From an uncultured bacterium (GTDB taxonomy: Bacteria; Pseudomonadota; Alphaproteobacteria; Sphingomonadales; Sphingomonadaceae), in the NCBI GenBank assembly GCA_903884945.1, contig CAISGR010000310.1, positions 1 through 64,000 on the forward strand: a DNA stretch of 64,000 nucleotides. The letters run 5' to 3'. The translations under genes were made by a program, and so were the position numbers. Of this stretch, positions 1-64,000 are shown in pieces (positions within the stretch are counted from its first letter, which is position 1; each line of letters begins with the position of its first letter). The notes beneath the pieces are model-generated. The model did not search any database. It worked only from the letters and a program-made list of their open reading frames with translations, and was not told the origin of the DNA.

Positions 1-533
1 CGGGCGCGGAGCGCTGCGAGGCTGGCGATCACCGCGAGGAAGGCCTGGCCGTAATGCAGCGCGGGATGGCCGAGATAGACCGGGCCGCTGCGGAAGGAAC
101 TGGTCTTGTCGATCATCGTGCCGAGCAGCGCGGCGGCGAGCGACTCGCCATAGGGGCGGCCGGCAAAGGGGGTGTCGGCGCCATAGGCGGTCAGCACGCA
201 GGCGATCAGCTGCGGGAAATCGCGGGCGAGCGACGCCTCGTCGAGCCCGAGCGCGGCTGCCTCGGCGTCGTCGAGGGAATGGATGAACAGGTCGGCGGTG
301 GCGAGCAGGCCGCGGATCTTCTCGCGGTCGGCCGCGTCGTACAGGTCGAGCTCGACGCTGCGCTTGCCGCGATCCCAGCTCTTGCGGGTCAGGTCGTGCG
401 CGAAGAAGGCGCCGCCGGCCGGCTCCACCTTGATCACCTCCGCGCCGTGATCGGCGAGCAGCATGCCCGCGATCGCGCCCGGCATGACGCGCGCCGCTTC
501 GATGACGACAAGATGGTCCAGCGGGCCAGGCAT
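1..533 (-). CDS. CaiB/BaiF-type (family III) CoA transferase, N-terminal part; runs off window edge
   Basis: Reverse-strand reading from cat at 531-533 gives MPGPLDHLVVIEAARVMPGAIAGMLLADHGAEVIKVEPAGGAFFAHDLTRKSWDRGKRSVELDL..., the typical family III CoA-transferase N-terminus. Confidence 0.85.
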   Translation of the reverse strand, partial: MPGPLDHLVVIEAARVMPGAIAGMLLADHGAEVIKVEPAGGAFFAHDLTRKSWDRGKRSVELDLYDAADREKIRGLLATADLFIHSLDDAEAAALGLDEASLARDFPQLIACVLTAYGADTPFAGRPYGESLAAALLGTMIDKTSSFRSGPVYLGHPALHYGQAFLAVIASLAALRA

Positions 534-785
534 CCGACACTCCTCCTTATGGCGGCTCTATCGGCCGCCCACCGTGCGCCGGCGCCGACTCGCATCGGCG
601 CCGTCTGCCCGGATCGCCCGGGCGGCACCATCTGAAAAGACACGATTGCGGGGCGCTTGGCAAGCAATTTTGCACGGTAGGTTGGAATTGCCGAGCATCG
701 AGCAGCCCCGTTGACATCGATTCAATGTTGCACCATCGTGCATTTATTGCGCCATGTCAGAGCGCTTGGACCTCATGAGGTGTGG

Positions 786-2834
786 ATGATGTTGAAGGGC
801 TTCGGCAAGGCGTCTCTCCTGTTCGGCACCGCGCTGTTCGCCGCCGCCGCGATTGCGCGCGGCACGACGCCGGCGCTGGTCGACGGCCGCGACTGGTACA
901 GCTTCGGCGGCACCGATGCCGGCGAGCATTACAGCCCGCTCGACCAGATCAACGCCGGCAATGTCGGCAAGCTCGGCCTTGCCTGGTCCTATGACATCGA
1001 TGCGTTCGATGCCTATACCGCGCCGCTCGAGGTCAATGGCACGCTCTATTTCGCGGCGGGGCTCAGCGTGATGCACGCGCTCGACGCGCGCACCGGCAAG
1101 CTGCTCTGGCAATATGATCCCAAGGTCGAGGACCAGCCCGAATCGAAGACGCGGATGCGCGCGGGCTGGGGCATTCGCGGCATCGCCTATCGCGACGGCA
1201 AGGTCTTCACCGCCACCCGCGACGGGCGCCTGCTGGCGATCGACGCGCGCAACGGCAAGCTGCTGTGGAGCGTGCAGACGCTCGACGAGGCGCAGGAGGC
1301 TTATATCACCGGCCCGCCCTTCGTCGCCGGCGACAAGGTCGTGATCGGCTTCGGCGGCTCGGACTACACGCCGCAGCGCGGCTATGTGACCGCCTATGAC
1401 ATGAACACCGGCAAGAAGGCCTGGCGCTTCCACGTCGTGCCGGGCGATCCCGCCAAGGGCTTCGAGAACAAGGCGATGGAGGCTGCGGCCAAGACCTGGA
1501 CCGGCGAATGGTGGAAGTTCGGCGGTGGCGGCGCGGTCTATCAGGCGATGGCCTATGACGCGAAGTACGACCGGCTCTATATCGGCACCGGCAACGGCTT
1601 CCCGTGGAACCAGAAGATCCGCAGCCCCGGCGGCGGCGACAATCTCTATCTCGGTTCGATCGTCGCGCTCGACGCCAAGACCGGCGACTATGTCTGGCAT
1701 TACCAGACCAACCCGGAGAACAGCTGGGACTTCAACAACGCGATGGACATCGAGCTGACCGACATGGTCATCGATGGCCAGAAGAAGTCGGTGCTGCTGC
1801 ACGCGCCGAAGAACGGCTTCTATTATGTCATCGATCGCGAGACGGGGAAGCTGCTCTCGGCGGAGAAGTTCGCCAAGGTGAACTGGGCCGATCGGATCGA
1901 CATGGCGACCGGCCGGCCGGTGATGAACCCGGAGTCGCTCTACCCGAACGGCAAGCCGTTCGTGCTCTATCCCTTCCCGAACGGCGCGCACGGCGTGCAG
2001 GCGATGGCGCACAGCCCGAAGAGTGGGCTGACCTATATCCCGGTGATGGAAGGCGGGCGGGTCTATGTCGATCCGGCGGGTCTCGACACCTGGCAGCCCA
2101 AGGCCGGGATGTTCGTCAACACCGGCCTCGGCGCGCCGCCGGCGAGCATCAAGGTGCCGCCGGCGACCAGCAAGCTGGTCGCCTGGAATCCCGCCACGCA
2201 GAAACAGGCCTGGTCGATCCCGCAGCCCGGCGTGTTCAACGGCGGCGTGCTCGCCACCGGCGGCAACCTGATCTTCCAGGGCCTCAACACCGGCGACTTC
2301 GCCGCCTATGCCGCCGATACCGGCATGAAGCTGTGGAGCTTCGATGCGCAGGACGGCATATTGAGCGCACCGATTTCCTACAGTGTCGGCGGGCGGCAAT
2401 ATGTCACCGTGATCGCGAGCTTCCGCAGCAGCTATGCCACCTCGCCCAACTGGGACTATCGCCAGCAGAAGCGCCGCGTGCTGACCTTCATGATCGGCGG
2501 CACGCGCAAGCTGCCGGCCTTCCACCCGGTCGAGGAGCCGATCCAGGACGATCCCGCCTTCACCGTCGAGCCGGCCAAGGCGGCGATCGGCGCCGGCATC
2601 TACAATACCAGTTGCGTGATCTGCCACGGCGTGGGGATGATGGCGGGCGGCGCGGCGCCCGATCTGCGCAAGTCGCCGATCCCGCTCGACGCCGCTGCGT
2701 TCGCCGCGGTGGTGCACGATGGCGGGCTGATGGCGCGCGGCATGCCGGGCTTCGGGCAGTTCACGCCCGAGGAACTCGAAGGCCTGCGCAACTATATTCG
2801 CCAGCGCGCGCGAGAGACGATGCCGAAAAAATGA
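786..2834 (+). CDS. PQQ-dependent alcohol/glucose-type dehydrogenase with C-terminal cytochrome c domain (quinohemoprotein)
   Basis: Signal peptide, beta-propeller repeats (ALDARTGKLLWQY), C-terminal heme motif CVICHG; ORF opens at 711, start at 786 preferred. Confidence 0.88.
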   Translation: MMLKGFGKASLLFGTALFAAAAIARGTTPALVDGRDWYSFGGTDAGEHYSPLDQINAGNVGKLGLAWSYDIDAFDAYTAPLEVNGTLYFAAGLSVMHALDARTGKLLWQYDPKVEDQPESKTRMRAGWGIRGIAYRDGKVFTATRDGRLLAIDARNGKLLWSVQTLDEAQEAYITGPPFVAGDKVVIGFGGSDYTPQRGYVTAYDMNTGKKAWRFHVVPGDPAKGFENKAMEAAAKTWTGEWWKFGGGGAVYQAMAYDAKYDRLYIGTGNGFPWNQKIRSPGGGDNLYLGSIVALDAKTGDYVWHYQTNPENSWDFNNAMDIELTDMVIDGQKKSVLLHAPKNGFYYVIDRETGKLLSAEKFAKVNWADRIDMATGRPVMNPESLYPNGKPFVLYPFPNGAHGVQAMAHSPKSGLTYIPVMEGGRVYVDPAGLDTWQPKAGMFVNTGLGAPPASIKVPPATSKLVAWNPATQKQAWSIPQPGVFNGGVLATGGNLIFQGLNTGDFAAYAADTGMKLWSFDAQDGILSAPISYSVGGRQYVTVIASFRSSYATSPNWDYRQQKRRVLTFMIGGTRKLPAFHPVEEPIQDDPAFTVEPAKAAIGAGIYNTSCVICHGVGMMAGGAAPDLRKSPIPLDAAAFAAVVHDGGLMARGMPGFGQFTPEELEGLRNYIRQRARETMPKK

Positions 2835-2914
2835 AGTTGGTGCGTCTTACCCTGGGTTGTTGACGCTTCGGGCATGTAAAGGCATTCCCCAACGTCCAAG
2901 AGGAAGTGCGCTGA

Positions 2915-3691
2915 ATGTCCGCAGAGACCAGGGAACCAGTATTGAACGGGACGAGCGAGCGGGCGCAGACCTATTCCAGTCCCGCGATCCGCGCGCGCCG
3001 GAGCCGCATCCTCGAGGAAACCCGCAAGGCGATCGCCGAGGAAGGCATTGCAGCGCTCAGCATGAACGAGGTCGGCAAGCGCGCCGGCGTCGCCAAGCGG
3101 ACGCTCTACAATGCCTTCCAGACGCGCGAGCGGATGATCGCGATCGCGATCCAGGAATATTTCGACGAGTTCGTGAAGCGGATCAGCTATACCAATCCGG
3201 TCGGCACGCTGATGCACAATGTCGAGCGGATGGTGACGGTGGTCAACCGCAACCGCCAGATCCGCAATTACATCCGCGCGATCATGGCGCTGTATTTCAG
3301 CCCCGAGGCGGATACCGACATCTGGCAGGCAATGCACAGCATGGCGACCCGGTCCAACCTCGAATGGACGCGGATGTTGCAGCTCAAGCGCCAGCTTCAG
3401 CCCTGGGCCGATGCCGAGCGCCTGGCCGACGATGTCGTGCGGCTGGAATATGCGACGATCAACGCCTGGGCGCAGGGCCGGATCGGCGACGACGAGATCG
3501 TGCCGCACCTGCTGCAAAGCTATCTCACCTTCGTGGCGGGCGCGACGCGCGGCGCGGCGCGGCGCGAGATCGAGGATCTGCTGCGCGAGGTCATGGAGCA
3601 TGGCGCCAAGCGGCTGATCGCCTCCAAGTTCAAGGTCGAGCCGCCGGCTGACGTGCCGGCCGAGGCCCCCGCCGATCGCGATCGCGCCTAA
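2915..3691 (+). CDS. TetR/AcrR family transcriptional regulator
   Basis: N-terminal HTH ILEETRKAIAEEGIAALSMNEVGKRAGVAKRTLYNAFQTRERMI. Confidence 0.85.
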   Translation: MSAETREPVLNGTSERAQTYSSPAIRARRSRILEETRKAIAEEGIAALSMNEVGKRAGVAKRTLYNAFQTRERMIAIAIQEYFDEFVKRISYTNPVGTLMHNVERMVTVVNRNRQIRNYIRAIMALYFSPEADTDIWQAMHSMATRSNLEWTRMLQLKRQLQPWADAERLADDVVRLEYATINAWAQGRIGDDEIVPHLLQSYLTFVAGATRGAARREIEDLLREVMEHGAKRLIASKFKVEPPADVPAEAPADRDRA

Positions 3692-3781
3692 AACTACACC
3701 GTCATGCAATATTGATTGCACGGCGCGGGTGATCTGCGATAGGGCAGGGGCAAGCGGCGACAGGCCGGCGAATGTCAGGGG

Positions 3782-4594
3782 ATGCGGGTGATGGAAGGCG
3801 CTGTAGCCGAATTGCTGGTCGAACGGCGCGAGGACGATGTCGTCGTCCTGACGCTCAACCGGCCGCGCGCGAAGAACACCGTGTCCTTCGCCATGTGGGA
3901 GCAGTTCGGCCACGCGCTCACCGCGATCGAGAACGGCACCCCGCCGCGCGCGATCATCCTGTGCGGCGCCGAGAATCATTTCAGCAATGGCGGCGACGTG
4001 AAGACCGGTCCGGCGCGGGGCGAGGGGGCGGTCGCGCTCGCCGCGCGGCTCGAGATGGGCCAGCGCATCATCGCGCGGCTGCGCGCCCTGCCGGTGCCCA
4101 CCATCGCCGCGATCGAGGGTGGCGCGTTCGGCGTGTCGTGGAGCCTCGCCATGGCCTGCGACCTGATCTTCGCGTCCGACGCCGCCCGGTTCGGCGCGCC
4201 GTTTCTCGGCTTCGGCCTCGTGCCCGATGGCGGCGCCGCCTGGTTCCTGACGCGCATCCTCGGCCGCTACCGCGCCGCCGAGATCATCTTTTCCGGCCGC
4301 ACGCTCGATGCGGCGGAGGCAGCGTCGCTCGGGCTGGTCAGCCGGCTCGCGCCCGCGGGCGAGGTCGTCGCGGCGGCGCTCGCCTTCGCCACCAATATCG
4401 GTGAGGGCAATCGCCACGCCGTCGAACTGACCAAGCGGCTGCTGCAGATGTCCGATGACGGCGATCTCGCCACCAGCCATGCGCTTGAACTGGTCTATTG
4501 CCATACCTGCCAGGCCGGCGACGAGGTGAAGGCCGCCCGCGAGGCCTTCGTCGCCCGCGCCGCGGCCAGGGCCGCCGCCAAAGCTGCCGGCTGA
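3782..4594 (+). CDS. Enoyl-CoA hydratase/isomerase (crotonase) family protein
   Basis: VLTLNRPRAKNTVSFAMW, oxyanion-hole region FSNGGDVKTG, PTIAAIEGGAFGVSWSLAMACDLIFASDAARFGAPF. Confidence 0.88.
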   Translation: MRVMEGAVAELLVERREDDVVVLTLNRPRAKNTVSFAMWEQFGHALTAIENGTPPRAIILCGAENHFSNGGDVKTGPARGEGAVALAARLEMGQRIIARLRALPVPTIAAIEGGAFGVSWSLAMACDLIFASDAARFGAPFLGFGLVPDGGAAWFLTRILGRYRAAEIIFSGRTLDAAEAASLGLVSRLAPAGEVVAAALAFATNIGEGNRHAVELTKRLLQMSDDGDLATSHALELVYCHTCQAGDEVKAAREAFVARAAARAAAKAAG

Positions 4595-4611
4595 GCGGCG
4601 GGAGACAGGCC

Positions 4612-5256
4612 ATGAAATTCGATATGCGCGCCCTTTCGATGGGCGCCCGCTACAAGATCGTGAACTCGACGATCACGCCGCGCCCGATCGCCTGGATCAC
4701 CAGCATGTCGAAGGCCGGGATCGTCAACGCCGCGCCCTACAGCTTCTTCAACGCGGTCGGCACCGAGCCGCCGCTGATCGTGCTCGGCCTGCTCAAGGAG
4801 CCGATGTCGCGCGGGCTGAAGAACACCGCGTCCAACATCATCGAGACCGGCGAGTTCGTCGTGAACCTGGTGTGCGAGGCCGATGCCGAGAAGATGAACC
4901 TCACCAGCGTCGATGCGCCGGCCGATGTCAGCGAGATCGACTATGCCGGGATCGAGACGGTGCCGAGCGACGCCGTCGCGCCGCCGCGGATCGCGACCAG
5001 CCCGGTCAGCTTCGAATGCCGCAAGGTCACGGCGCTCGATATCGGCACCCACCAGACCGTCGTGATCGCCGAGATTCTGGTGGCGCATATCGCCGATGCC
5101 TTCGTCACCGATCCCGAGCGGCATTATCTCGATACCAAGGCGATGAAGCTGATCGGGCGCACGCATGGCAGCGGCTGGTATGTCCGCAACAGCGACGAGT
5201 TCCAGATGGATCGCCCGCGCTACGATCCCGATCGGCTGGCGGGCAAGCAAAACTAA
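4612..5256 (+). CDS. Flavin reductase family protein (FMN-binding split barrel)
   Basis: YKIVNSTITPRPIAWITSMSKAGIVNAAPYSFFNAVGTEPPLIVLGL. Confidence 0.85.
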   Translation: MKFDMRALSMGARYKIVNSTITPRPIAWITSMSKAGIVNAAPYSFFNAVGTEPPLIVLGLLKEPMSRGLKNTASNIIETGEFVVNLVCEADAEKMNLTSVDAPADVSEIDYAGIETVPSDAVAPPRIATSPVSFECRKVTALDIGTHQTVVIAEILVAHIADAFVTDPERHYLDTKAMKLIGRTHGSGWYVRNSDEFQMDRPRYDPDRLAGKQN

Positions 5257-5480
5257 TCTCCTGTGCAGAAATGGCTGTTCACCCGCGTTGCGATCGGATA
5301 GAGGGTGAGGGCACCGCCACCAAGGCGGGCCAGCTGGGAGAGCAGGGTGCCGTTCGGCGATATAGTGTCCGTGCCGGAGAATGTTCCGGCCGAGTCCGCC
5401 CATGATATCAGCCCGGTCGCCCGCTCCGGCATAAAGGCGATGCTGCCTGGACAGCATCGGGCCTGAAGGGAGGGACTGCC

Positions 5481-5687
5481 ATGAAGATCAAGGTCGACCA
5501 TACACTCTGCCAGGGCCATGCGCGCTGCTATGCGCTTGCCCCCGACATCTTCGAGCTCGACGATTCGGGCTATATCGTCGCCGGCGACATCGACGTGCCG
5601 GCGGGCCAGGAAGCGCTTGCCCGACGCGGCGCACGCGCCTGCCCGGAGCGGGCGCTCACCGTGCTGGGTGAAGACGATGCGGGCTGA
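5481..5687 (+). CDS. Small [3Fe-4S]-type ferredoxin of the kind paired with cytochrome P450s
   Basis: MKIKVDHTLCQGHARCYALAPDIFELDDSGY...ARACPERAL; cysteine spacing of single-cluster ferredoxins. Confidence 0.82.
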   Translation: MKIKVDHTLCQGHARCYALAPDIFELDDSGYIVAGDIDVPAGQEALARRGARACPERALTVLGEDDAG

Positions 5688-5717
5688 GCGTCGCATGATC
5701 GCGGGGGCGGCCCGCTG

Positions 5718-6038
5718 ATGCCGCACGTCACCTTCATCGATCATCGCGGCGGCCGGCGCACCGTGGAAATCGCGAGCGGGAGTTCGCTGATGGAAGGCGC
5801 GGTCGGCAACGGCGTTTCCGGCATCCTCGCCGATTGCGGCGGCGCCTGCTCCTGCGCGACCTGCCATGTGATGGTCGACCCGGCCTGGGTCGACGCCATC
5901 CCGCCGCGCGCCGACGACGAGGAAGCGATGCTCGATTTCGCGATCGATCCAGGCCCGACCAGCCGCCTGTCGTGCCAGATCAGGATCACCGACGCGCTCG
6001 ACGGACTCGTCGTCACTCTTCCCGCCAGCCAGCTCTGA
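5718..6038 (+). CDS. 2Fe-2S ferredoxin (adrenodoxin/putidaredoxin type)
   Basis: CGGACSCATCHVMVDPAW with a distal SRLSCQI. Confidence 0.88.
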   Translation: MPHVTFIDHRGGRRTVEIASGSSLMEGAVGNGVSGILADCGGACSCATCHVMVDPAWVDAIPPRADDEEAMLDFAIDPGPTSRLSCQIRITDALDGLVVTLPASQL

Positions 6039-6049
6039 AAGCCCGCGCC

Positions 6050-7360
6050 ATGACCGATCAGGAGCTGCCGCAGGACTATCCCAAGCCGCTGATGGGCTGG
6101 CTCACCGTCGCGATCCTGTTCCTGCTGTACATCCTGTCGCTGACCGACCGGAACATCATGGCGCTGATGGTCGAGCCGATCAAAGCCGATCTCGGCCTGT
6201 CGGATCTGCAGATCAGCCTGTTGCAGGGGCCGGCCTTCGCGCTGCTCTTCTGCCTGTGCGCGATCCCGGTCGGCATGGCGCTCGACCGGTTCAGCCGGCG
6301 CTGGGTGCTCTTCCTGTCGATCATCGTGTGGAGCATCGCTGCCGCCTCGTGCGGGCTGGCCGGCGGCTTCGCCGCCCTGTTCGCCGCGCGCGCGCTGGTC
6401 GGCGCCGGGGAGTCGGGCTTCGGCACGGGCAGCTATTCGATCGTGGGGGACAGCTTCCCGCCGCACCGTGTGTCGCTCGCCATGTCGATCTTCATCATGG
6501 GCGGCGTGATGGGTGCCGGCATCGTCTTCCTGATCGGCGGCCCGGTGGTCGCGGCGGTGATGAAGGCGGGCGTGCTGCACCTGCCGATCGTCGGCGCGCT
6601 GCAGCCCTGGCAGCAGGTGTTCCTGATGACCGGCATGCCCGGCCTGATGCTGGCCTTCGGCGTCTTCGCCTTTCGCGAGCCGCCGCGCCGCAAGTCCGTC
6701 GCCGCGTCGGCCGGCTATGGCGATGCGGTCGGCTTCATCCGCGCCAACCCGATGCTGTTCGCCGCGATCTTCGGCGGCTTCGGCCTCGCTTATGCCGCGA
6801 CGATCGGCTTCCAGCTCTGGACGCCGAGCTATTTCGTCCGGGTGCATCACTGGCTGCCGGCACGGATCGGCGTGGTGCTGGGCATAACCCAGATCGCCGC
6901 GGCGGCGCTGATGCCGGTGCATGGCTGGATCGTCGACACGCTCTATCGTCGCGGCCGGCACGATGCGCACCTGCTCTGGTGCCTGTTCACGGTGCTGGTC
7001 GCGGCGGTGTTCGGGGTGAGCGCCTTCCTCGTCGCCAGCCCCTGGGCGACGGTGGTGTGCTATGGCCTGTTCATGACCTGCATCCTCTCGACCGCGGGCA
7101 TGGGCCCGGCGGTCGTGCAGGTGGTGACCCCGCCCTATCTGCGCGGGCGCGTATCGGCGCTCTATGTCCTGTCGACCGGCCTGATCGCGCTCGCCGGCGG
7201 GCCGTTCGCGGTCGGCCTCATCACGGACAAGGTGCTGCACGATCCGCTGAAGGTCGGCATGTCGCTGATCGCGACGGTGTTCTGCGTGCTGCTGCCCGCT
7301 GCCCTGTTGTTCGCCCTGGGGCGCGCCGCGATGCGCCGCGCCCAGGCCAAGACTGCCTGA
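6050..7360 (+). CDS. MFS transporter
   Basis: 12-TM-like hydrophobic pattern, GMALDRFSRRWVLF motif between helices 2 and 3. Confidence 0.85.
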   Translation: MTDQELPQDYPKPLMGWLTVAILFLLYILSLTDRNIMALMVEPIKADLGLSDLQISLLQGPAFALLFCLCAIPVGMALDRFSRRWVLFLSIIVWSIAAASCGLAGGFAALFAARALVGAGESGFGTGSYSIVGDSFPPHRVSLAMSIFIMGGVMGAGIVFLIGGPVVAAVMKAGVLHLPIVGALQPWQQVFLMTGMPGLMLAFGVFAFREPPRRKSVAASAGYGDAVGFIRANPMLFAAIFGGFGLAYAATIGFQLWTPSYFVRVHHWLPARIGVVLGITQIAAAALMPVHGWIVDTLYRRGRHDAHLLWCLFTVLVAAVFGVSAFLVASPWATVVCYGLFMTCILSTAGMGPAVVQVVTPPYLRGRVSALYVLSTGLIALAGGPFAVGLITDKVLHDPLKVGMSLIATVFCVLLPAALLFALGRAAMRRAQAKTA

Positions 7361-7392
7361 TGCAAGGATTCCCCCTGATGCAAGGATTCCCG
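7357..7392. repeat. Tandem duplication, 18 nt x 2 (ctgatgcaaggattcccc / ctgatgcaaggattcccg)
   Basis: Read directly; 17 of 18 positions identical. Confidence 0.95.
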
Positions 7393-7398
7393 ACGTGA
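7360..7398 (+). other. Possible 12-codon leader ORF MQGFPLMQGFPT* in a tandem duplication
   Basis: ATG overlaps MFS stop (TGATG at 7358-7362); its TGA (7396-7398) overlaps the ALDH GTG start (7395). Confidence 0.35.
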
Positions 7399-8873
7399 CC
7401 CAGATCCAGAAGCCCGCCTTTCTCGACGGCAAGCCCAAGCAGCTCCTGATCGACGGGCAGATGCAGGACGCCCGGTCCGGCGAGCGTTTCTCCACCTTCA
7501 GCCCGGCGACGGGCGAGCTGGTGGCTGAACTCGCGCTGGCCGCCCCGGCTGATGTCGATCGCGCGGTGGCGGCTGCGCGCGCTGCGCTGGACGGGCCATG
7601 GGGCCGGTTTACGCCGGCCGAGCGCCAGACAGTGCTGCTGCGCCTCGCCGACCTGGTCGACCGCCATTTCGACGATCTCTCGCTGCTCGACACGCTGGAA
7701 ATGGGCCGGCCGATCACTGCCTCGCGCGGCCTGCGCCCGATGATCCTGCGTTCGATTCGCCATTTCGCCGGCGCCGCGACGGCGATCCATGGCGAGACGC
7801 TGGGCAATTCCGCCCCGGTCGAGCTGCTGTCCTACACGCTGCGCGAGCCGATCGGCGTGGTCGGCGCGATCATCCCGTGGAACGGCCCGATCTTCAGCGC
7901 GGCGTGGAAGATCGCCCCCGCGCTCGCGACCGGCTGCACCATCGTGCTCAAGCCGGCCGAGGACGGGTCGCTCAGCCCGCTCCTGTTCGGCCAGCTCTGC
8001 CTCGAGGCGGGCGTGCCGCCCGGCGTGGTCAACGTCGTGACGGGCCTCGGCGCGACCGGCGCGGCCCTGTCCAGCCATCCCGATATCGACAAGGTCACCT
8101 TCACCGGCTCATGCGAGACGGGCCAGAAGATCATCGAGGCCTCGGCCGGATCAGTGAAGCGCGTGACGATGGAACTGGGCGGCAAGTCGCCCAACATCAT
8201 CTTCGCGGATGCCGATCTCGACGTCGCGGTCCCCGCCTCGGCGATGGGCGTGTTCAACAATTCCGGCCAGGTCTGCGCGGCGGGCACGCGGCTGTTCGTC
8301 GAGCGGCCGATCTATGAGGAAGTCGTCCAGCGCGTCGCTGCCTTCGCCAGGGCGATGCGGATCGGCCCCAGCCTCGACGGCGACACGCAGATCGGCCCGC
8401 TCGTCTCGAAGAAGCAATATGACCGCGTCGCTTCCTATCTCGAGCTCGGCGTCGCCGAGGGCGCGCGGCTCGTGACCGGGGGCAAGCGCGCCACCGGCGG
8501 CGCGCTCGACCAGGGCTATTATGTCGAGCCGACCGTCTTCGCCGATGTGCGGGACGACATGCGCATCGCGCGCGAGGAGATTTTCGGCCCCGTCGCCTGC
8601 ATCCTGCCGTTCGACAGCTTCGATGAAGTGATCGAGCGCGCCAATGCGACGCGCTTCGGCCTGGCCGGCGGGGTCTGGACCCGCGACATCACCCGCGCAC
8701 TCTCCGCGGTGAAGCGGATCAAGGCCGGCTCGATCTGGGTGAACCATTATTTCGCGATGGACCCGGCCGTGCCGTTCGGCGGCTACAAGATGAGCGGTTA
8801 TGGCCGCGAAGGCGGCAACGAGCACATTGCGAGCTATCTCAACATCAAGAGCGTGTGGATCCGCACGGGCTGA
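7395..8873 (+). CDS. Aldehyde dehydrogenase family protein
   Basis: VTMELGGKSPNIIF, catalytic NNSGQVCAAGTRLFV, EIFGPVACILPF. Confidence 0.92.
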   Translation: MTQIQKPAFLDGKPKQLLIDGQMQDARSGERFSTFSPATGELVAELALAAPADVDRAVAAARAALDGPWGRFTPAERQTVLLRLADLVDRHFDDLSLLDTLEMGRPITASRGLRPMILRSIRHFAGAATAIHGETLGNSAPVELLSYTLREPIGVVGAIIPWNGPIFSAAWKIAPALATGCTIVLKPAEDGSLSPLLFGQLCLEAGVPPGVVNVVTGLGATGAALSSHPDIDKVTFTGSCETGQKIIEASAGSVKRVTMELGGKSPNIIFADADLDVAVPASAMGVFNNSGQVCAAGTRLFVERPIYEEVVQRVAAFARAMRIGPSLDGDTQIGPLVSKKQYDRVASYLELGVAEGARLVTGGKRATGGALDQGYYVEPTVFADVRDDMRIAREEIFGPVACILPFDSFDEVIERANATRFGLAGGVWTRDITRALSAVKRIKAGSIWVNHYFAMDPAVPFGGYKMSGYGREGGNEHIASYLNIKSVWIRTG

Positions 8874-8897
8874 CCCGGGCGGTCCGCACGGCGCGCG

Positions 8898-9731
8898 CTA
8901 GGCGACCCGCGCCAGCAGCGCGCGGGCCTGATTGAGGTGCGGCTGGTCGATCATCTTGCCGCCGAGCTTCAGCGCCCCCGCACCGGGATTGGCGGCAAAG
9001 GCGGCGACGATCTCGCGGGCGTGGGCGATCTCGGCCTCGCTCGGGCTGAAGCCGGCATTGATCACCGCCACCTGCGCCGGGTGGATCGCCATCATGCCGG
9101 TATAGCCGTCGCGCCGGCCGCGCGCGACATAGGCGGCAAGGCCCTCGGTATCGGCGATATTGGGATAGACGGTCTCGATCGCGGGCACGCCGGCCGCATG
9201 GGCGCCGAACAGGGTGAGGGCGCGGACGATCTCATAGGGCGCGGTGTAGCTGCCGTCGGGATTGCGCGCGGCGGTGGCGCCGATCGCGGCGGGCAGGTCC
9301 TCGGCGCCCCAGGTCAGGCCGGCAAGGTCGGCGCCGACTTCGCCATAGGTCGACAGCTGGAACACCGCGGCGGCCGTCTCGCTCGCAATCGGCAGGATCG
9401 GCGGGGCGTCGCCCTCGATCATCGCGATCAGCGCCCGCACCGAGGCGGCGCCCTCCGCCTTGGGCAGCATGATCCCGTCCGGCCGCGCCGGCATGATCGC
9501 CTCGAGATCGGCGCGCGTCTGCCCGCCGTCGAGCGGGTTCACGCGGACGAAGCAGGGCACCGGCCGTTCCCCGCCGAGCCAGGCGGCGATCGCGGCGCGC
9601 GCCTCGGGCTTCTTTTCCAGCGCGACCGAATCCTCGAGATCGAGGATGATCGCATCGGCGCCGCTCGCCGCCGCCTTGGCGAAGCGTTCGGGGCGATCCC
9701 CGGGGACGAACAGCAGCGAGCGGAGCTTCAT
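8898..9731 (-). CDS. HpcH/HpaI aldolase / CitE-like CoA ester lyase
   Basis: MKLRSLLFVPGDRPERFAKAAASGADAIILDLEDSVALEKK...; MMAIHPAQVAVIN. Confidence 0.9.
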   Translation of the reverse strand: MKLRSLLFVPGDRPERFAKAAASGADAIILDLEDSVALEKKPEARAAIAAWLGGERPVPCFVRVNPLDGGQTRADLEAIMPARPDGIMLPKAEGAASVRALIAMIEGDAPPILPIASETAAAVFQLSTYGEVGADLAGLTWGAEDLPAAIGATAARNPDGSYTAPYEIVRALTLFGAHAAGVPAIETVYPNIADTEGLAAYVARGRRDGYTGMMAIHPAQVAVINAGFSPSEAEIAHAREIVAAFAANPGAGALKLGGKMIDQPHLNQARALLARVA

Positions 9732-9846
9732 GGCGGACCCTTGTCGATGAGCGTTGCGCCGCCGCTCTGGCATAGGCACGGCAATGCAGTCCATCGCTGC
9801 GTGATCCAATGATGCTATGGTGGGCAAGATCGGGAGAGGGAGCGAC

Positions 9847-11022
9847 ATGCTGTTCGAAACGGGCGCGCGCGATACGCAGGAACAGGCGGAGATCCGCCGC
9901 GCGGTGCGCCAGCTCTGCGGCGATTTTCCGGGGAGCTACTGGCAGGCCAAGGATCGCGAGCGCGCCTATCCCACCGAGTTCGTCACGGCGCTCACCCGGG
10001 CGGGCTTCCTCGCCGCGCTGATCCCGGAAAGCCATGGCGGTTCCGGCCTGACGCTCGCCGATGCGGCGGTGATCCTGGAGGAAATCCAGGCGTCGGGCTG
10101 CAACGGCTCGGCCTGCCATGCGCAGATGTATGTGATGAACACGCTGCTGCGCCATGGCAGCGCCGCGCAGAAGGCCGAATTCCTGCCGAAGATCGCCACC
10201 GGCGCGCTGCGCCTCCAGGCCTTCGGCGTGACCGAGCCGACATCGGGCACCGACACGCTTGCGCTGCGCACCACCGCGCTGCGCGACGGCGATCGCTATA
10301 TCGTCAACGGCCAGAAGATCTGGACGTCGCGCGCGGAACATTCCGATCTGATGCTGCTGCTCGCGCGCACCACGCCGCGCGAGCAGGTCGCGAAGCGGAC
10401 CGAAGGCCTGTCGGTGTTCCTGGTCGACATGCGCGCGGCGGCGGGGAAGGGCATGGATATCCGCCCGATCCGAACGATGATGAACCATGGCACGACCGAG
10501 ATCTTCTTCGACCAGCTCGAGATCCCGGCATCCAGCCTGATCGGGGATGAGGGGCAGGGGTTCCGCTACATCCTGTCCGGCATGAATGCCGAGCGCATCC
10601 TGATCGGCGCCGAGTGCGTCGGCGATGCGAAATGGTTCATCGAAAAGGCATCCGCCTATGCCGGCGAGCGGGAGGTGTTCGGCCGGCCGATCGGGCAGAA
10701 CCAGGGCGTGCAGTTCCCGATCGCCCGCGCCTATGCCCAGATGCGTGCGGCCGAGCTGATGGTGCACGAGGCAGCTGCGCTCTACCAGGCCGGCGGCAAT
10801 CCCGGGGCGGAGGCGAACATGGCGAAGATGCTCGCCGCCGAAGCCTCGTGGGCGGCGGCCGAGGCGTGCGTGCAGACCTTTGGCGGCTTCGGCTTCGCCG
10901 AGGAATATGACGTGGAACGCAAGTTCCGCGAGGCGCGGCTCTACCAGGTCGCCCCGATCTCGACCAACCTGATCCTGTCCTATCTCGCCGAACATGTGCT
11001 TGGCATGCCGCGCTCCTATTGA
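9847..11022 (+). CDS. Acyl-CoA dehydrogenase family protein
   Basis: FGVTEPTSGTDTLALRTTA, YIVNGQKIWTSRAEHSDL, QTFGGFGFAEEYDVERKFREARLYQVAPIS. Confidence 0.92.
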   Translation: MLFETGARDTQEQAEIRRAVRQLCGDFPGSYWQAKDRERAYPTEFVTALTRAGFLAALIPESHGGSGLTLADAAVILEEIQASGCNGSACHAQMYVMNTLLRHGSAAQKAEFLPKIATGALRLQAFGVTEPTSGTDTLALRTTALRDGDRYIVNGQKIWTSRAEHSDLMLLLARTTPREQVAKRTEGLSVFLVDMRAAAGKGMDIRPIRTMMNHGTTEIFFDQLEIPASSLIGDEGQGFRYILSGMNAERILIGAECVGDAKWFIEKASAYAGEREVFGRPIGQNQGVQFPIARAYAQMRAAELMVHEAAALYQAGGNPGAEANMAKMLAAEASWAAAEACVQTFGGFGFAEEYDVERKFREARLYQVAPISTNLILSYLAEHVLGMPRSY

Positions 11023-11043
11023 GCCGGGGCGGCGGATTCGCCG

Positions 11044-12741
11044 CTAGGCATGGATCCAGAACGCGCTCTCGGCGAATTGCGCGCCCTTCCACCAGTCGGT
11101 CGTGCTGGTGCCGTAGCGGAAATTGACTGCGCCGGCCTGGCTCTGCAGCGGCGCCACCACATCGCCCGCCGCATTGCGGCGGGCAACATGGTCGTTGGTC
11201 TCGGGCACCACGGCGACGATATGGCCCGAACGCCCGTCCTCGGTGCGCCGCGCGACGATGATGCCGATCGCGCCGGCATTCGCCGCGGTTTGCAGTTCGG
11301 TGAGCGTTGCCGCCCGGCGCCAGCCGAAACGCAGCCCGAAATCGCGCAGCCAGCGGAACAGGTCGTTGGCGCGCTGCTCGTCGACCGTCTCGCCATAGCG
11401 CGGTTCGACCGTCCTGCCCTGGGAGAGCTGCTCGATCGCCGCGCCTGTCCACCACACGCGCGGCAGATAGACGCCCGCCAGGCCGCAATAGTCATGCGCG
11501 TAGATATTGCAGAAGGTCACGCCGGGGCGCGGCTGGTAGCGCTTGTTCGCGGGCGTATCGACGCCCAGCCAGTCGATGATCGCACCGAGCTCGCCGCGCA
11601 AGTCGGCGGCGGTCGTGCCCGTGCGGCCTGGCTGGCCCGGCTCATTGAGCGAATAGGCGCCCGCCGGATCGGTGCGGCGGGTGATGCTGCCCGGACGGTG
11701 CGGCAGCTCGACCGCGACGATGCCACTGGTCGGCGGTGCCGCCGCCGGCGCCGGCGGCGCGGGCAGCGGGGCATCGGCCACGCGCTTGAGGAAGTCCTTC
11801 GACGCGAAGCCGTGGATCAGCGCGCCGCGCAAGGTCGTCTCGATTTCCAGGAAGCCGTTGGTCACCGTGGCGCTCACCGCGGTTACCGGCTGGCCGTCGG
11901 GAAGGTTCGCGACGACATTCTTGCCCGGCGCCTTGGGGTCGATCTCCGGCGCGCTGCGCACGCGCAGGATGGTGGTGACGTCCACCTCATAGCTGTCGCC
12001 CTTGCTCGTCGCGGGAAGGGGCGGCGATACGATCGCGGTGCCCGGGGCCGGCGGCGTCAGCGTTTGCGGTGTTCCACCCGGCGTCGCGACGGTGTGGGCG
12101 AGCCGGAGATAGTCGTAGAAATTCTCGCCATAATAGCGGTGGCCGTCGAAATAGCCCTGCTTCAGCCCGGCGGACGGCTTGTACGATCCCTTGTTGTAGG
12201 TGATCGCGACGGCGGCCTTTTCGAGGTCGGTCAGCGTCTGGCGCGTGCTCCAGCCCAGCTTGCGCAGGCAGTCGCGGAGCTCGTCGAGACATTTGCCGAA
12301 CGTGCCCGCGAAGGTCGCGTAGCGGCGCTCCAGGAAATAATCCGGATCGACCGTGAAGAACTGAATGTCGTACTGGAACATGCCATAGCCGTGGCAGAAT
12401 TTGTCCGGCTTCTGCGCCACGCTGGCATAGCCCGAAATATATTTGGCCATATCGACCAGCGCCGCATGCGCGATCGCGAACATCTCCTTGCCGCGCGGCT
12501 TCGCCTCCAGCTCGGCGCGACTCCGGGGAAAGGCGGTGCGGCCGTCGATCGTATCGCCGACGCACAGTTCGAGCACCCGGTCGCGCGACAGATTCTTGCG
12601 TATCAGCGGCCAGACCTCGCCGGTTTCCTGGCACGCGAGTGCGGCAAACATATCCAGATCGAAGGGAGTTCCGGCCAGTTGTGGCAGGATCTCAGCTGAA
12701 AATTGCTCCTTGAACCATGCGATATCCGAAGCATTCGGCAT
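11044..12741 (-). CDS. Multidomain putative peptidoglycan hydrolase: lysozyme-like N-terminus, SH3-like linker, papain-like (NlpC/CHAP-like) C-terminus
   Basis: FAALACQETGEVWPLIRKN...CHGYGMFQYDIQFF; SYEVDVTTILRVRSAPE...FLKRV SH3-like; TFCNIYAHDYCGLAG and SGHIVAVVPE as candidate Cys/His; no Sec signal. Confidence 0.6.
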   Translation of the reverse strand: MPNASDIAWFKEQFSAEILPQLAGTPFDLDMFAALACQETGEVWPLIRKNLSRDRVLELCVGDTIDGRTAFPRSRAELEAKPRGKEMFAIAHAALVDMAKYISGYASVAQKPDKFCHGYGMFQYDIQFFTVDPDYFLERRYATFAGTFGKCLDELRDCLRKLGWSTRQTLTDLEKAAVAITYNKGSYKPSAGLKQGYFDGHRYYGENFYDYLRLAHTVATPGGTPQTLTPPAPGTAIVSPPLPATSKGDSYEVDVTTILRVRSAPEIDPKAPGKNVVANLPDGQPVTAVSATVTNGFLEIETTLRGALIHGFASKDFLKRVADAPLPAPPAPAAAPPTSGIVAVELPHRPGSITRRTDPAGAYSLNEPGQPGRTGTTAADLRGELGAIIDWLGVDTPANKRYQPRPGVTFCNIYAHDYCGLAGVYLPRVWWTGAAIEQLSQGRTVEPRYGETVDEQRANDLFRWLRDFGLRFGWRRAATLTELQTAANAGAIGIIVARRTEDGRSGHIVAVVPETNDHVARRNAAGDVVAPLQSQAGAVNFRYGTSTTDWWKGAQFAESAFWIHA

Positions 12742-12987
12742 GTCATCATCCTCCTTGCCGGATGGAAAAGTCGCGGCGATCATCGCGCGATATCGCTTTG
12801 ATCGGCGTGATGACGGTCACATTTCCCGTAATATTTTCGCCGCCGTGAACTTTGTCGACAATGATCGCGGCTTTGTCTTGGATGGAATCGTCACCACGCC
12901 GCAGCGCGGCCAATTCCCGATCGATCCGGGTGCGGCGGTGATCCGGCAATGCTGCATCGGTGTTCCATTTCCGGAGCACGGCGCATT

Positions 12988-13006
12988 GTGGAACACCGTG
13001 TTCCAC
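12988..13006. promoter_or_regulatory. Perfect inverted repeat GTGGAACAC-C-GTGTTCCAC upstream of the wHTH gene; extra half-site GTGTTCCA at 12960-12967
   Basis: 9-bp arms with a 1-nt centre read directly; lies in the divergent interval between 12741 and 13079. Confidence 0.6.
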
Positions 13007-13078
13007 CTTTGGGATCACGTCGATTCTTTCAGCGTTCCTTATAGTTGCGGGCTCGACGGGGACCCCGGGGGAAACGAC

Positions 13079-13456
13079 ATGCTGATCCAGGAAACGCCGA
13101 TCGCCCATATGCGCGTTGGACTGCGCACTGATTATGCGCTGATCGAAAAGGCACGCCATATCCACAACCAGCGCCGGCTGCGCGAGGAGATCCTCGGCAA
13201 CGAGCTGTTCGGCGATCCGGGCTGGGATCTGATGCTCGATCTCTACATCGCCCAGGCGAGCGGCAAGCGCGTCTCGGTGACGAGCGCCGCGATCGGATCG
13301 GGCAAGCCGATGTCGACCGGGCTGCGCTGGGTGAAGCTGCTGATCGAGCGCGGCCTGATCATCCGCGAGGCCGATCCCTATGATGGCCGCCGGTCCTATC
13401 TGCGGCTGACGCCGTCCGCCTATGAAGCGATGGAGGATTTCCTCGAGCGCTGCTGA
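13079..13456 (+). CDS. MarR-like winged-helix DNA-binding protein
   Basis: SVTSAAIGSGKPMSTGLRWVKLLIERGLIIREADPYDGRRSYLRLTPSAYEAM, a wHTH plus wing. Confidence 0.75.
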   Translation: MLIQETPIAHMRVGLRTDYALIEKARHIHNQRRLREEILGNELFGDPGWDLMLDLYIAQASGKRVSVTSAAIGSGKPMSTGLRWVKLLIERGLIIREADPYDGRRSYLRLTPSAYEAMEDFLERC

Positions 13457-13545
13457 ACCCCTGGGGCCGGCGCGCCTGCTGCAGCGGGAACGGCGCGAAT
13501 TGGGACTTGGCTAATCGCGCGGCAATCGCCACTGATAGCGGTCCC

Positions 13546-15030
13546 ATGATCCCATCCCTGTTCCGCGTCGACCCCCGCGACAGCGTCGCGACTGCCCTGC
13601 ACGACCTGGCGACGGGCACCGTCGCCGCCGTCGGCGATCTGGAGATCGCGGTGACGGGCCCGGTGGGGCGCGGCCACAAGATCGCGCTGCGCGCCATCGC
13701 GGCGGGTGATCCGGTGCTCAAGTTCGGCTTCCCGATCGGGCGCGCGACGGCGGACATCGCGGCGGGCGAGCATGTCCACACCCATAATGTCGCGACCGCG
13801 CTTGCCGCCAGCGGCGCCTATCTGTGGCATCCCTCGGGCGACGCACCTGCCACGACGGCTGCGGCGCGCGGCTTCGCCGGCTATTGCCGCGCGGACGGGC
13901 GGGTCGGCACGCGGAACGAGATCTGGGTGATCCCGACCGTCGGCTGCGTCGCGCGCACGGCGCAGAAGATCGCCGAGGCCGCCGGCCGCCGCCACGCCGG
14001 CAAGGTCGATGGCGTGCACGCGCTGACGCACCCCTTTGGCTGCTCGCAGCTCGGCGACGATCTCGATGGTACCCGCTCCATTCTTGCTGCGCTCGCCGCG
14101 CATCCCAATGCGGGCGGCGTGCTGCTGGTCGGGCTCGGCTGCGAATCGAACCAGCTCGATCGGCTGCTGCAGGAGGTCGATCCGGCGCTGCACGGCCGCA
14201 TCCGCTCCTTTGCCGCGCAGGTCGCCGGCGACGAGATCGCGGAGGGGCTTGCCCTGGTCGATGAACTCGTGGAGCAGGCGGCGCAGGACCGGCGCAGCGA
14301 AGTGCCGCTGTCGGCGCTGGTGCTCGGCCTGAAATGCGGCGGGTCGGACGGCTTTTCCGGCCTGACCGCCAATCCGCTGGTCGGGCGGATGAGCGACGCG
14401 GTCACGGCGGCGGGCGGGTCGGCGATCCTGACCGAGATTCCGGAGATCTTCGGGGCCGAGCAGTTGCTGATGGACCGCGCCGCCGACGAGCAGGTGTTCC
14501 AGGGCATCGCGGCGATGGTCAACGACTTCAAGCGCTACTTCACCGAGCATGGCGAGCCGGTTTCGGAGAATCCCTCGCCCGGCAATATCGCCGGGGGCAT
14601 CACCACGCTGGAGGAGAAGTCGCTCGGCGCCGTGCAGAAGGCAGGCCATGCGACGGTTACCGATGTGCGCCATTATGGCGAGCGGGTGCGCCGCACCGGG
14701 CTTACCCTGCTGGAGGCGCCGGGCAATGACGCAGTCTCGTCGACGGCGCTGACCGCGGCGGGCGCGACGGTGATCCTGTTCACCACCGGGCGCGGCACGC
14801 CGCTCGGCTTTCCCGCGCCGACGATCAAGATCGCGTCCAACACCCCGCTGGCGGAGCGCAAGAAGGGATGGATCGATTTCGACGCGGGCCGCGTGCTTAC
14901 CGAAGGCACCGAGCCGGTTGCCGACGCGCTGCTCGATATGATTCGCGAGGTGGCCTCGGGCCGGGAAACGGCGGCCGAGCGCAATGGCGAGCGCGAGATC
15001 GCGATCTGGAAGCGCGGCGTCACGCTGTAA
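13546..15030 (+). CDS. UxaA-family hydrolase (altronate/galactarate dehydratase-like)
   Basis: N-terminal SAF-like region (GHKIALRAI...GEHVHTHNVA), then RVGTRNEIWVIPTVGCVARTA and LKCGGSDGFSGLTANP. Confidence 0.88.
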   Translation: MIPSLFRVDPRDSVATALHDLATGTVAAVGDLEIAVTGPVGRGHKIALRAIAAGDPVLKFGFPIGRATADIAAGEHVHTHNVATALAASGAYLWHPSGDAPATTAAARGFAGYCRADGRVGTRNEIWVIPTVGCVARTAQKIAEAAGRRHAGKVDGVHALTHPFGCSQLGDDLDGTRSILAALAAHPNAGGVLLVGLGCESNQLDRLLQEVDPALHGRIRSFAAQVAGDEIAEGLALVDELVEQAAQDRRSEVPLSALVLGLKCGGSDGFSGLTANPLVGRMSDAVTAAGGSAILTEIPEIFGAEQLLMDRAADEQVFQGIAAMVNDFKRYFTEHGEPVSENPSPGNIAGGITTLEEKSLGAVQKAGHATVTDVRHYGERVRRTGLTLLEAPGNDAVSSTALTAAGATVILFTTGRGTPLGFPAPTIKIASNTPLAERKKGWIDFDAGRVLTEGTEPVADALLDMIREVASGRETAAERNGEREIAIWKRGVTL

Positions 15031-15097
15031 CCCCGCATCGACTCTTGCGCCCCCGCCCGCTTAAGGGCACCGCACGTCCACGGGGCGGTAACGGGGA

Positions 15098-16099
15098 ATG
15101 CGAATGCTGAACGGTGCGGTGTTGGTGACGGGCGGGGCAGGCTATATCGGCAGCCATGCCGTGCTGGCGCTGCTCGATGCCGGGCACAAGGTCGTCGTGG
15201 TCGACAACCTCACCACTGGCTTCGACTGGCTGGTCGATCCGCGCGCGACGCTGGTCCGCGGCAATATCGAGGATGACGAGCTGGTCCGCGGGACGATCCG
15301 CGCGCACGATGTCCGCGCGATCATGCATTTCGCCGGCTCGATCGTGGTGCCCGAATCAGTCACCGATCCGCTCAAATATTATCGCAACAACACCGTTGCG
15401 AGCCGGGCGCTGCTCGAAAGCGCGGTGGTCTGCGGCGTGCCGCATTTCATCTTCTCCTCGACCGCCGCGACCTATGGCACGCCGGCAAAGGTGCCGGTGT
15501 CGGAGGGCGATCCGACCATCCCGATCAACCCCTATGGCATGTCCAAGCTGATGACCGAGGCGATGCTGCGCGACGTCGCCGCCGCCCATCCGATCAACTA
15601 TGCCGCGTTGCGCTATTTCAACGTCGCGGGCGCCGATCCGAAGGCGCGCGCCGGCCAGTCGACTGCCGGCGCGACCCATCTCATCAAGATCGCCGTCGAG
15701 GCGGCGACCGGCAAACGCGCCTCGGTCGGCGTGTTCGGCACCGACTATGACACGCCCGACGGCACCGGCGTGCGCGACTATATCCATGTCAGCGATCTCG
15801 CCGCCGCCCATGTCGCGGCGCTCGACCTGCTGATCGCCGCGCCGACGCGCAACCACATCCTCAATGCCGGCTATGGCCGCGGCTTCTCGGTCCAGCAGGT
15901 GCTCGACGCGGTCGACCGCGTCACCAACATGAAGCTGGAACGCGTGGTGCAGGGCCGGCGCCTCGGCGATCCGGCCGAATTGATCGCCGACAACCGCGCG
16001 ATCCTCGCCACGCTCGACTGGAAGCCGGCGCGCGACGATCTCGATACGATCGTCCGGGACGCGCTGGCCTGGGAAAGGGCACTGCAGCAACGGGAATAA
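15098..16099 (+). CDS. galE: UDP-glucose 4-epimerase
   Basis: VTGGAGYIGSHAVLALLDAGHKVVVVDNL, FSSTAATYG, NPYGMSKLMTE, TPDGTGVRDYIHVSDLA. Confidence 0.92.
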   Translation: MRMLNGAVLVTGGAGYIGSHAVLALLDAGHKVVVVDNLTTGFDWLVDPRATLVRGNIEDDELVRGTIRAHDVRAIMHFAGSIVVPESVTDPLKYYRNNTVASRALLESAVVCGVPHFIFSSTAATYGTPAKVPVSEGDPTIPINPYGMSKLMTEAMLRDVAAAHPINYAALRYFNVAGADPKARAGQSTAGATHLIKIAVEAATGKRASVGVFGTDYDTPDGTGVRDYIHVSDLAAAHVAALDLLIAAPTRNHILNAGYGRGFSVQQVLDAVDRVTNMKLERVVQGRRLGDPAELIADNRAILATLDWKPARDDLDTIVRDALAWERALQQRE

Positions 16100-16260
16100 A
16101 ATCGGCCCGTCGGGGCGCGTGAACGGAAGGCAAGGGCGATTGCATCTTGCGCAACTGCCCATGCATCACCATCTCGCGAGGATCGAGCTTCGGCCGAACG
16201 ATCGGCCTCGCCGCCTTACCGCGTGCCTGACTAGCTGTTTCCATCCAGATCTCGACCATC

Positions 16261-16302
16261 GCCGCGCGTTCTCGCGCGGCTCAACGCACGCTTATGCATA
16301 AG
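16261..16302 (+). promoter_or_regulatory. Structured cspA leader: 8-bp GC hairpin (gccgcgcg-ttct-cgcgcggc) followed by palindrome CTTATGCATAAG overlapping the RBS
   Basis: Both inverted repeats read directly; 5' of the ATG at 16312. Confidence 0.5.
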
Positions 16303-16311
16303 GAATATCCC

Positions 16312-16521
16312 ATGACGACGGGAACGGTAAAATGGTTCAACACCCAGAAGGGCTTCGGCTTCATCCAGCCTGACGACAACAGCAAGGACGTCTTCGTCCA
16401 TATCAGCGCCGTCGAACGCGCCGGCATGGCCTCGCTCGATGAAGGGCAGAAGATCTCCTACGAGGTCGTTGCCGATGCCCGCAGCGGCAAGGCTTCGGCC
16501 GAAGAACTCCGCGCGGCCTGA
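16312..16521 (+). CDS. Cold-shock domain protein (CspA family)
   Basis: [38 protein letters not shown]1/RNP2 intact. Confidence 0.95.
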
Positions 16522-16580
16522 TCCGCGCGAACGACGACCATCGGCCTGAGCAGTTTTCCGCTGGCTGGCCGATGACCATC

Positions 16581-16614
16581 GCCCCGCGCCCGGTTTGCCG
16601 GCTGCGGGGCTTTT
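16581..16614 (+). terminator. Rho-independent terminator after the cold-shock gene
   Basis: GCCCCGC...GCGGGGC stem followed by TTTT. Confidence 0.7.
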
Positions 16615-16630
16615 GACATCCGGAACCCTC

Positions 16631-17815
16631 ATGAGCGCTACCCAGATTCCCGAGCAGACCACCGAAACCGCCGACACGGCCGACACCGGCGATATCGTCT
16701 ACCCTTCCGCCATTCCCTTCCTGCTCGTCCATCTCGGCTGCTTCGCCGCGATCTTGACCGGCGTGACCTGGCAGGCGGTCACCCTGTGCGTCACGCTCTA
16801 CTGGCTGCGCATGTTCGCGGTGACGGCCGGCTATCACCGCTATTTCTCGCACCGCTCCTTCGCGACGGGCCGCGTGTTCCAGTTCATCCTCGCCTTCCTC
16901 GCGCAGAGCACGGCCCAGAAGAGCGTGCTGTGGTGGGCCGCCAAGCATCGCCACCACCATCTCTATTCGGATACGCCGCGCGACGTTCATTCGCCCCGCC
17001 AGACCGGATTCTTCTACAGCCATGTCGGCTGGATCTTCGCGCGCCGCCACGAGGCGACCGATCTGGCCAAGGTGCCGGATCTGACGCGCTATCCCGAGCT
17101 GATGTGGCTTCACCGGCACGAGATCGTACCGGCCTTCGTGCTTGGCCTTGCCTCCTTCCTGATCGCCGGCTGGCCGGGACTCGTGGTCGGCTTCTTCTGG
17201 AGCACCGTGCTGGTCTATCACGCGACCTTCTTCATCAACTCGCTCGCGCATGTGCTCGGCAGCCGGCGCTATGTGACCGGCGACGATTCGCGCAACAATC
17301 TCGGTCTCGCGCTGCTGACGATGGGGGAGGGGTGGCACAACAACCACCATGCCTGCCCGAGCAGTACCCGCCAGGGGTTCCGCTGGTGGGAAGTCGATGC
17401 GAGCTGGTATCTGCTCGAACTGCTCGCCGCGTTGCGCATCGTTCGCGACCTGACACCGCCGCCCGAGCGCGTGCTGCGCAACGAGCACCAGCTCGGCGCG
17501 CGCACGCTCCAGCGCACCGCCGAGCAGCTGGCGGCGCGCTTCAATGCCGAGCGGATCGCGCTCGCCGTCGTGGCCTCCCCGGCGATCGACCTGTCCGCGC
17601 TGCGCAAGGCGCTTGCCGACGCGCAGGACCGTGCGGCCGAGATCCTGGCCGGGCTCGACCTGCCGCATTTGCCCGACCGTGCCGAGCTCGTCGCCCAGGC
17701 CCGCGCGATGTTCGCGAGGACGCCGTCGCTCGACGACATCGTCGACCGCGCCCATGCGCTGCTCCTCGCCGCCGTGGGCGGGCATCTCGCCGCTGCGGTG
17801 CCCGCGCGCGCCTGA
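16631..17815 (+). CDS. Acyl-CoA/fatty acid desaturase (delta-9 type)
   Basis: Histidine boxes HRYFSHRSF, HRHHHLYSDTPRDVHS, HNNHHACP. Confidence 0.92.
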   Translation: MSATQIPEQTTETADTADTGDIVYPSAIPFLLVHLGCFAAILTGVTWQAVTLCVTLYWLRMFAVTAGYHRYFSHRSFATGRVFQFILAFLAQSTAQKSVLWWAAKHRHHHLYSDTPRDVHSPRQTGFFYSHVGWIFARRHEATDLAKVPDLTRYPELMWLHRHEIVPAFVLGLASFLIAGWPGLVVGFFWSTVLVYHATFFINSLAHVLGSRRYVTGDDSRNNLGLALLTMGEGWHNNHHACPSSTRQGFRWWEVDASWYLLELLAALRIVRDLTPPPERVLRNEHQLGARTLQRTAEQLAARFNAERIALAVVASPAIDLSALRKALADAQDRAAEILAGLDLPHLPDRAELVAQARAMFARTPSLDDIVDRAHALLLAAVGGHLAAAVPARA

Positions 17816-17905
17816 CCGGGGCGTCCCGGCCGGCGCCGGCCGGCTTTGACATCGGCGCGGCACAGGCTCTTTATGGTGCCGGTCTCCCCGGGGAGTGCAG
17901 CGCCG

Positions 17906-18769
17906 ATGGCAATCGAATCGTCAGCGAGGCGCGTGGCCGAATCGATCCGGCGGCCGCTGGCGGTCGGCGCGCGCGAGGTCGTCGCCGCGCTGCTCGACCA
18001 CCAGCCGACCCGTGCCGATGTCCGTGCGCTGCTCGTCGGCACCCGGATCGATGCCCGCGGGCTGGCGGGCTTCAGCGAACCGTCGAAGCTGGCACCCGAG
18101 GGGGTCGGCGCCATCTTCATCTTCCGCTACGGCGTGGTCGTGCTGTTCGGCGCCTCGGCCGAGATCGAGGCCGATATCCTGTCCAGGCTCGGGCCGCATA
18201 TCGTGGATCGGCTGGCGGTGCCCGAAGTCGAAACCGCGACCATCGAGGTGCAGCTCGATGCCCATGAGCAGGTCGATGCGCGCGGCCATGTGATCCTGAA
18301 CGAGCCGACGGCCGAGCGGCTGCTGCTCACCGCGACCGTCCTGGCGCGCAGCGTGGTGCTCGGCTGGGACGAGGTGCAGATCGCCAACGCCTTCGAGCGC
18401 ATCGAGCCGCTCGTCGCCGGCCTGAAGGCGCATGGCCGCGCCGGGCTGCCGATCCGGCGCGTCATGCAATATATCGGCGACGTGCTCGATGCGCGCAATC
18501 GCGTGGTCGGGCGCGCCCAGATCAGCGAGAAGCCCGATATCCTGTGGGATCACCCGCATCTCGACCGGCTCTATGCGCGGCTCGAGACTGAATTCGAGCT
18601 CGGCGACCGGGAACGCGTGATCGAGCGCAAGCTCGAGGTGATCGGGGACGCGGCCGACGTCCTGCTCAATCTCGTCCAGGACAAGCGATCGGTGCGGCTG
18701 GAACTGGCGATCATCGGGTTGTTCGCGATCGAGATCCTGATGACGCTGTACACGATCTGGCGCGGCTGA
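17906..18769 (+). CDS. RMD1/YagE (DUF155) family membrane-anchored protein
   Basis: GVGAIFIFRYGVVVLFGAS... and C-terminal EFELGDRERVIERKLEVIGDAADVLLNLVQDKRSVRLELAIIGLFAIEILMTLYTI. Confidence 0.8.
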   Translation: MAIESSARRVAESIRRPLAVGAREVVAALLDHQPTRADVRALLVGTRIDARGLAGFSEPSKLAPEGVGAIFIFRYGVVVLFGASAEIEADILSRLGPHIVDRLAVPEVETATIEVQLDAHEQVDARGHVILNEPTAERLLLTATVLARSVVLGWDEVQIANAFERIEPLVAGLKAHGRAGLPIRRVMQYIGDVLDARNRVVGRAQISEKPDILWDHPHLDRLYARLETEFELGDRERVIERKLEVIGDAADVLLNLVQDKRSVRLELAIIGLFAIEILMTLYTIWRG

Positions 18770-18875
18770 TCCGCGCGAACCTTGGGAATTCGCAACCATG
18801 GCGATTGCCGTGGCGGCTGTCGTGCAATTGCGGCATGCGGCGCCCGGCACCCAGGCGCGCGCCGATCGAGGGACA

Positions 18876-20243
18876 ATGATGCGAACCCGCCCATTGCCGG
18901 CATTGCTGTTCCTGGGCACGGCGCTGTCCGCCTGCGTTTCCTATCGGCCGCAACCGCTCGATTCGGCGCGTTCCGCCGCCGCGCTCGATGCGCGCCAGGC
19001 CGGGCTGCCGGTCGGCCGTCCGGCGACGGAGGCTGACCTGATCGCACTCGGCGCGGCCAATGCCCCGGCGCTGCGCAATGCGGAGGCGGCGCTGCGCACG
19101 GCGATGACGGCGGCGCGCACCGCGCGCGTCAGGTCGCTCGGCACGCTCACCCTCACGACGGAATATTCGCACCAGGACAATCCCCAGCGGCCCTGGCTGG
19201 TCGGCGCGACCGGTGACGTGCCGCTCGATCTCGGCGCACGGCGCTCGGGCCGGATCGATACCGCGGATCTCGCCGTGATCCAGGCGCGCTATGACTATGC
19301 CGAGGCGCTCTGGACGCTGCGCAGCGCGATCCGCCGCGCCGCGATCGACCTGCGCGCCGCCGACGCGGAAACGGTGCTGGCGGAGCAGGCGCTGGCGCTG
19401 CGCCGCGAACGGCTCGACCGCTTCGAACGGCGGGTGCGCGCTGGCGAAGACAGCCGCCCGGTCGCCCTGGCGGCCCGGACCGAACTGCTTGCCGCCGAAC
19501 GTCGCCGCGCTGAGGCGGTGGCGCGGGGTGCCCAGGCTCGCGCTGCCCTTGCCGCGGCGCTCGGCCTCCCGGTTTCGGCGCTGGCCGGGCTTGCCCTCGC
19601 GACCGATGTTGCGGCCGTCCCCGCCGCCGCCGATCCGCGGCTCGACGCCTGGCGCCGGGATGCGCTGCTGACCCGCAGCGACGTGCTGCGCGCGGTCGCC
19701 GACTATGACCAGTCCGAGGATGCGCTGCGGATCGAGGTCGCGCGGCAATATCCCGAAATCCATCTCGGCCTGGGCTATATCGTCGAGCGCGGGATCACCA
19801 AATTGCCCTTCTCGCTGCCGCTGGTCCTGCCGCCGGCCGACCTGAACCGCGCGGCGATCCGCGAGGCCGAAATGCGCCGCGCCGCAGCCGGCACGCGGCT
19901 GGAGGGCGTGCAGGCGGCCATCCTGTCGGCCGTCGATACCGCGCGCGCTTCGCTTGCCGCGGCCGCCATCGCCGCCGCGCGCGCGCGCGGCCCGGACCTC
20001 GCGGTCGTCGCCCGCATCCAGGCAGGCACCGACAGCGCGCTGAAGCTGGGCGCGGCGGATCGCACCGATGCGCTCGCCGCCGCTGCCGTGGTCGTCGAGG
20101 CGCGCCTCGCCGCGGCCGAAGCCGACCGGCTCGAGCGGCAGGCGGCGGTCGATGCCGAGGATGCGGTGCGGCACCCGTTCGACGATCGCGAAGCGGCAGC
20201 GCTCGCCGCCGCCATGACTCATCTGGAGACGATCACGCCATGA
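18876..20243 (+). CDS. TolC-family outer membrane efflux lipoprotein (RND partner)
   Basis: Lipobox-like LSACVSY, long helical OEP repeats, first gene of the RND operon. Confidence 0.8.
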   Translation: MMRTRPLPALLFLGTALSACVSYRPQPLDSARSAAALDARQAGLPVGRPATEADLIALGAANAPALRNAEAALRTAMTAARTARVRSLGTLTLTTEYSHQDNPQRPWLVGATGDVPLDLGARRSGRIDTADLAVIQARYDYAEALWTLRSAIRRAAIDLRAADAETVLAEQALALRRERLDRFERRVRAGEDSRPVALAARTELLAAERRRAEAVARGAQARAALAAALGLPVSALAGLALATDVAAVPAAADPRLDAWRRDALLTRSDVLRAVADYDQSEDALRIEVARQYPEIHLGLGYIVERGITKLPFSLPLVLPPADLNRAAIREAEMRRAAAGTRLEGVQAAILSAVDTARASLAAAAIAAARARGPDLAVVARIQAGTDSALKLGAADRTDALAAAAVVVEARLAAAEADRLERQAAVDAEDAVRHPFDDREAAALAAAMTHLETITP

Positions 20244-21154
20244 GGTACGGCACCCTGCGGATGCTGCCGCTTGCCCTGCTGCTGGCCGCCGCCGCCCCGG
20301 TGCGCGTCACGCTCGGGCCGCCGTTGCAGCGCAAGCTCGCCATCGTCACCGCGCCGCTCGCGGCGGGCGCTGCCACCACCAGCGTCGGGGGCATCGCCCG
20401 CGTGCTCGATACGGTGCCGCTGGCGACGCTCGACAGCGACATGGCGGTCGCGGTCGCCACCGCTGCCGCCTCGCAGGCGGAGGCGTCGCGCAGCGCCGCG
20501 CTCCACGCCGCCGACGCCACGGTCGCGCTCCGGACGGTCGAGGCCGCGCGGGCACAGGCGCGCGGCGATGCGGCGCGGCTGTTGCTGCTGCGCCGCCGGC
20601 TCGGCCTTGAATGGGGCGCCGCCATTGCGCGGCTTAGCGACCGGCAGCGCAGTGCGCTGGTCGCTTCGCTCGCGGCGGGTCGTGCGGCACTGGTCCGGAT
20701 CGACAGCGCCAGCGGCGCCGGGCTTGCCCATGTCGGCGCAGTGATGCTCGATCTCGGCGGCGGCATGTCGGTCCCGCTGCGCATTCTCGGGCCGGCGCGC
20801 ACCGCCGAGGCGCGGCTGACCTCGCCCGGCCTGCTCGCCATCGCGCAGGGACGCTCGGCGGCGATGCTCTCGGTCGGGCTCAGCCTGCCGGTCCGGCTGC
20901 CGCTCGGCGGCGGCGCTTCGGGCGTGATCGTGCCGGCATCGGCGCTGTTGCGCCTCGATGGCGGTACCTGGGCCTGGATCCAGCGCGGACCGGCCCAGTT
21001 CGAGCGCCGCCTGATCGAGGGCGCGCGGCCTGCGCCGGGCGGCTTGCTCGCGCCGGGCGGTTTCGCCGTCGGCGAGCAGGTCGTGGTACGCGGCGCCTCG
21101 GTGCTCCACGCGGCCGAACATCCGGCCACCGCCGCCGCGGCCGACGAGGATTGA
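20240..21154 (+). CDS. Putative short RND periplasmic adaptor
   Basis: Start overlaps the TolC-family gene, just before the RND permease; barrel-like SLPVRLPLGGGASGVIVPASALLRLDGGTWAWIQ; only 304 aa. Confidence 0.6.
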   Translation: MRYGTLRMLPLALLLAAAAPVRVTLGPPLQRKLAIVTAPLAAGAATTSVGGIARVLDTVPLATLDSDMAVAVATAAASQAEASRSAALHAADATVALRTVEAARAQARGDAARLLLLRRRLGLEWGAAIARLSDRQRSALVASLAAGRAALVRIDSASGAGLAHVGAVMLDLGGGMSVPLRILGPARTAEARLTSPGLLAIAQGRSAAMLSVGLSLPVRLPLGGGASGVIVPASALLRLDGGTWAWIQRGPAQFERRLIEGARPAPGGLLAPGGFAVGEQVVVRGASVLHAAEHPATAAAADED

Positions 21155-21161
21155 GCGGGCG

Positions 21162-24100
21162 ATGCTCGACGCCCTGATCCGCTGGTCGCTGCGCTTTCCG
21201 CGGCTCGTCGTCATCGCCGCGGCGATGTTCCTCGTCTATGGCGGCATCGCGCTCGGCCATGCGAGCTTCGACGTGTTCCCCGAATTCGTGCCCGCCCAGG
21301 CCGAGGTGCAGACCGAGGCGCCGGGGCTCACCGCCGAACAGGTCGAGCAGCTCGTCACCCGGCCGATCGAGCAGGCGGTCAACGGCGCGGCCGGTGTCGC
21401 CAGCGTGCGTTCCACCTCGATCCCCGGCCTCTCGCTGGTCAACGTCACCTTCAACGAGGGCGCCGATCCGTGGCGCGCCCGCCAGATCGTCGCGGAGAGC
21501 CTGGGCGAGGCGGCGGCCAGCCTGCCGGCCGGTGCCGACGTGCCCAAGGTGGCGCCGCTCACCTCCTCGACGATGGACCTGCTCAAGATCGGCTTCACCA
21601 GCGATACGCTGGATCCGCGCCAGCTGCGCGATCTGGTCCAATATACCGTGCGCCTGCGCCTGCTGTCGGTCCCGGGCGTTGCGCGCGCGACCGTCTATGG
21701 CGGGGCGCTCCACCGCATCGAGGTGCGCGTCCGCCCCGGCGATCTCGTCGCGCGCGACCTGAGCTTCGGCGACGTGGTGACGGCGACCCGTGCCGCGACC
21801 GGCATCGCCGGCGGCGGCGTGATCGACACGCCCGAGCAGCGCCTGCTGATCGAGACGCATGGCCAGGCCGATGGCCCGGCGGATATCGCCGCCGCGCCGA
21901 TCGCGAGCAGCGGCAGCGGCGTCACGATCGGCGACGTCGCCGACGTCGTTGATGCGACCATGCCCAATATCGGCGACGCGCTGATCATGGGGAAGCGCGG
22001 CGCCTTGATCAGCCTGTCGAGCCAATATGGCGCCAACACCCTGTCGACCACGCGGGCGGTCGAGGCGGCGCTCGCCGAGCTCGCCCCGGCGATCCGGGCG
22101 CAGGGCGTGACGATGACCGGCGGGCTGCATCGCCCCGCCAATTTCGTCGAGACCGCGCTCGCCAACATTGCCGAGGATCTTGCGGTCGGCGCGGTGCTGA
22201 TCGCGATCGTGCTGTTCCTGTTCATGCGCAACCTGCGCAGCGTGCTGATCTCCTTCGTCAGCATTCCGCTCGCCCTGCTGGCGGCGGTGCTGGTGCTCGA
22301 ACGGCTCGGCTGGACGGTCAACACCATGACGCTGGGCGGGCTCGCCGTGGCGCTGGGCGTGATCGTCGATGACGCCGTGATCGATGTCGAGAATATCGTC
22401 CGCCGCCTGCGCGGCGCGGCGCCGGGCACCTCGGCGGCGCACACCATCCTCGCCGCCGCGATCGAGGTTCGCGCGCCGGTGATCTATGCCACCTTCGTGG
22501 TGGCGGTCGCGCTGCTGCCGGTGCTGATGCTGCACGGATTGCAGGGGGCGTTCTTCAGCCCGCTCGCCGCTGCCTTCATCCTCGCCACGCTTGCCTCGCT
22601 CGCGGTCGCGATCGTCGTCACGCCGGCGCTCAGCCTGTTGCTGCTGCAAGGCGCCGAACTCGCGCCGGAACCGCGGCTGCTGCTGCGCTGCAAGGCCTGG
22701 CATGCCCGGCTGCTCCGCCGCACCTGCGTCGCGCCGCGCCTCGCCTTTGCGATCTCGGGCGCGGCCGTGCTCGTGGCGGCGCTCGCGCTGTTCCTGTTCA
22801 ACGCCGAGCTGCTGCCCTCGTTCAAGGAGGGGCATTTCGTCGTCGCGATCACGGGGCCCGCCGGCACCTCGCTGCCGGCGATGGAAAGCTATGGCACCAG
22901 CATCTCGCGGGAACTGCTGCGGATTCCGCAGATCGGCACGGTCGAGCAGCAACTCGGCCGCGCCGAGGGCGGCGAGGACAATTGGGGCCCGGAGCGCAGC
23001 GAAATCCATATCGAGCTGAAGCCCGGCCTCTCGGGCCGCGAGCAGGACAAGGCCGAGGCAGGCATCCATGAGGTGCTGGACGGCTATCCCGGCCTGCAGA
23101 CGGAGGTGCTGACTTTCCTCGGCGATCGTATCGGCGAGTCCCTCGTCGGCGAGACGGCGTCGCTCGCGATCAACATCTATGGCGCCGAGCCGGACACGCT
23201 GGATGCCGTCGCCCGCAATGTCTCCGCCGTGCTGGGAAAGGTCCCGGGGGCCGTCGACACCCGTATCCAGCAGCCGGAAAAGACGCCGGTGCTGCGCGTG
23301 GACATCGATCAGCCGAGCCTCGCCCGCTATGGCCTGTCCTCGGCCGAGGTGCTCGATGCGGTCGCGACCGCCTATCGCGGCACCACTGCCGCGCAGATCT
23401 ATCGCAGCGATCGCGCGATCGACATCGCCGTCACCAGCGCCGAGGACATGCGGCAGAATCCGGACACGGTCGGCGAACTGCTGGTGCGCAGCAGCACCGG
23501 CGTCGCCATCCCGCTGTCGCGCGTCGCCCGGGTCTATTTCACCGAGGGGCGTACCGAGGTGTCGCATATCGGCGGTCGCCCGGTCGTGACGGTCACCGCC
23601 AATCCCGATCCCGAATCCGTCACCACGGTCACGGCGGCGGCCCGCGCGGCGATCGCGGCGCAGGTGAAGCTGCCGGCCGGCGTCTATCTCGATTATGGCG
23701 GCGCGGCGGAGGGGGCCGCCTCGGCGCGCAACGAGCTGCTGCGCAACAGCCTGCTCGCGCTGTTCGCGATCGTCGCGCTGCTGGCGGTGGCGTTCCGCAA
23801 CGGCCGCTCGACTGCGCTGATCCTGGCGAGCGCGCCCGGCGCGCTGGTCGGCGGCGTGGTGGCGGTGGCGCTGACCGGCGCGAGCCTGTCGCTCGGCTCG
23901 CTGGTCGGCTTCGTCACCCTGTTCGGCATCACCGCGCGCAACGCGATCCTGCTGATCGCCCATGCCGATCACCTGATCCGCGCGGAGAGCAGGGACTGGT
24001 CGCTCGAAACATTGCTCGTCGCGACCGGCGAGCGCGTCACGCCTATCCTGATGACCGCGCTCGTCACGGCGCTGGGCCTGTTGCCGCTGGCGCTCGGCAC

Positions 24101-24263
24101 CGGCCAGGCCGGCCGCGAGATCCAGGGGCCGATGGCGATCGTGATCCTGGGCGGGCTGGTCAGCGCGACGATCATCAGCCTGGTGGTGCTGCCGGCGATG
24201 ATCTGGCGCTTCTGGCGTCCCGCGCGCCTGCCCGCCGGGGAAGCAACCCCCGCCGCAACCTGA
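21162..24263 (+). CDS. CusA/CzcA-family heavy-metal RND efflux permease
   Basis: MLDALIRWSLRFPRLVVIAA, EVQTEAPGLTAEQVEQLVTRPIE, GVIVDDAVIDVENIVRRL, GITARNAILLIAH. Confidence 0.9.
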   Translation: MLDALIRWSLRFPRLVVIAAAMFLVYGGIALGHASFDVFPEFVPAQAEVQTEAPGLTAEQVEQLVTRPIEQAVNGAAGVASVRSTSIPGLSLVNVTFNEGADPWRARQIVAESLGEAAASLPAGADVPKVAPLTSSTMDLLKIGFTSDTLDPRQLRDLVQYTVRLRLLSVPGVARATVYGGALHRIEVRVRPGDLVARDLSFGDVVTATRAATGIAGGGVIDTPEQRLLIETHGQADGPADIAAAPIASSGSGVTIGDVADVVDATMPNIGDALIMGKRGALISLSSQYGANTLSTTRAVEAALAELAPAIRAQGVTMTGGLHRPANFVETALANIAEDLAVGAVLIAIVLFLFMRNLRSVLISFVSIPLALLAAVLVLERLGWTVNTMTLGGLAVALGVIVDDAVIDVENIVRRLRGAAPGTSAAHTILAAAIEVRAPVIYATFVVAVALLPVLMLHGLQGAFFSPLAAAFILATLASLAVAIVVTPALSLLLLQGAELAPEPRLLLRCKAWHARLLRRTCVAPRLAFAISGAAVLVAALALFLFNAELLPSFKEGHFVVAITGPAGTSLPAMESYGTSISRELLRIPQIGTVEQQLGRAEGGEDNWGPERSEIHIELKPGLSGREQDKAEAGIHEVLDGYPGLQTEVLTFLGDRIGESLVGETASLAINIYGAEPDTLDAVARNVSAVLGKVPGAVDTRIQQPEKTPVLRVDIDQPSLARYGLSSAEVLDAVATAYRGTTAAQIYRSDRAIDIAVTSAEDMRQNPDTVGELLVRSSTGVAIPLSRVARVYFTEGRTEVSHIGGRPVVTVTANPDPESVTTVTAAARAAIAAQVKLPAGVYLDYGGAAEGAASARNELLRNSLLALFAIVALLAVAFRNGRSTALILASAPGALVGGVVAVALTGASLSLGSLVGFVTLFGITARNAILLIAHADHLIRAESRDWSLETLLVATGERVTPILMTALVTALGLLPLALGTGQAGREIQGPMAIVILGGLVSATIISLVVLPAMIWRFWRPARLPAGEATPAAT

Positions 24264-24289
24264 ACATTCTGCCTGAACTGGAGCATGCC

Positions 24290-25312
24290 ATGACGATCAA
24301 GGCCCGCATTCTCGCCGCTGCCGCGCTGTGTCTCGCGCTGCCGCCGGCTGCCGTCGCCGGGGCGCCGCCGCACTATGCGGTCGTCGATCGCCTCCACGGA
24401 GCGGACGGCGGCTGGGATTATGCCAGCGTCGATGCGGCGCGCGCGCGGCTCTATGTCGCGCGTACCGACGCGGTGATGGAAGTCGATCTGAAGACCGGCA
24501 AGGTCGTCGATCGCCTTGCCAGCGCCCGCCGCGCCCATGCCGTGCTGCCGATCCCCGGCACCGGCCTGCTGCTCGAGACCGACGGCAATTCGGGGCTCGC
24601 CCGCTTCGTCTCGGGCGATACCGGCGCCGTGCTCGCCGAACTCGCCACCGGCAGGAAGCCCGACGCCGCCTTTTTCGATCCGGCGACCGGCCTGGTCGGC
24701 GTGATGAATGGGGACGATGGCACGGTCTCGCTGCTCGATCCGACGACCCGCACGCTCGTCGGCGCGATCACGGTCGGCGGCGCGCTCGAGGCCGGCGCGC
24801 CGGACGGCAAGGGCCTTGCCTATGTCAATGTCGAGGACAAGGGCATGATCGCGGTGATCGACCTGCGCGCGCGCACGCTGCTCCGCAGCATCGCGATGCC
24901 GGGCTGCGAGGAGCCGAGCGGCATCGCGCTGGTCGCGGACGGGACGCGGCTGATCAGCGCCTGCGCCAATGGCAAGGCGATGGTGGTCGATCCCGTGGCC
25001 GGCACGGTCGTCGCGACGCTGGCGATCGGGCGCGGGCCCGATGCGGTGATTGCCGATCCGGCACGCGGGCTCGCGTTCATCCCGAGCGGGGGCACCGGCA
25101 CGCTCGCGGTGATCGACACGCGCCAGGCAAAGGCGATCCGCGTCCTCGCCTCGGTCCCGACCCAGGTCGGCGCGCGCACCGGCGCGCTCGATCCGACGAC
25201 CGGCCGGCTCTATCTGCCGGCGGCGACGCTGGGCGCGCCCGCGCCGGGTGCGAAGCGCGGCGCGCCGGTGCCCGGCAGCTTCGTCATCCTGGTCGTCGCG
25301 CCGGGGGCCTGA
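24290..25312 (+). CDS. Periplasmic YncE-like beta-propeller protein
   Basis: Signal peptide and repeated LYVARTD..VEVDLKTGKV / GTLAVIDTRQAKAIRVL blades. Confidence 0.72.
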   Translation: MTIKARILAAAALCLALPPAAVAGAPPHYAVVDRLHGADGGWDYASVDAARARLYVARTDAVMEVDLKTGKVVDRLASARRAHAVLPIPGTGLLLETDGNSGLARFVSGDTGAVLAELATGRKPDAAFFDPATGLVGVMNGDDGTVSLLDPTTRTLVGAITVGGALEAGAPDGKGLAYVNVEDKGMIAVIDLRARTLLRSIAMPGCEEPSGIALVADGTRLISACANGKAMVVDPVAGTVVATLAIGRGPDAVIADPARGLAFIPSGGTGTLAVIDTRQAKAIRVLASVPTQVGARTGALDPTTGRLYLPAATLGAPAPGAKRGAPVPGSFVILVVAPGA

Positions 25313-25339
25313 ACCCGCGGGAGCGGTGTCGGGCGCGCA

Positions 25340-26722
25340 TCATGCGCTCGCGTCGGCGCGATCGGGCAGCTCGATCGCGACCCGAAGCCCGGGGTCGTTG
25401 CCGGAAAGCGTGAGCCGCGCCTCGTGCAGCGCGGCGATCGCCGCGACGAGCGCGAGGCCGAGCCCGGCGCCGGGCGTGCCACGGCTGCTGTCGAGCCGGT
25501 AGAAGCGCTGGACGATCTTCTCCCGCTCCCCGGCCGGCACGCCGGGGCCATTGTCGCTCACCGCGAGCAGGATCGCCTGTTCCCGCCGCTCCAGCGTCAC
25601 TGTCACGGCGCTGCCCGGCGGCGTGTGGAGCAGCGCGTTCTCGATCAGGTTGGTCACGGCCTGGGCCAGCATCTCGGCATCGCCGCGACCGATTACGCCC
25701 GGGGCGATCCACGCCGCGAGCGCATGGCCGCTATCCTCGGCGACGGGCGCATAGGCCTGGCAGACGCGCTCCATCATCTCGCTCAGATTCGCCTCGCCCA
25801 GCCGTTGCCGGCCGATCCCGCTCTCCAGCGAACTGATCCGCAGCAGCGCGCGGAACACGCCCAGGATGCGATCCGTCTCCGCCAGCAGCGCATCGATCTG
25901 TGCATCGGAAGCGCGTCCCGGTGGCGCATCGCGCAGCGTTTCGAGCCGCTGGCGCAATCGGGTCAGCGGGGTGCGCAGGTCGTGCGCGATATCGGTCGAG
26001 ACCTGGCGCATGCTGTCCATCAGCGCCTCGATCCGGTCGAGCATGCGGTTGAGATTGGCCGAGAGATGGTCGAACTCGGGGCTCATGCCGATCGCGGGCA
26101 GGCGCTCGGCCATGCTGCCGCGCATGATCCGCTCGACTGACCGGTTGACCCGGTCGAGCCGGCGCAGGAAGAGCGATCCCACCACCAGCCCGCCGATCGC
26201 GGCGAGCAGCGTGACGACCAGCCCGAAGCCGGCCGTGGTGGCGAGGAGGCCGTGGCGCAGTTCCTTCAGGTCGGACGTGTCGATCGCCACGACCAGGACC
26301 GCGCCGTCGGGCAGCCGCGTGCCCAGCGCCAGCAGCGGCATGGTCTTCGCCCCGTCCTCGTTCGCCGGATCGGGATGCGGAATGCGCAGATTGTGCCAGC
26401 CCGGTTGCGCCGTGCCCGCCGGCAGGCTTCCCGCCAGGCGGCGGCCGGCGCGGTCGACCAGCAGATAGCGCGGCTGGTGCTCGCGCAGCCCCTTGTCGCG
26501 CGCGACGATCGACGCGACGATCCCGCTGCTGGGGCCCGCGCCCACGGCGCTGCGCAGCGTCAGCGTTTCAGCGGCGATCGTGTCGCTCAGCACCTCGGTC
26601 GCATAGCCGCTCACTTCATGCTCGACCATCGCCAGCAGCGCGACGGTGCCGATCGCGAAGACGGCGGCGACCATCAGCGCGAAGCGGAACGCGCCGCTGC
26701 GAAGCGGGCTAGGCGCGCGCAT
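25340..26722 (-). CDS. Sensor histidine kinase
   Basis: STDIAHDLRTPLTRLRQRL H-box, HAMP, DNGPGVPAGEREKIVQRFYRLDSSRGTPGAGLGLALV. Confidence 0.92.
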   Translation of the reverse strand: MRAPSPLRSGAFRFALMVAAVFAIGTVALLAMVEHEVSGYATEVLSDTIAAETLTLRSAVGAGPSSGIVASIVARDKGLREHQPRYLLVDRAGRRLAGSLPAGTAQPGWHNLRIPHPDPANEDGAKTMPLLALGTRLPDGAVLVVAIDTSDLKELRHGLLATTAGFGLVVTLLAAIGGLVVGSLFLRRLDRVNRSVERIMRGSMAERLPAIGMSPEFDHLSANLNRMLDRIEALMDSMRQVSTDIAHDLRTPLTRLRQRLETLRDAPPGRASDAQIDALLAETDRILGVFRALLRISSLESGIGRQRLGEANLSEMMERVCQAYAPVAEDSGHALAAWIAPGVIGRGDAEMLAQAVTNLIENALLHTPPGSAVTVTLERREQAILLAVSDNGPGVPAGEREKIVQRFYRLDSSRGTPGAGLGLALVAAIAALHEARLTLSGNDPGLRVAIELPDRADASA

Positions 26723-27386
26723 CGATCCGGTATCCGGCGCCGCGCACGGTCTGGATCAGCGCGTGTGCAAAGCCGCGGTCCACCTTGGCGCGCAGCCGGC
26801 TCATATGGCTCTCGATCAGGTTGGTGCCGGGGTCGAAATGGAACGACCAGACATTCTCGAGCAGCATGGTGCGCGTCACGATCTGGCCGGCATGTCGCAT
26901 CAGATATTCGAGCAGCTTGTATTCCTGCTGTTGCAGGTCGATCCGCACCCCGGCGCGCGTCACCGCCCGCGTGATCAGGTCGATTTCGAGGTCGTCCACC
27001 GCGAGCCGGGTGACCGCGCCGCCGACGGGCGGTCGCCGGCCGAGCGCAGCGACGCGGGCGAGCAGTTCCGATCCCGCGAACGGCTTGACCAGATAATCGT
27101 CCCCTCCGGCTTCCAGCCCTTCGACCCGGTCGTCGACATTGTCCATCGCGGTCAGGAACAGCGCCGGCGTCTGGATCCCCGCCGCGCGCAGCGCCTTCAG
27201 CACGCCGAGCCCGTCGATCCCCGGCACCATCCGGTCGAGGATCAGCACGGCATGGCTGTTGCCCGACGCAAGCAGGATCGCGTCTTCGCCGTCGGCGCAA
27301 TCGTCCACCGCATGGCCGGCCGCGCGCAGCAGCCGGCCGATATGCTCGCGCGTCTCCCGGTCGTCTTCGAGCAGCAGCAGTCTCAC
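26709..27386 (-). CDS. OmpR/PhoB-family response regulator
   Basis: MRLLLLEDDRETREHIGRLL, VLILDRMVPGIDGLG, winged-helix DNA-binding domain; overlaps the kinase start. Confidence 0.93.
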   Translation of the reverse strand: MRLLLLEDDRETREHIGRLLRAAGHAVDDCADGEDAILLASGNSHAVLILDRMVPGIDGLGVLKALRAAGIQTPALFLTAMDNVDDRVEGLEAGGDDYLVKPFAGSELLARVAALGRRPPVGGAVTRLAVDDLEIDLITRAVTRAGVRIDLQQQEYKLLEYLMRHAGQIVTRTMLLENVWSFHFDPGTNLIESHMSRLRAKVDRGFAHALIQTVRGAGYRIDARA

Positions 27387-27466
27387 GGGGTAGCGGCCCT
27401 TGCGATGCGGCGCCGATCCGGCCGCGCGGTGTTCGAACAGGCGGTACTGTGGCGGCTGGGTTCAAG

Positions 27467-27480
27467 TTGGCAATTGCCAA
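27467..27480. promoter_or_regulatory. Perfect 14-bp palindrome TTGGCAATTGCCAA, with TGTTCGAACA at 27430-27439
   Basis: Read directly in the divergent interval between the response regulator and 27631. Confidence 0.5.
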
Positions 27481-27630
27481 TCTTGCGGGTGCGCCCGGCG
27501 CCCGGAGGGATCCGCCGGCGGCGGCGTCGTCGCGCGGCTGGAAAGGGCGGGCGGATTGCGCTATGCTCCGGTCGCCGTCGGCACCGTCCGGTGCCCGGTG
27601 ATCGACGCTTGTTACCCGGGGGGGACGCCG

Positions 27631-28356
27631 ATGACGACGATGGTCGCGAGACGACAGCCGGCGAGAACCGCCGGACGTTCCTTCTACCTCATCATGTCGC
27701 TGCTCATGGCCGCGGTCTTCGTGGGCGGATTCTCCCAGACGGTGCCGGACGATTTCGCGCCGGTGCCAGGGCTTCCCCTGTTGCTGCACATCCATGGCGC
27801 CGTGTTCACCCTGTGGGTGCTGCTGTTCGTGGCCCAGCCGGCCTTCGTCGCCCGGGGTTCGGTCGAGCTACATCGCCGGATCGGGGTGCTCGGCGCGGGG
27901 CTCGCCGCGGCAATGGTGGTCATGGGCGTCGCCGCGACGCTGTTCGCGATCCGCTACCACCGGGTGCCGATCTTCTTTCCGCCGGGCGTGTTCCTGGTGA
28001 TGAACCTGCTCGGCATCCTCGTCTTCGGCGGCCTCGTCGCGGCTGGCGTGGCGCTGCGGCGCAAGGCGGAGTGGCACAAGCGGCTGATGCTCTGCGCGAC
28101 CGTCTCGATCCTCGGCCCCGGCCTCGGGCGGCTGCTGCCGATGGGCTCCTTCGGGGCTGCCGCCCCGCTCGTGATGTTCGGGGTGATCGCGCTGTTCCTC
28201 TTTGCCGGCCCGGTCTTCGATCTGGTCACGCGGCGCCGGGTGCATCCCGCCTATCGCTGGGGCGTGGCGGCGATCCTGCTCAGCGAGGTGTTGATCGGCC
28301 CGCTCGCCTTCGCGCCGCCGACGGCCGCCGTGCTGCGCTTCCTCCAGGCAGCGTAG
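27631..28356 (+). CDS. Polytopic membrane protein of unknown function
   Basis: Multiple hydrophobic helices; LHIHGAVFTLWVLLFVAQPAFVARGSVELHRRIG. Confidence 0.7.
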   Translation: MTTMVARRQPARTAGRSFYLIMSLLMAAVFVGGFSQTVPDDFAPVPGLPLLLHIHGAVFTLWVLLFVAQPAFVARGSVELHRRIGVLGAGLAAAMVVMGVAATLFAIRYHRVPIFFPPGVFLVMNLLGILVFGGLVAAGVALRRKAEWHKRLMLCATVSILGPGLGRLLPMGSFGAAAPLVMFGVIALFLFAGPVFDLVTRRRVHPAYRWGVAAILLSEVLIGPLAFAPPTAAVLRFLQAA

Positions 28357-28380
28357 CGGCGCGCTTCCGCAAGGCCGGCT

Positions 28381-30141
28381 TCAGCAAAGGCCCCCTGCCG
28401 CCGCAACCGGAGCCGGCGGCGGCGCCCCGATCGCGGTGAAGCGGCGCACCACCACCCGGTTGCGGCCTGCCTGCTTGGCCGCATAGAGCGCCTGGTCGGC
28501 GAGCCGGTAGAGCTGCTGGAAATCGCCTTGTCCCTGCGCCTCGGCGACGCCGATGCTGGCGGTTACCGCGCGCGCGCCGATCGCCTCGTGGTGATCGCAG
28601 GCGGCGATCTCCTGGCAGACGCTGTCGGCGAAGCGCGCCAGCGCGAAGCTGTCGAGCCCGGCGATCAGCAGCGCGAACTCCTCGCCGCCGAGCCGCGCGA
28701 CGGCGCACAGCGCGCCATCCCAGCGCTGCAGCCGCCGCTCGATGCCGATCAGCACCATGTCGCCGGCTTCATGGCCATGGACGTCGTTGATCGACTTGAA
28801 CCGGTCGATATCGATCAGCAGCAGGGCGACCGGGCTGGTGCCCGCGCGCGCCTGGTCCAGCAGCGGCCCGATCGTATCGACGAAGCCGCGCCGGTTGCGC
28901 AGGCCGGTCAGCGGATCGCGCCGCGCCAGTTCGCTCGCCTGCGCTTCGCCGGCGCGGGCCCGGTCGCGTTCGATGCGCAGCTGTGCGAACCGCCGGGTCG
29001 CGGCGACCGACAGCCACAGGGTCTGCCAGGCGGCGGCGAACAGCACGACGATCTTCGATCCGCCGCCCCAGAAGCTGCCCTCGATATTGACGATCTGGAT
29101 CACCGCGAGCGTCACCATCGGCAGCGACCAGGCGCCGGCAAAGTCCCGCGCCTCGGCGCTGCCCCGGCGCCAGGCCCAGGCGAGGCACCCGGCCACGGCG
29201 ACGAGCGCGGCCAGGATGAGGATGCTCGCCACGCTTCCCACCGACTCGATCGCTGCGCTGCGCAACAGCGTGAGGGGAATGCCGCACAGCCCGACCGCGC
29301 CGCCCAGCGCGCAGGTCACGCCCTTTGCCCAGCGCGGGAGCGCGTCGCCGCCGAGCGACGTGACGACGCTCGTCGTCGCCAGCGGCACCGCGAGGCAGGC
29401 GAGGAAGGTACAGGCTTGGGCCGAGAGCGTCCCGGCGGCGCCCGGAATGGCGAGCAGGTGCAGCTGCGACCAGATCAGCCCCCACAGGAACATGCAGGCG
29501 GCCCAGCCGCCATGCCAGGCGAGGAACTGGCGCCGGACCGCGATGGCGAGCGACAGGTTGTAGAGCGCGGCGATCGCCAGCAGGGTCAGCGCCGCGCCGA
29601 TCAGGGCCGCCAGCGCCGCCGACTGCGCGCCGCTGTCCCCGCGGTTGAGCAGGCGCGCGCGGAGCAGCCCCTCGCTCGCCAGCTTGTCGAAGCGCAGCGT
29701 CACCGCGACGAGCGGCGCGACGTGTACCGGCGCCTCGAAGGCGATCTGTCCGCCGGCGCGCCAGTGCGATCCATAGTCGCCGCTGCGCACCTCCTGCCGC
29801 TCGACGCTGCCATCGGCATAGGAAAAGGTCACGCCGAGCCGGTCGAAGCGCGAATGATGGACCATCAGGACCACGTCGTTGCGGTCGACCGGCAGGCGCC
29901 GCAGGTCGGCGCGCAGCCACAGGCTGTCCTGCTGATAGTCGCGCGGCGATCCGCCGCAGGCGAAGCGAAGCGACGGCAGCACGGTATCGGGCTGCTGCAC
30001 CGCGGTGACGACGTGGCAGAGCGACCCTTCGAGGCGCAATGTGGCGGCGCTCGCAGGGACCGTCCAGCAGGCGACGATACCGATCAGGATCAGCCGCAGC
30101 CACGCCGCGACCGCGCGGTATGAGTCTCCTGTTCCCGTCAT
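28381..30141 (-). CDS. Diguanylate cyclase with N-terminal 7TM (7TMR-DISM-like) sensor
   Basis: Seven hydrophobic segments, then RDPLTGLRNRRGF...IDIDRFKSINDVHGHEAGD...RLGGEEFALL. Confidence 0.85.
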   Translation of the reverse strand: MTGTGDSYRAVAAWLRLILIGIVACWTVPASAATLRLEGSLCHVVTAVQQPDTVLPSLRFACGGSPRDYQQDSLWLRADLRRLPVDRNDVVLMVHHSRFDRLGVTFSYADGSVERQEVRSGDYGSHWRAGGQIAFEAPVHVAPLVAVTLRFDKLASEGLLRARLLNRGDSGAQSAALAALIGAALTLLAIAALYNLSLAIAVRRQFLAWHGGWAACMFLWGLIWSQLHLLAIPGAAGTLSAQACTFLACLAVPLATTSVVTSLGGDALPRWAKGVTCALGGAVGLCGIPLTLLRSAAIESVGSVASILILAALVAVAGCLAWAWRRGSAEARDFAGAWSLPMVTLAVIQIVNIEGSFWGGGSKIVVLFAAAWQTLWLSVAATRRFAQLRIERDRARAGEAQASELARRDPLTGLRNRRGFVDTIGPLLDQARAGTSPVALLLIDIDRFKSINDVHGHEAGDMVLIGIERRLQRWDGALCAVARLGGEEFALLIAGLDSFALARFADSVCQEIAACDHHEAIGARAVTASIGVAEAQGQGDFQQLYRLADQALYAAKQAGRNRVVVRRFTAIGAPPPAPVAAAGGLC

Positions 30142-30176
30142 GCTTAACGCTATGGCGCGATCAGGTTGGGAAAGTC

Positions 30177-31622
30177 TTACTTCCGCGCCCCATCGGGCCG
30201 CTCGGCGGGGTCCTTCGACGCCGCATAGGCCTGGATCAGGTCGAACAGATAATCGCGCTCGGCATAGAGGCCGGCGACTGACTTGCGCTCGTTCAGGCCG
30301 TGTACGCCATTGCCGTCGGGATCGGAGAAGCGCCCCGGCACGCCATAGGTCGGGATTCCGGCTGCGTTCAGGAAGCGCCCGTCGGTCGCGCCGGTCGACA
30401 TCGCCGGGAGCATCGGCACGCCCGGAAAATGCTTGGCTGCGATTGCCCGCGCGGTGCCATAGACCAGGGGCGTCAGCGGTGGGGCGGGCGGCGTCGGGCT
30501 GAGCGCGCCGACCGGCTTCACGCTGATCTGCGGATCGCCGATCGCCGCGACGAGCTGGGCCTGGACATCGGCGATCGTGCTGCCGGGAAACATCCGGCAA
30601 TTGACGTTCGCGCCGGCCCGCTGCGCCAGCGCATTGTTGGCATGGCCGCCGTCGAGCCGGGTCGCGACGCAGGTCGTGCGCAGCATCGAATGATAGGTCG
30701 CGTCCCTGGATACGATCGCGTTGGCGGCGGCGTCCTGCGGGTTGGCGAGCAGGCGGGCCATCGCCGCGCCGGTCTCCCCGCCGGTCAGCTTTGCGGTTTC
30801 GCTGAAATAGGCGCGGGTCGTATCGTTGAACTGGACGGGGAATTCGTACCGGCCGATCCGCACCAGCGCTTCGGCCAGGCTGTAGATGGCGTTGTCCGGG
30901 CGCGGGCGGCTGCTGTGCCCGCCGGGGTTCGTCGCCTCGATGCGGAAATCCTGATAGACCTTCTCGCCCGCCTGCATGCCCAGCGACACCTGCCGGCCGG
31001 AGGCGTCGCGGATGCCCACGCTGCCTTCGTTGAGCGCGAAGGCGGCGTCGATCCAGTCCTTGTGCTCGGTCGCCAGCCAGTGCGCGCCATTGAACGCCTC
31101 GTCGGCCTCCTCGCCGCAGGTCAGCGCCAGCTTGATCGGCCGGCGCAGCCTGGTGCCGGCCTGCTTCAGGCGGATCATCGTGTCGGTGAAGATCGCCGCA
31201 TGCGCCTTGTCGTCGGAGGCGCCCCGGCCGTAGAACCAGCCATTCTCCTCTACCAGCACGAAGGGATCGCGCGTCCAGTCCTCCCGCTTCGCCTCGACCA
31301 CGTCGAGATGCGCGAGCAGCAGGATCGCCTTGGCCTTGGGATCCGTGCCGGGCAGCACCGCCAGCAGCCCGCCCTCTTTGGGATGGTCCGCCACGCCGAA
31401 CGGCCTCACCTCGCTGTCGCTGAACCCGGCCGCCTTCAGCCGCGCGGCCATGCGCTCGGCGGCAAGCGTGCAGCTTCCGCTCGACAGGCTGGTGTTGGTC
31501 TCGACCAGCTCCTTGTAGAGCGCGCGGAACGCGGTCTGGTCCGGCCGCACTTCGGCCCCGGCCGGTATAGTGGTGCAGCCGATGGCCAGTGCCGTCGCCG
31601 CCAACAACCATCGCATCGTCAT
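30177..31622 (-). CDS. M20/M25/M40-family metallopeptidase
   Basis: ILLLAHLDVVEAKREDWTRDPF, LTCGEEADEAFNG, GGHSSRPRPDNAIYSLAEAL; alternative start 31634. Confidence 0.9.
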   Translation of the reverse strand: MTMRWLLAATALAIGCTTIPAGAEVRPDQTAFRALYKELVETNTSLSSGSCTLAAERMAARLKAAGFSDSEVRPFGVADHPKEGGLLAVLPGTDPKAKAILLLAHLDVVEAKREDWTRDPFVLVEENGWFYGRGASDDKAHAAIFTDTMIRLKQAGTRLRRPIKLALTCGEEADEAFNGAHWLATEHKDWIDAAFALNEGSVGIRDASGRQVSLGMQAGEKVYQDFRIEATNPGGHSSRPRPDNAIYSLAEALVRIGRYEFPVQFNDTTRAYFSETAKLTGGETGAAMARLLANPQDAAANAIVSRDATYHSMLRTTCVATRLDGGHANNALAQRAGANVNCRMFPGSTIADVQAQLVAAIGDPQISVKPVGALSPTPPAPPLTPLVYGTARAIAAKHFPGVPMLPAMSTGATDGRFLNAAGIPTYGVPGRFSDPDGNGVHGLNERKSVAGLYAERDYLFDLIQAYAASKDPAERPDGARK

Positions 31623-31650
31623 TCCCCTTCGCATCACCCGTCGCGCTCCC

Positions 31651-32832
31651 TCATAGGTCCTTGCCCGCCCTTGGAAACAGCCCGGCATCCGGAAGAACCG
31701 ATGAGGCCTGCGCCGCGAACCATGGTTCGATCCGGCGCAGCGCCTCCTCGATCCGGTCAGTCGACACCGCGAAGCTGAACCGCATGAAATGATGCCCCTC
31801 GACCGGATCGAAATCGATCCCGGGCGCCGTCGCCACCCCGGTGTCGAGCAGCAACTGCATGCAGAAGCCCATGCTGTCGTCAGTCAGGTGCGCGATATCG
31901 GCATAGAGGTAGAAGGCGCCGTCGGGCGGGGCGATCCGCTTCAGGCCGAGCGCGGGCAGGGCGGCGAGCAGCAGGTCGCGGTTGCGCGCATAGGTGCCGA
32001 CATGGCCTTCGAGCTCCTCGCGGCAATCGAACGCGACCAGCCCGGCATGCTGCGCCAGCGACGGCGGCGTGAGGAACAGGTTGCCCATCCGCGCCCGCGC
32101 CGCGTCGATCAGCGCCGGCGGCACGATCAGCCAGCCGAGCCGCCAGCCCGCCATGCTGAAATATTTGGAGAAGCTGTTGACGACCAGCGCGTCGGGCGCC
32201 TCCTGCAGCGCCGAGCGCGCGCCGCCGACATAGCTCAGCCCGTGATAGATCTCGTCCGAGACGATCCGGATTCCGCGCGCCCGGCACACCGCAGCGATCG
32301 CGGCCAGTTCGTCCGGCGCGATGATCGTACCGGTCGGGTTGCCCGGACTGGCGAGGATCAGTCCCTGCGGCGCCGGCTCGATCTGCGCGATCGCCGCCGC
32401 GGTGATCTGGAACCGCTCCGCCGCGCCGCACGCGATCTCGACCGGTTCGAGATACAGTGCCTTCACCGTGTTGCGATAGGCGACATAGCCCGGCCGCGCG
32501 AACGCCACCCGGTCGCCCGGCGCGAACAGGCAGGAGAGCGCGAGCACCAGGGCGGGCGAGGCGCCGCAGGTCAGCACCACCTGCTCGGGATCGATCGCGA
32601 CGGCGTAGCGCTCCGCATAATGCCGCGCGATCCGCGCCTTCAGCGGCGCGCTTTCCCAATAGCCCATGCCGTCGCTGTCGAGCACCCGGTGCGCCGTCGT
32701 GATCGCCGCGGCCGGCGCGCCCGTGGAAGGTTGGCCGAACTCCATATGGATCACTGATCGCCCCTCGGCGGCGAGCCGGTGCGCCGTGCGGCTGATGGCG
32801 ATGGCGTGGAACGGATCGATCTTTGCTGGCAT
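31651..32832 (-). CDS. PLP-dependent class I/II aminotransferase
   Basis: LILASPGNPTGTIIAPDEL, VSDEIYHGLSY, VNSFSKYFSMAGWRLGW. Confidence 0.92.
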   Translation of the reverse strand: MPAKIDPFHAIAISRTAHRLAAEGRSVIHMEFGQPSTGAPAAAITTAHRVLDSDGMGYWESAPLKARIARHYAERYAVAIDPEQVVLTCGASPALVLALSCLFAPGDRVAFARPGYVAYRNTVKALYLEPVEIACGAAERFQITAAAIAQIEPAPQGLILASPGNPTGTIIAPDELAAIAAVCRARGIRIVSDEIYHGLSYVGGARSALQEAPDALVVNSFSKYFSMAGWRLGWLIVPPALIDAARARMGNLFLTPPSLAQHAGLVAFDCREELEGHVGTYARNRDLLLAALPALGLKRIAPPDGAFYLYADIAHLTDDSMGFCMQLLLDTGVATAPGIDFDPVEGHHFMRFSFAVSTDRIEEALRRIEPWFAAQASSVLPDAGLFPRAGKDL

Positions 32833-32990
32833 GCTTCCCGCTTAGCGTGCCCGGCGGCGGGCACAACCGGCCATGGTGCGCTTGCGGCCCGGATTGCGGC
32901 GCCGTCGCCGCGCCGGTCAGCAATGGTTCACGGGCAGGGGCGCATCGCCACGCGCATTGCGGTAAGAATTGCGGTGAAAGGATGTGCCCG

Positions 32991-33701
32991 ATGTCCAGCT
33001 CCTTCCGGCGAACCACCTGTGCCCTGGTCGCGCTGGTGACGGCGATCTCCCCCGTCTCGGCCTCGCTCGCCGCGGCGCAGGATTATCCGCCGCCGCCCGG
33101 ACGGGAGTATCGCGATCCGCCGCCGCCGCCCGCCTATCGCGAGGACGAGGCGCCGCCGCCGGGCTATGACGGGTCGGAGCCGCCCCCGCCGCCGCCCGGC
33201 TATGAGGACGACCAGGAGGATGCGCGGCAGGCCGACGAGGATCGCCGCTACGAAGCCTATGCCGAGGACTGGTCGCAGCGCTATTGCATCAAGGCGCGGA
33301 GCAACGCCACCGCTGGCGCGGTGATCGGCGGCCTGTTCGGCGCGCTGCTCGGCTCGAGCGTCGCCGGCCGGCACGATCGCGGCGCGGGCGCCTTTATCGG
33401 CGGCATCGCAGGCGCGGCCGGCGGGGCGGCGATCGGCGATTCGAGCCGCAACGACACCAGCCCCGGCTGCCCCCCGGGCTATGTCGTGCGCAACGACGCG
33501 CCGGCCTTCTATTATGAGGGCGACGCCGGCCCCTATTATTATGCCGCGCCGGGCTGGTATCGGCCCTGGGTCTTCTATGACGGGCGCTGGAGCTATCGCC
33601 CCTACCCCTATCACGGCTGGTATTATCGCCATTACGGCTATGGCCGGCCCTATGGCCCGTATCGCGGCTATCGCGGGGGATATCACTACCGCCGCTGGTG
33701 A
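32991..33701 (+). CDS. Secreted glycine-zipper protein with Pro- and Tyr/Gly-rich low-complexity ends
   Basis: Signal peptide; AGAVIGGLFGALLGSSVAG...GAFIGGIAGAAGGAAIGD; Y/G/P-rich C-terminus. Confidence 0.7.
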   Translation: MSSSFRRTTCALVALVTAISPVSASLAAAQDYPPPPGREYRDPPPPPAYREDEAPPPGYDGSEPPPPPPGYEDDQEDARQADEDRRYEAYAEDWSQRYCIKARSNATAGAVIGGLFGALLGSSVAGRHDRGAGAFIGGIAGAAGGAAIGDSSRNDTSPGCPPGYVVRNDAPAFYYEGDAGPYYYAAPGWYRPWVFYDGRWSYRPYPYHGWYYRHYGYGRPYGPYRGYRGGYHYRRW

Positions 33702-33801
33702 CCCTGGCGCAGCGTCTCGGGGACCGGGCCGAAGGCAGTGCGGAATACCCCCTGCATTTTTAGTGTCACAAAAGTGAAACATTCCCTAGAGGCCGGGCGA
33801 G

Positions 33802-34482
33802 ATGCGCACGCCCGCCGCCCCGATCGGATTCGCCCTGGCCGTTGGGCAGGCGCTGGCGCTCCCGTCCCAAGCGCTGGCGCGCGAAGAAATCCAGCCATGG
33901 CCAACGATCATCGCCAGCGTGCCGGTGGCGGGAAAATGGCTGGGGTCGGTCGAGATCATCAACCGCGTCGTGTCGGACAGCGCCCGCCCGTCCCAGCTCG
34001 AGGCGCGCTTCCAGCTCGGCCGGCCGCTCGGTGCGGGCATCGTCGCCTGGGCGGGCTATGTCCGCGTCACCACCTATCATCCCGGCGCGCCCGCCGGGAT
34101 CGAGAACCAGGCCGTCGAGCAACTGAACTGGGCGATGGGGCGGGTGGCGGGCGTGCAGCTGTCGACCAGGACGCGCCTCGAGCAGCGCTTCATCCGCGGC
34201 GCCGACGGCACCGCCTGGCGCGTGCGCGAGCAGTTGCGCCTCGCCATGCCCCTGGCCCCGCGCGGGCCCGCGCTGGTGGCGTGGGGCGAACTGTACATCA
34301 CGCTCAACCGGACGAGCGCCACCCGCACGACCTTCGATCAGCTGCGCGCCTTTGTCGGCGTCTCGGTGCCGGTCTCGCCGCAGGCTGATGTCGAGATCGG
34401 CTATCTCAAGCAGCATCTCCACCGCGTCACCGGGGACGTCTCGAACGACGCGATCCCGATGGTGCTCACCATGCGCTTCTGA
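33802..34482 (+). CDS. DUF2490-like outer-membrane-type protein
   Basis: EIQPWPTIIASVPVAGKW...RLEQRFIRGADGTAWRVREQLRL...DVEIGYLKQHL, alternating beta pattern. Confidence 0.65.
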   Translation: MRTPAAPIGFALAVGQALALPSQALAREEIQPWPTIIASVPVAGKWLGSVEIINRVVSDSARPSQLEARFQLGRPLGAGIVAWAGYVRVTTYHPGAPAGIENQAVEQLNWAMGRVAGVQLSTRTRLEQRFIRGADGTAWRVREQLRLAMPLAPRGPALVAWGELYITLNRTSATRTTFDQLRAFVGVSVPVSPQADVEIGYLKQHLHRVTGDVSNDAIPMVLTMRF

Positions 34483-34627
34483 GCGGCATCGGGAAGACCT
34501 GAAGCGCCGGGATCGCGGCATGGCGGTGCCGGCCGGCCTCCCCCCGGGCATGGCAGTGCGCCTGTTCGCCTCATTCCGGCGCCTTTCCCGCCTTGTCGGC
34601 GTGCGGTGCCGCGCTACGATCGCGGCC

Positions 34628-35467
34628 ATGAATCGCCTCCTCTGCGCCGTGCTGCCGTGCCTGCTCCTTGCCGCACCGGCGGCGGCGCAGGTCCATGGCC
34701 GCATCTATCCCGCGCCAAAGGCGCCGCTCGACCTGGCGGGGCTTCCCTCCGCCGCCACGCTCGATACGGTGCTGGCCGCCGACGGCCTGTCGCTCAGGGG
34801 AATCGAGATACCCCCGCGCGACGGCAAGCCGACCCTGCTCGTCTTTCACGGCAACGGCTCCAGCGCGAAGCGGTCGGTGCAATGGTTCGCCCCGCTGCTG
34901 GAGGAGGGCTATGGCATCGTCGCGGCGGAATATCGCGAATATAGCGGTAATCCGGGCAAGGCGAGCGAGGCCGGGCTCGCCGCCGATGCGGACGCCTTTT
35001 ACGGTCGCGCGCTCGCGCTCGCCGGCACCGGCCGGCTGATCGTGATCGGCCACAGCCTGGGCGGGGCCGTTGCGCTGGGGCTCGCCACCCGCCGGCATCT
35101 CGACGCGCTGGTCACCATCGGTGCCTTCACCCGGCTGCGCGCGATGGCACCCAAGCTCCTCCGCGCCGCCGTGCCCGATGAATATGACAATGAAGCGGCG
35201 ATCGCGAAGATCGACGAGCCATTCTTCCTGATCCAGGGCACCGCCGACGATACCGTGCCGTGGCAGCAGGGCGAGCAGCTCGCCAGGGTGGCGGATGCGG
35301 CGCACAAGCCCGGCGCGGCCTTCGTCATCAGGGATGCCGGCCATGCGCCCGACGGCGCCGTGCTGGCGATCATCCTGCGCGCAATCGTCGCCCGGCTCGA
35401 CGGGGCGGATGGGGTGGCCGGCGCCACCCTTCCGGAAGCCGTGCGGCTGATGCCGTTCGGCGGCTGA
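34628..35467 (+). CDS. Alpha/beta hydrolase
   Basis: LLVFHGNGSSAKRSV, LIVIGHSLGGAVALGLA (GHSLG nucleophile elbow), late Asp/His region. Confidence 0.85.
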   Translation: MNRLLCAVLPCLLLAAPAAAQVHGRIYPAPKAPLDLAGLPSAATLDTVLAADGLSLRGIEIPPRDGKPTLLVFHGNGSSAKRSVQWFAPLLEEGYGIVAAEYREYSGNPGKASEAGLAADADAFYGRALALAGTGRLIVIGHSLGGAVALGLATRRHLDALVTIGAFTRLRAMAPKLLRAAVPDEYDNEAAIAKIDEPFFLIQGTADDTVPWQQGEQLARVADAAHKPGAAFVIRDAGHAPDGAVLAIILRAIVARLDGADGVAGATLPEAVRLMPFGG

Positions 35468-35690
35468 CCGCGGGAACGTCGTTCCGCGGCGAAGGTCGGA
35501 ATCAGCTTGCGTAGCGGCGGCCTGCCCGGTGGTCACCTATCGCTTTCGCCGGGCCAGAGAGCGCCCGCCGCAACGGGCTGGTGCGTCATTTCTTCCCCAA
35601 CATCATCGGGGTTTCGGTCGACCATCCTATAATTACGAGGGTGATCGTCGGCGAGGCGCGCCGGCCCTGCTGCAAAGGTTCCCGCATTCC

Positions 35691-37187
35691 ATGTCCAACC
35701 CAGAAATCAGCACCCGCCTGGCCTTCATGGCCTTCAGCGACACGCAGCGTGCCAGGCTTGCCGGTCTCCAGCCCTTCGTCCGCAAGATCATCGGCCGCGC
35801 CCTCGATCGCTTCTATGCCCAGGCCCGGCTTACGCCCGCCACCAGCGCCTTCTTCCGGGACGACCGGCACATGGCCCAGGCCAAGGCGGCGCAGGAAGCG
35901 CACTGGCTGCGCATCGCCGGCGCCCGTTTCGACGAGGAATTCTATTCGAGCGTCCGGCGGGTCGGGTCAGTCCACGCCCGGATCGGCCTTGAGCCGCGCT
36001 GGTATATCGGCGCCTATGCGCTCGTGCTCGAAGACCTGCTCAAGGGCATTGCGCGGCAGCATTCGCCGCTGCGCCGCCTGTTGAGCCTGTTCCGGATCCC
36101 GAGCGCGCAGGAAGCGAGCATCGCGATCGTCAAGGCCGCGCTGCTCGACATGGACCTGTCGGTGTCGATCTATTTCGAGGAAGCGCAGGTCGAGCGTACT
36201 GCAGCGATCGATTCGCTCGCCGGCGCGCTTGCCACGCTCGCCGCGGGCGATCTGTCGATGGATCTGTCCGGGCTTCCGGCTTCCTTCGCGGCGCTCGAAG
36301 GCAATTACAACGAAGCGATCCGGAATCTCCGCGCGCTGATCGGCTCGGTCGCGCAAAGCGCGACGACGATCCGCGCCGGCGCCGGCGAGATCGCCCAGGC
36401 ATCCGAGGATCTTGCGCGCCGCACCGAAAGCAACGCCGCGAGCATCGAGCAGACCTCGGCGGCGATCGCGCAGATGGACGAGCGGCTCAAGGCCACCGCG
36501 GCGTCGGCCGGGCGCACGGTCGAGCGTGCCGACGAGGCGATCGAGGCAGTGGCCGGCGGTCGGTCGGTCACTGACGAGGCCGTCCAGGCGATGGGCCGCG
36601 TGGCGGAGAGCGCCAAGGGCATCGACAATGTCATCGAGGGGCTCGACAAGATCGCGTTCCAGACGCGCGTGCTGGCGATGAACGCCGCGGTCGAAGCGGG
36701 CCGTGCCGGCGAGGCGGGGCGCGGCTTCGCCGTGGTCGCCGATCTGGTGTCGGCGCTGGCGATGCGCGCCGAGGAAGAGGCTGGCCGCGCGCGCGATCAG
36801 CTTACCGCGACGCAGACCGATATCGGCGCGGCGGTCGGCATGGTCCACAAGGTCGATGGCGCGCTCACCAACATCTCCGGCAATGTCGGCGAAGTCCACA
36901 AGCTGCTGGCGGGCATGGCGAGCGACAACAAGGCGCAATCCTCGGCCGTCGGCGAGATCAGCAATGCGGTCGGCTTGATGGACCAGGCCACCCAGCAGAA
37001 CGCGGCGATGGTCGAGCAGACTTCGGCCGCCGCCCGCAACCTGTCGAACGAGGTGACCCTGCTCGCCGAGCAGGCCGGCCACTTCACGATCAGCGGCGAT
37101 CGCGCCGCGGCGGCGCGGACCACCCGGGCGCTGCCGCCTGCGACCATGGCCCGCGGCAGGAGCCAGGCCGCCCACGCGCTGCACTAG
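35691..37187 (+). CDS. Globin-coupled methyl-accepting chemotaxis protein (protoglobin sensor + MCP signalling domain)
   Basis: N-terminal globin-sensor sequence (FYAQARLTPATSAFFRDD...SVHARIGLEPRWYIGAYALVLEDLL); MCP hairpin KIAFQTRVLAMNAAVEAGRAGEAGRGFAVVADLV. Confidence 0.88.
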   Translation: MSNPEISTRLAFMAFSDTQRARLAGLQPFVRKIIGRALDRFYAQARLTPATSAFFRDDRHMAQAKAAQEAHWLRIAGARFDEEFYSSVRRVGSVHARIGLEPRWYIGAYALVLEDLLKGIARQHSPLRRLLSLFRIPSAQEASIAIVKAALLDMDLSVSIYFEEAQVERTAAIDSLAGALATLAAGDLSMDLSGLPASFAALEGNYNEAIRNLRALIGSVAQSATTIRAGAGEIAQASEDLARRTESNAASIEQTSAAIAQMDERLKATAASAGRTVERADEAIEAVAGGRSVTDEAVQAMGRVAESAKGIDNVIEGLDKIAFQTRVLAMNAAVEAGRAGEAGRGFAVVADLVSALAMRAEEEAGRARDQLTATQTDIGAAVGMVHKVDGALTNISGNVGEVHKLLAGMASDNKAQSSAVGEISNAVGLMDQATQQNAAMVEQTSAAARNLSNEVTLLAEQAGHFTISGDRAAAARTTRALPPATMARGRSQAAHALH

Positions 37188-37310
37188 GGCCAAGGCCCTT
37201 GTTGTGGCGGCCGCGCGACGGCACATGGCGCGCCCTTCCGCCGCCGCGTCCGGATCGCTAGGCTACCGCCGCCGCGCTCGTGGCGACCGCCTTTCCGAGG
37301 ATTCCGCCCG

Positions 37311-38576
37311 TTGGACATGCCGCCCCCGCTCGACCGCGCCGACCGTTCCGAATGGCGCCGGGGTTGGCGGTTCGTCGCGGCGGGGATGATCGGGATCGGG
37401 ACCGGGCCGGCGCTGTTCCAGAATATTTCCAGCCTGTTCACGCCCGGCATGATGGCCGATTTCGGCTGGAGCCGGGGGGAGATTTCCACCGCTGCCGGGC
37501 TCGGCCTTGCCGGCGCGCTGGCGGCACCGTTCATCGGGCGGCTGGCCGATCGCATCGGCGTGCGTGCCGTGATCGTCTCGGCCATGCTGCTGCTCGGCAT
37601 GGCCTATTGCGGCATGGCGCTGCTCGCTGGCGTGCTGTGGCAGTATCAGCTGCTGATGCTCTGCGTCGCGCTGTCGGTTCCCGGTACCAGCGCGCTGGTC
37701 CATGGCAAGCTGATCTCCGCCGTCTTCGTCCGCCATCGCGGGATCGCGCTTGGCGTGGCGACCTCGGGCCAGTCAGTGACGACGATCGCCGTGCCGCCGC
37801 TGCTGGCGCTGGTGATCGCCGCCTGGGGCTGGCGCGGCGGCTTCCTCGCGCTGGCGGCCGGCCTCGTCGCGGTCGCGCTGCCCGTCGTGCTGCTGCTCAT
37901 CCGCCGCCCGCCGGCCCGGCTGGTCCACCACGCGGCCGATCCCATCGAGGCCGCGCGCCCTGCGGGGCTGGACGGCGCGGCGGCGCGGCGCACGCGCTCC
38001 TTCTGGCTGCTCGCGGCGAGCGTCATGCTGGTCAACATGGCGACGGTCGGGCTGGTCACCCAGCTCGTGCCGTTCGGGATCGATCGCGGGCTGGCGGCGG
38101 CATGGGCGGCGCTGCTGCTCGCCAGCTACGGCACGTCGCAGATCTGCGGGCGGCTCGTGATCGGCCTGCTGGTCGATCGCTTCCGTCCCAGGACCGTGGC
38201 GGCCGGCGCCGCTGCCTTCTCGGCGATCGGCTTCGGCCTGTTGCAGCTGCCGGTGCCGGGCTTCGCGCTGCTGATGGCCGCGGTATTCATCGCGGGGATG
38301 ATGAGCGGGGCGGAGCATGACCTGCTGCCTTTTTTCGCCGCGCGCCTGTTCGGCCTGCGTGCCTATGGCGAAATCTATGGCAGCCTGTTGATGCTCTCGC
38401 TCTTCGGCACCGCGACCGGCATCATCGGCTTCGGCCGACTGCACGATGCGACCGGCGGCTATGGCGTCGCGCTCGCGCTTGCGTTCGTGGCGATGCTGCT
38501 GGCCAGCCTGGCGTTCCTCGTCCTGCGCGATGCCGTGCCGCCTTCGGGGGAAGGCATTGCACCGGCGACGGCCTGA
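37311..38576 (+). CDS. MFS transporter
   Basis: Polytopic; GRLADRIGVRAVIVSAM motif. Confidence 0.82.
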   Translation: MDMPPPLDRADRSEWRRGWRFVAAGMIGIGTGPALFQNISSLFTPGMMADFGWSRGEISTAAGLGLAGALAAPFIGRLADRIGVRAVIVSAMLLLGMAYCGMALLAGVLWQYQLLMLCVALSVPGTSALVHGKLISAVFVRHRGIALGVATSGQSVTTIAVPPLLALVIAAWGWRGGFLALAAGLVAVALPVVLLLIRRPPARLVHHAADPIEAARPAGLDGAAARRTRSFWLLAASVMLVNMATVGLVTQLVPFGIDRGLAAAWAALLLASYGTSQICGRLVIGLLVDRFRPRTVAAGAAAFSAIGFGLLQLPVPGFALLMAAVFIAGMMSGAEHDLLPFFAARLFGLRAYGEIYGSLLMLSLFGTATGIIGFGRLHDATGGYGVALALAFVAMLLASLAFLVLRDAVPPSGEGIAPATA

Positions 38577-38585
38577 TCGCGCCGC

Positions 38586-39845
38586 TCAGGGCGCCTTCAC
38601 CACTGCGCCGCCCTTGATCACCAGCACGACATTGCGCACCGCCCGCACGTCCCGGGTCGGATCGCCGCTGACCGCGACCAGGTCGGCGAGCAGCCCGGGC
38701 TTCACCGCGCCCAGCCTGGCGTCGAGCCGGAGCACGCGCGCATTGCCCGAGGTGGCGGCGATCAGCACCTGCGCCGCCGGCATCCCCGCCTGTTGCATCA
38801 GTTCCATCTCGCGGGCGTTCCGGCCATGGGTGAAGACGCCGACATCGCCGCCCATGCAGATCGGCACGCCCGCCGCGCGCGCCAGGCGGAAGGACTGGCG
38901 GCTCTCCTCCACCCCGGCCGGCGCTGGTTCTGCGCCGTTCCACCCGCGATAATGCGCCACGGCGTCCGACGCCGCGAGCGTCGGGCACAGCGCGATATGC
39001 TTCGCCGCCATCGCCCGGAAGATCTCGGCCGTGCCGCCATCGCCATGCTCGATCGTGTCGACGCCGGCGGCGATCGCGCGCCGCATCCCCTCGGCGGTCG
39101 TGGCATGGACCGCGACCTGCCGGCCGGCATCGTGCCCCGCCTCGGTCGCGGCGGTCAACTCGGCCTGGGACAGGGTCGCACGGCTCGGCTCGCCCGGGCC
39201 CCAGCGATAATCGGCATAAAGCTTCACCACATCGGCGCCGCCCGCGATCTGCTCGCGCGCCGCGCGCACGATCGCATCGACGCCGCTCGCCTCCTGCGCG
39301 CCCTGCGGGATCGCGACGCCGGGCTCGAAGCCCTTGGGGCCATAGGCGCCGAACGCGACGATCGCGCGCGTCGCGACGATCAGCCGCGGGCCGGGCACGA
39401 TCCCCTGGTCGATCGCCTTTTTCAGCCCGACATCGGCATAGCCGGCGCCCTCGGTGCCGAGATCGCGCTCGGTGGTGAAGCCGGCCATCAGCGTCGCGCG
39501 CGCCTGCGCCACCGCGCGGGCCGTGCGCAGCGCCAGCGGCTCGTGCAGCACCTGGTCGTCCCAGCTGGTCTCGTCATAGGGATGGAGGAACAGATGGCCG
39601 TGCCCCTCGATCATGCCCGGCATCAGCGTTTCGTCCGGCAGGTCGATCGTGCGGGCGCCGGCGGGCACGGCGAGGTGCGGCCCCACCGCGACGATCTTGT
39701 CGCCCCGGATCAGTACCTCCCAGCCGGGATGCGGCGCCGGGTCGACGCCGTCGAACAGCCGGGCCGGGCGCAGCAGGATCGCCTCTGGTTCCGCCGCCGC
39801 GAGCGGGGCGGCGATCAGCAGCATCACGCTCAACCACCACTTCAT
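38586..39845 (-). CDS. Secreted amidohydrolase family protein
   Basis: Signal peptide; GMIEGHGHLFLHPYDE, VAVHATTAEGMRRAIAAGVDTIEHG, ISVGD-like end region. Confidence 0.88.
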   Translation of the reverse strand: MKWWLSVMLLIAAPLAAAEPEAILLRPARLFDGVDPAPHPGWEVLIRGDKIVAVGPHLAVPAGARTIDLPDETLMPGMIEGHGHLFLHPYDETSWDDQVLHEPLALRTARAVAQARATLMAGFTTERDLGTEGAGYADVGLKKAIDQGIVPGPRLIVATRAIVAFGAYGPKGFEPGVAIPQGAQEASGVDAIVRAAREQIAGGADVVKLYADYRWGPGEPSRATLSQAELTAATEAGHDAGRQVAVHATTAEGMRRAIAAGVDTIEHGDGGTAEIFRAMAAKHIALCPTLAASDAVAHYRGWNGAEPAPAGVEESRQSFRLARAAGVPICMGGDVGVFTHGRNAREMELMQQAGMPAAQVLIAATSGNARVLRLDARLGAVKPGLLADLVAVSGDPTRDVRAVRNVVLVIKGGAVVKAP

Positions 39846-39913
39846 GCGCCTTGCTCCCACTTCCTGCGCCACCCGGCTTGTCGCGGGCCCGCATGCCCGA
39901 TAGCCCTTGGTCC

Positions 39914-42106
39914 ATGGATAGACTCAAGCCTCGCCTGCGCAACCCGCTCCTCGTCGCGGCGTTGCTGATCCTTCCCGCAACCGCGCAGGCGGCGCCTGCC
40001 GGGATGGCGGCGTGGAAGGCGCAGGCAGCGCGCGTCACCATCACGCGCGACGACTGGGGCATCGCGCATGTCGTCGGCAAGTCCGATGCCGATGCGGTGT
40101 TCGGCGCGATCTATGCCCAGGCCGAGGACGATTTCGGGCGGATCGAGGCGAACTATCTGACGGCGCTCGGCCGCACCGCCGAGGCGGAAGGCGAGAAGGC
40201 GATCTGGGCCGATCTGCGCCAGCGCCTCTATGTCGATCCCGTCGTGCTGCAGCGGCAATATCGTGCAAGTCCCGCCTGGCTGCGCACGCTGATGCAGGCC
40301 TGGGCCGACGGGCTGAACTATTATCTGGCCACGCACCCGAATGTTCACCCCCGGGTGCTGACCCGGTTCGAGCCCTGGATGGCGCTGTCCTTCACGGAGG
40401 GCAGCATCGGCGGCGATATCGAGCGCATCTCGCTGTCCGAGCTGGAAAGCCTGTACGGCACCAGGCAGGTCGCGATGACCGACGAGGAAACCGGCCGCGT
40501 CCCGCGCGAGCCGCGTGGCTCGAACGGCATCGCCATTGCGCCGAAGAACACGGTCGATGGCCACGCCCTGCTGCTGATCAACCCGCACACCAGCTTCTAT
40601 TTCCGCGCCGAGCTGCAGATGACGAGCGGGGAGGGGCTCAACGCCTATGGCGCCTCCACCTGGGGGCAGTTCTTCATCTACCAGGGCTTCAATGCCAATG
40701 CCGGCTGGATGCACACCTCGTCGGGCGTCGACAATGTCGACGAGTTCGCCGAGAGCTTCGTGTGGCAGCCGGGCCGGCTGTCCTATCGCTATGGCGCCGC
40801 GCTGCGCCCGGTGACGCGCACGCTGGTCACCATCGCCTATCGCCGGCCGGACGGCACGCTGGGCACGCGCAGCTTCAGCACCTGGCGCACGCATCACGGG
40901 CCGATCGTCGCGAAGCGCGACGGCAAGTGGATCGCCGAAGCGCTGATGTGGCGGCCGATCGCCGCGCTCGAGCAGAGCTGGCTGCGTACCCGGGCGACCG
41001 ACCTCGCATCCTACCTGCAGGTCGCCGCGCGCCAGGCGAACAGCTCGAACGACACGCTCTTCGCCGACAGCAAGGGCGAGATCGCCTATCTCCACCCCCA
41101 GTTCGTGCCGATCCGCGACGACCGCTTCGATTATACCCGGGCGGTCGACGGCTCGGATCCCGCCACGGACTGGAAGGGCCTGCACACGATCGCCTCGCTG
41201 CCCAATGCGATCAATCCCGGCGTCGGCTGGGCCAGGAACACCAATGACTGGCCGTGGCAGGCGGCCGGCCCGGACAGCCCCAGGGCGAAGGACTATCCGC
41301 GCTACATGGACGAGATCGGCCCGAACGCGCGCGGCACCCATGCCGATCTGCTGCTGGCGGACCGGCACGATTTCACGCCCGAGCGGCTGCGCGCCGCTGC
41401 CTATGACAGCTATCTCCCGGCCTTTGCCGCGCTGGTCCCGCAGCTGGTCGCCGCATGGGAGGCGCTGCCGGCCAGCGACCCCCGCCGCGTGACGCTCGCC
41501 GCGCCGATCGCGCTGCTCAAGGGCTGGGATTATCGCTGGGCCGCCACCTCGGAGCCGACCACGCTCGCCGTCTTCTGGGGCGATGGCTTGTGGAAGGACG
41601 TCGGCGGCTTCGCCCGCGCCGAGCGGATGAACGTGCCCGACTATATCGCCGCGAAGGTGACGCCGGCGGCGAAGCTGGACGCGCTGGCCCGGGCGGTCGA
41701 TCGCCTCACGCGCGATTTCGGCGACTGGCGCGTTGCCTGGGGCAAGGTCAATCGCTTCCAGCGGCTCGACGATTCGATCGAGCCGCATTTCGACGACGCG
41801 AAACCCGGCATCGCCGTGCCCTTCACCTCGGCGCAATGGGGCTCGCTCGCATCGTTCGGGGCGAAGCCCTATCCGAACACGAAGGACTATTACGGCACCA
41901 GCGGCAACAGCTTCGTCGCGGTGGTCGAATTCGGCCCGCGCCTGCGCGCCTGGGCCGTGACGGCGGGCGGCGAGAGCGGCGATCCGGCTTCGCCGCATTT
42001 CAACGATCAGGCCCAGCGCTATGCTGATGGCAATCTGCGCCCGGTCTATTTCTACCCGCAGGATCTCAAGGGGCATGTCGAGCGGGCGTACCGGCCGGGC
42101 GATTGA
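39914..42106 (+). CDS. Penicillin-acylase-family Ntn hydrolase
   Basis: Signal peptide; VTITRDDWGIAHVVGKSDADAVFGAIYAQAEDDFGRIE; processing site RG|SNGIAIAPKNTVDGHALLLINPH. Confidence 0.85.
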   Translation: MDRLKPRLRNPLLVAALLILPATAQAAPAGMAAWKAQAARVTITRDDWGIAHVVGKSDADAVFGAIYAQAEDDFGRIEANYLTALGRTAEAEGEKAIWADLRQRLYVDPVVLQRQYRASPAWLRTLMQAWADGLNYYLATHPNVHPRVLTRFEPWMALSFTEGSIGGDIERISLSELESLYGTRQVAMTDEETGRVPREPRGSNGIAIAPKNTVDGHALLLINPHTSFYFRAELQMTSGEGLNAYGASTWGQFFIYQGFNANAGWMHTSSGVDNVDEFAESFVWQPGRLSYRYGAALRPVTRTLVTIAYRRPDGTLGTRSFSTWRTHHGPIVAKRDGKWIAEALMWRPIAALEQSWLRTRATDLASYLQVAARQANSSNDTLFADSKGEIAYLHPQFVPIRDDRFDYTRAVDGSDPATDWKGLHTIASLPNAINPGVGWARNTNDWPWQAAGPDSPRAKDYPRYMDEIGPNARGTHADLLLADRHDFTPERLRAAAYDSYLPAFAALVPQLVAAWEALPASDPRRVTLAAPIALLKGWDYRWAATSEPTTLAVFWGDGLWKDVGGFARAERMNVPDYIAAKVTPAAKLDALARAVDRLTRDFGDWRVAWGKVNRFQRLDDSIEPHFDDAKPGIAVPFTSAQWGSLASFGAKPYPNTKDYYGTSGNSFVAVVEFGPRLRAWAVTAGGESGDPASPHFNDQAQRYADGNLRPVYFYPQDLKGHVERAYRPGD

Positions 42107-42238
42107 GCGCACCGGTTGCCGGCTCCACGACCCCGTTTTCTTCCGTTCACCGAAACCGATGCACAACCTGACCGAAGCGCCGGAACCGGCGCGCGCGGCT
42201 GGGGTTTGCCGAGTCTCGTTGATCATTGGGAGAATGCG

Positions 42239-42541
42239 ATGTCGCCGTCTGTAACGAAAATTGCCCCTGCGCTTGTGGTTCTGATTGGGGCAGTGGGCCT
42301 GGGTGGCTGCGCCACCAAAGGCTATGTGCGAGACCAGATCGCGCCGGTGAGCCAGCGCGTCGATGCGCTCGAGACCAGGCTGCAGGAAACCGACGGCACC
42401 GCCAAGTCGGCTCTGGCCCAGGCCCAGGCCGCCTCCGGTCAGGCCCAGAACAATGGCCAGCGTCTCGATCAGCTCAGCGCCCGCGTCGATGGCGTCGAGC
42501 AGCGAATGAAGGACAATCAGCGGAAGCGACCGCGCAATTGA
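42239..42541 (+). CDS. Small Lpp-like coiled-coil lipoprotein
   Basis: Lipobox GLGGCATKGYV followed by heptad-rich helix. Confidence 0.65.
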   Translation: MSPSVTKIAPALVVLIGAVGLGGCATKGYVRDQIAPVSQRVDALETRLQETDGTAKSALAQAQAASGQAQNNGQRLDQLSARVDGVEQRMKDNQRKRPRN

Positions 42542-42633
42542 CGCCGTACGCCAGCCAATGCTGAGCGAAGTGTGATTTCCCGCGTCGGCCCCGCCCGGGG
42601 GCGACGACCATATCCTGTCGAGCGCCACCAGCG

Positions 42634-43347
42634 ATGATCCCTATCCTTCTGGCGCTCGCGGGGCTTGCGCTGCCCGCTCCCATGCCTGCCCAGGCGAAGA
42701 GCGTGCATCGGGCAAAAGGCGTGCGGGCGTCGCGCCCGGCGCCGGCGCAACCGGCCCGCACGGAACCCGACGAACCGGCGATCCCCTCGGCGGCGGCTGT
42801 GCGCGTCGCCGATTGGGTCGCCGCGTCGCGCGACAATCGCACGCTGCCCTATATCATCATCGACAAGCAGAATGCGGCGCTCCGGCTGTTCGACGCGAAG
42901 GGCAAGCCGCTTGGCACGGCGCCGGTCCTGATCGGGGTCGCCGTGGGGGATGAGGCGACGCCCGGCATCGGCAGCAAGAACCTGGCGGAGATCGGCCCTG
43001 CGGAAAAGACGACGCCGGCGGGGCGCTTCCTCGCGAAATACGGATTGGCCGCCGGGCGGCAGAAGGTGCTCTGGGTCGATTACGCCACGTCGGTGGCGCT
43101 CCATCCGATCCCGCCTGGCGCCAGCAAGAAGGAGCGGCGGCGCCAGCGGATGCTCTCCCCCACGCCGGACGACAACCGTATCACCTTCGGGTGCATCAAC
43201 GTGCCCCTGGCTTTCTACAACCGGAGCGTGCAGCCGCTGTTCCGCAGGAAGGGCGGCTATGTCTACATCCTGCCCGACACCAGACCGATCGAGGATGTTT
43301 TCCCCGGCCTGCGGGCCCAGCCCTTCCTGAACGCCGGGGCGCGCTGA
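42634..43347 (+). CDS. L,D-transpeptidase (YkuD) family protein
   Basis: YIIIDKQNAALRLFDAKGKPLGTAPVLIG...ITFGCINVPLAFYNRSVQPLF. Confidence 0.78.
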   Translation: MIPILLALAGLALPAPMPAQAKSVHRAKGVRASRPAPAQPARTEPDEPAIPSAAAVRVADWVAASRDNRTLPYIIIDKQNAALRLFDAKGKPLGTAPVLIGVAVGDEATPGIGSKNLAEIGPAEKTTPAGRFLAKYGLAAGRQKVLWVDYATSVALHPIPPGASKKERRRQRMLSPTPDDNRITFGCINVPLAFYNRSVQPLFRRKGGYVYILPDTRPIEDVFPGLRAQPFLNAGAR

Positions 43348-43813
43348 TCGCGGGACCGCGTATCGCCGTCCGATGGGCCGCGCCCGGCTGGTTCAAACCC
43401 GCAGGATCTTGGGGGCCAGTCATTCTCCAGATCCTTCCATATTGGTGGAGACTGCGCTTGACTCGGTGGATCGGCGTCCCGCACATTTTGTAACGGCGGC
43501 AGTATCTTATGCGGTACCGGCCCGTCGTGTTGGTCTGTTAACTCAAATGCACGGTATCGTGGATGTCGGGTCGCTGCTTCTGCTGCGATCAAGGGCTGTC
43601 GTCGGTTGCGGGGGATCGGAAAATGCTGGGGCGCGCACTTGCCGCGGACGGTGGTCCGATGGCCTTTCCAGCCGGCGGACTGGCCCTACTGCCGGTCGGT
43701 GAAGGGCGCCCCCTCCTGCGACACGTCCGAGACCGGTGTGGCTGCGAAGATCACAGCTTCTCCTCACGAATGGCGCGCGGACGATACCAATTCAGCTTCG
43801 GGGCAAGACCATC

Positions 43814-45994
43814 ATGAGCATCAATAGCTCCGATCGCAGACGCGGCTGGTGGGGGCGGGGCCTTTCGCTTTCGATCGCCGTCATCCTTGCAGGCGGGTTC
43901 GTGACGGCTTCGGTCGCAAATGAAACCCTGGTCTATTCCTATGACCCATTGGGCCGGCTCATATCGGTAACGATCGCGGGAGGGCCACGTAACGGGCAGC
44001 AAGTCTCGACAGGCTTCGACCCGGCCGACAATCGTACCAACTATCAGGTTGCGGGCGCACCCAGCGGCATTTTCTCGGTGGCCGACGCCAGCGTCACCGA
44101 AGGTGGAAGCGCGAGCGTCACCATAACACGATCAGGATCGGTATCGGGCGCCGCGGCAGTCAGTTATGCCACGTCGAACAACTCCGCGACGGCGCCCGCC
44201 GATTATACCGCCGCCTCGGGTACGCTCAGCTTCGCGGCTGGTGAAACCAGCAAGACGATCTCGATCGCTACGGTCGACGACACCGTCTACGAGGGGGCGG
44301 AGTCTTTCGCGGTAACCTTGTCGAGCCCCACTGCTGGCGCTGGGCTCGGCAAAGCGAACGGCATCGTCACGATCGTCGACAACGAGGCGGTGCCGGAACT
44401 GGCCATCTCGAATGCGAGCGTTACCGAGGGCGGTTCGGCGGTACTGACCGTCACCCGTTCGAGCGTCACCGGCTCGACCGTGGCGGTCAACTACGCGACG
44501 GCCAATGGCACCGCGACGGCGCCGGGCGATTTCGGCGCCGCGTCCGGTACGCTGACCTTTCTGCCGGGCGAGACCTCCAAGACCATCACCGTCGCGACCG
44601 TCGACGACGCCGTTCACGAAGCAGCCGAGTCCTTTACCGTGGGGCTTTCGGGCGCGACGGGAGGTGCGATCATCACCAAGGCCACAGGCAGGGTCTCGGT
44701 GGCGGACAATGACACGCCGCCGAGCTTTGCCATCGCGAACGCCGCCGCGACGGAGGGTGGCCCGGTAGTCATGACCGTGACCAAGACGGGCGCGACCGCG
44801 TCGGCCCTTTCCGTTACCTATCAGACGGTCAACGCCACGGCGGTGGCGCCCGGCGATTATGGTGCCCTTTCCGGCACGCTCAGCTTCCTGCCGAACGAGA
44901 CCTCCAAGACCATCACCGTCGCGACCGTCAACGACGCGATCTATGAGCCGACCGAGACGTTCTCGGTCCGCTTGTCCGGCGCCTCGGGCGGTGCGACCAT
45001 CTCCACTGCCACGGGGACCGGAACGATCAACGACAATGATCCGATGCCGGTTTTCTCGGTGTCCGGCGTGTCGGTCACTGAAGGCGGCCCGGCGACCCTG
45101 ACCATCGTGAAATCGGGTGCGACCGGCGTCAATGCGACGGTCTCCTACGCGACGGCCGATGGCACCGCGACCCAGAGCCTTTATCAGAGCGCCAGCGGAA
45201 GCCTGACATTTCTTCCGGGTGAAACTTCGAAGACAGTTCAGGTCTACACGACGCAAAATGTGTTTTTCGATGTAACAAAGACTTTCACGTTCGGGCTGTC
45301 GGCTCCGGTAGCAGCGACAATCGGCGCGTCACCAGCGATCGTCTCGATCATCAATGATGATCCGCCGCCATCTTTCTCTGTGTCAACGCCGACACCGCGG
45401 GATGAAGGGTCGGCGCTTGAATTCTATGTCAGCCTGACGATCGATCCCTATAAACTGCCCATGACGATCAATTATACGACGTCCAGCGGCACCGCAACTT
45501 CCGGTACGGATTTCACCCCAGCTTCCGGAACCCTGACGTTTAATGCTCCCGACACCGTGAAATCGGTCCTCGTTCAGACGACCCAAGATAGCGATCTCGA
45601 GCCAGACGAGACGATCATCTTCACGATTTCGTCCCCAAGTTACGGTGCGCCGATCATCACCGGGCAGGTCAGCGGCACGATCAAGAATGACGACATCCCG
45701 CCGAGTACCGGGCCGGTCGCCAACACGGATAATATGGGCACTTTTGCGAGGTGCGACTCCTTCACCGTCACGCCGTTGGCAAATGATACGGACCCCGGAG
45801 GACATTATCCGCTGACGCTCGTGTCAGTCGCGGCAGGGGCCGGCTACACGAGAACGATTTCCGGAAATACGGTTGTATTCGAGGTAACCGCCTCCGGTAC
45901 GAAAAGTGTTCAATATGTCGTGGCGAACTCCGTCGGCGGGCAGGCGACCGGCCTCATTACCTTCACCGTCCAGTCGGGGCATGTCTGCATATGA
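43814..45994 (+). CDS. Secreted multi-Calx-beta-domain protein with one N-terminal YD/RHS-like repeat and a C-terminal cadherin-like/VCBS-like domain
   Basis: Signal peptide; VYSYDPLGRLISVT; repeated VTEGGSA..TITRSG..ATAPADYTAASGTLSFAAGETSKTISIATVDDTVYEGAESFAVTLS units. Confidence 0.88.
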   Translation: MSINSSDRRRGWWGRGLSLSIAVILAGGFVTASVANETLVYSYDPLGRLISVTIAGGPRNGQQVSTGFDPADNRTNYQVAGAPSGIFSVADASVTEGGSASVTITRSGSVSGAAAVSYATSNNSATAPADYTAASGTLSFAAGETSKTISIATVDDTVYEGAESFAVTLSSPTAGAGLGKANGIVTIVDNEAVPELAISNASVTEGGSAVLTVTRSSVTGSTVAVNYATANGTATAPGDFGAASGTLTFLPGETSKTITVATVDDAVHEAAESFTVGLSGATGGAIITKATGRVSVADNDTPPSFAIANAAATEGGPVVMTVTKTGATASALSVTYQTVNATAVAPGDYGALSGTLSFLPNETSKTITVATVNDAIYEPTETFSVRLSGASGGATISTATGTGTINDNDPMPVFSVSGVSVTEGGPATLTIVKSGATGVNATVSYATADGTATQSLYQSASGSLTFLPGETSKTVQVYTTQNVFFDVTKTFTFGLSAPVAATIGASPAIVSIINDDPPPSFSVSTPTPRDEGSALEFYVSLTIDPYKLPMTINYTTSSGTATSGTDFTPASGTLTFNAPDTVKSVLVQTTQDSDLEPDETIIFTISSPSYGAPIITGQVSGTIKNDDIPPSTGPVANTDNMGTFARCDSFTVTPLANDTDPGGHYPLTLVSVAAGAGYTRTISGNTVVFEVTASGTKSVQYVVANSVGGQATGLITFTVQSGHVCI
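44570..44602 (+). repeat. 33-nt exact direct repeat (copy 1) inside Calx-beta repeats; copy 2 at 44897-44929
   Basis: gagacctccaagaccatcaccgtcgcgaccgtc in both places, 327 nt (109 codons) apart, in frame. Confidence 0.9.
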
Positions 45995-46044
45995 TGTGCG
46001 ACCTCTTCCAACGCCCGTCGGGTAAATTGCTGCGGAGCAGTTGC

Positions 46045-49000
46045 ATGTGGATCGAACAACGGGCCGCAGGCATTCTGGCAGGCGCTGGCCGAACAATTTG
46101 CCGGGCTGCCCTTGCGGGAGTCCTGATCTTGGGCCTGGCCGCAAGGTCTGCCCAGGCGCAGGATTTGCCCAAGTCGATTTCGCCGCTGCAGGTCGAGCCC
46201 GACCGCAACGGTGTCAATATCGTCACGGGCAAAATGGCTCCCGATGCACTGACGCTGTCGGTTCCCGCCGCACCGCGCCTCAAGTTCGACCGGGTGCAGA
46301 ATGCCGCGCCCTATTCGACCGGCGAGGTGTTGGGCAATTGGGATTCGGGCGACCGAAGCGCCGTTTGGACAGTCCACACCGCGGACGGAACATCGGAAGC
46401 GTTCCGCTGCTCCTGGGACATAGACGGCAAGGGATGCTCGAGCGTCACCCGTTCTGGATCGATGCTCAACTATAGCGGAACCACCTTTCGCCGTGCAGGC
46501 TCGGGCGAGGTCTATACGATCAATCTGGTCCATCTCTATCAGAATCCGGTGCCTAGCGATACCAATCAGCAGAGGAAGCGGCTGTTCTACGCTTCCCGGG
46601 TCGATTATCCCGACGGCGAAGTCATCAGCTATACCTATGGCACCGCGACGCTGCCAACCGATCCCTATAGCCGGACCTGGTATCGTCCGATCCGGATTGC
46701 GAGCAATCGCGGCTATTTCATTACCATTGCCTATCAGGGGAATGACCTGACCCAGACCGGTTGGGGCACGGCCAGCGAGGTCGCGATCTACAATGCCAAT
46801 GCGCCCTCGACCCCGCTGGCGAGGCTGACCTATTCAGGCAACGGCACTGTGACTGATCTCGCGGGACGGGTCTATCAGGGATATGATCTGGGGACGCTAA
46901 GCCTTGATATCGAAACCGCAAGCTTCTCCCGAACTTTGCCGGCCGAGACCTCCCCCGCGATAACCGTCGCCGCTGTCGCCAACCTTCCTACCGGCGCTCC
47001 CATGATAGGCTCGGTGAACGCGGACGGGGTTCAGTGGAGCTATTCCTACGCGAACCCGCAATATTATTCGGGCATTGACGGATATCTTTACAGTGGCGTG
47101 ACCGTCATTGGGCCGAACGGCTATCAGAAATCCTACCAGATCAACAGCGCGGGCACGGCTGCTACCGGCGCCCGGAACGAGATCACGCGGGTAACCGACG
47201 AAATTGGCCGGGCCACTAATTACGAATATGACGACAACGCCCGCGTCACGAAGATCACCCTGCCCGAAGGCAATACCACCTCTATCGGCTGGGACGATGC
47301 GGGGAGCATCATAACCAGGACGCTTACCGCGAAGCCGGGCTCGGGCCTCGCCAATATCGTTGAGCAGGCCTATGTCGACCTGGCCAGCTACTATACTGCC
47401 GGTGGCATCTTGGACTGCCTCAGCACGGTTCTTTGCTATCGCCCCACCTGGTATCGCGATGCGCTCGGCCGCCAGACTGACTATGCCTATAACGTTCGCG
47501 GCCAGCTCATCGAGCAGACCGAGCCAGCCGACGCCAATGGCGTCCGCCGCAAGACCTTCATTGAATACGAGTCCTACGATAGCGGGTCCGGCGTCATCTC
47601 GCGCAAGAAGACGGTCAGGATCTGTGGTGTCACCACGACCTGCGGCACCAGCGCAGAAATCAGGACCGAGTATGAATATTGGGAAAGCACCAACCTGCCG
47701 ACTGTCGAACGGCAGGTCGATACCGCGACCGGCGACGTCCGGGAGGTGCGGTACAGCTATGACAGTGCCGGCCGGCTTTTGTCGATCGACGGCCCGCGCC
47801 CCGGCTGGGACGACACTCAATATTATCGGTACGATGTCCTCGGCCGGAAGACCTGGGAGATCGGGGCGCTGGCGACCAACGGGCTCCGCATGGCGAAGCG
47901 CTTCACCTATCGCGATTCCGACGACAAGGTTACCAGCGTCGAAACCGGTACACTACCCGATGCCACCAGCACGACGCTGACGGTAATCGAGCGGACTGAC
48001 ATGACGTATGACAGCCGCCGCAATGCCATTCGGCAGGCGACATCGGCGGGTGGCGTCACGTTGCGCGTCGCCGACCAATCCTATCTCGATCGCGGACTGC
48101 TCGACTGTACGGCGACGCGGATGAACCTGACCGGCTTGCCCGCGGCGAGCAGTGCCGGCGCCTGCACCCTGGGCACCACTGGAACGCAAGGCGCGGACCG
48201 GATCACCCGGAACGTGTACGATGCCGCTGGCCAGCTCCTGCAACTGCAACAGGCTTATGGCACACCCTTCGCGCGGAACCAGGCGACCTACAGCTACACG
48301 CAGAACGGCAAGCGCCAGTTCCTTACGGATGCCAACGGCAACAAGGCGCAGTTCGTCTATGATGGTCATGACCGCCAGACCCAGTGGTATTTCCCGCACA
48401 AGACTGCCATCGGCACCGTCAGCACCAGCGACTATGAGCAATATGGCTATGATGCCGCCGGAAATCGCACATCACTGCGTCGCCGTGACGGCCGGACGCT
48501 CACTTTCGCCTATGACGGGCTAAACCGCGTAATATCGAAGGTCGTGCCGGACGGTTGCGCGCCGATCCAGGTGGGCGCTTGCGCGCCGGCTTCGGCAACG
48601 CGCGACGTATATTACACATACGACATCATGGGCCGGCAACTCACCGCGAAATTTGACGCCACGGGCGGCGCGGACGGATTGGTCAGCACCTATGACGTGT
48701 TCGGGGCCCTGCGTTCGAGTACGATCAGCATGGGAGGCTTCTCCGGGACGCTGAGCTCGGACTATGACGAGGCCGGCAACCGCACGCGGCTCACGCATCC
48801 GGACGGGCAGGCGTTTACCTATGCCTATGATGCGCTCAATCGGCTCACGGGTCTTTACGAGGGTGTGGACACTTCGGTTGCGCTTGATCAGTTCACCTAC
48901 AACCCACAGGGTCTGCTCTCCGGCCGGACCGAGGGCATGGGCAGCGGGACAGCCTATGGCTATGACGCGATCGGGCGGCTGGCCAGCCTTTCGGACAGTT

Positions 49001-50286
49001 TCGTCGGCGGCATCGGCAACGTCACCATCGGGTCGATCGCCTATAATCCCGCGTCGCAGATCGTTGGCCAGGCGCGGGACAATGATGCCTATGCGTGGCG
49101 CGACGCGCTCATGGTCAACCGGACTTATGCCGCGAACGGACTCAATCAATATACCAGCGCCGGTCCCGCCAGCTTTACATATGACGCCAACGGCAATCTG
49201 GTCTCGGACGGCACGGTCAGCTTCGCCTATGATGCCGAGAACCGGTTGATCTCCGCGTCGAACGGCACCTCGCTGACTTATGATCCGATGGGGCGGCTGT
49301 GGCAGGTGGCACAGGGCGCGGCCAGCTCCCGCTTCCTCTACGATGGCGATGCGCTGATCGCCGAATATGATGGTGGGGGAGCCATGACGGCGCGGTATGT
49401 TCACGGCAGCGATGCGAAGGCAGATGATCCGCTCGTCTGGTACGGCAACGGGGAGACGCACTGGCTTCATGCCGATCTGCAGGGTTCGATCGTCGCCGCC
49501 ACCAATGGTTCGGGTGGCGCACCGGCGATCAACACCTATGACGAATATGGTATTCCGGGCGCGGGCAATATCGGGCGGTTCCAGTACACCGGCCAGGCGT
49601 GGCTCGCCGAACTCGGGATGTACTATTACAAGGCCCGCATTTATTCGCCGACGCTGGGGCGTTTCCTGCAAACGGATCCGATCGGCTATGACGATCAGAT
49701 CAACTTATATGCCTATGTTGGTAATGATCCGGTTGACGGGCGCGATCCGAGTGGACTGGCCGGCGAATGCGACACCGGCTCAAGATTGCAGGGAGGGTCA
49801 AGAGGCAGTAAAGTCGCCGAAGGCTTCCCAATTGGAAACAATCCGAATGCGTCGAAAAAACTAGCCAGCGCCACGCCGAGCAGCAAACGCGACACCTTAA
49901 TAGCATCTGGGCAAGAGGCGGAAAGAATGGGGCCGGATCACGTTAGACGGCGACCCGCAACTGAAGCCGAAAAGGCGGCAGGTAATCAATATCTGAGAGA
50001 ATTAGGGGCGCGGATGCATGCCTGTAAATCGTATGATTGTTTTCAGCGGTCTATGAAGGCGTATTATTCTTTTAATGATACACCTCTGATGTTGGCTGTG
50101 AGGGCTGACAACGTTAAGAGGCACAATGAGGCTTTCGGATTTTTTGAGGCTGGCGTTGCATTCGTTGCAAATCTTATTTTTCCCGGAACAAAAACGGTGG
50201 TTGCTAGCTCAGGTACATTCGTGGTCAAGGTTAATGGAAAAGACCCGTTAATGGCGGATAGTCCTTATGAGCCCATCAATAAATAA
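46045..50286 (+). CDS. Sec-type secreted RHS/YD-repeat protein with RHS-associated core and variable C-terminal domain
   Basis: Hydrophobic signal region ending SAQAQDL; many YDxxGR repeats; core YYYKARIYSPTLGRFLQTDPIGYDDQINLYAYVGNDPVDGRDPSGL; ORF opens at 45991, overlapping the upstream stop (ATGA). Confidence 0.93.
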   Translation: MWIEQRAAGILAGAGRTICRAALAGVLILGLAARSAQAQDLPKSISPLQVEPDRNGVNIVTGKMAPDALTLSVPAAPRLKFDRVQNAAPYSTGEVLGNWDSGDRSAVWTVHTADGTSEAFRCSWDIDGKGCSSVTRSGSMLNYSGTTFRRAGSGEVYTINLVHLYQNPVPSDTNQQRKRLFYASRVDYPDGEVISYTYGTATLPTDPYSRTWYRPIRIASNRGYFITIAYQGNDLTQTGWGTASEVAIYNANAPSTPLARLTYSGNGTVTDLAGRVYQGYDLGTLSLDIETASFSRTLPAETSPAITVAAVANLPTGAPMIGSVNADGVQWSYSYANPQYYSGIDGYLYSGVTVIGPNGYQKSYQINSAGTAATGARNEITRVTDEIGRATNYEYDDNARVTKITLPEGNTTSIGWDDAGSIITRTLTAKPGSGLANIVEQAYVDLASYYTAGGILDCLSTVLCYRPTWYRDALGRQTDYAYNVRGQLIEQTEPADANGVRRKTFIEYESYDSGSGVISRKKTVRICGVTTTCGTSAEIRTEYEYWESTNLPTVERQVDTATGDVREVRYSYDSAGRLLSIDGPRPGWDDTQYYRYDVLGRKTWEIGALATNGLRMAKRFTYRDSDDKVTSVETGTLPDATSTTLTVIERTDMTYDSRRNAIRQATSAGGVTLRVADQSYLDRGLLDCTATRMNLTGLPAASSAGACTLGTTGTQGADRITRNVYDAAGQLLQLQQAYGTPFARNQATYSYTQNGKRQFLTDANGNKAQFVYDGHDRQTQWYFPHKTAIGTVSTSDYEQYGYDAAGNRTSLRRRDGRTLTFAYDGLNRVISKVVPDGCAPIQVGACAPASATRDVYYTYDIMGRQLTAKFDATGGADGLVSTYDVFGALRSSTISMGGFSGTLSSDYDEAGNRTRLTHPDGQAFTYAYDALNRLTGLYEGVDTSVALDQFTYNPQGLLSGRTEGMGSGTAYGYDAIGRLASLSDSFVGGIGNVTIGSIAYNPASQIVGQARDNDAYAWRDALMVNRTYAANGLNQYTSAGPASFTYDANGNLVSDGTVSFAYDAENRLISASNGTSLTYDPMGRLWQVAQGAASSRFLYDGDALIAEYDGGGAMTARYVHGSDAKADDPLVWYGNGETHWLHADLQGSIVAATNGSGGAPAINTYDEYGIPGAGNIGRFQYTGQAWLAELGMYYYKARIYSPTLGRFLQTDPIGYDDQINLYAYVGNDPVDGRDPSGLAGECDTGSRLQGGSRGSKVAEGFPIGNNPNASKKLASATPSSKRDTLIASGQEAERMGPDHVRRRPATEAEKAAGNQYLRELGARMHACKSYDCFQRSMKAYYSFNDTPLMLAVRADNVKRHNEAFGFFEAGVAFVANLIFPGTKTVVASSGTFVVKVNGKDPLMADSPYEPINK

Positions 50287-50290
50287 TTTT

Positions 50291-50440
50291 ATGAAAAATA
50301 TCGGACGAGTTATGTCCGGATTTGGAGCGGCTATGCTGTTGATTTCAGCATCATTAAATAATAAATGGATTGTTGCAGTAATTGCGTTGGTAATAATGAT
50401 TTTAGGGGTTATTCTTTATAAGAAGTTCTCGAGTTCTTAG
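50291..50440 (+). CDS. Small two-helix membrane protein (49 aa), candidate immunity/antidote for the RHS C-terminus
   Basis: atgaaaaatatcgga...agttcttag = MKNIGRVMSGFGAAMLLISASLNNKWIVAVIALVIMILGVILYKKFSSS*; starts 4 nt after the RHS stop; below the ORF-track length cutoff. Confidence 0.5.
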   Translation: MKNIGRVMSGFGAAMLLISASLNNKWIVAVIALVIMILGVILYKKFSSS

Positions 50441-50716
50441 GCGGTGGTGCTAAATATTAATTAGGATTCTTAGGTTTTTCAGTTATATCAATCGGCGGTT
50501 TGCTTAATAATCGGTCAACGCGTGCAATAAATTATTTGATAAGGCTTGCGTAGTAGCAAAATTTGCTATTTTCGGTCCGATTGGTTAAAGTATCACGATC
50601 AGGGCGTTGAGGTGATCCGTGCCAGATGCCCGATGCCTGAATTGCCCCATCGCCGGCAGGCGGACCTTCCTGCACCCGCTGCGCACGCCGGCCTGGGCTG
50701 AGCCAGATAATTGCCC

Positions 50717-51100
50717 ATGATCACCCTTGCGGGAATGTCGGGATCGCTCGCCGATCCGCCCGGTGCAACCCCGCTGGCGTCCGCGGTCCAATGGCTTCAG
50801 GCTACCCTGCTTGGCACCGCTGCCACCGCGATCGCGGTGATAGCCGTCGCTTCGCTCGGCATCATGATGCTCACCGGCCGCGTCGACATCCGCCGCGGCG
50901 TGACCGTGGTCGGAGGCTGTTTCCTGCTGTTCGGGGCCACTGGTATCGCTGCGGGCATCCGCGCGGCCGCTGAGGCCGGGTTCGGGGCTGGGATCGTGGA
51001 GCGCCCGGCTCCGGCGGCGGCGCCGCAGTTCGAAAGCCTGCCCCGTCCAGCACCTCGCGCTGGCGACGACCCTTATGCTGGCGCCTCAGTGCGACGCTAA
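50717..51100 (+). CDS. Orphan TrbC/VirB2-like pilin protein
   Basis: SAVQWLQATLLGTAATAIAVIAVASLGIMMLTGRVDIRRGVTVVGGCFLLFGATGIAAGI, a VirB2/TrbC hydrophobic pair with a GRxxxRRG loop. Confidence 0.72.
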   Translation: MITLAGMSGSLADPPGATPLASAVQWLQATLLGTAATAIAVIAVASLGIMMLTGRVDIRRGVTVVGGCFLLFGATGIAAGIRAAAEAGFGAGIVERPAPAAAPQFESLPRPAPRAGDDPYAGASVRR

Positions 51101-51435
51101 CCGGCGGCGTCGTACGCTGACTCGGTCGAGGCGGCCCGGCCAGGCCGCACCCCGCAGGAGGCCGCAGGTCATGTCGCGCGAAAATATCCGCCGGGGATGT
51201 GGGGCGATCCTCTCCGCCCGCGCGAAGGAAAGCGGCAATGCACTTCGCGCCGCTCTTCAATAAGGTATTGATTAAAATATATTATTATCGATCGTCAGCC
51301 CAACTCCTCTCCCGCGCAAAATGTCAGTAACCCGCATGACATCTTCACCAGCCCCCGCCCGATTCGACCCCGGCCGCCGCGGCGCTACGCCGCGTCATGC
51401 CGCCCCATGCCGATCGCCGCCCGCCTGGCCCCGGA

Positions 51436-52863
51436 TCATTGCGATCGGGCAACGCGCTCCCAGGCGCTGATCACTGCGTCCACCGTCACGTCCGCATCTG
51501 CCGGGGTCGTCGCGATCGAGGTCACCGAGACGCGCATCACCCAGCGCCCGCGCCACTGCGCGGCCCCGACGAACGCGATCGCGTCCTCCTGCACCTGGCG
51601 GACGGTCGCGAGCGTCAGCGCGTCGCCGGCCTCGCCCCCCGCGCCGAAGCGCACCATGAACTGGTTGAGCGCGACCGGGCAGACCAGCGCGATGCCCGGC
51701 ACCGTCGCCAGCCGCGCGGCCATGTGCTGCGCGATCGCGCAGTGGCCCGCGACCATCGCGGCGATCCCCTCCCGGCCGAGCTGGCGGATCATCGCCCAGG
51801 TCGCGAAGCCCCGCGCGCGGCGCGACAGTTCGGGCACATAGGCGGAAGGGTCGCGCTCGGCGCCCTCGGGCTGCGGCAGATAGCTTGCGGTGATCGCCAT
51901 CGCGCGGCGATGCGCCTCGGCATCGCGTACGATCGCGAAGCCGCAATCATAGGGCGTCTGCAGCCATTTATGCCCGTCGGTCGCCCAGCTGTCGGCCCGT
52001 TCCACGCCGCGCGTCAGCGCCGCCTGGGCCGGGCTCGCCTGCGCCCACAGCCCGAACGCGCCGTCGACATGCAGCCAGGCGCCGGCAGCGGCGGCGATCG
52101 GCGCGATCGCGTCGAACGGATCGCATGCCCCGGTGTTGATCTGCCCGGCCTGCGCGATCGCGATGACCGGGCCGGACGCGGCGGCGATGGCCCGCGCGAA
52201 GTCGCTTGCCAGTATCCGCCCGCTGGCGTCGCAGGCGATCGTCCGCACGCGCTGCGCGCCGAGGCCGAGATATTTAATGCCCGAATAGACCGTCGCATGC
52301 GCATCGGCGCCGATCAGCACGGTGATCGGCGGCGCGCCGAACAGCCCGTCGGCCTCCACGTCCCAGCCGGCCCGTTGCAGCACGGCGCTGCGCGCGGCGG
52401 CGAGGCAGACCAGGTTGGCGACGGTCGCCCCGGTGACGAAGCCGACCGAGGCGGTCGCGGGCAGGCCGAGCAGTTCGAGCAGCCACCCCGCCGCGACCGC
52501 CTCGATCGCCGCGGCGGCGGGGGCGGCGTGGAGGTTGGCGGCATTCTGCCCTCAGGCGGCGGTCAGCCAGTCGGCCGCGACGCCGGTCGGGTGCGAATGG
52601 CCGATCACCCAGCCGAAGAAGCGCGAGCCGGTCGAGGCGCGGATGCCCGGCTCGGCCAGCGTCGCCAGTTCCTCGATGATCGCCCTGGGATCGCCGCCCT
52701 GCGCCGGCACGGGCGCGGTGAAGGCGTCGAGCATCTTGGCATAGCTCGCGACCGGCGTGCGCGCGGCTTCGGCGACGCGGCGGCGATAGGCGATCGCGCG
52801 CCGCGCCGCTGCCGCCATCGCCGCATAGCCCGTGCCGGGCTCGATCACATCGTCGGCGTCCAT
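51436..52863 (-). pseudogene. PLP-dependent group II (aromatic-L-amino-acid-type) decarboxylase interrupted by one in-frame TGA (52552-52554)
   Basis: N-terminal part MDADDVIEPGTGYAAM...STGSRFFGWVIGHSHPTGVAADWLTAA-*-GQNAANLHAAPAAAAIEAVAAGWLLELLGLP...; both sides in the same frame, down to DSWATDGHKWLQTPYDCGFAIV. Confidence 0.85.
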
Positions 52864-52920
52864 CGCGCGATCCTGTCACAACCGATGGGCGCAGTGCCAT
52901 CCGTTTCTGGCGCTCAAACC

Positions 52921-54201
52921 TCAGTGCAGCGTCGGTGCGGCCGCGCCCCCATCCTCGCCCGACAGCCGCGAGCGCGGGCCGAGCGCTGCGAACAGCACGA
53001 TCCCGACATAGGCGATCGCCGGCAGGATGAAGGCCATGCCGATGCTCGCCCGGTCGGCGATCTGCCCGGAGAGCCAGGGCAGCACCGCGCCGCCGACGAT
53101 CGCCATGCAGAGCAGGCCCGAGACGGCGGCGGACGACGCCTTGGAGCGCTCCATGGTGATGCTGAAGATCGTCGGGAACATGATCGAGTTGAAGAAGCCG
53201 ACGCCGAGCGCGGCATAGGCGGCGGCCGGGCCGTGCAGCAGGAAGGCGGCGGCGCTCAGGCATGCCGCGGCGATCGCGGCGGCGGTGAGCAGATAGCTCG
53301 CCCGCACCCAGGGCAGCAGCGCGCTGCCGATGAAGCGGCCGATCATCGCCCCGAACCAATAGACCCAGGCAAGGTAGAGCCCCGCGGTCTGCAGCGGCAG
53401 GCCGAGCACCTCGGCATGGTTGAGGAAGTTGATCATGATCGAGGCGATCGTCACCTCGGCGCCGACATAGAGGAAGATCGCGACCGCGCCGGATACCGCC
53501 CAGCCCGAGCTCAGCGCGGCAAGGCCCGATGCGCCCTCGATCGTGATATCGGCGGCCGAGGCGTTGATCCGCTTGCGGAAGGTGAAGATCAGCACGGCGA
53601 GCGCCAGCACGGCGACCGCGATCAGCACAAAGGCATGGTCGATCGCGCCCAGCGCCGTCGCGCGCGACACGTCGGGCAGGATATGCCCGCCCGCGCCGAA
53701 CACGTCGTTGCGCAGCATCAGCTTCGAGCCGATCTGCACGCCGAGCACCACGCCGAGCGAGTTGAACGCCTGGGCGAAGGTCAGCCGGAAATGGCTGCGC
53801 TCGGGCGAGCCGAGCGAGGCGGCGAGCGGGTTCGCGGCGACCTGCAGGATGGTGATCCCGCTCGCCATCACGAACAGCGCGACCAGCACCATCTCATAGG
53901 CCTGCACGCGCGAGGCGAGCAGCATCAGCCCGCACGCGCCGACCATCACCAGCAGCGCCGTGATGATCGTGCGGCTGTGCCCGAGCCGCGCGAGCAGCGC
54001 GGCGGCGGGCAGCGAGATGACGAAATAGGCGAGGAAGAAGGCGAACTGGGTCAGCATCCCCTCCGCCACGTTCAGCGTGTAGATGCCGCGCATCGCCGCG
54101 ATCAGCGGATCGGTGTTGGAGGTGATGAACCCCCAGGCGAAGAACAGGCAGGTCACCACTGCGAAGGCCGCGGCGGCGCCGCTCTTTGTCTGGCCGTTCA
54201 T
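52921..54201 (-). CDS. FucP-type sugar MFS transporter
   Basis: AFAVVTCLFFAWGFITSNTDPLIAAMRGIYTLNVAEGMLTQFAFFLAYFVISLPAA; ANPLAASLGSPERSHFRLTFAQAFNSLG. Confidence 0.9.
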   Translation of the reverse strand: MNGQTKSGAAAAFAVVTCLFFAWGFITSNTDPLIAAMRGIYTLNVAEGMLTQFAFFLAYFVISLPAAALLARLGHSRTIITALLVMVGACGLMLLASRVQAYEMVLVALFVMASGITILQVAANPLAASLGSPERSHFRLTFAQAFNSLGVVLGVQIGSKLMLRNDVFGAGGHILPDVSRATALGAIDHAFVLIAVAVLALAVLIFTFRKRINASAADITIEGASGLAALSSGWAVSGAVAIFLYVGAEVTIASIMINFLNHAEVLGLPLQTAGLYLAWVYWFGAMIGRFIGSALLPWVRASYLLTAAAIAAACLSAAAFLLHGPAAAYAALGVGFFNSIMFPTIFSITMERSKASSAAVSGLLCMAIVGGAVLPWLSGQIADRASIGMAFILPAIAYVGIVLFAALGPRSRLSGEDGGAAAPTLH

Positions 54202-54233
54202 TCAGTCCATCCCTTTTTCGAAAGCGGTCACGA

Positions 54234-56756
54234 TCATTTCGGGCATGCGGCCGCGCCGCCGGCGCTGGCATAATGCACGTCGGAGAGCGACAGGCGCAGC
54301 GCCCCCATACTGGCCAGCACGAACGGCGCGGTCACCCGCTTCGGGTCGAGCCCGGTCGCGGCGAAGCAGTTGAGCGGCAGCGTCAGCCTGGTCCATTGCC
54401 CGGGGGGCGCCGCGCGCAGCACCGCGCCGAGCGGCACGCTCCCCCGGCAGCCCTCGCCGCACTGCATCGCCAGCGTCACGGCGCCGGCGGGCGCCGCATC
54501 CACGCGGTAGTCGACGATCAGGCTGTACTGCGCATTGGTCTCGCGCCCCATGTCGATCGGCTTGTCGGCGACGATCCGCATCGTCCCGCCCGCCGGCCCC
54601 CAGCTGACGGCGCGCGCATCCTCCTGCGCGCGGCGGTCGATCCCGGCGATGCGCAGCTGCCCGCCCCCGGTCGCGCCGGCATTGCCGCTTACCGGCTCGC
54701 CGACGCCGCCGGGCTCGGCCAGGTCGAAACGCCAGCCCGCGGGCAGCGTGCCGCGCGCGAACACCATGCCGTCCTCGCGCGTCGCGGTAACGGGATGCTC
54801 CTCGGACAGCGGGGCGAGATCGCCCTTGTCGGCATAGGTCAGCCCATAGCCGAAGGCGAAGAGCGGGTCGTACTGGGCGTCGCCGATGTTCAGCGGGCTC
54901 TGGTCGATCCGCTTCGGCCAGGAATAGGCGAGCTTGCCGCGGAAATCATGGCGCGGCTTGCCGGCCTTGTCCGCCAGCAGCACGTCGGCGATCCCGCCGC
55001 CCTCGCCGCCGGGCAGGAACGCGGCGACGAACGCATCGGCCGCGTTTATCTCCGGATTCACCCAGAGCGGCCGGCCCGACAGGAACACCGCGACCACCGG
55101 GATGCCCTGCGCCCTGAACTTCTTCAGCAGGTCGAGGTCGCGGCTGTCGCCCGGCTTGTATTCGAGCGTCGGCCGGTCGCCGGCGAACTCGGCATAGGGA
55201 TCCTCGCCGAACACCAGGATCGCCGCGTCGGGCTTCGCCGTGAAGCTCCCGTCGACGCTCAGCGTCGCGCTGCCCCCGGCTGCCCGGGTCGCCTCGGCGA
55301 TGCCGGCATAGATGGATTGCGCATGCGGGAAATCGGCGTTGGTGGTCCCGGTGCCCTGCCAGCTGATCGTCCAGCCGCCCGACTGTTTCGGGATATTGTC
55401 CGCCCCGTCACCCGCGACGAGCAGGTTGAGCCGGGGCGACAGCGGCAGCACATGCCCCTGGTTCTTGAGCAGCACCAGCGACTCGCGCACTGCCTGGCGC
55501 GCGACCGCACGGTGCTCGGGCGATCCGAGCAGGTCGAACCGGCCGGCGAAGGGCCGGCTCGAGGGCTTGCCCTTTTCGAACATGCCGGCGCGCAGCTTCA
55601 CCCGCAGGATGCGGCGGACCGCCTCGTCGAGCCGCGCCTTCGCGATCTCGCCCGAGCGGACCTGGGCGAGCGTGCTGGCGTAGAAGCCTTTCCAGCTGTC
55701 CGGCGCCATCACCATGTCCATGCCGGCATTGATCGCCGCGGCGCAGGAGGTGTTGGAGCAGCCCGGCACCTGGCCATGCGCGTTCCAGTCGCCGACGGTG
55801 AGCCCGTCGAACCCCATCTGGTCGCGCAGCGCGCCGGTCAGCAGGTCGCGGTCGGCGCTCAGCTTCTGCCCGCGCACGCTGGAGAAGCTCGCCATCACCG
55901 CCTGCACCCCGGCGGCGATCGCGGGCGGATAGCCCGCCCCATGGATGTCGCGGATCTGTTCGGGGCTGCCCGGATTGTCGCCCTGGTCGACGCCGTTCGC
56001 CGTGCCGCCGTCGCCCACGAAATGCTTGGCGGTGGCGATCACCTTGCCGTCGCGCAGGAACTCCCGCGTGCCCGGCCTGCCCTGCAGTCCCTCGACCATC
56101 GCGCCGGCATAGGCACGCACCACCGCGGGATCCTCCGAAAAGCCCTCATAGCTGCGGCCCCAGCGATCGTCGCGGACGACCGCCAGGGTCGGCGAGAAAT
56201 CCCAGTCGATCCCCGTCACCGCCATCTCCTTCGCGGTGACGGCGCCGATCTTCCGGATCAGGTCCGGGTCGCGCATCGCGCCGAGCCCGACATTCTGCGG
56301 GAAGATCGTCGCGCCGATGATGTTGGCATGGCCGTGGACGGCGTCGATGCCCCAGATCGGCGGGATCACCGGGCGGCCGTCGTCGCGCTTCGTCACCGCG
56401 TCCCAGGCGGCATCGGCATAGGCGAGCCAGGCGGCGGCGGGCGCCCGGTCGTCGCCGTTCGGCCCGGAATTGCCGCCCGTCAGGATCGATCCGAACCGGT
56501 ATTGGCGAATTTCATCGAGCGAGACGCTGCCGATATCGGGCTGGACGATCTGCGCCACCTTGTCCTCGTCGGACATCCGCGCGAGCAGGGCGTCGATCCG
56601 CGCCTCGATCGCCGGATCCGGCTTCAGCGGCGATCCGACATGCGGCCAGGGCGCGGGCGCCGGCGGCGTGGTCCGGGCGGCGGATGCGGTGGCGGCGGCG
56701 ATGGTCAGCAGGCTCGCGGCGCGCAGCGCAAGCCCCAGGGTGCGTGCCTCGAACAT
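54234..56756 (-). CDS. Glycoside hydrolase family 3 exo-glucosidase-type enzyme
   Basis: RMSDEDKVAQIVQPDIGSVSLDEIRQYRFGSILTGGNSGPNGD; VGDWNAHGQVPG; KHFVGDGGT; C-terminal CBM-like tail. Confidence 0.92.
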   Translation of the reverse strand: MFEARTLGLALRAASLLTIAAATASAARTTPPAPAPWPHVGSPLKPDPAIEARIDALLARMSDEDKVAQIVQPDIGSVSLDEIRQYRFGSILTGGNSGPNGDDRAPAAAWLAYADAAWDAVTKRDDGRPVIPPIWGIDAVHGHANIIGATIFPQNVGLGAMRDPDLIRKIGAVTAKEMAVTGIDWDFSPTLAVVRDDRWGRSYEGFSEDPAVVRAYAGAMVEGLQGRPGTREFLRDGKVIATAKHFVGDGGTANGVDQGDNPGSPEQIRDIHGAGYPPAIAAGVQAVMASFSSVRGQKLSADRDLLTGALRDQMGFDGLTVGDWNAHGQVPGCSNTSCAAAINAGMDMVMAPDSWKGFYASTLAQVRSGEIAKARLDEAVRRILRVKLRAGMFEKGKPSSRPFAGRFDLLGSPEHRAVARQAVRESLVLLKNQGHVLPLSPRLNLLVAGDGADNIPKQSGGWTISWQGTGTTNADFPHAQSIYAGIAEATRAAGGSATLSVDGSFTAKPDAAILVFGEDPYAEFAGDRPTLEYKPGDSRDLDLLKKFRAQGIPVVAVFLSGRPLWVNPEINAADAFVAAFLPGGEGGGIADVLLADKAGKPRHDFRGKLAYSWPKRIDQSPLNIGDAQYDPLFAFGYGLTYADKGDLAPLSEEHPVTATREDGMVFARGTLPAGWRFDLAEPGGVGEPVSGNAGATGGGQLRIAGIDRRAQEDARAVSWGPAGGTMRIVADKPIDMGRETNAQYSLIVDYRVDAAPAGAVTLAMQCGEGCRGSVPLGAVLRAAPPGQWTRLTLPLNCFAATGLDPKRVTAPFVLASMGALRLSLSDVHYASAGGAAACPK

Positions 56757-56826
56757 CCTCAACTCTCCCGCCCGGTCGGTCTCACGCCCGATCATTCGGG
56801 TCCCGAAAGGCCCTTAGATCATAAAA

Positions 56827-56841
56827 TGACCTACGTTATCA
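56827..56841. promoter_or_regulatory. Candidate LacI-type operator TGACCTACGTTATCA between GH3 and lacI-like genes
   Basis: TGAT/TGAC-AACGT-like half-sites read on both strands. Confidence 0.4.
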
Positions 56842-56876
56842 ATTTTTATCCGCGGGCCCTTTTCGGGCAGGCGAGC

Positions 56877-57899
56877 CTAGGCGGCGGGGGCGGGGCCGGT
56901 CGACTGGCGGGTCACCAGCGTGACGGGATGCTGGATCACGCCCTCGTGCGGCTTCTTCTCGAGCATGGCGACGAGCAGCGCGGTCGCGTCGCGCGCCATG
57001 TCGAACACCGGCTGGTGGATCGTGGTCAGGCGCGGCCACACGATCCGCGCGATCGCGCTGTCGTCGAAGCCGGCGATCGAAAGCTGGGCGGGCACCTCGA
57101 TGCCCATGTCGTGCGCGGCCATGATCGCGCCGGCGGCCATGTCGTCATTCTGCGCGAAGATCGCCGTCGGCCGGTCGGCGCGCGCAAGCAGCCGCTTCGC
57201 TGCTTCCAGGCCCGAATCGAAGGTGAACATGCCTTGCTCGATATCGTCGAGCCGCATCGGCACGCCCGCCGCGGCCAGCGCGCTCGAATAGCCGAGCAGC
57301 CGCGCCTCGCTCGACGGGTGGGTCGGGTCGCCCTTGATCATCGCGATCCGGCGATGGCCGAGCGAGAGGAGATATTCGGTCATCATCCGCGCCGCGCCGA
57401 CATCGTCGGTGATGGTGTGCGGACCGAGTTCCGGCGCGCGCGTCGGCGCGATCCGGACGAAGGGGAAATGCGCCGCGGTCAGCTTTTCGAGGATCACCGG
57501 ATGGTCGGAGGCCGGCGGGGTCAGCACCACGCCGTCGAGCGCGGCCGAACGAACCAGCGACAGGATGTTGTCCGCGATGGCGGAGACCTGCTCGACCGGC
57601 AGCACGACGAGCCGGTATTTCTCGCCGTGCAGCCGCTTGAGCGCGCCCTGCTGCAGCTCGACCACATAATTGGGGCTCGGATTCTCGTAGAACAGGCCCA
57701 GCAGGTAGGAGCGCCGCCCGACCAGCCCCTGCGCCACGACATTGGGATGATAATGCAGCGCGGTCGCGACCTTCATCACCTTGTCGCGCGTCTTCTGGGT
57801 GACGTTCGGCGCATCGTTGAAGACGCGCGAAACCGTCTTGATCGAGACGTCCGCCTCGCGAGCCACATCGATAATGGTTGCGCGCCGCCCCAATTCCAT
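56877..57899 (-). CDS. LacI-family transcriptional regulator
   Basis: RRATIIDVAREADVSIKTVSRVFNDAPNVTQKTRDKVMKVATALHYHPN; an alternative GTG start at 57920 exists. Confidence 0.93.
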   Translation of the reverse strand: MELGRRATIIDVAREADVSIKTVSRVFNDAPNVTQKTRDKVMKVATALHYHPNVVAQGLVGRRSYLLGLFYENPSPNYVVELQQGALKRLHGEKYRLVVLPVEQVSAIADNILSLVRSAALDGVVLTPPASDHPVILEKLTAAHFPFVRIAPTRAPELGPHTITDDVGAARMMTEYLLSLGHRRIAMIKGDPTHPSSEARLLGYSSALAAAGVPMRLDDIEQGMFTFDSGLEAAKRLLARADRPTAIFAQNDDMAAGAIMAAHDMGIEVPAQLSIAGFDDSAIARIVWPRLTTIHQPVFDMARDATALLVAMLEKKPHEGVIQHPVTLVTRQSTGPAPAA

Positions 57900-58006
57900 G
57901 GGCCGCTCGCTAGCATGCACGATGCCGCTTTGGTAGCCCAGCCCACCGGTACGGTTGCGAAAGAAGGCGCTGGCCGCCTACCGACTCACGCTGTTCCGCA
58001 TTTTTT

Positions 58007-58020
58007 TGACAACGTTAGGC
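58007..58020. promoter_or_regulatory. Candidate LacI-type operator TGACAACGTTAGGC upstream of GH92
   Basis: AACGTT core with TGAC left half-site; lies between divergent lacI-like and GH92 genes. Confidence 0.4.
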
Positions 58021-58087
58021 GTGGCGCCGGGTGCTGCGTGGCTCGATCCCCGCTTCACCGATTCGGCATCCTGTGGTGTAAGACGGC

Positions 58088-60451
58088 ATGAGCAGCCTCC
58101 GGACCATCGCCGCCCTGTGCCTCGGCACCGCGGGCACCCTTGCCGCCGCCCGGTCGGTCCCGCCGGCCGCCGCGCCGGCCATCGCGCCCATCGCCGCGGT
58201 CGATCCCCTGATCGGCACGGGCGGGGAGGGGCATACCTTCCCCGGTGCGACCGCGCCCTTCGGCATGGTCCAGCTGAGCCCGGATACGGAGATCAGGCCG
58301 TTCCGGCAGAGCTACAAATGGGCGGCCGGCTATCGCCACGAGGATTCCTCGATCCTCGGCTTCTCGCACACGCATTTCTCGGGCGCGGGCCATTCCGATC
58401 TCGGCGATTTCCTCGTGATGCCGGCCGTGGGCGACACCGTGTCGCTCGATCCGGGCGATTCGGCAAAGCCCGGCACCGGCTATCGCTCGCGCTTCTCGCA
58501 CGACAGCGAAGTGGCGACGCCCGGCTATTATGCGGTCACGCTGGCCGATCCGCAGGTCCGCGCCGAGCTTACCGCCGGCATCCGGGTCGGTGTCCACCGC
58601 TACGGCTTCCCGGCCGGCAAGCCGGCGCATCTCGTCCTCGATCTCGCCTCGAGCATCTATAATTATCCCGGCAAGATCCTCTGGTCGTCGATCCGTCTCC
58701 GTGCCGACGGCACCATCACCGGCGCGCGCGAGACGCGCGGCTGGGCCCCGGCGCGCAAGCTCTATTTCGCGATGCGCGCCTCGGCGCCGCTCACCGGCCA
58801 TGCCTTTGTCGACCGCGAGGCGGACGTGCCGTACAAGGGCTTCCAGGGCCCCGGCCGCGGCCAGCCGGACGTCGCGCAGCTGCAGGGCCGCGATCTCGTC
58901 GCGCGGCTCGATTTCGGCGTGCTCGCCGCGCCGCTCGAGCTGAAGGTCGCGCTGTCGAGCGTGGACGAGGATGCGGCGATCGCCAATCTCGCCAGCGAGC
59001 CCGGCGATTTCGACGCGATCCGCGCCACCACCCGCGCCGCCTGGGAAAGGGCGCTCGGTGCGGTCGAGATCGAGGCCGCCCCGGCGATGCGCCGGACGGT
59101 CTATACCGCGCTCTACCATGCGCTGCTCGCGCCGAGCGTGTTCGGCGATGCCGATGGCCGCTATCGCGGGCCGGACGATCAGGTCCATCGGGCGCAAGGC
59201 TTCACCTTCCACTCGACCTTTTCGCTCTGGGATACGTTCCGCGCCGAGCATCCGCTGCTGACGCTGATCCAGCCCGCGCGGCGCAATGCCGATTTCGTGA
59301 ACTCGCTGATCGAATCGGAGCGGCACAGCCCGTTCGGCATCCTGCCGGTGTGGCAGTTCAACGGCCGCGAGACCTGGACGATGATCGGCTATCACGCCGT
59401 GCCCGTCATCGCGGATGCCTATCTCAAGGGCATCCGGGGCTTCGATGCGAACGCAGCGCTCGACGCGATGGTCGCGAGTGCCGACTATGCGCCCTATGGC
59501 GGGCTCGGCGACTATATGAAGCTCGGCTTCGTGCCGATCGACCGCGAGCCCGAGGCTGCCTCCAAGACGGTCGAATATGCCTATGACGACTGGACCATCG
59601 CGCGGATGGCGCGCGCGATGGGCCGCACGGACATCGCCGGCCGCTTCGAGAAGCGCGCGCTCAACTGGCGCAACAGCTTCGACGCGAAAACCGGGTTCCT
59701 GCGCGCGCGCAAGGCGGACGGCAGCTATCGCGAGCCCTTCGATCCCACCGCGATCAACTATGGCAGCGACTATACCGAGGGTAATGCCTGGCAATATTCC
59801 TGGTTCGCGCCGCAGGACGAGGGCGGCCTGATCCGCACGCTGGGCGGTGACGCGGCAACGGTGAGGAAACTCGATGCGATGTTCGACTTCGACAATTCGA
59901 AGGTCGATTACAGCCATGCCGAGGATATTGCCGGCCTGATCGGCCAATATATCCATGGCAACGAGCCGAGCCATCACGTCGCCTATCTCTACAGCTATGC
60001 CGGCGCCCCGTGGCGGACGCAGGAGCGGCTGAAGCAGATCGTCGACAGCCAGTACAAGCCGACGCCGGACGGGCTGGCGGGCAATGACGATCTCGGCCAG
60101 ATGTCCGCCTGGCTGGTCTTCACGTCGCTCGGCTTCTATCCGGTCGCGCCCGGTTCGGGCGAATATGTGATCGGCCGGCCATTCGTCGATCGTGCGGTGC
60201 TGAACCTGCCCAATGGCAGGCGCTTCACCGTGCGCGCCGAGGGCCTGTCGGACGCCAACCGCTATGTCGGCCAGGTCTTCCTCAACGGCCGGCCGCTCGC
60301 ACGCGGGTTCATCCGTCACACCGAGATCGCGGCCGGCGGTGAGCTGCGCTTCGTGATGCAGGCGACCCCCAATGCCGCCTGGGCGGCGGCGGAGAAGGAC
60401 CGGCCCTATTCCATGACGGGCTATTCGGCGGGGAAGCAGGCGGGGAAATAG
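58088..60451 (+). CDS. GH92-family alpha-mannosidase
   Basis: VDPLIGTGGEGHTFPGATAPFGMVQLSPDT; ILGFSHTHFSGAGHSDLGDFLVMP; NDDLGQMSAWLVFTSLGFYPVAPGSGEYVIGRP. Confidence 0.95.
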   Translation: MSSLRTIAALCLGTAGTLAAARSVPPAAAPAIAPIAAVDPLIGTGGEGHTFPGATAPFGMVQLSPDTEIRPFRQSYKWAAGYRHEDSSILGFSHTHFSGAGHSDLGDFLVMPAVGDTVSLDPGDSAKPGTGYRSRFSHDSEVATPGYYAVTLADPQVRAELTAGIRVGVHRYGFPAGKPAHLVLDLASSIYNYPGKILWSSIRLRADGTITGARETRGWAPARKLYFAMRASAPLTGHAFVDREADVPYKGFQGPGRGQPDVAQLQGRDLVARLDFGVLAAPLELKVALSSVDEDAAIANLASEPGDFDAIRATTRAAWERALGAVEIEAAPAMRRTVYTALYHALLAPSVFGDADGRYRGPDDQVHRAQGFTFHSTFSLWDTFRAEHPLLTLIQPARRNADFVNSLIESERHSPFGILPVWQFNGRETWTMIGYHAVPVIADAYLKGIRGFDANAALDAMVASADYAPYGGLGDYMKLGFVPIDREPEAASKTVEYAYDDWTIARMARAMGRTDIAGRFEKRALNWRNSFDAKTGFLRARKADGSYREPFDPTAINYGSDYTEGNAWQYSWFAPQDEGGLIRTLGGDAATVRKLDAMFDFDNSKVDYSHAEDIAGLIGQYIHGNEPSHHVAYLYSYAGAPWRTQERLKQIVDSQYKPTPDGLAGNDDLGQMSAWLVFTSLGFYPVAPGSGEYVIGRPFVDRAVLNLPNGRRFTVRAEGLSDANRYVGQVFLNGRPLARGFIRHTEIAAGGELRFVMQATPNAAWAAAEKDRPYSMTGYSAGKQAGK

Positions 60452-60525
60452 CCGGAAAAAAAGGGGCGCGCCGCCGGCGATGCGGCGGCTGACGCGGCGC
60501 GCGGGCGTCGCTATAGGCCGGCGCC

Positions 60526-61356
60526 ATGTTCGATCTCGACGCCTATCTCGCCCGCCTCGCCCTCAGCGAACGGCCCGCCGCCGATGCCGAGGGCCTGGCT
60601 GCCCTGCAACGCGCGCACCGGCTCGCCATTCCGTTCGAGAATCTCGATATCGCGCTCGGGCGCGGGATCCGGATCGACAGCGATTCGGTGTTCGACAAGC
60701 TCGTGACCGGGCATCGCGGCGGCTATTGCTTCGAGCATAACCGCCTGTTCCTCGATGCCCTGGCGGCGCTCGGCTTCGCGGCCCGCCCGCTGCTCGCCCG
60801 CGTCTGGCTCGGCGCGACGGCGGTGCCGCCGTTGACCCACACGTTCAGCCTGGTGACGATCGACGGCACGGAGTGGGTCGCCGATGCCGGCTTCGGTGGC
60901 AGCTACGGCCCGATCATGCCGCTGATCGACGGCGAGGAAGCGGTGTCGAGCGACGGCGCACGATTCCGCATCGCGCGCGACGAGACGCATGGCTGGATGC
61001 TCTCGCGTGACGGCCATCCCGGCACGACGGACGGGCGTGGCACCGGGGAGGGCTTCCAGCCGCAATACAGCTTCACGCTGGCGCCGGTCTGGGACGCCGA
61101 CCTGGCGGTGAGCAACCTCTGGACCTCGACTGCGCCGGCCAGCCGCTTCACTCAGCTGCGCATCGTCAGCATCGTGCTGCCGCGCGGGCTGGCGAGCCTG
61201 ACCGACCGCATCTATCGCCGCCGCGCCGGCGACGAGGAGGCAAGCGCCGAGATCAGCGATCCGCGGGTCTATCGCATGCGCCTCAGCCTGATGTTCGGCC
61301 TGCACTTCTCGGCCGAGGACGTGGCCGGGCTTGGGCTCTTCCCCGCCGCGGCATAG
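60526..61356 (+). CDS. nat: Arylamine N-acetyltransferase
   Basis: RLAIPFENLDIALG; catalytic RGGYCFEHNRLF; THTFSLVTIDGTEWVADAGFGG. Confidence 0.92.
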   Translation: MFDLDAYLARLALSERPAADAEGLAALQRAHRLAIPFENLDIALGRGIRIDSDSVFDKLVTGHRGGYCFEHNRLFLDALAALGFAARPLLARVWLGATAVPPLTHTFSLVTIDGTEWVADAGFGGSYGPIMPLIDGEEAVSSDGARFRIARDETHGWMLSRDGHPGTTDGRGTGEGFQPQYSFTLAPVWDADLAVSNLWTSTAPASRFTQLRIVSIVLPRGLASLTDRIYRRRAGDEEASAEISDPRVYRMRLSLMFGLHFSAEDVAGLGLFPAAA

Positions 61357-61362
61357 CCGCGC

Positions 61363-63072
61363 TCAGGCCGAGAGCTGCCCCAGCTCGACCGTGATCACCC
61401 GGTCGCACCGCACCAGGCTCTCCGCGCGGTGCGAGATCATGATGATCGTCGGGCGGGGATCGAGATTGGCGAGCCGTTCGAGCAGGGCTGCCTCGCCGGC
61501 CGCGTCGATCGCGTTTGCCGCCTCGTCGAGCACCAGCAGCCGCGGGTCGCGCAGCAGCGCCCGGGCGATCGCCAGCCGCTGGCGCTCCCCGCCCGACAGC
61601 GCGCTGCCGCGCTCGCCGACCGGCGAATCCAGGCCCTGGGGCAGGCGCCGGACGATCTCCTCGGCGCCGGCCAGCGCCAGGGCGCGCCAGATCGCTGCCT
61701 CGGTGACGTCGGCGGTGCCCCAGGTCAGGTTGCGGCGGACGGTGTCGTTGAACAGGAAGCCTTCCTGCGGAACATAGGCCAGGCTCTCGCGCCAGCCCGC
61801 TTCGCGCGCCGGGTCGAGCGGCTCGCCCCCGATGATCAGGGTGCCGGTCTGGGGGTGTTGCAGCGTCGTCAGCAGTTCGATCAGCGTCGTCTTGCCCGCG
61901 CCCGAAGGGCCGGTGACGCCGATAAAGGCGCCCGGCTCGATCGTCAGGTCAGCGGGGCGCAGGCCGCCGCCGCCGGGGTGGAGGAAGGAAGCGCCGCGCA
62001 GTTCGATCGGGCCCGGCGGCGGCGGTACCGGCACCGGTGTCTCTGCCGCATGCTCGCTCAGGTCCTGCTCCAGCTTGCGGATGGCCTCATAGGCAGGCAG
62101 GCCGAAGAAGAAATTCTGCACTGATTGCTGGATCAGCATCGCCGGCCCGCTCATCCGCGCGAAGATCAGCACCAGCGTGATCAGGATCGCGGGCGGGATC
62201 GCGGCGGCATAGCCGGCCAGCACCACCACCGCGCCCATCAATGCCGATCCGATCGAGAACAGGCGGCGGCTGTGTGCCTGGCGCTGCATGAAATCGATCT
62301 GCCGCCCGCGTACGCCGCGCTGGATCGTCGCGAACTCGTCGACAAAGCCCTGCTGGGCATTCTGCGCCGTCGCTGCCTTCAGGCCGCCGAGAAAGCCGGC
62401 AGCGCTGCCCATCATCTTGTGATTCGCATCGACCAGGCCAGTGCCGATGTCGCGGATCTGCCCCTGCACCAGCATGATGGCGCCGCCGCCGACCAGCACG
62501 ACCAGCGCGATCGTGATCGCCAGCCCCGGGGCGAGCGCAAAGGCCAGCGCGCCCTGCACGACCAGCATGAGCATCGAGACGCCGCCCTGGATCAGGAACT
62601 GCGCGCTGGACCCGATCCGGTTGACCTCGACGCTGATCAGGCTGGTCACGCGCGCGTGGCTGAGCGCTGCGATCCGGCTCCACGGCGCGCCGGCGAGCGC
62701 CCACATGATGCGGTTGCGCTCGTGCTCGGCAAAATCGCCCTGCAGCAGCGCCAGGCGCATGTCGCGCGCATAGAAGAGGAAGGCCCGCAGCAACGAGACG
62801 CTCACAAAGGCGCCGATCAGCACCGCGAGCCGCCCGACCGAACTGTGGACGCCGATCGCTTCGAGAATGGGCCGCGCGTGGAGCCGTCCGCCCTCGGGGT
62901 CGACCACGGCCTCGACGATCGGGATCAGCAGGACCACGCCCGCGCCGTCGAGGACTGCCGAAATGCCGACCAATGCGGCGGCAATCCAGCCGCGGCTCCC
63001 GGCAAAGGTCGCGAAGCTCCTGAGGAAATCAATCGCGGGGCGCCAGAGCGCGGCAAGGGAAGCAAGGTTCAT
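61363..63072 (-). CDS. ABC transporter, fused permease/ATP-binding protein
   Basis: TGPSGAGKTTLIELL Walker A; GSALSGGERQRLAIARALLRDPRLLVLDEA signature and Walker B; six-TM N-terminus. Confidence 0.93.
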   Translation of the reverse strand: MNLASLAALWRPAIDFLRSFATFAGSRGWIAAALVGISAVLDGAGVVLLIPIVEAVVDPEGGRLHARPILEAIGVHSSVGRLAVLIGAFVSVSLLRAFLFYARDMRLALLQGDFAEHERNRIMWALAGAPWSRIAALSHARVTSLISVEVNRIGSSAQFLIQGGVSMLMLVVQGALAFALAPGLAITIALVVLVGGGAIMLVQGQIRDIGTGLVDANHKMMGSAAGFLGGLKAATAQNAQQGFVDEFATIQRGVRGRQIDFMQRQAHSRRLFSIGSALMGAVVVLAGYAAAIPPAILITLVLIFARMSGPAMLIQQSVQNFFFGLPAYEAIRKLEQDLSEHAAETPVPVPPPPGPIELRGASFLHPGGGGLRPADLTIEPGAFIGVTGPSGAGKTTLIELLTTLQHPQTGTLIIGGEPLDPAREAGWRESLAYVPQEGFLFNDTVRRNLTWGTADVTEAAIWRALALAGAEEIVRRLPQGLDSPVGERGSALSGGERQRLAIARALLRDPRLLVLDEAANAIDAAGEAALLERLANLDPRPTIIMISHRAESLVRCDRVITVELGQLSA

Positions 63073-63210
63073 CAGCGCCCCTTTCCCATGCGCGCGCGCC
63101 GCCGTCGAGTGGCCGAAACGGGTGCGCCGCGATCGGGGCGGCCGTTCCGGGGGCTTGCATCCGGGGCGGGAACTCCCTGTAAGCGGCGCAACCGTTGCAG
63201 GAGCCGCCCG

Positions 63211-64000
63211 ATGACCGTTCGCCCGCGCCGCAGTGCGCTGTTCATGCCCGCCTCGAATGCCCGGGCCGTCGAAAAGACCAGGGGCCTGGATTGCGACGTG
63301 GTGGTGCTCGATCTCGAGGATTCGGTCGCGCCGGACCTGAAGCAGGCGGCGCGCGATGCGGCGCTCGCCGCCGCTGCCGCAGGGGGCTTCGGCCCGCGCG
63401 ACCTGGTCGTCCGGGTCAACGGGTTCGATACGCCCTGGGGCGCTGACGATTGCCGTGCGGTCGCCACTGCCGGCTTCGCCGCAGTGCTGCTGCCCAAGGT
63501 CTCGCGCGCGGCTGATCTGCGCGCTGCGCACGCACTGGCCGGCGCGGTGCCGCTATGGGCGATGATCGAGACCTGCAGCGCCATGCTGCATCTTGCCGAG
63601 ATCGTCGGCGCGGCGCCCGATACCGGGCTTGCCTGCCTCGTCGCGGGCACCAATGATCTCGCCAAGGAAATGCGCTGCACGCCCGGGCCCGATCGCGCGC
63701 CGCTGCTCGGCCATCTCGCCATGATCGTCACCGCGGCGCATGCCGCCGGCCTCGTCGCGCTCGACGGGGTGTGCAACGCGATCGCTGACGAAGCGCTGCT
63801 CGCGGCCGAATGCGCGCAGGGCGCCCGCTACGGCTTCGACGGCAAGTCGCTGATCCACCCGTCGCAGATCGCCGCCGCCAACCGCGCCTATGCGCCGACG
63901 GCCGAGGCGATCGCCTGGGCCGGGCGCGTCGTCGCGGGCTTCGCGCTGCCGGAAAATGCCGGCAAGGGCGTGATCCGCGTCGATGGCGACATGGTGGAAC
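63211..64000 (+). CDS. CitE-like CoA ester lyase (HpcH/HpaI family); runs off window edge
   Basis: MTVRPRRSALFMPASNARAVEKTRGLDCDVVVLDLEDSVAPDLK...YGFDGKSLIHPSQIAAAN; absent from the ORF track because no stop lies inside the window. Confidence 0.9.
   Translation, partial: MTVRPRRSALFMPASNARAVEKTRGLDCDVVVLDLEDSVAPDLKQAARDAALAAAAAGGFGPRDLVVRVNGFDTPWGADDCRAVATAGFAAVLLPKVSRAADLRAAHALAGAVPLWAMIETCSAMLHLAEIVGAAPDTGLACLVAGTNDLAKEMRCTPGPDRAPLLGHLAMIVTAAHAAGLVALDGVCNAIADEALLAAECAQGARYGFDGKSLIHPSQIAAANRAYAPTAEAIAWAGRVVAGFALPENAGKGVIRVDGDMVE

What the first reader, a model, noticed from the sequence alone, without database searches (positions are those of the whole stretch)
49758..50440. AT-rich polymorphic C-terminus of the RHS protein followed by an unlisted 49-aa membrane ORF: candidate toxin-immunity pair
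Seen: after the RHS core (YYYKARIYSPTLGRFLQTDPIGYDDQINLYAYVGNDPVDGRDPSGL) the sequence turns visibly AT-rich from about 49.85 kb. It encodes a C-terminus I cannot assign to a toxin family (…RMHACKSYDCFQRSMKAYYSFNDTPLMLAVRADNVKRHNEAFGFFEAGVAFVANLIFPGTKTVVASSGTFVVKVNGKDPLMADSPYEPINK). Four nt after its stop lies MKNIGRVMSGFGAAMLLISASLNNKWIVAVIALVIMILGVILYKKFSSS*, with two hydrophobic helices and the same AT-rich composition. Established: RHS proteins often carry horizontally exchanged C-terminal toxins with an immunity gene directly downstream. Inference: the tail is a new toxin, possibly membrane-acting given its hydrophobic stretch, and the small protein is its immunity partner.
Basis: partly seen in the sequence, partly recalled or inferred. 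Interest (0 to 1): 0.78.

Follow-up and report, generated by a model that had tools for sequence, protein, structure and literature searches.

The report
Orphan RHS toxin tail with immunity candidate
A sphingomonad bacterium carries a large secreted RHS "toxin-shell" protein whose tip has been swapped for a sequence found nowhere else, followed at once by a small membrane protein that probably protects the producer, and relatives of this gene cluster tightly with a type IV secretion machine that RHS toxins were not thought to use.

Summary
The RHS core ends exactly at DPSGL (window 49758). A 175-aa tail of lower GC follows, then a 49/57-aa two-helix membrane ORF. In the ortholog G046 the DNA is 74% identical up to nt 49730, and after that the tail and downstream ORF are unrelated. 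Among 24 tails from sphingomonad RHS loci, 23 are followed at once by an ORF, and nearly all tails differ. So the polymorphic toxin-immunity architecture is well supported. The tail itself has no relative in about 85,000 genomes (close-relative scan), about 1,000 relatives, plasmids, phages, Pfam, NCBIfam, PHROGs, PADLOC or PDB. Toxicity, membrane action and immunity remain inferred; the best analogue is the pore-forming Rhs toxin Tse5 with two-TM Tsi5.

A VirB2 pilin gene lies next to this RHS gene. In the genus, RHS genes cluster with a VirB type IV secretion system that has no VirD4 coupling protein nearby: 6 of 20 genomes, 0.66 expected, P about 2e-5. These RHS proteins have Sec-like signals. 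Sec-then-VirB export is plausible but unproven; in the window only a VirB2 without recognisable signal peptide is adjacent, the full machine is on another contig.

The parts
43736..45994 (+). Companion Calx-beta/Big_9 protein, 752 aa, likely secreted, with a YD/RHS-like motif at its mature N-terminus
   Evidence: Pfam Calx-beta 2.8e-86, Big_9 1.9e-7; homologs directly upstream of the RHS ortholog in G046 and UBA7473
45991..49758 (+). RHS protein shell: Sec-like signal (..LAARSAQA|QDLPK), YD repeats, RHS core with DPXGX19DPXG autoprotease motif ending at DPSGL
   Evidence: PF05593 3.9e-31; TIGR03696 6e-22 over 76/76 positions; motif spacing 19 and signal-like N-termini in all six orthologs
49759..50286 (+). 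Polymorphic C-terminal tail, 175 aa, predicted toxin domain; hydrophobic segment about 50134-50182
   Evidence: Homology to ortholog stops at nt 49730; no homolog anywhere searched
50267..50440 (+). Candidate immunity ORF, 57 aa (49 aa from ATG 50291), two hydrophobic helices, overlaps or abuts the RHS stop
   Evidence: same position as downstream ORFs at 22 other RHS loci
50441..50610 (+). AT-rich non-coding remainder of the exchanged block
   Evidence: GC 0.39; no ORF of note; weak resemblance of one frame to the small ORF (p 0.049) not accepted
50717..51100 (+). TrbC/VirB2 pilin gene lacking a recognisable signal peptide (in-frame TAA at 50708)
   Evidence: PF04956 4e-13; 44-65% identical to VirB2 copies next to RHS genes in G046, UBA7473 and G974

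Best explanation
This is a polymorphic RHS antibacterial effector with its cognate immunity gene. Shown by sequence: a Sec-type signal, a YD-repeat shell with an intact autoprotease motif, a swapped lower-GC tail, and a two-helix membrane ORF starting at the tail's stop codon. Inferred: the RHS shell encloses the 175-aa tail, cuts it off at DPSG|L, and releases it into a competing cell, where it damages the envelope or membrane. The small membrane protein sits in the producer's inner membrane and neutralises it, as Tsi5 does for the pore-forming Rhs toxin Tse5. The module arrived by exchange of the 3' end of the gene.
For: Ortholog alignment ends at the DPxG boundary. All five orthologs have other tails, each followed by its own ORF; four of these tails carry peptidase-like HExxH or HELVAH motifs, and the ORFs after those four look like lipoproteins. 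23 of 24 sphingomonad RHS tails have an ORF of 45 aa or more at or near the stop; median GC steps 0.61 core, 0.51 tail, 0.42 downstream. Homologous tails of G046 and G1008 are followed by homologous ORFs (score 65 against a best of 57 in 2000 shuffles). Autoprotease motif DPXGX19DPXG as in Tse5 (PMC10684867). Tsi5 has two predicted TM regions (PMC9637101). Several other loci pair a tail with a small multi-TM ORF, including both other RHS genes of this genome.
Against: The tail is a singleton, so no conserved residues, fold or catalytic motif can be read. The small ORF shows no codon bias or conservation. It could be a chance ORF (1.5% or less under a Markov null, criterion set after the fact). 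The tail could be a degenerate remnant. In a second pair of homologous tails (G398/G932) the downstream ORFs are not detectably homologous (p 0.39).
Confidence: 0.7

Rival explanations
1. The tail is a decayed or truncated end of an RHS protein. The AT-rich block is leftover foreign DNA, and the small ORF is a chance open frame with no immunity role.
For: No homolog of either part in any collection; small ORF has flat GC by codon position; only about 30 residues follow the hydrophobic segment; the neighbouring VirB2 gene has no recognisable signal peptide, so the locus may be eroding.
Against: The frame is intact for 175 codons; its length is typical of the other 23 tails (164-323 aa); the downstream ORF sits at the usual place and has two clean hydrophobic helices, P 0.24-1.5% by chance.
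Confidence: 0.18
2. The tail is an enzyme acting in the cytoplasm or periplasm rather than a membrane toxin, and the membrane ORF protects in another way, for example by blocking entry. (This is a sub-case of the toxin-immunity reading that differs in the target.)
For: Orthologous loci carry peptidase-like HExxH tails; Zhang et al. 2012 (PMC3482391) suggest two-TM immunity proteins may block uptake; the tail is mostly polar, with one modest hydrophobic stretch.
Against: No HExxH or other catalytic motif recognisable in this tail; no Pfam, NCBIfam or PDB match even at E 10.
Confidence: 0.3
3. The RHS protein is not an antibacterial weapon but a surface or developmental protein whose tip varies for other reasons, such as kin recognition or adhesion, together with the Calx-beta partner.
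For: A secreted Calx-beta repeat protein is encoded directly upstream in three loci; Sec-like signals; no T6SS parts.
Against: Hypervariable tails with partner ORFs, and peptidase motifs with lipoprotein-like partners, are the signature of toxin-immunity loci.
Confidence: 0.12

Closest known systems
Tse5-Tsi5 of Pseudomonas aeruginosa (Rhs pore-forming toxin; PMC9637101, PMC10684867)
   Same: RHS shell with DPXGX19DPXG autoprotease motif; C-terminal tail of similar size without a recognised enzymatic motif; immunity protein with two predicted TM regions
   Different: Tse5 is delivered by T6SS with a PAAR-like N-terminus; this protein has a Sec-like signal and no PAAR or VgrG match; no sequence similarity of the tail to any PDB chain at E 10
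Sec-exported RHS/YD polymorphic toxins such as WapA (Zhang et al. 2012, PMC3482391; WapA recalled as a lead)
   Same: Export signal, YD repeats, variable C-terminus, downstream immunity gene
   Different: Gram-negative sphingomonads with an outer membrane to cross; VirB2/T4SS genes and a Calx-beta partner linked to the RHS genes
VirB T4SS lacking a VirD4 coupling protein (Bordetella Ptl, Brucella VirB, Bartonella Trw; PMC12857230)
   Same: The linked sphingomonad cluster has VirB2,3,4,6,8,9,10,11 and no T4CP within 60 kb; candidate substrates have Sec-like signals; extra VirB2 copies as in Trw
   Different: Linked genes are RHS polymorphic toxins with immunity candidates; the 2025 T4SS review mentions neither Rhs nor sphingomonads

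Membership tests
Rhs polymorphic toxin | YD/RHS repeats and RHS-associated core domain | tested here: met
   PF05593 3.9e-31, TIGR03696 6e-22 full length
Rhs polymorphic toxin | C-terminal aspartyl autoprotease motif DPXGX18-19DPXG | tested here: met
   DPIG-X19-DPSG, same spacing in all six orthologs; cleavage itself not tested
Rhs polymorphic toxin | C-terminus exchanged between orthologs sharing the core | tested here: met
   Homology ends at nt 49730 against G046; unlike downstream modules in the other orthologs
Rhs polymorphic toxin | Cognate immunity gene directly downstream | tested here: inconclusive
   An ORF is there, in the usual place; conservation and function cannot be tested
Rhs polymorphic toxin | Tail is toxic | not testable with these tools
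   Needs expression
T6SS Rhs effector (Tse5/RhsA class) | PAAR, prePAAR or VgrG delivery module at the N-terminus | tested here: not met
   No such Pfam match; Sec-like signal instead
Tse5-type pore-forming tail | Sequence relationship to a solved Rhs tail | tested here: not met
   No PDB chain at E 10
Imm17 (two-TM immunity) | WxW and an Arg between the two helices (PMC3482391) | tested here: not met
   One W only, no WxW, no Arg in the NNK loop
SdpI/YfhL (PF13630) | Pfam gathering score | tested here: not met
   17.7 bits against a cut-off of 28.2, E 0.004
Peptidase-like toxin tails as in orthologs | HExxH zinc motif | tested here: not met
   Absent in this tail; present in G046, G1008 and UBA7473
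Substrate of a VirD4-less VirB T4SS | Sec signal and genetic linkage to the VirB cluster | tested here: inconclusive
   Sec-like signal met; genus-wide linkage strong; in the window only VirB2 is adjacent, full cluster on another contig
Substrate of a VirD4-less VirB T4SS | Secretion depends on the VirB machine | not testable with these tools
   Needs a virB deletion and secretome

The most novel reading that the evidence does not exclude
Sphingomonads export Sec-processed RHS polymorphic toxins through a VirB type IV secretion system that lacks a VirD4 coupling protein (and shows no VirB5 or VirB7 gene), using a dedicated second VirB2 pilin: a two-step T4SS route used for competition between bacteria. 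The window's tail plus two-TM ORF would be one cassette of this system, with a new toxin fold. In 2012 classical polymorphic toxins were reported not to use T4SS (PMC3482391).
Probability: 0.35. Interest if true: 0.85.

Novelty: new variant of a known kind. Interest (0 to 1): 0.58.

Why it matters
Taken alone, the pair is one more uncharacterised RHS toxin-immunity cassette with an orphan tail. The linkage raises the stakes. Sphingomonad RHS genes with Sec-like signals sit beside a coupling-protein-less VirB system far more often than chance, with an extra VirB2 pilin. If the VirB system exports them, it would add a delivery route for polymorphic toxins, widen the short list of T4SSs that take substrates from the periplasm, and answer how Sec-exported RHS proteins cross a Gram-negative outer membrane. 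Deleting virB4 in a laboratory sphingomonad and looking at the secreted proteins would test it directly.

Tried and rejected
Weak tail hits in the own genome and relatives (L002-L005, E 0.004-1) lie in unrelated ORFs and are noise. A downstream degenerate copy of the small ORF was considered (GF.G..LLISASLNN vs GFLGFSVISIGGLLNN); shuffle p 0.049 in one of three frames, not accepted. AF2 models of the tail (pLDDT 44.5) and of the G046 tail (36.7) are too poor for fold searches, so none was run. The best tail match among 24 (L067r) is only a low-complexity linker. HExxH in this tail: absent. Imm17 and SdpI for the small ORF: tested, not met. The genome contigs and viral scans with the tail gave no true relatives; both use exact 8-residue patterns, so they find close relatives only. 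Plasmids hold no relative of the RHS N-terminal region.

Full report
WHAT IS THERE. The RHS ORF runs 45991-50286 (1431 aa). The RHS core model matches residues 1183-1256 over its whole length and ends at the L of DPSGL, nt 49758. The tail is the next 175 residues. GC3 is about 0.7-0.8 through the core, 0.62 at its end, then 0.42 and 0.44. The most AT-rich stretch, about 50.0-50.6 kb, contains the second half of the tail, the small ORF and about 170 nt of non-coding DNA. The small ORF starts 4 nt after the RHS stop (49 aa), or at 50267, overlapping the RHS end (57 aa). It has two hydrophobic helices, the second very strong (mean 3.2 over 17 residues). A first-order Markov null of the same DNA gives a two-helix ORF of 49 aa or more in 0.24-1.5% of trials. 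The criterion was chosen after seeing the ORF, so this is only moderate evidence that it is a gene.

IS THE TAIL EXCHANGED? Yes. An ortholog in the same genus (G046, locus L008) matches the window at 74% DNA identity from 46150 to 49730 and then stops, at the DPxG boundary. Its tail has an HEAVH motif and is followed by a different AT-rich ORF whose in-frame extension begins with a lipoprotein-like signal (..LLVTGC). More distant orthologs (UBA7473 MAG, G974, G1008, G111) have yet other tails and other downstream ORFs. G1008, UBA7473 and G111 carry HETTH, HEAGH and HELVAH, again with lipoprotein-like ORFs behind them. G046 and G1008 tails are homologous (1e-20), and so are the ORFs behind them (alignment score 65, best of 2000 shuffles 57). 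So tail and ORF travel together there. A second homologous tail pair (G398/G932, 4e-12) has downstream ORFs with no detectable similarity (p 0.39).

BASE RATE. From 20 genomes plus the loci above I collected 24 distinct RHS tails. 23 have an ORF of 45 aa or more starting between 60 nt before and 150 nt after the tail's stop, against about 19% for 49 aa or more in random DNA of the window block's composition. Chance would be higher in GC-richer DNA. Median GC falls 0.61, 0.51, 0.42 from core to tail to downstream. Seven other loci in that table pair a tail with a small ORF of two or more predicted hydrophobic segments. The source genome's other two RHS genes are also followed by small membrane ORFs. 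The window pair is therefore typical in architecture, unique in sequence.

IS THE TAIL KNOWN? No relative was found in 201 relatives, 401 genomes of the order, 399 of the phylum, 230 of the class (partly overlapping sets), 85,000 species contigs (exact-peptide seeds), viral contigs, plasmids or phages, nor in Pfam, NCBIfam, PHROGs, PADLOC or PDB. AF2 without homologs is uninformative. The small ORF is equally orphan in the libraries searched; SdpI is below its cut-off.

HOW IT PROBABLY WORKS. Shown by sequence: a signal-peptide-like N-terminus ending AQA|QDL, YD repeats, and the autoprotease motif DPXGX19DPXG, the spacing reported for Tse5 (PMC10684867). Inferred: secretion, encapsulation, self-cleavage and release of the tail. 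The closest functional model is Tse5, an Rhs toxin whose tail had no predicted enzymatic activity, forms membrane pores, and is neutralised by Tsi5, which has two predicted TM regions (PMC9637101). The window pair resembles it in layout, not in sequence. Lipoprotein-like immunity candidates at sister loci also point to toxins acting in the envelope.

THE T4SS LINK. Directly downstream, 50717-51100, is a TrbC/VirB2 pilin gene (4e-13). It has no recognisable signal peptide and an in-frame stop just upstream, so it may be a remnant. VirB2 also lies just upstream of the Calx-beta/RHS genes in G046. In UBA7473 and G974 the RHS genes sit at the end of a VirB cluster, behind a VirB2 copy. Pfam confirms VirB2, 3, 4, 6, 8, 9, 10, 11 in G974. 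The source genome has the same cluster on contig C55, VirB11 75% identical. I fetched 20 such clusters chosen by VirB4 alone. In 6 genomes RHS genes lie within 20 kb: 18 genes against 0.67 expected, P about 2e-5 for genomes. The 20 genomes are related, so they are not fully independent. All six linked clusters carry a second VirB2 copy, against 2 of 14 unlinked ones (hand-computed Fisher p about 7e-4). No VirD4-type coupling protein was listed within 60 kb of the clusters, and G046, G111 and G028 have none detectable in the genome. Neighbouring genes overlap where VirB5 and VirB7 would be expected. VirB4 of this type is in 77 of 295 genus genomes but in 4 of 5 with an ortholog of this RHS. Every RHS N-terminus examined looks like a Sec signal. 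T4SSs without a coupling protein are few, and at least two take substrates by a two-step route (PMC12857230). Zhang et al. [quoted passage not shown] Searches of the paper library for RHS with T4SS in sphingomonads returned nothing. A Sec-plus-VirB route is therefore a testable new proposal. It is not shown, and in this window only VirB2 is adjacent.

VERDICT. Observation confirmed. Toxin-immunity reading: likely (0.7), mechanism inferred. Membrane action: possible, not established.

Noticed in passing
window 50717-51100: VirB2/TrbC pilin gene next to the RHS-immunity pair, with no recognisable signal peptide and an in-frame TAA at 50708; orthologous RHS loci also have VirB2 adjacent.
   Followed up: yes
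L035-L054, L016, L009: Sphingomonad VirB clusters (VirB2,3,4,6,8,9,10,11, no VirD4 nearby) are often flanked by RHS and Calx-beta genes on one or both sides, with a second VirB2 copy when RHS is present.
   Followed up: partly
window 43736-45994; L008, L009, L046, L047, L049: A secreted Calx-beta repeat protein beginning with a YD-like motif (VYSYDPLGRLISV) is encoded upstream of the RHS gene; homologs also lie beside T4SS clusters. Role unknown, perhaps adhesin or partner.
   Followed up: partly
L008 6522-7145, L017 reverse strand 3960-4520, L009 13610-14179, L018 reverse strand about 12.9-13.5 kb: RHS tails with HExxH-type motifs and lipoprotein-like downstream ORFs; Peptidase_M91 only at E 0.14. 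Candidate new envelope peptidase toxin family.
   Followed up: partly
G208:C1 1080582-1094202; G957:C1 2816508-2840635: Tandem arrays of RHS core fragments beside the VirB cluster, like orphan-tip storage arrays.
   Followed up: no
L060 and L078: Homologous RHS tails (4e-12) in G398 and G932, each followed by a small two-TM ORF, but the ORFs show no detectable similarity.
   Followed up: partly
G000 whole genome: Nine VirB10/TrbI matches and nine coupling-protein matches over 323 contigs, suggesting several conjugative elements.
   Followed up: no
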